Positions 1 to 38,790 of a stretch of DNA of 38,790 bases are shown here, piece by piece. The notes under the pieces were generated by a model. It was not told the origin of the DNA, ran no database searches, and saw only the letters and a list, made by a program, of their open reading frames with translations. The stretch comes from Methylovulum psychrotolerans (GTDB lineage: Bacteria; Pseudomonadota; Gammaproteobacteria; Methylococcales; Methylomonadaceae), in NCBI RefSeq assembly GCF_002923755.1, contig NZ_PGFZ01000001.1, positions 473,209 through 511,998 of the forward strand, in the 5' to 3' direction. Within the stretch, counting starts at the first letter, position 1. Each line of letters opens with the position of its first letter. The position numbers and the translations under genes are program-made.

Positions 1-1864
1 CAACGGGCTGGGCGGCAACGACATCCTTTATGGCGGCACGGGCAATGACACCCTGGCGGGCGGCACGGGCAACGACTACCTCCAAGGCAATGACGGGCTT
101 GACACCTATGTGTTCGGCATAGGCGACGGGCAGGACGAAGTTTACAATTACGACACCGACAACAGCACGGACACTGTGCAGTTCACCAATCTGGCACTGT
201 CCGGCCTGACCGCCCTGTTTGAAGACGGCAACTACGGCCTCGTCTTCCAGTACGGCAGTGGCGACCAGGTCACCATCGACAATTATTTTTATTTCAGCGA
301 CATCAACTGGCAGGTAAATCAAGTTCAGTTTACAGGCGGCGACACATTAACCAACTTTATCGTCGGCACTACCGGAAAGGATATTTTGGTGGGTACTGCC
401 GGCAACGATGCGTTGAACGGACTTGCAGGTGCCGACACCATGAGCGGCGGAACGGGTAACGACCTTTATTTTGTTGATAACGTTGGTGATATTGTCAATG
501 AAAATCCCGCCGCAGGCATCGACACGGTGCAAAGCTCGATTTCTTACCAGCTAACCGCTAACGTTGAAAACCTGACCTTATTGGGTTCTGCCGCTATTAA
601 CGGAACAGGCAACAACCTTGCCAATACCCTCATAGGTAACTCGGCAGCTAACGTGCTGGATGGCGGAACGGGGGCAGATAGCTTAAAAGGCGGACTCGGT
701 AATGACAGCTATATTGTTGACAATATCGGCGACACGGTGATTGAAAATACCAATGCAGGCGTTGATACGGTACAAAGCTCCGTCACTTACACCTTGGCCG
801 CTAATGTTGAAAATCTGACCCTGACCGGAACCGCCGCCATCAACGGTATCGGTAACAGTTTGGCAAATACGGTCATTGGCAACATTGCTAATAATACGCT
901 GAATGGCGGTAAGGGTGCGGACAGCCTGATAGGCGGTTTGGGTGACGATATTTATATCGTTGACAATATAGGCGATACGGTCACGGAAAATATCGGCGAA
1001 GGCACAGATACCGTGCAAAGTGCCATCTCCTGGACGCTGGGCGCGAACCTGGAAAACCTGACCCTGACCGGGATTGCCGCCATTAACGGTACTGGCAACA
1101 GCCTTGCCAATACCCTGATCGGCAATGCTGGGGCAAACATACTCAATGGCGGCTCTGGTGTCGATAACTTAAAGGGTGGCTTAGGCAATGACATCTATGT
1201 AGTGGATAATATTGATGACAAGGTGTATGAAACTGTCGACGCAGGCATCGACAAAGTGCAGAGTTCGGTCTCGTATGCCTTGACGGCGAATGTCGAAAAC
1301 CTGACTTTGACCGGCAGCAAGGCCATTAACGGCACCGGAAACCTGTTCGCCAATGTGCTGCTCGGCAACACCGCCAACAATGTCTTGAACGGCGGTGGCG
1401 GAGCGGACACTCTGACAGGCGGCGCGGGCAGCGACACCTTCGTGTTCGGCACGGTGACAGGCGGCTCTGACAAGGTGCTGGATTTTGTCTCCGGCACCGA
1501 CAAGCTGCAAGTGCTGGACGCGGCGCTGGGCCTGTCCATCGGCAACGGCGACCATAACATCGACAACGCTGCGCTCATCAACGGCCTAGGCGGTTTTTCC
1601 GCCTTATCCGAACTGGTGGTGGTCACTTCCAACATCATCGGCGCCATCACCACCGCTACTGCCGCCACCGACATCGGCAGCGCCGCCAGCAGTTACGCGC
1701 TGGGCGACACCCGCCTGTTCGCCGTGGACAACGGCGTGGACAGTGCTTTATACCTGTTCAAATCAGCGGGTGCAGATGCTGTGGTCAGTGCCGGTGAATT
1801 GACCTTGTTAGGTACGTTGCAAGGCACGGCACAAACGGCTCTGGCGGATTATGGGTTTGCCTGA
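1..1864 (+). CDS. RTX (haemolysin-type calcium-binding) repeat surface protein, 5' truncated by window edge
   Basis: The frame is open from base 2, so the gene starts upstream; GTG at 110 is internal. The visible part begins with RTX nonapeptides of the GGxGNDxL type, then one HCBP-related segment (GDGQDE ... DNYF). Four imperfect modules of about 87 residues follow, each combining a GGxGxD calcium site, a YxVDNxGD stretch, an ANVENLTL strand and an INGTGN strand. The C-terminus ([17 protein letters not shown] onward) resembles the bluetail domain of putative surface RTX proteins and probably carries the type I secretion signal. No catalytic domain is visible, so a structural, adhesive or S-layer-like role outside the cell is inferred. 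The gene is a paralogue of the next RTX gene; their C-terminal ~145 residues are nearly the same. The GGxGND tracts are certain; the biological role is not. Confidence 0.9.
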
Positions 1865-1932
1865 TAAACCTCAAACAGAGGGGTATCTACACCCATCCTT
1901 AAATTAAGGGACGGGCAGAAAATAATTGCGGG

Positions 1933-1969
1933 TAAGGCCTTTCAGGTTTTAAAAATCTGAAAGGCCTTA
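1933..1969. terminator. 13-bp perfect inverted repeat after the first RTX gene
   Basis: TAAGGCCTTTCAG (1933-1945) pairs perfectly with CTGAAAGGCCTTA (1957-1969) around an 11-nt A/T-rich loop, 69 bp after the RTX stop. There is no strong T-run, so it is a candidate rather than a classical intrinsic terminator. Confidence 0.5.
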
Positions 1970-1981
1970 TGGAATCAGGTG

Positions 1982-2038
1982 TTAAGCAAACGACAGGCTA
2001 AAAGTTGGCCTTTAAACTCAACAGCCTGTGTTGCTTAA
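1982..2038. repeat. Imperfect inverted repeat in the RTX intergenic region
   Basis: TTAAGCAA (1982-1989) and ACAGGCT (1993-1999) are mirrored by AGCCTGT (2023-2029) and TTGCTTAA (2031-2038). This makes a two-part stem with a small internal asymmetry. Its function is unknown; it may mark the edge of an inserted or deleted segment, because an RND gene relic follows directly. Confidence 0.4.
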
Positions 2039-2121
2039 TGGGCGACGGTCTCTATGAACACTGCATTCCTACCCTGAAACTAAACGCTTGCCGTTAGCCT
2101 TTCTTAATATTTAGCCGATTC

Positions 2122-2344
2122 TTCCTGGAAGCCATCCGCCAAGGTTGCGCCCAACGCCCGCCCCGTCATGATGACCGCCACCATCGCCCTGCTCGGCCTC
2201 GTACCCTTCCTGTTCGCCAACGGCCCAGGTTCGGAGGTGCAAAAAACCCTAGCCATCGTGGTCATCGGTGGCCTAATCACCTCAACATTACTGACCTTGG
2301 TGATGCTGCCGACGCTGTATCGGTGGTTTGAGGAAAAGCGGTGA
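2122..2344 (+). pseudogene. Relic of the C-terminus of an RND (CzcA/HAE1-like) efflux pump, frameshifted
   Basis: In one frame, 2128-2145 reads EAIRQG, the conserved sequence before the last transmembrane segments of RND pumps. About 5 codons later the match continues in another frame as RPVMMTA, GLVPFLF, then VVIGGLITSTLLTLV and LPTLYRWFEEKR, stopping at TGA 2342-2344. This is the classical C-terminal end of heavy-metal or multidrug RND transporters. Nothing upstream encodes the rest of the pump, so about 70 of more than 1000 residues survive, with a frameshift near 2150-2160. It is a decayed remnant and not a functional gene. Confidence 0.75.
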
Positions 2345-2404
2345 TATAAGCCGCACCAATATCACCGCCATACCAGAATAAATGCCAAAAAAATCTGAAA
2401 AACA

Positions 2405-2433
2405 TTGCAATGTACCTTGGTTATTAATATACT
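2405..2433 (+). promoter_or_regulatory. Sigma-70-like promoter of the second RTX gene
   Basis: TTGCAA (2405-2410), a 17-bp spacer, and TATACT (2428-2433) give a good sigma-70 arrangement. It predicts a start near 2440 and a leader of about 50 nt before the ATG at 2490. Confidence 0.5.
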
Positions 2434-2489
2434 AACAATAAAAATCACCAAAGACCTATCAGAACCCCATAAAACTCTGGAGATAAGCG

Positions 2490-5400
2490 ATGGCAACGTA
2501 TAACGGCGACAATACTAATAACATTTATATCGGTACAAATACGGATGATACTATTTATGGCAACGGCGGGGATGATAGCCTTAATGGTGTGGATGGCAAC
2601 GATCAAATCTATGGTGGTGACGGCAATGACATCCTGAATGGCGGCCTAGGCAATGATTACCTGCAAGGCGATAACGGGGCGGACACTTACTTGATCGCCA
2701 AAGCGGACGGACAAGATGAAATTGGCAATTACCACTCCGACAACAGTATGGATGTGGTCACGTTCACCGATATGGCCAGCTCCGACATCACTTCCGTCAC
2801 CCGTGCCCAAGACGGAAGCGACAACTTGATTCTGACCTACGGCACGGGCGGGCAACTGACCGTGGACAATTACTTTTCCGATGCAGCCTACCAAATTGAC
2901 ACGTTCCAGTTCACCGACAGCGTTTGGGGGTTAGCGGACATCATTGCCCGCGCCTCGGCCATCACCGGTACCGCGGATAGTGATTTCTTGTCTGGTTTTA
3001 ATGACTGGTCAAACACGCTTTTGGGGTTGGGCGGCGACGATTACCTGTTTGGCGGCATCGGTGATGATGTGCTTATCGGTGGTGACGGCAACGATTGGCT
3101 ACAAGGCATGGAAGGCAACGACACTCTGATAGGCGGCACGGGTAATGATATAGTGAGCGGCGGATACGGGATTGACACCTACCTGATCGCCAAAGCTGAT
3201 GGACAGGATGAGATTGACGACACCCTAGATGACAGTGCCGATGTAGTCATTTTCACCGATATGACCCGCGCTGACATCACTTCCGTCACCCACTCCCAAG
3301 ATGGGAGAAATAGTTTGGTCTTAACCTATGGTACAGATGGGCAACTGACCGTGGATGGCTATTTTAACGATACGCCTTACCGAATCAACACATTCCAGTT
3401 CACCGATGGCACTTGGACGTTGACAGACATCCTCATCCGCACCTCAGTCATCACTGGCACTGCAAATGATGACCTATTGTTTGGTTTTGATGCCTGGTCA
3501 AGCACTATTTACGGGCTGGGTGGTAACGACACCCTGTATGGCGGCAGCTTTGCCGATACGATTATCGGCGGTGACGGCAATGATACTCTGAATGGCGGCC
3601 TCGGCAACGACTACCTGGAAGGCGATAACGGCGCGGACACCTACCTGATCGCCTTGGCTGACGGGCAGGATGAGATTAACAATTACGACACCGACGGTAG
3701 TGTGGATGTGGTCACGTTCACGGATGTGGCCCTAAGTGATTTGGCTGGTATCAGCACAAATGGCACCAACCTATACCTTAATTATGGCAACGCTAGCCAG
3801 TTGGTGGTGGACAATTATTTTTACGGCGACGCTTATCAAGTCAACCAATTTCAATTTGCTGGCGGCGATGTGCTGGCCAATTTTATCATCGGTACAGACA
3901 GTAGCAACGATACCCTGACCGGCACTAACGCCAATGATGCAATAAGTGGCCTTGGCGGTGCTGACACAATGGCCGGTGGTTTAGGCAATGACCTTTATTT
4001 TGTCGATAATGCTGGCGATGTCGTGACGGAAGCCAGCAGCGCGGGTACGGATACCCTACTGTCCAGCATCAGTTATACCTTAGCCGCCAATGTCGAAAAC
4101 CTCATCCTTACTGGCAGTAATGCCATCAATGGCACAGGCAACGACCTTGCCAACATGCTCACGGGCAATGCGGCGGCAAATGTCTTGGTCGGTGGCTTAG
4201 GCAATGACACTTATATCGTTGACAATGCCGCCGACAATGCCATCGAAAACAGTGGCGAAGGCAGCGATACCGTACAAGCGTCAATCACTTACAGCTTGGG
4301 GGCAAATATCGAAAATCTCACCCTGACCGGAACGGCAACCATCAACGGCACAGGCAATGGCCTTACCAATACCTTGATCGGTAACAGTGCCAACAATACC
4401 TTAGATGGCGGTATAGGTGCAGACACTTTGGTAGGCGGTTGGGGTGACGATCTCTATGTCGTTGACAATGCCGGGGATGTGGTCATGGAAGATACGGACG
4501 GAGGCATCGACATCGTGCAAAGCTCCATCTCCTGGACGCTGGGCGCAAATTTGGAAAACCTGACCCTGACAGGCACCGCCGCCATTTACGGCATCGGCAA
4601 CAGCCTTGCCAATACACTGATCGGCAATACGGGAGCAAACCTCCTTGATGGTGGTGCCGGCGTGGATAATCTAAAAGGCGGTTTGGGTAATGACCAGTAT
4701 AGGGTGGACAATATTGGCGACAAAGTATTTGAAAATGCGGGGGAAGGCACAGATACTGTACAAAGTTTGGTCAGTTACAGCTTGGTCGCCAATGTCGAAA
4801 ACCTCATCCTCCTCAATGCTCCGGGAGCCATCAACGGCACGGGCAACGAATTGGCTAATATGCTGACGGGCAACACGGCCGCCAATGTCTTGGATGGCGG
4901 TGCCGGAGCGGACACGCTGACAGGGGGGTTAGGCAACGACTCCTTTATCGTGGACAATGTCGCCGATAGCGTGGTCGAAAACAGCGGCGAAGGCACCGAC
5001 ACCGTGCAAGCTTCGGTTTCTTACATCTTGGCGGCCAATGTCGAAAATCTGACCCTGACAGGCTCCGCTACCCTCAACGGCACCGGTAACACATTGGCTA
5101 ACGTGCTGACGGGGAACAGCGCGATGAACATCCTCAACGGCGGCGCGGGGGCGGACACCCTGACAGGGGGTGCTGGCAGCGATATTTTCGTGTTCGGGAC
5201 AGTGACGGGCGGTGCGGACAAGGTGCTGGATTTTGTCTCCGGCACCGACAAATTACAAGTGTTGGACGGGGTGGCTGGCTTATCGATAGGCAACGGCGAT
5301 CATAGCATCAACAATGCCGCGCTCATTAATGGCCACGGCAGTTTTTCCACATTATCCGAGCTGGTGGTGGTCACTCCCAACATCATCGGTGCTATCACGG

Positions 5401-5612
5401 CCGCCAATGCCGCCACCGACATCGGCAACGCCACCAGCAACTATGCTGTGGGCAATACCCGCCTGTTCGCCGTTGACAACGGCGTGGACAGTGTCCTGTA
5501 CTTGTTCAAATCAGCGGGTGCGGATGCCGTGGTCAGTGCCGGTGAACTGACCTTACTGGGCACATTGCAAGGCACGGCACAAACGGCTTTGGCAGATTAT
5601 TCATTTGCTTGA
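2490..5612 (+). CDS. RTX repeat surface protein (1040 aa), bluetail-like C-terminus
   Basis: The ATG follows GGAG at 2479-2482 with 7-nt spacing. The protein starts directly with RTX nonapeptides ([16 protein letters not shown]) and has no Sec signal, as expected for type I secretion. Residues ~60-470 hold three HCBP-related segments (ADGQDEI ... TVDNYF ... FQFTD), each linked to RTX tracts. Residues ~470-900 hold five modules of about 87-90 residues with VDN, ANVENL and INGTGN signatures. The last ~145 residues match the C-terminus of the upstream paralogue almost residue for residue. No enzymatic domain is visible; a calcium-stabilised extracellular structural or adhesive role is inferred. 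No secretion genes (ABC exporter, HlyD-type) are in this window. Confidence 0.92.
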
Positions 5613-5667
5613 TAGATAGATATGGCGTTTCTTCGCATTTAAAAAAGTACGCCCATCGCGTTAAAGG

Positions 5668-5689
5668 GCTGCGGGGCTAACCCCGCAGC
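5668..5689. terminator. Bidirectional hairpin between convergent RTX and fdh genes
   Basis: GCTGCGGGG, a CTAA loop and CCCCGCAGC form a perfect 9-bp GC stem between two convergent stops (5612 and 5716). TTGACTTTC follows on the plus strand and A-rich sequence precedes it, so it could act in either direction. Confidence 0.7.
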
Positions 5690-5715
5690 TTGACTTTCAG
5701 CTCAAGTGCCTGCCA

Positions 5716-6918
5716 TCAATCCTTCTTAAATTTCGCCGCTTCTTCGGAGCCGCCTGTGGCATTGCCTTTGCTGTAGGAATGCGCACCGACCCCCGCCAGT
5801 TGCCCGCCCTGCACGACCAAATATTCATCACGGATAGGGCGACCTTCAAAATAACATTCCAATATCTCGCGGGTTCCTGCCGCATAACGGGTCTGTGCCG
5901 ACAGGCTAGTGCCGGAGATATGCGGGGTCATGCCGTGGTTGGGCATGGTGCGCCAGGGGTGGTCGTTCGGAGCCGGTTGCGGGAACCAGACATCGCCTGC
6001 ATAACCCGCCAGCTGGCCGTTTTCCAGCGCGTTGACTATCGCGTCGCGGTCACACAATTTGCCACGGGCCGTATTAATCAAATAAGCCCCACGTTTGAAA
6101 TTCTTTAGAGTCTGTTCGTTAATCATGTGTTCGGTTTCTGGATGCAGCGGACAGTTCAAGGTCACGACATCACAGACTTGGGTCAGGCTTTCCAAACTGG
6201 CGTGGTAAGTCAGATTAAGTTCCTGCTCGATGGCTTCCGGCAAACGGTGGCGATCCAGATAATGCAGCTTCACGTCAAAAGGTTTCAGCAAGCGCAAAAC
6301 CCGCAGGCCTATCCGGCCAGCGGCGACTGTGCCGACATTCATCGCTTCCAAATCGTAAGACCGCGCCACACAGTCGGCGATATTCCAGCCGCCTTTCATC
6401 ACCCAATTATAAGACGGGATATAATTGCGCACCAATGCCAGCGTCATCATCACCACATGTTCGGCAACGCTGTTGCTGTTGCAGTAGGTCACTTCGGCAA
6501 CGGTGATGCCGCGCTCCATAGCTGCTTGTAGGTCGGTATGGTCGGAGCCGATACCTGCCGTCACAATCATTTTCAGGTTTTTGGCCTTAGCGATACGCTC
6601 GGCAGTCATATAAGCAGGCCAGAACGGTTGGGAAATGACGATTTCCGCGTCATGCAGTTCTTGGTCGAGGACGCTGTCGGCCCCGTCTTTGCTGGAAGTC
6701 ACCACTAACTGGTGACCGTTCGCTTCCAGATAACGCCGTAAACCTAACTCACCGGACACGCTACCCAGCAATGCCCCAGGTTTAAAATCTATCGCCTTAG
6801 GGGTAGGCAGTGTTTGCCCGTCCGGGTAACGTTCCGGTTGCGGCAAATCATCACGCGCATAAGCAGTGGGATAGCCGTCGATAGGGTCGTCGTAAAGCAC
6901 ACAAACAATTTTAGCCAT
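5716..6918 (-). CDS. fdh: NAD-dependent formate dehydrogenase (400 aa)
   Basis: Oxidises formate to CO2 with NAD+, the last step of C1 dissimilation and a source of NADH in the cytoplasm. The whole length follows the well-studied Pseudomonas sp. 101 enzyme, including the C-terminal SKGNATGGSEEAAKFKK tail. Catalytic and binding residues are in place (numbered with Met 1): Pro98, Ile123, Asn147, Arg285, Gln314 and His333, the last in the TPHISGT motif. The Rossmann turn is AAGRIG (199-204), and Asp222 in the LDRHR loop indicates preference for NAD+ over NADP+. It is metal-free and unrelated to molybdenum formate dehydrogenases. The ATG at 6918 follows AAGGTG with good spacing. The gene is transcribed alone, convergent with the RTX gene. 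A molybdopterin oxidoreductase lies 4 kb away. Confidence 0.97.
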   Translation of the reverse strand: MAKIVCVLYDDPIDGYPTAYARDDLPQPERYPDGQTLPTPKAIDFKPGALLGSVSGELGLRRYLEANGHQLVVTSSKDGADSVLDQELHDAEIVISQPFWPAYMTAERIAKAKNLKMIVTAGIGSDHTDLQAAMERGITVAEVTYCNSNSVAEHVVMMTLALVRNYIPSYNWVMKGGWNIADCVARSYDLEAMNVGTVAAGRIGLRVLRLLKPFDVKLHYLDRHRLPEAIEQELNLTYHASLESLTQVCDVVTLNCPLHPETEHMINEQTLKNFKRGAYLINTARGKLCDRDAIVNALENGQLAGYAGDVWFPQPAPNDHPWRTMPNHGMTPHISGTSLSAQTRYAAGTREILECYFEGRPIRDEYLVVQGGQLAGVGAHSYSKGNATGGSEEAAKFKKD

Positions 6919-7077
6919 TTTATAGCACCTTGATTTTTATTGGATGACTGGACATATCCTGATAAAGGTATGCCCAGAAGTATCCCGGCCGGGTGCGGCT
7001 ATTGTCTGCTTTAGGGTGGCGGTGCGTCTAATCGTTTCGAAGTATGGCTTGATAACCTACAGCTATGGCTGTTACGG

Positions 7078-7530
7078 TCAACCTGCCTGCCCGTCGGGTA
7101 AATCTCTAAAAGTGGACAATAACACCACCACCGCCGCCCGCCCGAAACCATAGCTGGTGATCAGCAGGCTTGCCAGCAGATATACACGAAATACCCCCGG
7201 AAAAAACCCTTCCGCCGGAGTCGGGCTATCTAATGACGGAAACATCGCCTGCAACATAAACAAACTGGAATTGGTAAAGGCGCCGACCACCATGCACCAG
7301 CGCACCGGAGCGGGCAACGGCACTTTTGCCGCATAAAACCCGAACAGCAACGCGCTCATCAATAAAAAATCCAGATGCGCCTGAAGCACACGGGTAAACT
7401 TGCCCGGAAAAATCAGCTTGATTAGCGTTAGGTCAAACTTCAAAAAAACCAAGCACCAGGCCAGGCACAAAGCCATTAATAGCCATAAGGTAGCCCCTCT
7501 GAGCAGCAGCACGTTTGTATTTTGGTTCAT
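7078..7530 (-). CDS. Small four-helix membrane protein, function unknown
   Basis: About 150 residues with roughly four hydrophobic segments (LLLRGATLWLLMALCLAW; HLDFLLMSALLFGFY; WCMVVGAFTNSSLFML; VFRVYLLASLLITSYGF). I take the ATG at 7530 because GAGGGG precedes it; an in-frame ATG at 7563 has no ribosome site. The second segment begins RVLQAHLDFLL, loosely like the AHL-containing helix of small four-helix isomerase or mutase membrane proteins, but I would not assign that function. It lies about 160 bp upstream of fdh on the same strand, so co-transcription is possible. Confidence 0.7.
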   Translation of the reverse strand: MNQNTNVLLLRGATLWLLMALCLAWCLVFLKFDLTLIKLIFPGKFTRVLQAHLDFLLMSALLFGFYAAKVPLPAPVRWCMVVGAFTNSSLFMLQAMFPSLDSPTPAEGFFPGVFRVYLLASLLITSYGFGRAAVVVLLSTFRDLPDGQAG

Positions 7531-7654
7531 TAGCCCCTCTTTTGGATTAAAACCGTTTAGCATTTAAGATTGCCTACTATAAAGTAGCTGGGCTGATTGC
7601 TCTTGCTTGAGGCGGAACAATACCTTGACTGTGGCGGCACTATCACCTGACAAC

Positions 7655-7680
7655 ATGCTATATTGCTATAGGGTTAATTA
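7655..7680 (+). promoter_or_regulatory. 26-bp upstream element shared with the lysR gene (copy 1)
   Basis: ATGCTATATTG, then CTATAGG, then GTTAATTA. It matches 23 of 26 positions at 10760-10785. It contains TGCTATATT, an extended -10-like sequence, and lies 18 bp before the AraC-type gene's ATG. It could be a shared operator, a promoter, or both. Confidence 0.5.
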
Positions 7681-7698
7681 CGTTTTTTGGAGTGGGCA

Positions 7699-8697
7699 AT
7701 GAACACTGACACGAGGTTTTTGCATAGCTTAAAGGAAGCAATGCCGTCAACACGCGGCGTGAAATATTCAACCGAAGATTTTGCGCCGCCTGATCGGCTA
7801 GACTGGTTGCGCGAAGTGATAGGCCGGGAATATGCCAATGTTGAGATTACGCCGCCCGATGCCGGGGTGTTTAACGAGATGGTTATTTATGCTTGGGAGC
7901 AACTCCGTTTGTCGGTCATCCGCTCCGATGCTATTACCCTGCAACGCTTGCCGCGTGAGCCGGATTTGATCAGCCAGGATGCCTATTTCGCCGTCATCCA
8001 TTTGTCCGGCTGCTACCGCTTATTGCAAAATGGCCGGGAAGTTTTTTTACAGCCCGGCGACATGACCTTATACGATGCCACACTACCGCATCATATCGTT
8101 TGTCCGCAGCCCTTCTCAAAATTGCTGATTTCTATTCCGCGCCCCTTGCTCAGGGAGCGGGTTGCAGGCATCGAACACTGCACGGCATTGCACATTCCGG
8201 GGCGGTTGGGGATCGGGTCGGTAGCGGCTGGCTTTATCCGCTCTTGCGCCCATCAAGCCGAACAATTACAGGCGGGGGAGTTTTCCCTGCTCTCCGAACA
8301 CGCGCTGGATTTGTTGGTGCTGGCACTGGCCACCGTGCGGCCTAGCCATTTCAAGCTGTCCAAAAGCCGCGCTATGGCACTGCACCGGGTTAAGGCGTTT
8401 ATAGAAAATAATTTGTCTTGCCCAAGCTTAAACCCCGCCGCTGTCAGTGCAGGTACAGGCCTGTCGCCTAGGTATATCAGCCTGCTGTTTAAAGAAGAGG
8501 ACAATTCACTGATGCGTTATGTTTGGCAACGCAGGCTGGAAAGTTGCCGGAAAGAGCTGTTAAACCCTATCCATGCCGGACACCGCATCTGTGACATCGC
8601 CTTTCGCTGGGGCTTTAACGATTTGTCTCATTTTAGCCGCCTGTTTAAGCAGCACTTCGGGTGTTCGCCTAGCGACTACCGGGAAGGCCATAAATAG
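7699..8697 (+). CDS. AraC-family transcriptional regulator (332 aa)
   Basis: The N-terminal half (residues ~20-190) looks like the AraC-binding-like cupin domain seen in FeaR-type regulators (LSGCYRLLQNGREVFLQPGDMTLYD). The C-terminal ~100 residues hold two helix-turn-helix motifs: SAGTGLSPRYISLLFKEE, then ICDIAFRWGFNDLSHFSRLFK followed by GCSPSDYR, the classical AraC signature. The ATG at 7699 is preferred because GGAG at 7689-7692 sits 6 nt upstream; the in-frame TTG at 7687 overlaps that site. The effector and targets are unknown. The upstream element is shared with the lysR gene 3 kb away. Confidence 0.9.
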   Translation: MNTDTRFLHSLKEAMPSTRGVKYSTEDFAPPDRLDWLREVIGREYANVEITPPDAGVFNEMVIYAWEQLRLSVIRSDAITLQRLPREPDLISQDAYFAVIHLSGCYRLLQNGREVFLQPGDMTLYDATLPHHIVCPQPFSKLLISIPRPLLRERVAGIEHCTALHIPGRLGIGSVAAGFIRSCAHQAEQLQAGEFSLLSEHALDLLVLALATVRPSHFKLSKSRAMALHRVKAFIENNLSCPSLNPAAVSAGTGLSPRYISLLFKEEDNSLMRYVWQRRLESCRKELLNPIHAGHRICDIAFRWGFNDLSHFSRLFKQHFGCSPSDYREGHK

Positions 8698-8753
8698 GCA
8701 TCTGCCAAGCTCATAATTGGGTAGGCAGTAAAGCAGCCCCCTGCCCTTTTCGC

Positions 8754-9788
8754 CTACTTGGCCGTTGCCTCACTTAACCATTGCCAAAATGGTTGCGCAC
8801 CTTGATAGCCCGTATAGCGGGCCACTTCATGTTGTTTTTGAAACAAAACCATGGTGGGGGTGGCGAATAATGCCTGATTAAGTGTCCAGCCCTTAGGCGG
8901 TGCGGTCAGATAGGTGGCGACAATGGGCAAGGGGTTGTGCCAAACCGACAACACGTCTTTGTCGAATCGCTTGCAATAGCCGCAGTCAACGCTTTTAAAA
9001 ACAATCAGTTGCTCTTGGCTGTTAAGCGCGATGGTTTGCCAACTTTGCCCAGTGCCGCCAGGGTTTGCGGCTAGTTGTGCGCTCTGGGCATGTCCGCCCT
9101 GCATGGGCTTATTGGGGTCGGCATAGGCGATGCCGGTCCCGCCCAAACCGCAATAGCCCAGCGGGTTTTTCTCTAAATAATCCTGATGATAGCTTTCGGC
9201 GGAGGTATAGTTTTTTAAGGGGGCAATTTCAGTGGTAATGGGCAGGGCAATGCCTGCCGCTGCTAAATTGTTTTGGTAGATGGCGCGGGTTTGCTCTGCC
9301 CAGTGGTGCTCTTCATCGGTACGGTAAAAGATCGCGCTACGGTAGTTGCTGCCAATATCGTTGCCTTGGCGATTGCCTTGGGCGGGGTTGTGGTTTTCCC
9401 AAAACCGGATCAAGACTTGTTCAAGGCTGGTTTGTTTGGGGTCGTAATAAACTTTAACTACTTCGGCATGGTTGGTTATGGCCTTACCTTCCTGTATGGC
9501 GGCTTCGGTGTCATGGAGCGTTTGGTAACTGGGTTGGACAAGGTCGCCGCCCGCATAACCCGCCTCAACATCCAATACGCCCGCTAAAGCTTGCATACGT
9601 TTTTCAGCCCCCCAAAAACAGCCCATGCCTAAGACGATATAAGGGGTATCGGCATTGACAGCCGCTTTATTCAAGGAAGGATTACGGCTTTTGCCCTCCA
9701 GCAAGCCCGGATTCAGAAACACCCAAACCGCGACGGCTAAAACACCTATCATAAGCAAAGACCCTAGGGCGCGATACCGTCTGTTCAT
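8754..9788 (-). CDS. msrA: Membrane-anchored peptide methionine sulfoxide reductase A fused to a thioredoxin-like domain
   Basis: Reduces methionine-S-sulfoxide in proteins. Residues 7-25 form an N-terminal membrane anchor, so the catalytic part is probably periplasmic. The MsrA domain (~48-225) has the catalytic GCFWG motif (Cys57) and a C-terminal GYCGLGG segment (Cys213) that can act as resolving Cys. Residues ~245-344 look like a thioredoxin-fold domain with CGYC (Cys269, Cys272) and a conserved ATPT-like proline turn. This second domain may recycle the oxidised MsrA. Cytosolic MsrA is usually ~180-210 residues, so the extra domain and anchor are notable. It lies 25 bp downstream of the lysR gene on the same strand. 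The last 40 bp of coding sequence recur at the 3' end of the unrelated PEP-CTERM gene at 17567. Confidence 0.93.
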   Translation of the reverse strand: MNRRYRALGSLLMIGVLAVAVWVFLNPGLLEGKSRNPSLNKAAVNADTPYIVLGMGCFWGAEKRMQALAGVLDVEAGYAGGDLVQPSYQTLHDTEAAIQEGKAITNHAEVVKVYYDPKQTSLEQVLIRFWENHNPAQGNRQGNDIGSNYRSAIFYRTDEEHHWAEQTRAIYQNNLAAAGIALPITTEIAPLKNYTSAESYHQDYLEKNPLGYCGLGGTGIAYADPNKPMQGGHAQSAQLAANPGGTGQSWQTIALNSQEQLIVFKSVDCGYCKRFDKDVLSVWHNPLPIVATYLTAPPKGWTLNQALFATPTMVLFQKQHEVARYTGYQGAQPFWQWLSEATAK

Positions 9789-9813
9789 AAATCTGTCCTG
9801 CTTTGAAGGTAAG

Positions 9814-10752
9814 TTACGTTAAAAATTGCGGCGGCTGCTTCCCTATAGCGATCAATGAATCAAACCGCTGTTGCAAATCTAATTGTTGGGCTATACGCCA
9901 AGCGGCATCCTGTATGGGGGACAGTAAATCCTGACGGCGGACAATCAGCCCCACCTCCCTTGCTAGCTCAGGCGTTAGAGCTAGTGCGGTGACTTCCTGA
10001 TGAAGTTCAAACTGGCTTAACAGGCTGTGCGGCACGACACTGTAAAGGCCTGCACTGCGCACATGGGCGTAGAGCGCGAAGATGGAATCCGTTTCCAACA
10101 TGACATTGGGGGTGACATTGGCTTCGCGGAACGCGGCATCAATCAGGCGGCGGTTTTGCATATTTTGGGTCAACAAACATAAGGGGAATCCGGCAATATC
10201 GCCCCACCCCAAAGGCTTGTTAAGCAAACTGGGGGCAGGATTACGCGCCAGCACCACATACCGCTCCCGGTATAGCGGTAAGGTTTTAAAGCCCTTGAGC
10301 CTGTGGTCTTCCAGATAGGTTAACCCTAAATCCAGTTCAAAGCTATCGAGTTGGCGTATCAATTCTTCTGCGCACAGTGATACCAGTTTGATGGCGATGC
10401 CGGGATATTCGGCTTGGCAGGGGCCGGTTAACAGCGGAGTGACGGCCAGCGTGGTCGGAATGGCGCCGATCCGTAAAACCCCGGTCAGTTGTTGGCTATA
10501 CTGGGCGGCCGCTTGGCGCATCCCTTCCCAATTCTGGGCTAAAATACGCGCCCATTGCAAAACCCGCTCACCTTCTTCGGTAAAACCTTGATAACGCTGG
10601 CCGCGCTTAATAATGGTAATGCCCAGTTCTTCTTCAAGGTGCTGTATCGCGGTAGACAAGGCGGGTTGGGAAACATGGCTAATTTCAGCCGCGCGTCCGA
10701 AATGGCCAGTTTTGGCGAGTGCGAGTAGGTAATGGATTTGCCGGATAAACAT
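9814..10752 (-). CDS. LysR-family transcriptional regulator (312 aa)
   Basis: Typical LysR start (MFIRQIHYLLALAKTGHFGRAAE) with an N-terminal winged helix (SQPALSTAIQHLEEELG, residues ~29-45), then a periplasmic-binding-like effector domain from ~90 onward. The start codon fits the family precisely, although no clear Shine-Dalgarno sequence is seen. It lies downstream of the molybdopterin oxidoreductase (254-bp gap) and upstream of msrA on the same strand. LysR regulators are known to control formate dehydrogenase operons in other bacteria, so regulation of the neighbouring oxidoreductase is plausible but inferred. Confidence 0.93.
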   Translation of the reverse strand: MFIRQIHYLLALAKTGHFGRAAEISHVSQPALSTAIQHLEEELGITIIKRGQRYQGFTEEGERVLQWARILAQNWEGMRQAAAQYSQQLTGVLRIGAIPTTLAVTPLLTGPCQAEYPGIAIKLVSLCAEELIRQLDSFELDLGLTYLEDHRLKGFKTLPLYRERYVVLARNPAPSLLNKPLGWGDIAGFPLCLLTQNMQNRRLIDAAFREANVTPNVMLETDSIFALYAHVRSAGLYSVVPHSLLSQFELHQEVTALALTPELAREVGLIVRRQDLLSPIQDAAWRIAQQLDLQQRFDSLIAIGKQPPQFLT

Positions 10753-10759
10753 GTGGGGT

Positions 10760-10785
10760 ATGCTATATTGTTATATAGTTAATTA
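10760..10785 (-). promoter_or_regulatory. 26-bp upstream element shared with the araC-type gene (copy 2)
   Basis: Begins 8 bp upstream of the lysR ATG. The plus strand reads ATGCTATATTG, then TTATATA, then GTTAATTA, the same as 7655-7680 except at three positions. A/T-rich partial dyads (TATATTGTTATATA; AATTATATAA follows) are typical of LysR or promoter DNA. The element faces opposite ways relative to the two genes. Confidence 0.5.
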
Positions 10786-10879
10786 TATAACGCAATTGGT
10801 AATGCTACGGCATCGTATTGAGGATTTGCTGATGGCGAACGGCAAGCGAAGGAATAAGTGGGAAATAATTCAGGCAAAC

Positions 10880-10906
10880 GGAGGGCGGGCATCTTGCCCG
10901 CGCTCC
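10880..10906. terminator. Hairpin downstream of the molybdopterin oxidoreductase gene
   Basis: GCGGGCA (10885-10891), a TCT loop and TGCCCGC (10895-10901), extended by flanking GGAG/CTCC after one mismatch. On the minus strand it lies ~100 bp after the oxidoreductase stop. There is no T-run, so it could also be a REP-like palindrome. Confidence 0.45.
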
Positions 10907-10928
10907 AAAAACATTGTCTATGCCTATC

Positions 10929-10953
10929 GTGCAATGGCTAAAGGCCATTGCAC
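10929..10953. terminator. Second hairpin downstream of the molybdopterin oxidoreductase gene
   Basis: GTGCAATGGC and GCCATTGCAC form a perfect 10-bp stem around TAAAG, 54 bp beyond the minus-strand stop at 11007. Together with the hairpin at 10880-10906 it probably separates the oxidoreductase transcript from lysR. Confidence 0.5.
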
Positions 10954-11006
10954 TCCATTCTGTGTCGCGACAGTATTTATATTGACCAACTTTTTTCCGC
11001 CCGCCG

Positions 11007-13130
11007 CTAAGCCACCGCCTCCAACTGCACCAAATTATCCGAAAAAGACGGGGCGTTGCCCATATTGACCAATTCAGCCGAGCTGATACTGTTCACCGTG
11101 CCGGTGTTTAATTGCCGCCAATAGCCCAAGGTCGCCACAATCAAACCCGGATTAACATCAGCCGTGATTCTGGCATCGCCTTCAAACGCGCCCCTATCAT
11201 TAAAAACCCGTACCTTATCGCCGTGCTTAATGCCGCGCTCGTCAGCATCAAGGGCGTTGACCAGGACAAATTGCTCGCCTTGGCCTTGGATTTTCTGCGC
11301 CATATTAGCGTAGCAGGAGTTAAGGAAACCGTGGCTTTTCGGTGACACGATACTTAAGGGGAATTTTTTGGCCAGTTCAGGGTTGGTGGCGGGAGTTTCC
11401 CGCGACGGCACATAATCGGGTAAGGGATCTAACAGCTCACCTGACTGGAAGCCGTCGTACATTTGCCGGAACGGGCCGGCGACAAAGTTGGTCGCCCCTT
11501 CGGCTTTGAGTTGGCATTTGCCGGACGGGGTCGGGAAGTTACCCGCTTTATGGGGGGCGCGGTCATCTTTGGTACCGACCTTCAGGCGGGCAAAGCCGTG
11601 TTCGCGCAAATACGCCAGATCAATGCCTTCACAAGCGGGGGCATTCCAATCGACGTAATTCTCCAAACATTCGCTATCAGACCAGCGGAAGTTTTCTTCC
11701 TGATACCCTAAACGGGCCGCGAGGCGGCGGAAAATTTCGTTATTGGGAATAGCCTCGCCAGGGGCTTCTACACATTTAGCGTTATAGGTCAGGTATAAAT
11801 GCCCCCATGACAAAATCATGTCCTCCATTTCCGCACCCATCGCGGCGGGCAGCAAAATATCGGCATACGCGGCGGTATCGGAAATGAAATGTTCTGCCGA
11901 CACTAAGAACAGGTCTTCATTCAATAAGCCTTGGACAATCTTATCGGTTTCCGGGGCCTGGGTAACGGGGTTGGCATTCCAACACATCATGGCTTTAATC
12001 GGTGCGCCAGCGGGTGGTTGGTCGGTCAAGGCGCGGCCTAACTGTAAGGCGTTGATGACGCGGGTACCTTCGGGGATTAAGTCCGGGCGGCAAATCACGT
12101 CGAATTTATACGGATGCTCCCAAACCGGAAATTGCAACGCCCCGCCGCCAACATAACGCCACGCGCCAGTCAATGCGGGTAGGCAGCTGACGGCGCGGAT
12201 GGTCTGCCCGCCGCCTTTATGCCGCTCCAAGGCCACACCTAAGCGGATCGCCGCCGGTTGGGTGCTGGCATACTCGCGGGCTAAGGTACGGATGGCGGCG
12301 GCGGGTATGCCGGTAATGGCTTCCGCCCATTCGGGGGTGCGGGTTTGGGCGCGTTCTTTCAGTTCGTCAAAACCGACGGTGTAGTTATCGACGTAATCCT
12401 GATCGAGCAAGCCTTCTTCGATAATGGTATGGATCATCGCCATGGCTAATGCCCCATCCGTACCCGGTTTGGGGGCAATATGCCAATCGGCTTCTTTGGC
12501 GGTTTTTGAGGCGTAGGCATCAATCACCACCACTTTCGCGCCTTTTTTCTGGGCTTCTTTGACTATATGCCAATGGTGCAAATTGGTGCTGACCGAGTTG
12601 CAAGCCCAAATAATAATGTATTTGGCATGGATGAAGCTTTCGGGGTCTACGCCTGCTGTTGGGCCTACGGTCAGTAACCACGCGGTACTGGAGCCTTCGC
12701 CACAAAAGGTGCGCTCGGTGACGGTCGCACCCATGCGGTTAAAAAACGCATCGCCGCCGTTCAGGCCATGCACCAAGCCTTGGTTACCCAAATAGCTGTA
12801 CGGCACAATAGCTTGTGGGCCGTGTTCGGCAATAATGGCTTGCCAACGGCTGACTATTTCATCTAAAGCCTCATCCCAACTGATGCGCGTAAACTGTTTG
12901 CTGCCTTTAGGGCCGGTACGGCGCATCGGGTATAACAAGCGGTCGGGATGATAATGGCGCTTTTCGTAATCCTTTAACTTAACGCATAAACCACCCCGCG
13001 TCATCGGATGTTCGGCATTACCTTTGACTCCGGTCAGCTTGCCGTCGGTCACTTCAAACACCATAGAGCAGGTGTCAGGACAATCATGCGGACAACCGCC
13101 GTGATGGGTGGTTTTTACTGCGTTAGCCAT
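11007..13130 (-). CDS. Molybdopterin-dependent oxidoreductase of the DMSO reductase family (707 aa)
   Basis: The N-terminus carries a [4Fe-4S] ligand set Cys13, Cys17, Cys21 and Cys49 (CPHDCPDTC ... GGLC), followed by a molybdopterin oxidoreductase core and, after ~590, a molydopterin dinucleotide-binding domain (SPKSHGFLNSCYAN; DADERGIKHGD). The candidate Mo-ligand region reads TFCGEGSST; which residue binds Mo cannot be told here. No Tat twin-arginine signal is visible, so a cytoplasmic enzyme is likely. The substrate is uncertain: formate dehydrogenase-like or another oxyanion or organic substrate are both possible, and the adjacent C1 genes only suggest formate. No partner electron-transfer subunit is adjacent. 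The ATG follows AAAGGA. Confidence 0.85.
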   Translation of the reverse strand: MANAVKTTHHGGCPHDCPDTCSMVFEVTDGKLTGVKGNAEHPMTRGGLCVKLKDYEKRHYHPDRLLYPMRRTGPKGSKQFTRISWDEALDEIVSRWQAIIAEHGPQAIVPYSYLGNQGLVHGLNGGDAFFNRMGATVTERTFCGEGSSTAWLLTVGPTAGVDPESFIHAKYIIIWACNSVSTNLHHWHIVKEAQKKGAKVVVIDAYASKTAKEADWHIAPKPGTDGALAMAMIHTIIEEGLLDQDYVDNYTVGFDELKERAQTRTPEWAEAITGIPAAAIRTLAREYASTQPAAIRLGVALERHKGGGQTIRAVSCLPALTGAWRYVGGGALQFPVWEHPYKFDVICRPDLIPEGTRVINALQLGRALTDQPPAGAPIKAMMCWNANPVTQAPETDKIVQGLLNEDLFLVSAEHFISDTAAYADILLPAAMGAEMEDMILSWGHLYLTYNAKCVEAPGEAIPNNEIFRRLAARLGYQEENFRWSDSECLENYVDWNAPACEGIDLAYLREHGFARLKVGTKDDRAPHKAGNFPTPSGKCQLKAEGATNFVAGPFRQMYDGFQSGELLDPLPDYVPSRETPATNPELAKKFPLSIVSPKSHGFLNSCYANMAQKIQGQGEQFVLVNALDADERGIKHGDKVRVFNDRGAFEGDARITADVNPGLIVATLGYWRQLNTGTVNSISSAELVNMGNAPSFSDNLVQLEAVA

Positions 13131-13204
13131 GTTTTTATTCCTTTCAGGTTAAAAGTGTGCGGATAATAGCGCAACCGGGTTGCTTGCACCAATTTAATAC
13201 ATTT

Positions 13205-13888
13205 TCAAGAGGGTTTTAGCACCCATAGTGTGTTGCCACCACGTTGAAATTCATAATCAACCCGTCTTTCTTCACTGTTAAACCCTTGTTCAGCAAGCTT
13301 AGCCTTGACTATCGGCAAATGCGGGGAAGGCGAACCATTTAATGACAATAATGGAAATACCCGCACTTCTTTGGCGACCCGTAACATGTCCAATAAGGCT
13401 TGGATATGGAATTCCGCCGACAAATGGTCACTGTACAAAAACAGAAAATGCGACGATAAGGCAAGCCCAAAACTTTGGTCGGGAAACGGTAACGACGGCA
13501 GTTCCCCGGTGACATACCGCCCCGCCTGTTGGCCAGCCTCGAAATCGGCAAGAAATAGCGCCATCGCCGACATTCTGATTTGCCCCAACTGCTCTACCGA
13601 AGTGATGCTGTCCCAGACAAAATTGTCTTGGTTTTTGAACGTTTGCGCCATGACCACCGGATAGGTTTCGGCAATACGGGTCTGAATTTGGGCGCGGCCA
13701 AACGCATAAATCGGATCCAGCGAAACCACATCGCCGCCACGTTCGGTCAATTGCGCGTTAAAACTGGCGGGGCCGTCGCCACAGCCCAGTATCCGATGTT
13801 GCAGGTCGGCCTCGCCCAGCGCAAACATATTGACATATTCGTGATATGACCGTCCCCACGGTACTATTTTATCGAGTGTAAAGCCCAT
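13205..13888 (-). CDS. Class I SAM-dependent methyltransferase-like protein (227 aa)
   Basis: Residues ~31-60 show a SAM-binding Rossmann start (RILGCGDGPASFNAQL) followed by an acidic strand end (VVSLDPIY). LPFPDQSFGLALSSH around 130-146 matches the post-II region of this superfamily, and LLDMLRVAKEVRVFPLL follows as motif III-like. The substrate is unknown. It is the third gene in a same-strand run with the cupin and DUF2380 genes (93-bp gap upstream) and precedes the molybdopterin oxidoreductase by 74 bp, so read-through is possible. Confidence 0.8.
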   Translation of the reverse strand: MGFTLDKIVPWGRSYHEYVNMFALGEADLQHRILGCGDGPASFNAQLTERGGDVVSLDPIYAFGRAQIQTRIAETYPVVMAQTFKNQDNFVWDSITSVEQLGQIRMSAMALFLADFEAGQQAGRYVTGELPSLPFPDQSFGLALSSHFLFLYSDHLSAEFHIQALLDMLRVAKEVRVFPLLSLNGSPSPHLPIVKAKLAEQGFNSEERRVDYEFQRGGNTLWVLKPS

Positions 13889-13981
13889 CGTTATCTGTTG
13901 GCCTGTTAGGTTAAACTAAAACCGGTTAAGATAACGCTAGCCCAGCAGTGGCACAAGGTTTTTATCTGCCTCGTGTTGTCA

Positions 13982-14485
13982 TTATTTGCCAATAATTGCG
14001 CTGATTTTTTTCACCAAGGCTTTAACGGCGTGTTCGCTGACGCTTTGGTGGCTACCTTTCAGTTCAATATCGACACTGGCGGCCAGCGTTTGCGTTTTTG
14101 CGTTCACAATATGCACTTTGAGATAGGAATACAAAAAGCTCGGCTTGCTGTGTTGGCCGACAATAACCCAATCGGCATTATCTTGATGGCCTAATTGGGC
14201 GGCAAGATCAGAGAAATGGAACAAATACCCGAACCCGCCGTTAGCGGTGGCTTGGCGTTCTGGACTAATGGTTACCACGTCATACGCATTATCTGCTTGG
14301 CGTAGTGCCGCCTCTAACAAAGGCCGGAACCCCGCCGTGCGCTGTTGCTCTTGCGGGGTATTGGGTAAGGAACTGATGTCATCCAGTTCAAACGCCAAAA
14401 CCGCAATGCGTTGGTTGGCTGCGCTACAAGGGCTGGACAGTACGGACACCGCCCAAAAAATCGCCGCGACTGCGAAAGGCTTCAT
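13982..14485 (-). CDS. Exported DUF2380 protein (167 aa)
   Basis: An N-terminal signal peptide (about residues 1-23, ending SPCSAA-N) precedes a domain I recognise as DUF2380: IAVLAFELDD, YDVVTISP, GHQDNADWVIVGQHSK, and SYLKVHIVNAKTQ. Members tend to occur near methanol oxidation genes in methylotrophs; the biochemical role is unknown. The ATG at 14485 overlaps the stop of the upstream cupin gene in an ATGA, which suggests coupled translation. A moxYX-like pair diverges about 1 kb upstream. Confidence 0.8.
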   Translation of the reverse strand: MKPFAVAAIFWAVSVLSSPCSAANQRIAVLAFELDDISSLPNTPQEQQRTAGFRPLLEAALRQADNAYDVVTISPERQATANGGFGYLFHFSDLAAQLGHQDNADWVIVGQHSKPSFLYSYLKVHIVNAKTQTLAASVDIELKGSHQSVSEHAVKALVKKISAIIGK

Positions 14486-14931
14486 GATGCGGTTCCTAAG
14501 GCAGGTTGGTTTTGGTACAGGCTGATAAAATCGGCCATACTGAGACTGGCGACAGTCTGTTGGTCGTCATCAAGAATTTCGTATAGCACACCTGTGCTGC
14601 CGCGTATGCTAAAAAAGACTACCGTATCGGTAGTCCCGCCACCTTCACGGTGCGGGTCGTTGCTAGGCGGGCTGACGGTATAACTGCCCAAGCCCCTCAC
14701 TTCTTTCAGCGTACCGTCTGGCCGATACAGCCGATGCTCGCCTTGGATAACAAAAGTATGGTTTAAGGCTTTATGCCGATGCAAGACAATCTGTTGTTGG
14801 GCGGTAAACTTAAACAACACGTCAATCGTAGTGTTCGCTTCGTCAATATTCAGGATGTAATAGGCTAAATGGGCAAAGCCGTCCAGGGTTTGCCAGTTGA
14901 TAAGAGTATCGTCAAATAAATGCGTTGCCAT
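14482..14931 (-). CDS. Cupin-fold protein (149 aa), function unknown
   Basis: The sequence around residues 40-60 (VLHRHKALNHTFVIQGEHRLYRPDG) is a cupin metal-site pattern with two His and a Glu, and the protein length fits a single cupin. I choose the ATG at 14931 (MATHLFDD); the frame runs open to 15060 but the extra residues look non-coding. No strong ribosome site precedes it. The stop overlaps the start of the DUF2380 gene by 4 bp, so the two proteins are likely made together. Confidence 0.75.
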   Translation of the reverse strand: MATHLFDDTLINWQTLDGFAHLAYYILNIDEANTTIDVLFKFTAQQQIVLHRHKALNHTFVIQGEHRLYRPDGTLKEVRGLGSYTVSPPSNDPHREGGGTTDTVVFFSIRGSTGVLYEILDDDQQTVASLSMADFISLYQNQPALGTAS

Positions 14932-15111
14932 AGGTGGGTTGCTCACGGTTAGGTTTAGGACAAGCGCAGTGTAAAGGCTTAGCCCGTCACCGTAAGCCGA
15001 GATTTGCCCGAAAAACACGGGCAATTTGCCCGCCGTTACGCCCCCCGCTTTCCAGATCACCGCCCTACCCTTAGAATGGTGGCTTGTCTGGGCTGTTGGA
15101 TTTTTTCTTTA

Positions 15112-15292
15112 ACGTTACGCAGTAACGTGCTTTACTCCCGTTTGCCGCGCCGAGCATCGCAGGGTTTGTCGGGATAAGCCCGAATACCCGCAGGGCATAA
15201 AGGGGCGCGGCAGGGATGCCGCGCGTCGGTAAAGGGGCAGGAGCCCCTTTTACCGACCCCCGACAAAACCGAGAAGCGCAGGAAGAAGCGGC
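15112..15292. repeat. Structured dispersed repeat, copy A
   Basis: Starts with the palindrome ACGTTAC-GCA-GTAACGT (15112-15128). A near-perfect outer stem (GGGTTTGTCGGG with CCCGACAAAACC) encloses two hairpins. The first is GCGCGGCA, loop GGGA, TGCCGCGC. The second is GTCGGTAAAGGGGC, loop AGGA, with a 15-nt partner carrying one bulged T. Copy B at 38625 has the same architecture with compensatory changes. Short open frames here are artefacts of the repeat. Confidence 0.85.
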
Positions 15293-15452
15293 GACCGGGC
15301 CGCCTTTTCTTTGGATACTTTCTTTTCGACTGCACGGATGCAGGAGGTAGAGCAATGCAGGAGCAATTGCCGAGGCGGAGCAAAAGAAAGTATCTCGCCT
15401 TCGGGTGCGAGAACCCGATTAAAAAAACCGTCGCGATAGCGACTCATCGCTA
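15293..15452. repeat. Second palindromic segment between the structured repeat and moxY
   Basis: GATACTTTCTTTT (15314-15326) pairs with AAAAGAAAGTATC (15381-15393) and encloses small hairpins CTGCA-CGGA-TGCAG and GCAAT...ATTGC. Further on are TCTCGC...GCGAGA and GTCGC-GATA-GCGAC. GGA triplets recur in loops (15336, 15343, 15360). No gene is visible; it forms the region immediately before the moxY-like ATG. Confidence 0.6.
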
Positions 15453-15464
15453 CATTTTTCAATC

Positions 15465-16826
15465 ATGAACTTACTCCATCATTTGTTATCGCGAATTGTC
15501 GCCGTCGCCTTACTGTGCTTATTGGCCAGTACGGCTTATGTGTTGGCTGACAATGACCGCACCGCCAAACAGGCGACTTGGCGTATTACCGAAGCCTTGG
15601 CTAAGCAACTGAGCTTCCAGCAATTGCAAATCAGCAGCGGTTTTACTGGCGCGTCGCCATTCCCTGATTTTAGCTTGTGGAAACAGACCCGCCCAATCGC
15701 GGGGCTTTGTGTCAAATTTACCGCCGCTAATAGCCAACAGGCACACAGTTTATGCACGGGCGAAGAGCTTACCAGCCCCGCTGTGCCTCCTTATTTTACC
15801 ACCCTGTACCGCTGGTTTTTTACCCCCGGCTTGGCAATGACGCAAACCATTACCTTGAATGGCCGGACTTATGGCCTATTGACGGTAACACCCAGTGCCG
15901 ATTTGGAAGTCACCCAAGCCTGGGAGAATAGCCGCCGTTTGCTGGGGCTGTCGGTAACGACGGTGTTTGCTGTGTGCGTGTTGGTGTATCTGAGCATCCG
16001 CCGCGCCCTGTATCCGGCACAGACCATTGTGCAAGGCTTGGCGGCTCTGGAACGGGGTGAGTTGGCCTACCGCTTGCCGCCGTTTGCCTTAGCTGAATGG
16101 CAACGCATTGCCGAAGCCATTAACCAACTGGCGGCCAGCCAAGCGCAATTGCTCGGCGAACGCCAACGGCTAGCAGTGCAATTGCTGAATCTGCAAGAAG
16201 AAGAGCGGCGTTATTTAGCGCAGGAGCTACATGATGAATTTGGCCAATGTTTGGCCGCGATTAATGCGGTGACAGCTTCCATCGCCCAAACGGCGGCGCA
16301 ACACTGCCCGGAAATCTTGGCCGACACCGGACACATCAGCCAAATCACCGGACACATGCTTAACAGCGTCCGTAGCTTATTGGCCCGCTTACGCCCCGCC
16401 GAATTTGACGAATTGGGTTTAGCCGCCAGTTTGCAGGGCTTAATTGCCAATTGGAATGCCCATAGCGGCACTAAAACCCAGTATCGGCTGACCATCAGCG
16501 GTGCTTGCGGACGCTTGCCCGAAGCCTTGGCACTGACCCTGTTCCGTATCAGCCAAGAATGCCTGACCAATATCGCCAAACATGCCGCCGCCACCACCGC
16601 CGACCTGACGCTGGCTGTCGGTATGGATACGGTCGATTTAACCGTTACCGATAACGGCAACAGCCGCCACTTGCCCTTGCCGCCAACGAACGGTATCGGT
16701 TTGCTGGGTATCCGTGAGCGGGTCACGGCCTTGCAGGGGCAGTTAAGCTTCCGGCTTAACCAACCGCAAGGCTTGCAAGTCGCCATTCGCCTGCCTTTGC
16801 AGACAATCACCGGAGCCGCCTTATGA
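15465..16826 (+). CDS. moxY: MoxY-like sensor histidine kinase (453 aa)
   Basis: Two membrane segments (about 10-28 and 158-177) flank an extracytoplasmic domain of ~130 residues resembling the LapD/MoxY N-terminal domain. A HAMP-like stretch follows, then a NarL-type histidine kinase: phospho-acceptor His256 in LAQELHDEFGQ, and an ATPase domain with SQECLTNIAKHA, TDNG and GIGLLGIRERV. MoxY partners MoxX to control methanol dehydrogenase expression in Paracoccus and relatives; the same role is inferred here from domain make-up and C1 context. No clear Shine-Dalgarno sequence precedes the ATG. The stop overlaps the regulator's start by 4 bp (ATGA). Confidence 0.88.
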   Translation: MNLLHHLLSRIVAVALLCLLASTAYVLADNDRTAKQATWRITEALAKQLSFQQLQISSGFTGASPFPDFSLWKQTRPIAGLCVKFTAANSQQAHSLCTGEELTSPAVPPYFTTLYRWFFTPGLAMTQTITLNGRTYGLLTVTPSADLEVTQAWENSRRLLGLSVTTVFAVCVLVYLSIRRALYPAQTIVQGLAALERGELAYRLPPFALAEWQRIAEAINQLAASQAQLLGERQRLAVQLLNLQEEERRYLAQELHDEFGQCLAAINAVTASIAQTAAQHCPEILADTGHISQITGHMLNSVRSLLARLRPAEFDELGLAASLQGLIANWNAHSGTKTQYRLTISGACGRLPEALALTLFRISQECLTNIAKHAAATTADLTLAVGMDTVDLTVTDNGNSRHLPLPPTNGIGLLGIRERVTALQGQLSFRLNQPQGLQVAIRLPLQTITGAAL

Positions 16827-17491
16827 GTATCCGCATCTTATTAGTGGACGACCATGCCATTGTCCGCGCGGGCTACTTGGCGTTGTTGGCAAAGCAAAGC
16901 GATTTGCAGGTGGTTGCCGAAGCCGCCGACGGCAACCAAGCGTACCAAGCCTTCAAGGCGCATAGCCCGGATGTGGTCATCACTGATTTGTCGTTGCCGG
17001 GGATCAGCGGCTTAGAAGTGATCGCGCGTATCAAACAGCGCGATGCCAAGGCCAAAATACTGGTGTTCAGTATGCACCAACAACCCAGTTTTGCCTTACA
17101 AGCCACCCGCGCGGGGGCACTAGGCTATGTCACCAAAAGCAGTCCACCAGAGGAATTATTGCGGGCTATCCATGACGTTTATGCGGGGCGCCCTACCCTC
17201 AGCGCCGATATTGCCCAGGCGTTAGCCTTGGCGCAAGTGGGCGGCGAACGCATGGCCCTAGAGTCCTTAACCGTGCGCGAGTTTGAGATCCTGCGCTTGC
17301 TGGTCGAAGCCAAAAGTGCCGAAGAGATTGCCCAAATCCTCAACATCAGTGCAAAAACCGTCTGTAACAGCCATTATCTGATTAAGCGCAAACTGGGCGT
17401 AGACAATGACATAGCCTTGACCCGCTTAGCCTTACGCTTAAATGTGGTCAGTTTATTAGATATATCGGCTGTGGTGACAACTACACCATAG
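16823..17491 (+). CDS. moxX: MoxX-like NarL-family response regulator (222 aa)
   Basis: The receiver domain has acidic pocket Asp9/Asp10, phospho-acceptor Asp55 (VVITDLSLPG) and a Lys around 105 (GYVTKSS). The C-terminal LuxR-type helix-turn-helix (LTVREFEILRLLVEAKSAEEIAQ ... ISAKTV) spans ~150-195. It is translationally coupled to the kinase through the ATGA overlap and is its obvious partner. Likely target: methanol oxidation genes outside this window (inference). Its operator is not identifiable here. Confidence 0.9.
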   Translation: MSIRILLVDDHAIVRAGYLALLAKQSDLQVVAEAADGNQAYQAFKAHSPDVVITDLSLPGISGLEVIARIKQRDAKAKILVFSMHQQPSFALQATRAGALGYVTKSSPPEELLRAIHDVYAGRPTLSADIAQALALAQVGGERMALESLTVREFEILRLLVEAKSAEEIAQILNISAKTVCNSHYLIKRKLGVDNDIALTRLALRLNVVSLLDISAVVTTTP

Positions 17492-17566
17492 TACAGGGCT
17501 TAATTTTCGCCTTTCCCGCCAGCGGCGACCAAGTCCGCCATCGCCGCTTGCCTTAAACAACGAAGC

Positions 17567-18229
17567 TTAGCGGGCAGTTGCTTCACTTAACCATCGGCAA
17601 ACGGTTGCGCACAATGTCTGCCGCTTTCGTAACGCGCTTCTTATTGTAAATAGTGCTATTGCTGTACCAAGCAATGTCCAAGCTTCCGGTTCAGGAATGT
17701 CTGTCGGAGAATCAGAAGAACTAACCGTAATGTTGCCATTGATTAAATCTGCGGTTAAAGGATTACCAAAAGCATCACCTAAACTGTTTAAAGTAAAATT
17801 CAGCGAGTCTGTACCCACAGCAAGCGCCTGAAATGACAGCGTCGCCAGGATAAAACTGTCCGCTTGTAATGATTCCAACGCTAAGGCCTCATCGAAAGAA
17901 AGCTCAAAAAGATTAACGCTTCCCAAGTCGGGTGTCATCAACTGCAAGCTGCCAAGACCTGCCAGATCCAATTGATCACCCAAGACAGGATCGCCAAAAG
18001 TGACACCAGAAAAACTAAGCTGCGTCGCATTAAAGCTAACCGTAAGATCGAACGTACCGACAGAAGGCGCAACGTGATCACCCAAACCCGATAAGATAAT
18101 GGCTTCGTCAAAAGAAGAACCCACCGTAACGGTTTGGACAATCGGACTTATGCTAATGGTGATAGCCTGTAAAGGTAGGGACATGGACAGCAACGCTACC
18201 ATAACCCCTTTTTTAAACAGCGTATTCAT
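17567..18229 (-). CDS. Exported cohesin-domain PEP-CTERM protein (220 aa) with an altered C-terminus
   Basis: A signal peptide (1-22) precedes a cohesin-like domain (~25-165; VTVGSSFDEAIILSG ... FDLTVSFNATQLSFSG ... ILATLSFQAL). The C-terminus is a PEP-CTERM sorting signal: IPEPEAWTLLGTAIAL, a hydrophobic segment and RSALRKRQ. Such signals direct exosortase-dependent surface anchoring. After RKRQ the frame continues 16 residues into sequence matching, one frame off, the 3' end of msrA (8761-8800), so the tail looks chimeric. The gene lies 15 bp after a dockerin-containing gene, pointing to a cohesin-dockerin partnership. GAGAGGAAAA precedes the ATG. Confidence 0.85.
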   Translation of the reverse strand: MNTLFKKGVMVALLSMSLPLQAITISISPIVQTVTVGSSFDEAIILSGLGDHVAPSVGTFDLTVSFNATQLSFSGVTFGDPVLGDQLDLAGLGSLQLMTPDLGSVNLFELSFDEALALESLQADSFILATLSFQALAVGTDSLNFTLNSLGDAFGNPLTADLINGNITVSSSDSPTDIPEPEAWTLLGTAIALFTIRSALRKRQTLCATVCRWLSEATAR

Positions 18230-18244
18230 CGATTTTCCTCTCTT

Positions 18245-19621
18245 TTAAAGAGCGCAACGCGGTTTGCTGCACAGCAACACCAGCTTACGCGTATCCAGCG
18301 CGTCGATTTTAAGGTCGCCGTTGATGTCACGCAGGTCGTTGGTATTGCTGGCGGGTTTATTCAACGATGCTGTGATTTTAGCCAAATCGTTGTTGTCGAC
18401 ATCGCCGTCACCGTCAATATCGCCTAATATAGGTACGGTGATATTGACTTTGGCCGCATTGGTGCTGACATGCCCCCGATAATCCATAACTGTCAGGCCA
18501 AAGGTATAAACCCCTTTGGTCAACGGTATAAACTGGGGGTGGGCCGTATATGAAGCCGTCAGGCTCTGTCCGATTCCTGTATCCTCCTGCCACCAGTCGT
18601 AGCTTAACGGCGGGGTATTGGCTTCCGGGTCTTTGCTGGCGCTGCCGTCAAGCGTCACCAAGCTGCCCAAACGCACGGTCTGGCCAGGGCCGGCATTGGC
18701 GATGGGCGGAAGGTCGGGCGGGGTATGGGTTAGGCGTTGCGCAGGCGCACCAATGGCGGTAACCGCCCATATATCTGAATCCCCTTCTGTCAAGCCATCA
18801 GTACCGTATCGGGTAAAGACAAAACCAGAGGTACCGCTTATCCAGCGTGCTTCACCAGCATGTATCAAATCTGGAGCAGTTATATGTTGCAATCCTGTGC
18901 CATCAGGCTGTATAACCAGTAACCCTTCGTTATTTTCTCGATTTGAGAGAAAAATAATACCTTGTGTCCCCCAATCTGGTCGTCCATCATGAAAATTACC
19001 GCTCGTCAATTGGACAATGTCTGAACCGTCCGCGTTGATGCGGAAAAGGTTGCAGGCTTTCCCGTCACTGCTGCAATCCACATAGACAAGTTGCCGCCCG
19101 TCCGGCGACCAAGCGGGGTTGCCAATACCCCACAGCGTAGGGGCGGGTTGCCATTTCTTTTCCGGCCCGATGGTAGAAATCATCAACAGCCCGCTTTGCC
19201 TCTGGCTACTTTGCGAAACATATACGATAGACGAATCCGCAGGCGAATAGCGGGGATGGCTTTCCCTGGCATTATCGAAAGACAATTGCGTGGGGTTGGT
19301 GCCATCGGCATTGATCACCCAGATATGGGGCCTTTGCGAATCCCGGTTTGACAGAAACACGATATGCTGCCCGTCAGGCGACCAGTCGGGTTCGGATTCT
19401 TGGCTGTCCGGCCACGGTGTCAAGTTAACTTGGTTTTGCCCATCCATGTCAGCTATCCAGAGATCCTGGCTTCCGGCAATGTCGGACACAAACACGAGCT
19501 TTGAGTGGTCTAGCGACACCGCAGGTTGTTTGGCCGAGGGGGCCGAAGCGTCCCCCGATGCCCAAGCCCTTCCGGCTGTACACAGTAACATTAAGAAACC
19601 TAGCAAATGATTAATTTTCAT
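18245..19621 (-). CDS. Exported TolB-like propeller protein with PKD and C-terminal dockerin (458 aa)
   Basis: Signal peptide 1-21 (ending AWA). Residues ~38-300 hold repeated PD40/TolB blades (EPDWSPDGQHIVFLSNRD; NPAWSPDGRQLVYVD; DIWAV). A PKD domain follows (~306-395; PIANAGPGQTVRLGSLVTLDGSAS). The last ~60 residues are a type I dockerin with two calcium loops, DIDGDGDVDNNDL and DINGDLKIDALDT. Dockerins bind cohesins, and the next gene downstream encodes one. The ATG overlaps the amidase stop by 11 bp, so the three genes form an operon. The propeller's ligand is unknown. Confidence 0.88.
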   Translation of the reverse strand: MKINHLLGFLMLLCTAGRAWASGDASAPSAKQPAVSLDHSKLVFVSDIAGSQDLWIADMDGQNQVNLTPWPDSQESEPDWSPDGQHIVFLSNRDSQRPHIWVINADGTNPTQLSFDNARESHPRYSPADSSIVYVSQSSQRQSGLLMISTIGPEKKWQPAPTLWGIGNPAWSPDGRQLVYVDCSSDGKACNLFRINADGSDIVQLTSGNFHDGRPDWGTQGIIFLSNRENNEGLLVIQPDGTGLQHITAPDLIHAGEARWISGTSGFVFTRYGTDGLTEGDSDIWAVTAIGAPAQRLTHTPPDLPPIANAGPGQTVRLGSLVTLDGSASKDPEANTPPLSYDWWQEDTGIGQSLTASYTAHPQFIPLTKGVYTFGLTVMDYRGHVSTNAAKVNITVPILGDIDGDGDVDNNDLAKITASLNKPASNTNDLRDINGDLKIDALDTRKLVLLCSKPRCAL

Positions 19622-20810
19622 AGTAATCCTTAATCGCCGTAAAGATGGCGAACGCCGCAGAACTGGTATCAGTATTCAAAAACGTTTCATCGGTAATTGT
19701 TTGCCCACTCCCCAATATGGAATTGGTGTGGAAAGCAACTTCGACAAGTGTGCTGGGTAGCTTGGCGCTATTGAGCACCAAAAATTCTTCGGTTTTCACA
19801 CCCCGGTTGCTTAAGCCCAGCGCGCTTAATTGCGACAAAACCGACTGTGCTAATGCGCTAGAATCGGGGGGCGAGAGCGGCGAATAAAAAGACTCCGTAC
19901 CATGTGCTGTAGGAGTTCCCGCATTAGTATGAATGGATACCATCAATGCTTTGTCTTTATCATCTAATAAATTTTCCGCTTGCTCGCGTCTTTTTTCAAG
20001 ATCCCTTATACAGGGTACAGAACAGTTAGGAGGCGCATAAGGGGCCAAACTGGTCTCGCGTAACATAAACACCTTAATGTTTTCCGCCTCTAATAAGCTT
20101 TTTAACTGGATTGCTATTTGGAGCGTCAGTTCATCTTCAACAAGCCCGTATGTTGGGCTTGGTGGACGCTGATAAGTAGGCACGCCGTTTTTTAGTATTT
20201 GACCATGACCGGGGTCAATGATAACCGTACGGCCTTCGCATTGGTGAGTCATTGCATTGAATGTGGCTCCTTTCGGACAATCTCTCAAAAATCCGTATGA
20301 AATTTGTGATGGTGCCCCCGGGCCAGGAGGTGGGTTAGGTGGCCAGTACGGCCATCTAGGATCACGAAACGTAATATCTGGGTAAAAAGGATCTGTAGAA
20401 CAGATATTGTAACTATAAAGGTTATTAAATGGTTTGCCTTGAATATAATTATAATACGATGAACACATTTGCCAAGCCTCTTCTGCCGTATCGCATACCA
20501 TCGAATAACCTGTATCAGGAGTAAGTAATGGTATAAATACACAAGGCCCATATATCCCAGAGCAGGATATGGCCGGATAATAACTGACCGGAACAAGAGG
20601 CACAGAACCGTTTCCATAAATGGTATGCGCATACTCATAACTAAGTTGATTCATTAAGCATTGCGGATAGGCCTCTAATGAAAAAGCCATGCAAACCGCA
20701 AAAATAAGCCTTTTAAAGATTATAGGCCATAAAAGCAAGTCAATTTTTACTTCTGGCTCGAATAAAGTGCTTGTCATTGAATGGATTATTTTATATATAG
20801 ATCCCATCAT
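19611..20810 (-). CDS. N-acetylmuramoyl-L-alanine amidase (Amidase_3) with unusual Cys/Pro-rich N-terminal region (399 aa)
   Basis: The C-terminal domain (~195-397) is a zinc amidase: DPGHG (His202), LVEDE (Glu225), SIHTNA (His293) and VEVAFHTN (catalytic Glu357). It cleaves the amide between MurNAc and the stem peptide. A hydrophobic export signal spans ~30-46. Residues 50-190 are unrecognised, rich in Cys, Tyr and Pro, and end in DCPKGATFNAMTHQCEG, like half of a CBM14-type Cys motif. Composition is more A/T-rich than neighbours. First gene of the amidase, dockerin, cohesin operon, so cell-envelope action is likely. Start uncertain (ATG at 20810 or 20807; weak ribosome site). Confidence 0.85.
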   Translation of the reverse strand: MMGSIYKIIHSMTSTLFEPEVKIDLLLWPIIFKRLIFAVCMAFSLEAYPQCLMNQLSYEYAHTIYGNGSVPLVPVSYYPAISCSGIYGPCVFIPLLTPDTGYSMVCDTAEEAWQMCSSYYNYIQGKPFNNLYSYNICSTDPFYPDITFRDPRWPYWPPNPPPGPGAPSQISYGFLRDCPKGATFNAMTHQCEGRTVIIDPGHGQILKNGVPTYQRPPSPTYGLVEDELTLQIAIQLKSLLEAENIKVFMLRETSLAPYAPPNCSVPCIRDLEKRREQAENLLDDKDKALMVSIHTNAGTPTAHGTESFYSPLSPPDSSALAQSVLSQLSALGLSNRGVKTEEFLVLNSAKLPSTLVEVAFHTNSILGSGQTITDETFLNTDTSSAAFAIFTAIKDYYEN

Positions 20811-20967
20811 AAATCACCATTAGTAATGAATAACAATAAAATAACAAACGCTTTCCAACTAAAAATCAGTTTATTTTAAACCTTATCTATAATTAGCAAC
20901 ATTTATAACCTTTTGATAGCCACATGAGTAGCTTAACTGACAGATAATTAAGTATCACTCATCACGC

Positions 20968-21017
20968 TTTATATTGGTTTTATATTGGTTTTATATTGGT
21001 TTTATATTGGTTTTATA
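20968..21017. repeat. Tandem repeat of an 11-bp unit
   Basis: About 4.5 perfect copies of TTTTATATTGG in the gap between the amidase start and the nucleotidyltransferase genes. Perfect identity suggests recent slippage and possible length variation. Confidence 0.9.
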
Positions 21018-21077
21018 ATAAAAAACTTTTTTTAAGCTGTAAAGAAATAATTTATTTCAATATTTAAGGTTAAAACC

Positions 21078-21201
21078 ACCGGCTTTAGCCGGTTAGCTTT
21101 AGCATTAAAGTTCAAAAAAACAACTCGACAGCGCGGGACACAATGTGGGTGGACTTTAGTCATCTGTGTCCCGCGCTAACCCACCTACTTTCAGTAGGTG
21201 G
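21078..21201. repeat. Three-hairpin element, possible non-autonomous IS200/IS605-type remnant
   Basis: Hairpin 1 is ACCGGC-TTTA-GCCGGT (21078-21093). Hairpin 2 is a perfect 13-bp stem AGCGCGGGACACA (21130-21142) with TGTGTCCCGCGCT (21165-21177). Hairpin 3 is CCACCTACT-TTC-AGTAGGTGG (21181-21201). Terminal short hairpins are typical of IS200/IS605-type ends, but no tnpA or tnpB is present. The rest of 20811-21387 holds no gene I can see. Confidence 0.5.
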
Positions 21202-21429
21202 TTGTTAAGTTCATTCTGAAACTAAAAACGAGATGTGTTCAAGTTTTTCATAAGTAGCACTTGACCGATAACCATATTAACTGACATATAACAATGAGTT
21301 ACGGTATAATAACGCAAATAAAGAAAGCGGACTACATAAACCACAGGACTAGGTCTAGCGAACTGAGCCAAACTGCCGCTGATTTATATGAGAAGATGTC
21401 CCTTGTCTATTCCAGCCTATCGCACCGCC

Positions 21430-22233
21430 ATGTCCATACCCTTATCCGAACCGCCCGCCTCCGCCTTAATCAAAGCCCGTCTGGCCTCCTTAGCCGCACA
21501 ACATCAGGTGACTATCCTTTATGCTTGCGAATCGGGTAGCCGGGCTTCGGGCTTTCCGTCACCGGACAGCGATTACGATGTCCGCTTTATCTATGCCCAT
21601 CCGCAGGATTGGTATTTGGCTTTGGAAGAAGGCCGTGACGTGATTGATTTGCCGTTAGAAGACAGCGCGGCGGGGGTATTGGATTTTGGCGGCTGGGATG
21701 TGCGTAAAACCTTACGGCTGGCGCGTAAGGGCAATCCGGTGATCTGGGAGTGGTTGCAGTCACCTACCGTTTATCATGGTTTGGAAGCCGGGTTATTGCA
21801 GACCTTAACGGCGACTTTAGCCCCATTTTATTCGCCGATTGCCGCTTGCCACCATTATCTTGCCTTATGCCGTGGCACTATGACGCGTGAACTGACCGAC
21901 CCGACGGTAAAAATCAAAAAATATTTTTACATGCTCAGGCCGTTGTTAGCGGCGGCATGGATTGAGCGTTATCAAAGCATTCCGCCTATGGCGTTTACGC
22001 CGTTACGCGCCTTGCTGGACAATCAGGCGGCTATTCAAGCCAGTATCGACGATTTGCTGGCGCGTAAACACTACACCGACGAACAAATCCCGATTGACCG
22101 GATTGCCCTATTGGATGAATTTTTACACGCCGAACTCGCCCGCGTCCAGCAAGCGGCGGCGAAGCTCCCGACCGCCACTGGCGATCCGGCCAATCTGGAT
22201 AAGCTGTTCAAACAATTCCTGATAAGCCTATGA
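21430..22233 (+). CDS. RlaP-type (PF10127-like) predicted nucleotidyltransferase 1 (267 aa)
   Basis: The DNA polymerase beta-type nucleotidyltransferase core is clear: GSRASGF then SPDSDYDVRF around residues 36-53, giving the GS motif and the DxD metal ligands. The C-terminal ~150 residues are helical (YKALC-like helices; KIKKYFYMLRPLLAAAWI), as in the family linked to RNA-repair operons (RlaP) and the T4-like YcgL-type proteins. I place the start at ATG 21430 (MSIPLSEPPAS) because residues before it look non-coding; ATG 21388 is the alternative and neither has a good ribosome site. The stop overlaps the next gene by ATGA. Confidence 0.85.
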   Translation: MSIPLSEPPASALIKARLASLAAQHQVTILYACESGSRASGFPSPDSDYDVRFIYAHPQDWYLALEEGRDVIDLPLEDSAAGVLDFGGWDVRKTLRLARKGNPVIWEWLQSPTVYHGLEAGLLQTLTATLAPFYSPIAACHHYLALCRGTMTRELTDPTVKIKKYFYMLRPLLAAAWIERYQSIPPMAFTPLRALLDNQAAIQASIDDLLARKHYTDEQIPIDRIALLDEFLHAELARVQQAAAKLPTATGDPANLDKLFKQFLISL

Positions 22234-23327
22234 CCCTGAGCATTGCCGACCTGAAACAACAAAACCTTATCGTGCTGGACACGTTAAGCGGTAGCCGCGC
22301 CTACGGTTTGGATACTCCGCAATCCGACACCGATTTGCGCGGTGTGTTTATCCTGCCTGCCGAGCGTTATTTTGGGTTTACCTATACCGAGCAAGTGTGT
22401 AGTGAACGTAATGACCATGTCTATTACGAACTTGGCAAGTACATGAAGTTGCTGGCCAAGAACAACCCGTCCAGTATCGAGCTGTTGTTCGCGCCTCAAG
22501 AAACCATCTTCTACCGACACCCTTTATTGGCGATGATCCGGCCAGACTGCGTGGTGTCGCGTTTATGCCGCGACAGCTTTGCAGGCTACGCCTTAAGCCA
22601 AGTCAAACGCGCCAAAGGCCTGAACAAAAAAATCTTCAACCCCATCACAGGCGACCCGCCATGCCCACTGGACTATTGCCATATTATCGGCAGCGACCAA
22701 ACCTACCCTGCCGAAACGTGGCTGACCCGGCAACATTTGCAGGCAGAGCGCTGTGGGCTAAGCGTTTTGCCGCATGTGCAAGGCGGCTATTGGCTGTTTT
22801 ATGCCGACGATTGCCAAGAACCTATTCGCTTTAATGGCCTGTTCCGTACCGACAACCCCGCCGCGCCCTCGCAAGATATTTGCCTGTCATCCATCCCCAA
22901 AGGCCTTAAACCTAGGGCATGGCTGGTGTTCAATAAAGACGGCTACGCGCGTAGCCTGCGTGATTACCACGAATATCGGCAATGGGAGCAAGAGCGCAAC
23001 GCAACACGCTATCAAGGCACTCTGGCACACGGTAACGGTTACGATGCCAAAAATATGATGCACACGTTCCGGCTGTTACGCATGGCGCAAGAAATCGCCA
23101 CCAGCGGCCAACCGCTGGTGCGCCGCCCCGACCGTGCCGAATTGCTGGCGATTAAATCGGGGCAGTTCGATTATGATCTGCTTATGGCAAAAGCCGCCGC
23201 CGAACTGGCGGCAATAGATGCAAGCTTCGCCACCAGCACCCTACCCGCTAGCCCTGATAGCGGACAAATCGAAGGCTGGGCGGTGGCGATACGCAAAGCC
23301 TGGTATGCGGAACGGGCGTGTGCGTAA
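22230..23327 (+). CDS. RlaP-type (PF10127-like) predicted nucleotidyltransferase 2 (365 aa)
   Basis: The core motif is GSRAYGLDTPQSDTDLRG (residues ~21-38) with GS and DxD ligands. The following ELGKYMKLLAKNNPSSIELLF is characteristic of the family. It is longer than its neighbour, with a middle insert (~130-230) I do not recognise. It is coupled to the first nucleotidyltransferase by a 4-bp ATGA overlap, so the two products may act together. The nucleotide and acceptor are unknown; RNA-end repair or protein modification are both possible. It ends 19 bp from the convergent Fic-like/zeta gene. Confidence 0.85.
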   Translation: MTLSIADLKQQNLIVLDTLSGSRAYGLDTPQSDTDLRGVFILPAERYFGFTYTEQVCSERNDHVYYELGKYMKLLAKNNPSSIELLFAPQETIFYRHPLLAMIRPDCVVSRLCRDSFAGYALSQVKRAKGLNKKIFNPITGDPPCPLDYCHIIGSDQTYPAETWLTRQHLQAERCGLSVLPHVQGGYWLFYADDCQEPIRFNGLFRTDNPAAPSQDICLSSIPKGLKPRAWLVFNKDGYARSLRDYHEYRQWEQERNATRYQGTLAHGNGYDAKNMMHTFRLLRMAQEIATSGQPLVRRPDRAELLAIKSGQFDYDLLMAKAAAELAAIDASFATSTLPASPDSGQIEGWAVAIRKAWYAERACA

Positions 23328-23346
23328 CCCTACTTTATGCCTGCCC

Positions 23347-25506
23347 CTAATCCTGTAATCGGGTCATCCAAGGCTCTTGGGCGGACGGGTCAACATGAAA
23401 CGCCAAGGCTTCGGGTTTATGCAGCAAACCTTCCTCGCCTGAGGCATTGGGGTTAAGTTGGCGTTTTTCGACAAAATCGACCATGCGTCTGGCATTGTAA
23501 ATCACTAGGACACGGTTGCCGTGGCTGCTGTGGTAAATCTGGTAGGCGACATTGCTTTCATCAAAGCCAGGGTTGCGGCTGATTAAGGCGGCAATGGTGT
23601 CGGGGTTGTGGTTGGCGAGGTTTTTTAACACCGAATCCGCATGGTAAAACATGATGTCGCGCAGATGTCCGGCCAAAGATCCGGCGGTTTGGTGGCGGTG
23701 TAAGGCACGGACTTGGTCGTCAGTACAGATAAAGCTTTCGGCGACCAGATAATGCTTGTCACGCTCGCCATCATTGGCGAACAACGACAGTTTTGCTAAG
23801 GCATGATGCTGTAAGGCGGCCAGAAAAGAACCGGGAGCGCGGATGTGTTTGTCTACCGTCACCACCCACGGCAAGGCGCGGCCGGTTTTAGCGAAGCGGT
23901 CTTTAACGCTGCTGATGACTGCGGAGCGCGGCAATTCATCTTCGCGGCCTTCAGGTTTGACAATAAAAGCATCGACGGCGGTGATTTGGGTGTGGAAACC
24001 GGCGGTTTTAAAACTATCGATAATATCGGCGTAGCGGGGTTTGTAAGGGATACCGGTACCATCGTATAACAGATTGATCTGTAAGGCTCTGGCGTATTGG
24101 GACACGACCCCGCGCAGGCGGTTGGCAAACGGTTCGACAAAGACATAATCGTCGCTGTGGTGGCTGGCGGCGGTCAGTACCGTGTATAAATCGCTGAGCT
24201 TGCGGAATTCATCTAATGAAGCGATGACAAAATTCGCGCCGCATTGGGCGGTGGCGATTTCTTCCACGGCAGTCTTGCCGGAACCGGCCCCGCCCATACT
24301 CATAAACAGCTTGGGCTGAGCGGCGGGGGTTTTGCCTTCAAAAATCCGTTTGCGGGCGTTTTCCAGTTTTTGGGTCATCCGGCTGACCCGCTCGTAGGCA
24401 ATCTCCACGCCACGGTACAAGCGCTCGTCACCTTCCGCCGCCTGTAGCAATTCGCTTTTCAAAATTTCGTTATGCGCCAGATTGTAAATTGTCACACCCT
24501 CGCCTGCACATTGTTTGATCAGTTCGACCAACTCGGTATGGCCGGGAGCCCGCAGGCCACTCAGGATATTGACATCCAGACAGAATAGCGGCGCCAAGCC
24601 TGACGCGGCGATACTGATACCGTCAATTTCGGTGGCATGGGGTGGGCGTAGGGCTTCGGTGTCGGGCAAGTAGTCAATCACCCGCTCGGACAGGCTCAGA
24701 GGATAGTCGGCAAATTGCTTGCCGGGCAGAAACAGCTCTTCTCGGATGCTGGACAGCGGCACTAGCCCACCGTTGACCGTCACTAAGCAATCGATGCCAT
24801 CGGGGGTGCGGTGCGAGAGAAACGGAATACCTAAAACAAACTTTTTATTTTCCGGCCATTTACCATAACCATTAGCACTGTTTTGCAAACAGCGGCTACG
24901 CAGAGGGTCTAAGGCTTGCCGAAAGGCTTGGCTAATATCGGCAAGATGGCTGTCTTCGTGGTGCAAAGCCCACGGAGCATTTTTAGCCAATCGCCGAAAA
25001 TCAATACCTTGTTCATAGACGGCTTTAAAAGCCGGCAATTTACCCAAGGCGACCATAAATAAGTCTAGCGTGATGCGGTTGCCGTAGGTGAAGGGTCTGA
25101 CGGCACGCATTTTTTGGTAAAACACGCTGAGGCGTTCGGCAATATTGTCGGTTTGGATAACAAAGCCGTTATTGTCAAAAATGGCGGTGTCTTTATTGTC
25201 GTCGCCATCTAAAACTAAGCGCTCTATGGTTTCCCGAAACAGTTTACGCTTAGCGGCATCGGGCATGTTGCCCGGCCTGTGGCTGACGGTGGCTTGGTCT
25301 TTCCAATCAAAAAAGATTTCCCGATGGATACGCGAGAACAGCTCGGTCAGATAAGTTACCCGTTTGGCTTGGTCTTGCGATACGGTGCTTTCAATTTCGC
25401 GTTGTAAGGCGCTTAACAGCACACAGCCTTGGGCTATCGCCAAGGCGGTACGCAATTTTTTCAGTTGCCGATAAGCGGGGATTGAATGGAATGCTATGTT
25501 GTTCAT
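23347..25506 (-). CDS. Large Fic-like/zeta-toxin fusion protein (719 aa)
   Basis: Residues ~50-160 resemble a Fic domain (RIHREIFFDWKDQAT ... NIAERLSVFYQKM ... VRPFTYGNRITLDLF), but the motif His is replaced by Arg137 and the GNGR loop is shortened to GNR. AMPylation activity is therefore unlikely. Residues ~400-590 are a zeta-type P-loop kinase: Walker A MGGAGSGKTAVEE, SLDEFRKLSD, and YDGTGIPYKPR. The region between (~165-390) and the C-terminus (~600-719) are not recognised. Zeta proteins phosphorylate UDP-sugars or act as polynucleotide-type kinases. No antitoxin (epsilon) gene is adjacent. The convergent nucleotidyltransferase pair suggests a joint nucleic-acid or stress module (inference). 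Confidence 0.82.
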   Translation of the reverse strand: MNNIAFHSIPAYRQLKKLRTALAIAQGCVLLSALQREIESTVSQDQAKRVTYLTELFSRIHREIFFDWKDQATVSHRPGNMPDAAKRKLFRETIERLVLDGDDNKDTAIFDNNGFVIQTDNIAERLSVFYQKMRAVRPFTYGNRITLDLFMVALGKLPAFKAVYEQGIDFRRLAKNAPWALHHEDSHLADISQAFRQALDPLRSRCLQNSANGYGKWPENKKFVLGIPFLSHRTPDGIDCLVTVNGGLVPLSSIREELFLPGKQFADYPLSLSERVIDYLPDTEALRPPHATEIDGISIAASGLAPLFCLDVNILSGLRAPGHTELVELIKQCAGEGVTIYNLAHNEILKSELLQAAEGDERLYRGVEIAYERVSRMTQKLENARKRIFEGKTPAAQPKLFMSMGGAGSGKTAVEEIATAQCGANFVIASLDEFRKLSDLYTVLTAASHHSDDYVFVEPFANRLRGVVSQYARALQINLLYDGTGIPYKPRYADIIDSFKTAGFHTQITAVDAFIVKPEGREDELPRSAVISSVKDRFAKTGRALPWVVTVDKHIRAPGSFLAALQHHALAKLSLFANDGERDKHYLVAESFICTDDQVRALHRHQTAGSLAGHLRDIMFYHADSVLKNLANHNPDTIAALISRNPGFDESNVAYQIYHSSHGNRVLVIYNARRMVDFVEKRQLNPNASGEEGLLHKPEALAFHVDPSAQEPWMTRLQD

Positions 25507-25544
25507 GCTGTTATAGAAGTAAAATTCCTTAGCCGTAGAGAACC

Positions 25545-26240
25545 TTAACTGCCATTTTTCTTAATCAGAGTAATTGCCGCCTGCGCAAACCTTTCGCCCA
25601 ATGTTTTATAACCCTCATCGGTATAATGCAGCCTATCCATCCCGCCATTAAGGTCATCGGTATCGACCCAAGTGGCGTGGTTATCGGTTTCGGCTATATG
25701 GACTTGGGCATTGCGCACTTTCTCCCAATCGCTTTTTTTATCTTGCCGCTTGAAACCAAAATCACTAATGCGTCCCACTATCACATAAAGGTCATCCCGT
25801 TGCATATCCTGCTTGAGCTGGCCAATAACTGCGCGTAATTTACTTTCATATTGCTCCCCTTGGCGCTTGTTGGCATCGCTCTCCCCTTGCATCCAAACAA
25901 ATGTCACCGTATCAAAATGGCCGTCGGCTGAACTGACTTTGACGGTACTTAGCAATCTGTCGTACAAATCGCCTACCTTCGATTGCAGATTCCCTTCAGA
26001 TGATGCGGAAGGTTTAGTCCAGCGGCTAATCGGTTGTCCGCCTTGGGCATCTTTAATGACAACAACATGATCGTTTGGAAAAGCTTTTTGCAGGGTTGGC
26101 GTAAAGGTGTCGTCTGGGTTAAGGCGGGCCATATTTGATTGCCCGGAAAGAATGAACAGGCGGTTTTTATGTAGGGATTGATTTGCCATGGACACACCGC
26201 CCCAAAACAACATAGACCCCATGACTATTGCTTTCATCAT
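25545..26240 (-). CDS. Exported sialate O-acetylesterase-like (SASA) SGNH hydrolase (231 aa)
   Basis: An N-terminal signal (1-19) is followed by FILSGQSNM with nucleophile Ser35, WMQGESD (~117-122), and MDRLHYTDEGY with Asp202 and His205 completing the triad. This is the SASA/DUF303 family, which removes acetyl groups from sugars. The substrate here is unknown; cell-surface or environmental glycans fit the export. It is first met after the zeta gene (38-bp gap) on the same strand, and 125 bp separate it from the esterase-like pair upstream. Confidence 0.88.
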   Translation of the reverse strand: MMKAIVMGSMLFWGGVSMANQSLHKNRLFILSGQSNMARLNPDDTFTPTLQKAFPNDHVVVIKDAQGGQPISRWTKPSASSEGNLQSKVGDLYDRLLSTVKVSSADGHFDTVTFVWMQGESDANKRQGEQYESKLRAVIGQLKQDMQRDDLYVIVGRISDFGFKRQDKKSDWEKVRNAQVHIAETDNHATWVDTDDLNGGMDRLHYTDEGYKTLGERFAQAAITLIKKNGS

Positions 26241-26365
26241 AACTTTATGACCCCACTGTTACAGTGATTAGGTTACCTTGAGGAATCGGACTGACTATCA
26301 GCAAGCCATAACCCATTCGACATTTCATGCCGTCGGCAACTGGTATAAAAGGCCAGAAACCCTAA

Positions 26366-27088
26366 TCAGCTTTTCGATTGTAAAAATTTAAGGACTTCAT
26401 GGATCATCAATACACCAAACTCTTCGTTGCCATGCAACATATCCGTTTCTGATCTCCCCCTGAATTGGTCGAGCATAAATCCTTCTTCATCATAACACTC
26501 CTTGGGTACTTCTATAATAGCTATATCTTTTGACGATAACCATTCTTTGATGAGGTTTTTATAAAAGGTGTCGATATACATAACGGTTTCTGGGGGCACC
26601 TTAGACAGTATCTTATGGTGTCTAAACGGCCTAGGCGCTTCAACAACAAACAGCTTAACACCTACGCGTTGCAACAATTCAAGCAATTGGATAGTATAAG
26701 CCTGTTCTTGGAAAACCGCTTGCTTCAACAATGCTGTTGACACGGGAATTAAGCCCTGATCCCCGTCAGCTTTGTCTGCAAAAGGTGTGAAACCAGGCCA
26801 ATAGTTTTGCTTCCGCCATAAATTGCTCGCATGTAACGGTGCGCACAAGCCATAGTAGTCATAGTGGCCTTCTTCTGCCGTAACCGGCAAGTTCTTTACA
26901 TATTTTTGATAGATAAGTTCAGCGCGGTCACCCCGATCAACAAAGTAGGGGACAAGCAAATTATTAGCCCCATCTATCCTTGTTATTTTCATTTCCTGTG
27001 CTGTAGGCCAATTTTCTTGGGCGATTAAAATATCCAAACCTTTTTTCAATGCGCCGGCATGCGAATCGCCTGTAATCATCGTTTTCAT
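26366..27088 (-). CDS. SGNH-hydrolase-like protein (240 aa)
   Basis: Begins MKTMITGDSHAG, an SGNH block I with Ser9, and ends with a DxxH-type segment (TDMLHGNEEFG). There is no signal peptide. Spacing is 3 bp after the GSCFA gene, so the two are one transcript. Composition is A/T-richer than the core genes around it. Such proteins modify polysaccharides, but the substrate cannot be deduced. GGGGAT precedes the ATG. Confidence 0.72.
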   Translation of the reverse strand: MKTMITGDSHAGALKKGLDILIAQENWPTAQEMKITRIDGANNLLVPYFVDRGDRAELIYQKYVKNLPVTAEEGHYDYYGLCAPLHASNLWRKQNYWPGFTPFADKADGDQGLIPVSTALLKQAVFQEQAYTIQLLELLQRVGVKLFVVEAPRPFRHHKILSKVPPETVMYIDTFYKNLIKEWLSSKDIAIIEVPKECYDEEGFMLDQFRGRSETDMLHGNEEFGVLMIHEVLKFLQSKS

Positions 27089-27091
27089 AGA

Positions 27092-28156
27092 TTAATCCCC
27101 AAAAACAGCCAATAATTCTTCATCACAGCGCACGTCATCCTCATCCCTCGTGTCAGCCTGCTTAGCTTTGTTGACATCAAGATTTTTGGGCTTTTGCTTT
27201 TTTTGATGTTCTTTAAAGAATTGCTTCATAACGTAGTCAACGCCATAACCAGATACCGTTCTCATATCAGGATTATAAAATTGTCCGCGCATAACCGGGG
27301 AAGAAATAATCTCATAAGAAGGAAAGTAATCCACAAAACGATATTGCTTTTCGAGAAAACCGGCAGCGGCACGCAATACTGATTTAGAATACATCGTTGC
27401 GACAACCACTTGCTCATCAGTGGCTGTCGCCATCAACGGAACGGGGGAAACGGTCAGAATGAAACGCATTTTTTTATTAACGCGGCGAACCATTTTCAAA
27501 AAGTTAGTCATGTCCTCAACAACATCTTCATAGGACAAATTCACCAACTGGTATTTGTTAGGGTCATACACGCCCCCGGAAACACCGGGCGCTATCGGAT
27601 ATACCGAACCATCTTGTGTAGACACCCAAACTTCTGTTAGCCCTAACGTAAAAATAAAAACCTGCGCTTCTTGAAATAGTTTTCTGACACACTGCAAATG
27701 ATAATCCCTATGAACAGTGAGCTCTTCTATGCTAACGAAAGGTGTTGGTTCAATCGTTGGCCGGAAAGGGTCAACATAGCCACCCTCTTTAGGCCAAGCA
27801 TTTTCTTCAGGCACAAATTCACCAAACGCCCGTTGAAACAACTGTAGCAATTGCCTGGAACTGTACACATTTCCATAACGTGCCGAATACATTCCATAAC
27901 CGAAATCAAGATGGCTTGCTTTATCCAAAAATGGCGGGGCAGGTTCCACGTCCATAAAGTTAAATCCTTGATCTTTTAGCTGGTTGCCGATATGTTGGGC
28001 AAAACAACTACCTGATGCCGCAATAAGCTGATTTGCAATAGGAAACTTTTTCGAATACCAGCCTTTTATATCCAAAGGATATTGGTCGCTAACCGTTTTT
28101 TTCCAAAAAGCTTTATCTGGCTGTTCTTTATAAGGATGTTTGGGACTCGCGTTCAT
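27092..28156 (-). CDS. GSCFA-domain protein (354 aa)
   Basis: Shows the family-naming motif at residues 49-53 (SGSCFAQHIG) and TLGLTEVW around 170. The GSCFA family is related to SGNH-type acyl or acetyl hydrolases; its substrates are largely unstudied. The last ~40 residues are charged and probably flexible (KKQKPKNLDVNKAK). It heads the two-gene unit with the SGNH protein. A minus-strand TATAAT lies about 83 bp upstream. Confidence 0.85.
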   Translation of the reverse strand: MNASPKHPYKEQPDKAFWKKTVSDQYPLDIKGWYSKKFPIANQLIAASGSCFAQHIGNQLKDQGFNFMDVEPAPPFLDKASHLDFGYGMYSARYGNVYSSRQLLQLFQRAFGEFVPEENAWPKEGGYVDPFRPTIEPTPFVSIEELTVHRDYHLQCVRKLFQEAQVFIFTLGLTEVWVSTQDGSVYPIAPGVSGGVYDPNKYQLVNLSYEDVVEDMTNFLKMVRRVNKKMRFILTVSPVPLMATATDEQVVVATMYSKSVLRAAAGFLEKQYRFVDYFPSYEIISSPVMRGQFYNPDMRTVSGYGVDYVMKQFFKEHQKKQKPKNLDVNKAKQADTRDEDDVRCDEELLAVFGD

Positions 28157-28238
28157 AGACTGTTTCTCTTACAAATTTAAAAAGAAAGGGGGGAGATTAA
28201 TCGTCTTGCCCAAAAAATTATGTCATTTAGCGACAGGC

Positions 28239-28244
28239 ATTATA
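28239..28244 (-). promoter_or_regulatory. Candidate -10 box upstream of the GSCFA gene
   Basis: The minus strand reads AGTTATAATGCC, a perfect TATAAT. No convincing -35 sits at the expected distance; the surrounding DNA is very A/T-rich. Confidence 0.35.
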
Positions 28245-28342
28245 ACTAATACTTCGGAAAATTTTTGAAAATAGAAGAAAATATAATTTCAGCCCTCTCA
28301 TGATAAAGAAGTAAGGTACTCCCCATTGTCTAGACCAAAATC

Positions 28343-29239
28343 TCATAAGATTAAGATAGAAGCCGGTTGATAAAAATGGGTTGTTTCATCTTTTTCATAA
28401 CGCCTGGCTAAATACACGTCAGCGGGTGTCCGATAGCCCAATGATTGATGTAGCCGTTCATGATTGTAAAAGTGGAAGAAATCCCTCAGTCCTACCCACG
28501 TTTCCTGGACGGTATGCCTATCCTGCAAGTACACATGCTCATACTTGACCGTCCGCCAGAGCCGCTCGACAAAAATATTGTCCAATGCCCGACCACGCCC
28601 GTCCATGCTGACCTTTATGCCTTTGTCCAGCAGCGGCTGGGTAAAACGGGGCGTGGTGAACTGCGAACCTTGGTCGGTGTTGAAGATGTCGCATTGCTGG
28701 CGTTCGGTTATATTGCCGACGGCTTCAATGCAGAAATCCGCATCCAAGGTGGTACTCAACGCCCAGCCCAGGACGTACCGGCTGTACCAGTCAATCACCG
28801 CCATCAGGTAGACAAAGCCTGATGCCAGCCGGATATAGGTGATATCGGTGCTCCACACTTGGTCGCAACGGTCAATCACCAGTCCGCGCAACAGGTAGGG
28901 GTAGACTTTATGTTCCGGGTTCCGCTGGCTGGTGTTGGGTTTCTGGTACACCGCCTCCAGCCCCATCTTCCGCAGCAAACGCCTGACCCGCTTGGCGTTC
29001 ACCACATGACCCAGGTTGCGCAAATGCGCCACCATTTTCAATACCCCATAACAGGGTGTCCGGGTGTATTGTTCGTCCAACAGCCGCATCAGCGCCAGGT
29101 TTTCCTGGTTTTCACCCGCTGGTTGGTAGTACAGGGACGAACGGTTAATGCCCAGTAGGTGGCATTGCTGCCGAACACTGAACTGTGGGTCTTGCGGGTC
29201 AATCCCTGGTTGCCTTGCCGCTAATGGCTGGCCGAGGAC
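28343..29239 (-). CDS. IS3-family transposase OrfB (DDE integrase), made by frameshifting
   Basis: Catalytic residues are in STDITYI, NTDQGSQF and FVERLWR, a DD(35)E integrase core. Its frame extends upstream of the first ATG (29089) through recognisable OrfB sequence (SVRQQCHLLGINRSSLYYQ) up to the A8G slip site at 29239-29247. The natural product is therefore the OrfAB fusion after a -1 shift. The frame is intact, so the element may be active. Confidence 0.88.
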   Translation of the reverse strand, partial: VLGQPLAARQPGIDPQDPQFSVRQQCHLLGINRSSLYYQPAGENQENLALMRLLDEQYTRTPCYGVLKMVAHLRNLGHVVNAKRVRRLLRKMGLEAVYQKPNTSQRNPEHKVYPYLLRGLVIDRCDQVWSTDITYIRLASGFVYLMAVIDWYSRYVLGWALSTTLDADFCIEAVGNITERQQCDIFNTDQGSQFTTPRFTQPLLDKGIKVSMDGRGRALDNIFVERLWRTVKYEHVYLQDRHTVQETWVGLRDFFHFYNHERLHQSLGYRTPADVYLARRYEKDETTHFYQPASILIL

Positions 29240-29511
29240 TTTTTTTTCAGCCAGTCCCGTTCGGCGATGAGCTGGCCTATCTGACGGTGCAGCTCGTCAA
29301 TGTCCTGTTGCTGGTTGTCCCGTGCCTTTTCCTTTTTGCCGCTGAAGGCTTCCGGGATCACCGCCAACGCCTGCTTTTTCCAGAGGTTGATCTGGGTGGC
29401 GTGGACACCGTATTCGCTGGTCAGTTCGTTAACCGTTTTTTGTTGGCGGATCGCCTCAACGGCCACTTTGGCTTTAAATTCCGTTGTGTGGTTCTTGCGT
29501 ACATTTGCCAT
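29221..29511 (-). CDS. IS3-family transposase OrfA (96 aa)
   Basis: A helix-turn-helix protein (KTVNELTSEYGVHATQINLWKKQ) followed by a leucine-zipper-like coiled coil (DIDELHRQIGQLIAERDWL). It ends shortly after a run of eight A followed by G. Slipping back one base there joins it in frame to OrfB. Intact start and stop. Confidence 0.9.
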   Translation of the reverse strand: MANVRKNHTTEFKAKVAVEAIRQQKTVNELTSEYGVHATQINLWKKQALAVIPEAFSGKKEKARDNQQQDIDELHRQIGQLIAERDWLKKKSSASH

Positions 29512-29589
29512 AGTTTAGTTTGCCTTTTTGGGTAAGGCTTTCTATCTTAACTGCTGGTCTAAAATATGGGGAGTATCATAAAGAGACCC

Positions 29590-29802
29590 ATGCCGCTACT
29601 GGATACAATTTTAGGAAAAGTATCCACGCTGTCCAAACCGCAAAAAATGTTCAGTGCGCTGCTGGTTTGCCGGATGGGTTTTCGGGGCAGAGCCAGCTGC
29701 ACCGCAAACTTGGCACACTGCCTGTCTAAAAAAGCCTGCCGCCGTTGGTTCCCTTCCCGCTTCAAAACGGGTTTTATGAAAAACTTGATGATCGGGCCTT
29801 AA
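29590..29802 (+). pseudogene. Truncated N-terminus of a transposase (IS4-like type)
   Basis: The 70 residues MPLLDTILGKVSTLSKPQK ... LLVCRMGFRGRA ... CRRWFPSRF resemble the N-terminal part of transposases with a KVSxLSKPQ...FRGR...RRWF pattern. The catalytic part is missing and the frame stops at 29802. It sits 15 bp from the IS3 element, so the two insertions are probably related in history. Family placement is by pattern only. Confidence 0.5.
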
Positions 29803-29894
29803 TAAAAATCTAAAACCACACAGAATATGATAACTTTACCATGATTGAAAGTGCCTGATGCGTTAAAATGGCGGCATAACCAACTAAGGGAACA

Positions 29895-30434
29895 ATGATG
29901 AAATCCAGAGACAGACGGCAAGGGGTGGTATTGGTCAATACCGGAGAAGGTAAAGGCAAGTCCTCCAGTGCCTTAGGCATGGTGTTCCGGGCTGCCGGGT
30001 GGGATATGAAAGTCTGTGTCATCCAATACATTAAAGGCCAATGGCAAACCGGCGAACAAAAAGCCGCCGCCCGTTTTGACAATATCGAATGGCACGCCTT
30101 AGGCGACGGTTTCACCTGGGATACCAAAAATCCTGAGCAAGACATTAAGACCAGTCGGGCGATATGGGAATTTAGCCAAGAGAAAATCCTCTCGCAAGCG
30201 TTTGATGTCGTGCTATTGGACGAAATTAACTACTGCTGCGGCTATAACTGGATTTCCGGGCAAGAAATTGCCGATTTTATCCGTGACCATAAGCCGCCTT
30301 GGATGCACCTGATTTTGACCGGACGCAATGCCGCCCCCGAAGTGTTGGCCATAGCGCATACTGTCACCGAGATGGGCAAGGTTAAACATGCTTATGAGCA
30401 AGGCATTAAAGCCGAACAAGGCATTGAGTTTTAA
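29895..30434 (+). CDS. cobO: Corrinoid adenosyltransferase, CobO/BtuR type (179 aa)
   Basis: Transfers the adenosyl group of ATP to cob(I)alamin, giving adenosylcobalamin, in the cytoplasm. The phosphate-binding loop is GEGKGKSSSALG (residues 17-28), followed by VIQYIKG and DVVLLDEINYCCGY, all family signatures. Length fits. AAGGGA lies just before the tandem ATG codons. No cobalamin riboswitch is visible in the short upstream gap, and no other cobalamin genes are in the window. Confidence 0.95.
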   Translation: MMKSRDRRQGVVLVNTGEGKGKSSSALGMVFRAAGWDMKVCVIQYIKGQWQTGEQKAAARFDNIEWHALGDGFTWDTKNPEQDIKTSRAIWEFSQEKILSQAFDVVLLDEINYCCGYNWISGQEIADFIRDHKPPWMHLILTGRNAAPEVLAIAHTVTEMGKVKHAYEQGIKAEQGIEF

Positions 30435-30526
30435 GCTTCACGGCATATCCCCGCAGGTTATGCCTAACCTTGTCGGTAACACGACATCCCTATTCCAACA
30501 CAGAAAATAATAACGAGGAAACACCC

Positions 30527-30889
30527 ATGTCTGAGACGATGAAAGTTATGTTGGCCGTTGCCGCCGTATTTGCTGCCGGGTTCATTATGGTCGGCACCAA
30601 TAAGCAACAGTCCAAAGAAGAAATGGAAGCGGCATCTATGATCAGGAATTACGTTGCCATCCAAACCATGGCCAGCCAAAAATGTCCGGTGGAAATCAAA
30701 AAAGCCACAGGGGAACAAGTGTTTTTCCCTTCCGAAACTGTCAGCGATAAAGAAACATACATTACCTTGAAATGGGTCGGGGAAAACAGCAAAACCGGCG
30801 GCTTTAAAACCGCCAGTTGCACCTTAAAAGCCTCCTTAGGCGGCATTTCTGAATTGCTTATCGACGACAAAGCCATTATCAAAAAATAA
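30527..30889 (+). CDS. Small membrane-anchored protein of unknown function (120 aa)
   Basis: The ATG at 30527 follows GAGGAA; the frame extends upstream to 30470 but without a ribosome site. Residues ~6-24 form one hydrophobic segment (VMLAVAAVFAAGFIMVG), then a polar domain with two Cys (KCPVEIKK; SCTLKA) that could form a disulfide outside the membrane. Not recognised. It is 92 bp after cobO and ends in a strong shared hairpin. Confidence 0.65.
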   Translation: MSETMKVMLAVAAVFAAGFIMVGTNKQQSKEEMEAASMIRNYVAIQTMASQKCPVEIKKATGEQVFFPSETVSDKETYITLKWVGENSKTGGFKTASCTLKASLGGISELLIDDKAIIKK

Positions 30890-30914
30890 TCCTGCACAAA
30901 ATCAGCGTATCCGC

Positions 30915-30947
30915 AGGCCTTGCCGCTTGAGACAAGCGGCAAGGCCT
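30915..30947. terminator. Strong bidirectional hairpin between convergent genes
   Basis: AGGCCTTGCCGCTTG and CAAGCGGCAAGGCCT form a perfect 15-bp stem with an AGA loop. It lies between stops at 30889 (plus) and 30963 (minus), as expected of a two-way terminator, though T-runs are absent. Confidence 0.75.
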
Positions 30948-30962
30948 AGCCGGACAGAGGCA

Positions 30963-33179
30963 CTACCCGTTAAGCCCATCACCCTCATAAAACTGCACTT
31001 TTCCGGTTTCAATATCATACATACCCCCGACAATACCCAATTCGCCACTGGCCAGCATCCCGTTCAATAAAGGGCTACGCGCTTTAATTTGCGCGACCGT
31101 CAATAATACGCTTTTATCGGCGACTTGCTGCACCAAGTCAGGGTCGGCGGCACTGACTGTACGGCCTGTTTCGGCACTGACCGCCGTCACGGCGGGTTGG
31201 ATTTTTGCCAATAAGCCCGTCAAATGGTCAAGCTGGACGTGGTCGCACGCGCCTTTAATCGCCCCGCAATGCGAATGCCCTAACACTACAATCAGTTTCG
31301 ATCCGGCGATTTTACAGGCATATTCCATACTGCCGAGAATATCGTCGTTAATGACATTACCCGCCACCCGGGTGCTGAAAATATCGCCCAAGCCTTGATC
31401 GAAAATCAATTCGACCGAAGTGCGCGAATCCATGCAGCTTAAGATGATGGCAATAGGGAACTGCCCTTGACGGGTATCATTAACCTGCTCCAGCAAATTG
31501 CGGTTGGATGCCAGATTATTGACAAAATGCTCGTTGCCTTCTTTTAATATCGCCAATACCTGAGCGGGTGTTAAGGCTTGTTGGTCATTATAGGTAGTCG
31601 GCCCTGCGTTAGTCACTGGCGGCAATGAGCCGTAACCGCGCAGGTTTTGCAACGTCAAGCCGATATGCCGGAGCGGGGCTTCTTGCCGGAACCGCTCAAG
31701 AATTTCGTAGACATCATAATCAATGTATTTTGAGCGCGTCGCATCAATGACCACTTGTGAATGGGCAGGCAAGGCTTGCAAGGTTTTTTGGATATTGGCT
31801 TTGTTCAAAAATGAGACATGTTCAGACAGACGCAGGATAGTTTTGTTACCGACGCGCATTTTCTGGAAATAAAACGAGTTTTTATGGTTTTCCAGTAAAA
31901 TCGACACTAACGCGATAACCAGGCCAATCGCTAACCCGATTAAAATATCGGTCAACACCATGCCGATAATCGTCGCACAAAAGGGGATAAAATGATAAAG
32001 CCCAGCTTGATACATGTCTTTGACCGTTTGCGGACGGGCCATTTTGTAGGAAACCACCAGCAAAATGGCCGCCAAACACGCCAACGGAATTTTGTGTAAC
32101 AGCGTCGGGATTAAGATGACAGTCAGTAACAGCAACACCCCTTGAATAAAGGCCGATACCCGCGATTTCGCCCCTAATTGAACATTGAACGAACTGCGCA
32201 CAACGACCTGGGTCATGGGTAAGCCACCTAACAACGCGGCACTGATATTGCCGATCCCCTGCACCATCAATTCCCGGTTAGAGGGGGTCGAACGCCTGTA
32301 GGCATCGAGCTTGTCTATCGCTTCGACCGCCAACAAGGTCTCCAAGCTTGCTACTATCGCCAACGTCACCGCCGCCTTATAGACATTCGCTTGCCGGAAA
32401 GCGCCAAAATCAGGGGCATTCAGTTGGCTGATAAAATCGCCGAGCGTGTTCATCATCGGTAAAACCACCAGATGCCCGCCCGTTAACGCCCACTCTGGCC
32501 GATAAACCAACAGCCCTTGATTAAGGCCAATAGCGACAATAATGGCGACCAGCACTCTCGGCATCCATTGGCAAAAATGGTAACGCTGCATAAAGGGCCG
32601 TTCCCAAAGGATCAGTATAAGCAGCGACACTAAAGCAATGACCATAGCCGTCGGTGACGTAGATTCCCACATGTGCAGCAATTCGCTGAACGACGAATAG
32701 CTGTCACTTTGGACAAAACGGAAATCCCCTTCATAATCGCGGTCATAACCGACCGCATGGGGGATTTGTTTCAGGAACAAGATAATGCCGATACCCGACA
32801 ACATGCCGCTGATTACCGAACTCGGAAAATACCCCGAAATGCCCCCAGCCTTAACCAGCCCCATAAGGATTTGTAAGCATCCGGCAATAATGACCGCCAA
32901 CAAAAATGCATGAAAGCCCAGCTCTTCAATAGATGACAAGACCAGCACCGCCAAGCCTGCCGCCGGACCGCTGATGCCCAATGCCGATTTGCTTAATGGG
33001 GCAACCAACAGCCCACCGATAATGCCGGTAATCAGGCCAGAAAAAAGCGGTGCGCCGGACGCTAAGGCTATGCCTAAAGAGAGCGGCAGCGCGACCAAAA
33101 AGACCGCAATCCCGGCAGAAACATCGTCTTTTAAATGCGCCCAAATAGAATGGGGGCGGGTTAAGTGTGGGTCAGTCAT
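30963..33179 (-). CDS. SulP-family anion transporter fused to a beta-carbonic anhydrase (738 aa)
   Basis: Residues ~15-430 are a SulP transporter (PLSLGIALASGAPLFSG; GISGPAAGLAV; SLETLLAVEAID). A STAS-like domain follows (~440-525; LSEHVSFLNKANIQ). Residues ~550-738 are a beta-carbonic anhydrase with the zinc motifs CMDSR (Cys near 582) and HSHCG (His near 635, Cys near 638). The fusion suggests bicarbonate uptake or supply linked to CO2/HCO3- conversion at the membrane; sulfate transport cannot be excluded. It lies 29 bp after a second SulP gene in the same operon, with a divergent two-component system beyond. Confidence 0.93.
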   Translation of the reverse strand: MTDPHLTRPHSIWAHLKDDVSAGIAVFLVALPLSLGIALASGAPLFSGLITGIIGGLLVAPLSKSALGISGPAAGLAVLVLSSIEELGFHAFLLAVIIAGCLQILMGLVKAGGISGYFPSSVISGMLSGIGIILFLKQIPHAVGYDRDYEGDFRFVQSDSYSSFSELLHMWESTSPTAMVIALVSLLILILWERPFMQRYHFCQWMPRVLVAIIVAIGLNQGLLVYRPEWALTGGHLVVLPMMNTLGDFISQLNAPDFGAFRQANVYKAAVTLAIVASLETLLAVEAIDKLDAYRRSTPSNRELMVQGIGNISAALLGGLPMTQVVVRSSFNVQLGAKSRVSAFIQGVLLLLTVILIPTLLHKIPLACLAAILLVVSYKMARPQTVKDMYQAGLYHFIPFCATIIGMVLTDILIGLAIGLVIALVSILLENHKNSFYFQKMRVGNKTILRLSEHVSFLNKANIQKTLQALPAHSQVVIDATRSKYIDYDVYEILERFRQEAPLRHIGLTLQNLRGYGSLPPVTNAGPTTYNDQQALTPAQVLAILKEGNEHFVNNLASNRNLLEQVNDTRQGQFPIAIILSCMDSRTSVELIFDQGLGDIFSTRVAGNVINDDILGSMEYACKIAGSKLIVVLGHSHCGAIKGACDHVQLDHLTGLLAKIQPAVTAVSAETGRTVSAADPDLVQQVADKSVLLTVAQIKARSPLLNGMLASGELGIVGGMYDIETGKVQFYEGDGLNG

Positions 33180-33208
33180 TGGGTAAAATCCTAGGGTTAC
33201 TTAGCGGG

Positions 33209-34795
33209 TCAGCCTTTAATGACAATCGCTTGGTGCTGGTGTATTTTTTCTTTGCCATATAAGTCTATGATCTCGACGCTAATACCGTCATCCGGCGCAG
33301 TGGCCAAAAAATTATTTAAAATTTCCATAATATCATGATCAATAAAGCCGGCTTTACGCGCATCAAGCATCACCGTGCTATTGGCCGGAATCCGCAAAAT
33401 CAACTTTCTGAGCAAGGCCTTATTTAAAAATGACACGTCTTTATTAAACATCAGGGTAAGGTGTGTACCTTCCTGAATGAGGGTAATGGCAGCATGATAA
33501 TTGGCTTTCATAACAAAAAACAAGCCAATAACCATGCCGATAGCCATACCTGCCAATAAATCCGTGCTTAAAATGGCCAGCACTGTGATCACAAAAGGCA
33601 AAAACTGATTCATGCCTTTGCGGTAAAATTGCCTGAACAGACGGGGATTCGCCAGCTTATAACCGGTATGCAGCAAAATGGCCGACAAACAAGCCAAAGG
33701 GATGCCGTTCAGATATTCCGCCAAAAACACGACGCTTAATAATAAGAGCAAGCCATGGGAAAAGCAGGCGATACGGGTTTTACCGCCCGCATTAATATTC
33801 GCGGCACTGCGGACGATGACCGCCGTAATCGGCAAGCCCCCCAATAAGCCGCTGAGGATATTGCCGACCCCTTGCGCTTTCAGCTCACGGTTAGTGGGGG
33901 CCAAACGTTTTAATGGATCCAGCTTATCTGTCGCTTCCAGGCTCAACAGCGTTTCCAAACTGGCAATCACCGCGATAGTCGCCGCCGTGACGTAAAGTTG
34001 CGGATTAGACAAATGCGCCAAATAGCCACTATTTGGCAGGGTGAAATAACTGAGAAAATCACCAGGACTTGCCGACACCGGCAAATTAACCAGATGTTTG
34101 GCGCTGACCGCCCATTCAGGGGCAAAGCGTGTACAGATAAGCTGATAAGCCACCCCCCAGACCACCGCCATTAAAGGCCCAGGAATACGCGCTAATAGGG
34201 GCAAACGTTTTAAGGCAGGCAATCCCCAAACAATTAACAAGACTAAGGCCACTGTGCTGATAATGACCGCTCCCGGCGAAATACCGTTTAAGGCGCTGAA
34301 AACATCCAAAAAGCTGGCCTGGGCAGTCTCGTCCATATAGCTTTCATCGCCCTCATAATGGCTATCGTAACCGGTAGCGTGGGGTATTTGTTTAATAATC
34401 AAAATCAGGCCGATAGCCGCCAACATACCTTCGATAACTGCTGCCGGAAAAAATGCCCCGATAATCCCGGCTCTTAAGTACCCCAAAGCAAGCTGCATCA
34501 TCCCCGCCAAAATACAGGCCACCAGCAAAGCCTGAAAACTGCCTAAAGTTTGGATGGCGGTCATGACGATGACGGTAAGCCCCGCTGCGGGTCCGGAAAC
34601 GCATAATTGCGAACCGCTTAACCAAGATACGACTAAGCCGCCGACCATGCCGGCAATCAGTCCAGAAAATAACGGTGCACCCGATGCTAAGGCGATACCC
34701 AAGCACAAGGGTAAGGCCACCAAAAACACGACCAGTCCGGCCGGCAGGTCGCTTTTTAAATGCTGTAGGTAATACGCGGCGTGTTTATGTATCAT
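33209..34795 (-). CDS. SulP-family anion transporter with STAS domain (528 aa)
   Basis: Shares with its neighbour the SulP signatures (PLCLGIALASGAPLFSG; CVSGPAAGLTVIV; SLETLLSLEATDKLDP; GLLGGLPITAVIVRS) and a C-terminal STAS domain (VSFLNKALLRKLILRIPANSTVMLD), but lacks the carbonic anhydrase. AAGGA is spaced 8 nt before ATG 34795, so that is preferred to the ATG at 34804. First gene of the SulP operon; it diverges from the response regulator across ~150 bp. A bicarbonate role is inferred from the paired fusion gene. Confidence 0.9.
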   Translation of the reverse strand: MIHKHAAYYLQHLKSDLPAGLVVFLVALPLCLGIALASGAPLFSGLIAGMVGGLVVSWLSGSQLCVSGPAAGLTVIVMTAIQTLGSFQALLVACILAGMMQLALGYLRAGIIGAFFPAAVIEGMLAAIGLILIIKQIPHATGYDSHYEGDESYMDETAQASFLDVFSALNGISPGAVIISTVALVLLIVWGLPALKRLPLLARIPGPLMAVVWGVAYQLICTRFAPEWAVSAKHLVNLPVSASPGDFLSYFTLPNSGYLAHLSNPQLYVTAATIAVIASLETLLSLEATDKLDPLKRLAPTNRELKAQGVGNILSGLLGGLPITAVIVRSAANINAGGKTRIACFSHGLLLLLSVVFLAEYLNGIPLACLSAILLHTGYKLANPRLFRQFYRKGMNQFLPFVITVLAILSTDLLAGMAIGMVIGLFFVMKANYHAAITLIQEGTHLTLMFNKDVSFLNKALLRKLILRIPANSTVMLDARKAGFIDHDIMEILNNFLATAPDDGISVEIIDLYGKEKIHQHQAIVIKG

Positions 34796-34918
34796 GTTAT
34801 CCATCCTTAAACTTAAGGCTAGCGTTGGCTATCTTTACTCATTCTCCGTCGGGTTTTTTATGCGCACTCAAGCAGTCACCACATATCCGTTCCGGTTAAG
34901 TCTTATCTTAATGGCCCA

Positions 34919-34937
34919 ACCTTTCATAAACCTTTCA
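34919..34937 (+). promoter_or_regulatory. Direct repeats, candidate response-regulator site
   Basis: ACCTTTCA occurs at 34919-34926 and again at 34930-34937, one helical turn (11 bp) apart, in the divergent region just before the response regulator. OmpR-family regulators bind such spaced direct repeats, so autoregulation or control of the SulP operon is possible. Confidence 0.35.
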
Positions 34938-34951
34938 GCAGTCCATTGCTC

Positions 34952-35629
34952 ATGAATATTTTATTGATAGAAGATGATGCTGTTTTAGCCGATGGTTTAT
35001 TACATACCTTGGCCGGCAGCGGCTACTGTGTCAGCACCGCCGCGACGGCGCGGCTGGCCGAGCAATTGGTTGACAGCCAAGATTTTGACCTGATTGTGAT
35101 GGATTTGGGTTTGCCTGATGTGGACGGCTTGCAATTGCTGCGGCGCTTCCGCCACCGGAAGCTGTCCTTGCCCATCATTATTTTGACCGCCCGCGATAGC
35201 GTCAACGACCGGATTGACGGCATTGAACAGGGCGCTGATGATTATTTGACCAAACCCTTCGAACTGCGCGAATTGGAAGCCCGCATCCAAGCCTTGATAC
35301 GCCGCTGCTATGGCGGCTTTGACCACCACATCCGTATTGGCCAACTGACGTTGGACACCCAGAAGCAAACGATTCTGGCCGATAACCAACCCTTCCTTTT
35401 ATCGGCGCGTGAATATGGGGTATTGGAGATTTTGCTGATACAAGCCGGAAAAGTGGTCGGAAAGGATCGGCTTGCCCAACGTTTGTCGCACGATGCCGAA
35501 GGCATCAGCGACAACGCCATTGAAATTAATATCCATAGGCTACGCAAACATATCGGGCCTTATGGTGTGGCCATCCGCACCGTGCGCGGTTTGGGTTATT
35601 TGCTGGAGGCCAGCCATGACGGCGCTTAA
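34952..35629 (+). CDS. OmpR-family response regulator, TctD/QseB-like (225 aa)
   Basis: The receiver has acidic pocket Glu7/Asp8/Asp9 and phospho-acceptor Asp51 (LIVMDLGLPDVDG), with ILTARD and YLTKPF. The C-terminal winged helix (LLSAREYGVLEILL ... NAIEINIHRLRKHI ... IRTVRGLGYLL) binds DNA. I take ATG 34952; a TTG two codons upstream lacks support. The stop overlaps the kinase gene by 14 bp, so they are co-expressed. Divergent from the SulP operon, which is a likely target (inference). Confidence 0.9.
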   Translation: MNILLIEDDAVLADGLLHTLAGSGYCVSTAATARLAEQLVDSQDFDLIVMDLGLPDVDGLQLLRRFRHRKLSLPIIILTARDSVNDRIDGIEQGADDYLTKPFELRELEARIQALIRRCYGGFDHHIRIGQLTLDTQKQTILADNQPFLLSAREYGVLEILLIQAGKVVGKDRLAQRLSHDAEGISDNAIEINIHRLRKHIGPYGVAIRTVRGLGYLLEASHDGA

Positions 35630-37040
35630 ACTGCAAAAAACCAAAAGCCTGAAAACCAAAATCCTGTTCCGTTTGGTTATCCCGCTGATTGTTTTTGTCG
35701 TGGTCGATACCGTACTGTCGTATTTTGTCACCGTGCATTATGTCGATCAGGCTTATGACCGTTGGCTGTTGGATTCGGCACGTTCTTTAGGGCAAGAAAT
35801 TAAAATCAAACACAATAAAATCGTCGTCGAATTGCCGCCTGAAGCGCTGGAAATCATCAAATGGGACGAACAGGACGAAACGTATTTTAAAATCGTCTCC
35901 AGCGAAGGGGAAACATTGGCAGGTGACCCGCAAGTTCCCGAACCCTTAACGGCACCTATTGATTGGTCGCGGCAGGTGTATTTTAACGCCACGCTGTATG
36001 GCGAACCGGTGCGTATTGTATCGATGCGCATCCGTTTTCTTGACAACCCCGGGCAAGTGTTTATCCATGTCGCGGAAACCCTCAACAAACGCCGCGCCAT
36101 GATGATGGATATTTTATTGGCGGATTTAATCCCGCAATTGGTGTTTGTTATCGTCACCGCCATGTATTTGCTGTCAGGTTTAAAGCGGGGTCTACAACCG
36201 CTGCACACCTTAGCCGACCATATTGCCGGCCGCCCATCACGCGATTTAAGCCCTATACCGGAAAGCCACGTTTTTCTGGAAGTGCGGACATTAACCGACA
36301 CCATCAATGCGCTTTTGGCGCAATTGACCTTGGCGATTGCTACCCAGCAACGCTTTATTGCCAATGCCGCCCACCAATTACGCACCCCGCTGGCGGGTTT
36401 AAAAATACAGGCGGAACGGGCGTTGCGTGAGCAAGACATTGCCGCCATGCAGCCTGCCTTAATGCAGGTGCAAAGCAGTGCCGACCGCATGTCTCATTTG
36501 ACTGCGCAGCTTTTGGTGTTGGCCCGTTCGGAACCGATTAGTGGTGGCCATGAGTTACGCATAGTCGATTTATGTGCTTTAGCTAAAACCACCTGTATGG
36601 ATTGGGTGCCTAAGGCCTTGCAAAATAAAATGGAATTGAGTTTTGACGGCCAAGAAGACAGCCTGTGGGTACAGGGGGATGAGGTGTTGTTACGCGAATT
36701 GCTGGCTAACTTATTGGATAACGCACTCACCTATGGCCGCCCCCAAGGTAGCGTTGTGGTGAGCTTAGAGGCTAGCCCCGACATTTGCCTGAGCGTGACC
36801 GATAACGGCCCTGGCATACCCGATACTGAATTAGCGAAAGTGTCCGAACGCTTTTACCGTATTCCGGGCAGCCCCGGCAACGGTTGCGGCCTAGGGCTGG
36901 CAATTGTTAAAGAAATTGCCGACTTGCACAATGCGCAGTTGACCTTAAGCGGTACCGAAGGGACATGCGTCCGCTTGTTGTTTACTGGTGGCAGACAGGC
37001 TTGGAAAATGCCTAAAAACAACACGTCCAAGCCCTCTTAA
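35616..37040 (+). CDS. Sensor histidine kinase, TctE/QseC-like (474 aa)
   Basis: ATG 35616 follows GGAGG (35604-35608) within the regulator's last codons; a longer open frame upstream is a shadow of the regulator. The first membrane segment is ~17-40, an extracytoplasmic 2CSK_N-type domain follows (~45-160), the second membrane segment is ~168-188, then HAMP and a kinase with HQLRTP (phospho-acceptor His253), LLANLLDNALTYG, TDNGPGIP and GCGLGLAIV. TctE-type kinases often sense carboxylates or ions. Cognate to the overlapping regulator. Confidence 0.9.
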   Translation: MTALKLQKTKSLKTKILFRLVIPLIVFVVVDTVLSYFVTVHYVDQAYDRWLLDSARSLGQEIKIKHNKIVVELPPEALEIIKWDEQDETYFKIVSSEGETLAGDPQVPEPLTAPIDWSRQVYFNATLYGEPVRIVSMRIRFLDNPGQVFIHVAETLNKRRAMMMDILLADLIPQLVFVIVTAMYLLSGLKRGLQPLHTLADHIAGRPSRDLSPIPESHVFLEVRTLTDTINALLAQLTLAIATQQRFIANAAHQLRTPLAGLKIQAERALREQDIAAMQPALMQVQSSADRMSHLTAQLLVLARSEPISGGHELRIVDLCALAKTTCMDWVPKALQNKMELSFDGQEDSLWVQGDEVLLRELLANLLDNALTYGRPQGSVVVSLEASPDICLSVTDNGPGIPDTELAKVSERFYRIPGSPGNGCGLGLAIVKEIADLHNAQLTLSGTEGTCVRLLFTGGRQAWKMPKNNTSKPS

Positions 37041-37056
37041 TGCTGCCGCGCCAACA

Positions 37057-38367
37057 TCAAGACCCGTGATGATAGCCGCCGGGTGAGCCTTTACGCGCTG
37101 GAGCCGGTTTAATAGCCGCTACTTTGGTGGCGGCTTTGGCTTTTGGCGCGGCCGCCACCGCTTTAGCCGGGGCTTTGCTGGAGTTGGCTTTAGCGGTGAC
37201 GGTTTTGCCTTTTACCGATTTGGCGGCGACAGGCAGTGCGTCTATCGGTTTGCCTGCGGCCTTTTTCAGCACTTTTTTATCCGCTTTAGCCAACACGGGC
37301 TTGGCAAGATCGGGTTTAGCTTTTACAGGTAACGGCTTGGCGGGTGCGGAAAAAGCGGCTTTGACAGGTTTAACGGGCAAAATAGGCGCCGCTGTCGGCG
37401 GTACTGCTGGGGTGGCTTCTTCCAATGGCGGCAAACGTTCGTACAGGGCTACCGGATCGCCGTCCAATTTCGTCAAGGCCTCATTCAAGATGGTTTGGTC
37501 GAAATCGGGGATTTCATTGTTGTTGGCTTTTTGGATCAACTGCAAGGCCACCGCATAGCGTTGGTCTTGGGTCATCTCTTCGCCTTCCAAATCAGGGTGC
37601 GCTTCGATGTATAGGACGTTATCCAACCAGCCGACCTTAATTGGCTGTTTGACCATATAAACTGGCGTACCTACATCGACCGTTTTGTATAATTCCGCAA
37701 TATCTTCCGGGTACATCCGTACACAGCCGTGGGTAATCTGCATCCCGATACCGTAAATTTTGTCGATGTCGGTACCGTGGATACGGTATTCGCCCGGTAA
37801 ATTTAGATACAGCGCGAAAGCGCCCAGCGGATTATGTGGCCCGGCGGGGACAATTTCAGGCAAGGGATCACCATTAGCGGCATGTTCGCGGCGGATGGAC
37901 TCCGGCGGATGCCAAACCGGGTCTTTAACCTTACGCGCAATGCTGGTTTTGCCTAACGGCGTTTTCCAGTCTTGCCGCCCGATACCATGGGCAAACGACA
38001 TGACGACACCCGGCTGGTTAGGCGGATAATAGTACATGCGGTATTCGGAAATATTTAAGGTAATGCCTTCATGCGGGGTATCCGGCAAAATCCGTCGGTT
38101 AGAAACACGGACAATCTCACCTTTTTTAACACGCCAGCGGTCTACGTCTTGGTTTAATCTGACGATTTCCATCTGACCCAACAGAAATTGTCGGGCGACA
38201 TCCAGCAGCGTTTCATCTTGTTCGGCGCGGGTCAACGGCATTCCATCAGGATATTGGGTAATGACCCGGTCACCAGGCGTCGGCGGCATGTTGTAGGTGG
38301 TTGCATAAGTATTGCCAACAGCGACGGAAAGCAATAACGTACTGGCAAAAAGTGTGCATATTTTCAT
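37057..38367 (-). CDS. L,D-transpeptidase (YkuD) with long Lys/Ala/Pro-rich tail (436 aa)
   Basis: A signal peptide (1-23) precedes a LysM-like region (~50-95; VARQFLLGQMEIVRLNQDV) and a YkuD domain (~100-240) with HGCVRM (His213, Cys215), the catalytic motif that cross-links peptidoglycan or attaches lipoproteins. Residues ~325-436 are a Lys/Ala/Pro/Val tail of low complexity (KAAFSAPAKPLPVKAKP and similar), like a histone H1 tail, unusual for this family. It could bind anionic wall polymers or DNA. ATG 38367 is preferred over the TTG one codon earlier. Confidence 0.9.
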   Translation of the reverse strand: MKICTLFASTLLLSVAVGNTYATTYNMPPTPGDRVITQYPDGMPLTRAEQDETLLDVARQFLLGQMEIVRLNQDVDRWRVKKGEIVRVSNRRILPDTPHEGITLNISEYRMYYYPPNQPGVVMSFAHGIGRQDWKTPLGKTSIARKVKDPVWHPPESIRREHAANGDPLPEIVPAGPHNPLGAFALYLNLPGEYRIHGTDIDKIYGIGMQITHGCVRMYPEDIAELYKTVDVGTPVYMVKQPIKVGWLDNVLYIEAHPDLEGEEMTQDQRYAVALQLIQKANNNEIPDFDQTILNEALTKLDGDPVALYERLPPLEEATPAVPPTAAPILPVKPVKAAFSAPAKPLPVKAKPDLAKPVLAKADKKVLKKAAGKPIDALPVAAKSVKGKTVTAKANSSKAPAKAVAAAPKAKAATKVAAIKPAPARKGSPGGYHHGS

Positions 38368-38603
38368 CAAGATAGTTTCTCAAGTGGGTAAGTAAAGATA
38401 AACTCAGGCGGGTGGCGGAAGGAGCCTGGGTTGTTTTATAAAGGCGTGAAAAGCCGTTGAAAAGCGTTAGCTGATTGAAGGGCTTAAATTTTATCATGAG
38501 CTATCATATTTAACCATGCCCGTTCTGGCCGATAGGGCGGGTTTTCGCCACAAAATCAGCCTCAAAGCCATAAGGCAAAACAAACATTCATTTTGGTATG
38601 CGC

Positions 38604-38609
38604 TATAAT
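38604..38609 (+). promoter_or_regulatory. Perfect -10-like TATAAT before repeat copy B
   Basis: TATAAT ends 15 bp before the structured repeat (38625), so transcription would begin just ahead of it. No good -35 is seen at the matching distance. Confidence 0.3.
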
Positions 38610-38624
38610 CGCTTATCATCACTG

Positions 38625-38790
38625 ACGTTACGCAGTAACGTGCTTTACTCCCGTTTGCCGCGCCGAGCATCGCAGGTTTTGTCGGGATCAGCCCGAAGGG
38701 GCGCGGCAAGGATGCCGCGCGTCGGCAGGTGGGCAGGAGCCCACTCTGCCGACCCCCGACAAAACCGAGAAGCGCAGGATCAAGCGGCAA
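38625..38790. repeat. Structured dispersed repeat, copy B (runs to the window edge)
   Basis: Same order as copy A: palindrome ACGTTAC-GCA-GTAACGT, a 12-bp outer stem (GGTTTTGTCGGG with CCCGACAAAACC), hairpin GCGCGGCA-AGGA-TGCCGCGC, and hairpin GTCGGCAGGTGGGC-AGGA with its partner carrying one bulged T. It lacks the ~16-nt insert seen in copy A after GCCCGAA. The rest of 38371-38624 holds only the upstream region of the L,D-transpeptidase. Confidence 0.85.

Follow-up and report, generated by a model that had tools for sequence, protein, structure and literature searches.

Among described RNA families, the closest to the sequence analysed here is TwoAYGGAY (Rfam RF01731), in which a stem, P1, encloses two hairpins with GGA loops. 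We take its clan, CL00106, to be that of the CsrA-binding RNAs. Hairpin loops of the form ANGGAN, with a free second base, are sites for CsrA/RsmA (RsmE), and CsrB, CsrC, RsmX, RsmY and RsmZ are single-locus sRNAs. Like the element described below, these sponge RNAs contain several GGA-loop hairpins (see also the RMfam paper, PMC4333381); the RMfam paper puts forward, as a prediction, the CsrA reading of TwoAYGGAY. A table in Weinberg 2010 (PMC2864571) rates TwoAYGGAY a probable RNA and probably not cis-regulatory, and assigns it no role.

The element differs from the sponge RNAs in being dispersed, decaying and mobile-like, and is known here from its sequence. It differs from TwoAYGGAY in its 3' pseudoknot domain, its mobility and its arrangement in two-armed units, none of which belongs to the Rfam model. 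In its own genome it shares with bacterial MITEs both the inverted repeats at its termini and the duplicated target sites, but the conservation of its interior fold extends far past those repeats. Our best reading, which we hold at about even confidence, is that this is a mobile non-coding element whose + strand carries an RNA fold of the CsrA-binding type. Among the papers listed by literature searches on the element's sequences, on CsrA with dispersed or mobile elements, on bacterial triple-helix pseudoknots and on methanotroph repeats, none describes it by title.

Window copies and the 5' domain

The window (the whole 38,790-nt stretch of the Methylovulum psychrotolerans genome analysed here, from contig NZ_PGFZ01000001.1) holds two copies, A and B (Table 1). 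The sequence-only reading had described in both a nested fold made of a small palindrome, an outer stem and two hairpins, with four arm differences in the second hairpin (P3), each matched by a change on the opposite arm; all of these features were found again, and P3 retains its bulged T and AGGA loop in both copies. Its limits for copy A, 15112–15292, hold for the 5' domain but not for the full extent of the copy, which reaches about 15443. Copy A (15090–15440) folds with a z-score of -5.1 and copy B (38620–38790) with one of -6.8, none of 100 and none of 200 shuffles, respectively, being equally stable. A covariance model of 55 copies, nine of them from the M. psychrotolerans genome and with both window copies left out, recovered the latter at 134.6 and 157.6 bits, which together with the z-scores places the window repeat beyond chance. 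The only further match of this model in the window at E up to 1 (11.2 bits, E 0.87; opposite strand of copy B) is at chance level.

A right terminal repeat was looked for in copy A and not found. Copy B (locus L025) continues past the end of the window into a run of Ns, an assembly gap, with duplicated element sequence beyond it, an assembly problem at the window end (38790) for which the repeat itself is probably responsible. The 17-nt insert seen in copy A (TACCC-NNN-GGGCATAAA) occurs at two different sites within copies (this one, L026, L028 and others), three times in tandem in L026, and looks like a tiny element inside the element. At the start of the window (1–5612), two ORFs with 243-nt repeats and GGxGND-like units look like RTX proteins.

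Table 1. Positions of element features in the window (numbered from its first letter)
Feature	Position	Strand	Details	Basis
Copy A, 5' palindrome	15112–15128	+	ACGTTACGCAGTAACGT; remnant of left terminal inverted repeat	
Copy A, outer stem P0, 5' arm	15142–15148	+	pairs with 15288–15294	
Copy A, P1, 5' arm	15162–15173	+	pairs with 15259–15270	
Copy A, 17-nt insert	15185–15201	+	TACCCGCAGGGCATAAA; missing in many copies	
Copy A, hairpin P2	15205–15224	+	loop AGGGAT, C-G closing (ANGGAN, CsrA/RsmA type)	
Copy A, hairpin P3	15225–15257	+	GTCGGTAAAGGGGC-AGGA-GCCCCTTTTACCGAC; bulged T; holds the four compensated pairs	
Copy A, P1, 3' arm	15259–15270	+		
Copy A, P0, 3' arm	15288–15294	+		
Copy A, pseudoknot S1, 5' arm	15300–15304	+	CCGCC; pairs with 15374–15378	sequence reading and family evidence
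Copy A, pyrimidine loop L1	15305–15313	+	TTTTCTTTG; parallel match to S2 purine arm; proposed third strand	sequence reading and family evidence
Copy A, pseudoknot S2, 5' arm	15314–15326	+	GATACTTTCTTTT; pairs with 15382–15394	sequence reading and family evidence
Copy A, optional module between S2 5' arm and S1 3' arm	15327–15373	+	C-ACGGAT-G hairpin (15330–15343) and AGGA sites	
Copy A, S1, 3' arm	15374–15378	+	GGCGG	sequence reading and family evidence
Copy A, S2, 3' arm	15382–15394	+	AAAAGAAAGTATC	sequence reading and family evidence
Copy A, second overlapping stem pair	15394–15418	+	CTCGC/GCGAG and TCGGGT/ACCCGA; pseudoknot or alternative hairpins	by eye, uncounted
Copy A, terminal hairpin	15430–15443	+	GTCGC-GATA-GCGAC	
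Copy B, left terminal inverted repeat	38622–38635	+	CTGACGTTACGCAG	
Copy B, P1, 5' arm	38675–38686	+	pairs with 38755–38766	
Copy B, hairpin P2	38701–38720	+	loop AAGGAT	
Copy B, hairpin P3	38721–38753	+	GTCGGCAGGTGGGC-AGGA-GCCCACTCTGCCGAC	
Copy B, P1, 3' arm	38755–38766	+		

The outer stems P0 and P1 enclose two GGA-loop hairpins, P2 and P3, and by eye some copies carry optional extra GGA hairpin modules. A covariation test over many copies, as the sequence-only reading had proposed, bore the fold out. Our alignment of the 5' domain (A1) comprised 55 of 80 cores from 17 genomes (M. psychrotolerans and 16 others), copies with inserts and some near duplicates being omitted, three false core hits having been removed, and loci L024 and L029 representing one site. 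Across 41 pairs, 97.2% of the 2248 pair cells were standard, with both-sided changes at 30 of the pairs, and the pairing exceeded all 500 shuffles on each of five measures (the covariation score, for example, was 0.444 vs 0.138 in shuffled alignments and at most 0.087 when slid). Mismatched cells were 54 GT, 10 AC (three of these closing loops) and 52 others; the resulting ratio of 54 GT to 7 AC after dropping the loop-closing cells, which counts cells and not independent events, points to the + strand as the one that folds.

The loops are more constant than the stems that hold them. In P2 the loop reads A-N-G-G-A-N, with the A and the GGA in all 55 copies and a free second base (1.48 bits), over 22 stem pairs, while the P3 loop has GGA in 53 of 55. 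Two loop features set the element apart from TwoAYGGAY, in that loop position 2 is mostly a purine and the P3 loop is often 4–5 nt long. Several hairpins with ANGGAN loops thus occur per predicted RNA, and by eye the optional modules carry more C-ANGGAN-G hairpins. Longer nested modules, with CAAATCCGC/GCGGATTTG-type stems and ATGGAT-like loops of their own, were seen at L026, L028, L097 and L427, in the M. psychrotolerans and Methylomonas genomes.

The 3' domain and kinship with TwoAYGGAY

Downstream of the GGA hairpins lies a second domain, whose typical stretch reads CCGCC-TTTTCTTTGG-ATACTTTCTTTT-GGCGG-AGC-AAAAGAAAGTAT, with the two stems S1 and S2 interleaved; in copy A an optional module interrupts the stretch midway. 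The search pattern used to collect these pseudoknots fixed most of S2 but neither L1 nor most of S1, and 81 of its 87 matches entered the alignment (A2), the remainder having too little upstream sequence. In A2, S1 was paired in 86.7% and S2 in 97.8% of cells. On three measures, namely cells paired, cells with a double change and the covariation score (0.353 vs 0.137 shuffled), A2 lay above all 500 shuffles; on the other two of the five, pairs with a double change (346 of 500) and further pair types (105 of 500), it did not rise above them.

Loop L1 (TTTTCTTT) matches the purine arm of S2 (AAAAGAAA) in parallel. Where a G of S2 shifts by one place, the C of L1 shifts along with it (51:0 and 0:22 among the 73 of 87 sequences that could be classed; Fisher p 4e-19, a nominal value because the sequences are related). 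A perfect parallel 8-mer was present in 76 of the 81 sequences when three offsets were allowed and in 65 in one fixed register; none of 2000 trials with shuffled arms gave as good a match, and perfect antiparallel matches occurred in 9 of 81. A U.A-U / C.G-C major-groove triple helix would require just this pattern, which likely reflects one, judging from the sequences, although H-DNA in the duplex may be an alternative source of the same symmetry. Like telomerase-type triple-helix pseudoknots, the domain is by covariation of the H type, with interleaved stems and a pyrimidine loop 1 parallel to the purine strand of stem 2; it differs from them in being bacterial, in having a very short loop 3 (~3 nt) and in that its triplex is proposed from covariation.

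Further 3', a second overlapping stem pair is followed by the terminal hairpin, whose loop is nearly always G-N-pyrimidine-A and so differs from the usual RNA GNRA loop (both by eye). In the Aeromonas loci L495 and L503 the pseudoknot is shortened, loop and stem both being reduced to three or four triples (by eye), which suggests that the length of the triple helix itself covaries.

All 13 Methylococcales matches had GGA-loop hairpins upstream of their pseudoknot (2 for a TCC control); so did 8 of 8 of the Selenomonadales type (control 1) and 5 of 12 from other Gammaproteobacteria (control 2); the proportions were 8 of 34 in Betaproteobacteria (control 4) and 0 of 5 in other phyla. These counts cover 72 of the 87 pseudoknot matches, assigned to groups by their record titles, or by likeness in the case of L325. 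At Betaproteobacterial loci (L264, L270, L288 and others) a conserved GTTTGAGCGNAGCGAGTTT-like hairpin replaces the GGA hairpins, by eye.

On sequence evidence we class the 5' domain as related to TwoAYGGAY without belonging to that family. The window gave no Rfam match at gathering cut-off (43 bits for RF01731), and a search with RF01731 of copy A (L001), L026 and L028 found nothing at E up to 5. Nor do the window copies have two AYGGAY loops on one junction: their P2 loops are AGGGAT and AAGGAT and their P3 loops AGGA. The kinship appears through intermediates. Clear element copies in Methylomonas score 23–38 bits with RF01731, under its cut-off, and in other genera the downstream pseudoknot is shared: RF01731 matches an Aeromonas locus at 51.4 bits and lists, in 13 genomes, 47 places down to E 10, three of them above cut-off; of the 30 places fetched, 18 had the pseudoknot within 260 nt downstream and none upstream, against 2 of 665 background windows. 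A reverse-strand control says nothing here, as the motif is palindromic on that strand. The three places above cut-off fail the strict pseudoknot test; by eye, the pseudoknot is shortened in two of them, loop and stem alike, and split by an insert in the third.

A reciprocal search with a model of our own (R1, 38 sources) found Dyella at 39–54 bits, five Thalassocella loci at 16–25 bits and one Selenomonadales place at 31.7 bits, with most Selenomonadales loci unmatched and the Aeromonas RF01731 locus at 13.4 bits (E 1.3). The same search found Lysobacter and a Desulfobacterales locus well, so that the kinship is reciprocated in part. One Selenomonadales genome, that of L268, has 23 TwoAYGGAY places below cut-off, several of them followed by the pseudoknot. 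Separately, an Rfam RAGATH-18 match (70.1 bits, L278:2046–2107) lies about 700 nt from a Selenomonadaceae copy.

Dispersal, turnover and two-armed units

A search of the M. psychrotolerans genome for further copies, another step that had been proposed for this repeat, returned 49 matches, some of them partial or pieces of one copy (40 of 80 first-look candidates were scored). Among its relatives, the family was matched in 30 of 61 genomes, which represent 14 of 28 genera (its own included), and in the class Gammaproteobacteria in 37 of 274 genomes (own included). Across the phylum, 11 of 398 genomes contained the exact 3'-domain pattern, and none contained the pattern read backwards. A scan of named genomes found at least 119 stretches, the 80 listed belonging to Beta- and Gammaproteobacteria, Selenomonadales and a few others. 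Cargo of plasmids or phages was rejected as an explanation, as plasmid records gave no match for the M. psychrotolerans form and two for a Variovorax form, and one viral contig carried the 3'-domain pattern. Relative to the next gene, copies in the own genome (n=30) were co-oriented in 18 cases, opposed in 9 and unknown in 3, and those in other genomes (n=84) in 34, 42 and 8; an orientation this near to random leaves a cis-regulatory leader or 3' UTR element unsupported.

The M. psychrotolerans copies bear both marks of a MITE: terminal inverted repeats (CTGACGTTACGCAG ... CTGCGTAACATCAG; terminal repeat CTGAYGTTACGCAG) and target duplications of 7–9 bp, the latter in 13 of 24 two-ended copies when an offset of up to 2 nt was allowed, with none seen at copy B. 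An ordinary MITE, in which nothing but the terminal repeats counts and the interior fold is left over from the past, would account for these ends and for a fold that decays by private mutation. At the same time, conservation of the interior extends over the order and the class, in many genomes without such terminal repeats, and its fold covaries across genera, so that we consider this account very improbable.

In other genera, the element, which here sits in a MITE-like unit, often forms a divergent two-armed unit. Among the 240 places listed from 31 genomes (all listed places of the class-wide search, with longer Methylomonas pieces), copies within 400 nt of each other were ordered -+ in 16 cases, +- in 1, -- in 2 and ++ in 4, and those within 2.5 kb in 39, 2, 8 and 9, respectively; in the predominant -+ order the 5' ends face each other, i.e. 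the order is divergent. Eleven of 13 units had two distinct arm types. Of three units in one genome (G609), all were of mixed type by eye over the first 30 nt and one by clustering on 70 nt. Where two units of a single genome were compared, their likeness gave out on either side at the terminal hairpin or no more than about 5 nt from it, and no target duplication was seen there by eye.

RAYT genes, which accompany REP/BIME repeats, were considered as a source of mobility. REP/BIMEs with RAYT are, like the element, intergenic, structured and often arranged as inverted pairs; the element differs in its length (~250–370 nt per copy) and in that no GTAG-type foot was seen. A RAYT gene lies between divergent copies at L132 (2047–2586) and L189. 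Of 60 loci examined around Y1_Tnp/RAYT matches, only L189 (on both sides) and L198 clearly contained part of the element, with a fragment at L208, L132 being a further case; the linkage of a RAYT gene to the repeat that marks REP/BIMEs was thus not found. Mobilisation by RAYT was set aside, since the L189 gene is flanked by a GTAG-type REP pair of its own and most of the RAYT loci examined are free of copies.

Turnover was followed in three genomes whose assignment to Methylomonas is inferred, using the best 30 of their 37, 46 and 51 matches; the element was located at 89 of these 90 loci, and the set gave at least seven orthologous groups. In six of seven groups, at least one element was strongly divergent in its stems at the same site and in the same orientation, between flanks 86–99% identical (by eye). 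One of these six had an allele common to two genomes, and one group was plainly vertical. At a site beside a nif-like gene, 8 of 22 loci carried the element, which could face either way.

Selection on the fold and its working form

Whether the fold is selected depends on the level at which one looks. The sequence-only reading had claimed selection on the + strand fold and had named, as what would speak against it, further copies whose mutations break stems as often as they preserve them. The covariation of the 41 pairs, the excess of GT over AC and the Hoogsteen-type covariation of L1 with S2 support the claim; private stem changes, which break pairs, go against it. Among 24 copies in the M. 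psychrotolerans genome, 13 private stem changes broke a pair, 3 gave G-U, none was re-paired and 2 involved gaps, whereas variants common to two or more copies comprised 5 re-paired double changes, 3 G-U and 3 breaks (p 0.015 with all three breaks, p 0.002 without two that we took for alignment artefacts). Private mutations mostly break stems, as the proposed refutation had it, but shared variants are mostly compensated or G-U; the fold is therefore kept in the lineages that spread and not in each resident copy.

Covariation could also arise from mutation instead of selection, if template switching corrects palindromes and gene conversion swaps whole hairpins. The paired P3 alleles of the own genome, with few intermediates, would fit such a process, as would the six Methylomonas groups in which elements diverge far beyond their flanks. 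On the other hand, the bulged T persists, the loops keep A-N-G-G-A while the stems change, S1 and S2 interleave and GT mismatches outnumber AC. Moreover, L1 and its S2 partner are mirror-symmetric and not inverted, so that palindrome correction would not create their covariation, and yet they covary (51:0 and 0:22). As a general explanation we regard mutation as improbable, while palindromes corrected on a template, and whole hairpins swapped between copies, may have contributed to the four P3 changes.

The main rival to our reading is that the fold acts as single-stranded DNA, in transposition or replication, its GGA hairpins and triplex being bound by a transposase or a host single-strand-binding protein with no RNA involved. 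Single-stranded DNA predicts most of the same covariation, and the ends of unit similarity at the terminal hairpins without visible target duplication, the fixed divergent order of neighbours, the unlike arms of most units, the stem-breaking private mutations and the near-random orientation to genes all fit it. In IS200/IS605 elements, however, the folded strands of the two ends are not on opposite strands, as they are here; the RAYT at L189 has its own REPs and most of the RAYT loci examined lack copies; and the ANGGAN loop with its free second base is the footprint of a known RNA-binding protein (see also PMC4333381). We therefore consider a role as single-stranded DNA unlikely, if still a serious contender.

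Under the reading of a mobile element with a CsrA-type RNA fold, the + strand would work as RNA, with a predicted start close to CCCGTTTGCC and a predicted end by the terminal hairpin. One weak promoter-like site (0.2 expected) lies just upstream of copy A, and around the copy there are nine terminator-like sites against 1.1 expected, including two + strand sites at its 3' end; a scan of one unit's spacer for sigma-70-like promoters found none. The paired C-ANGGAN-G hairpins P2 and P3 would dock a CsrA/RsmA dimer. Of the 61 genomes, 53 encode csrA, that of M. psychrotolerans included, with no CsrA match in four genomes that have element matches (G002, G003, G011 and G043, the last with weak element matches). 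These four genomes speak against the reading, as do the empty spacer scan, the near-random orientation to the next gene, the Betaproteobacterial and other-phylum matches that mostly or wholly lack GGA hairpins, the two pseudoknot measures that did not rise above shuffles, and the G-N-pyrimidine-A terminal loop. The triple-helix pseudoknot might protect or anchor the element RNA, and the fold as a whole may aid the spread of the element or its tolerance by the host, because selection on it is visible in the spreading lineages. A bolder version, which we find quite doubtful, is that the element represents a new class of bacterial mobile elements without a transposase of their own, whose two ends are each a large fold (a GGA-hairpin junction and a triple-helix pseudoknot), which spread by offering this fold as RNA to the host regulator CsrA and whose arms would be what is known as TwoAYGGAY.

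One caution applies beyond this locus, namely that compensatory changes between dispersed repeats can mirror the spread of an element and not a function of each copy for its host. For the TwoAYGGAY family, the results link an RNA with no assigned role to an element that is dispersed, turns over fast and occurs from methanotrophs to Selenomonadales. They also add to its kin a 3' domain in which a triple helix is likely, and show on which level selection acts on the fold. The element thereby offers a concrete route to the role of the TwoAYGGAY family.
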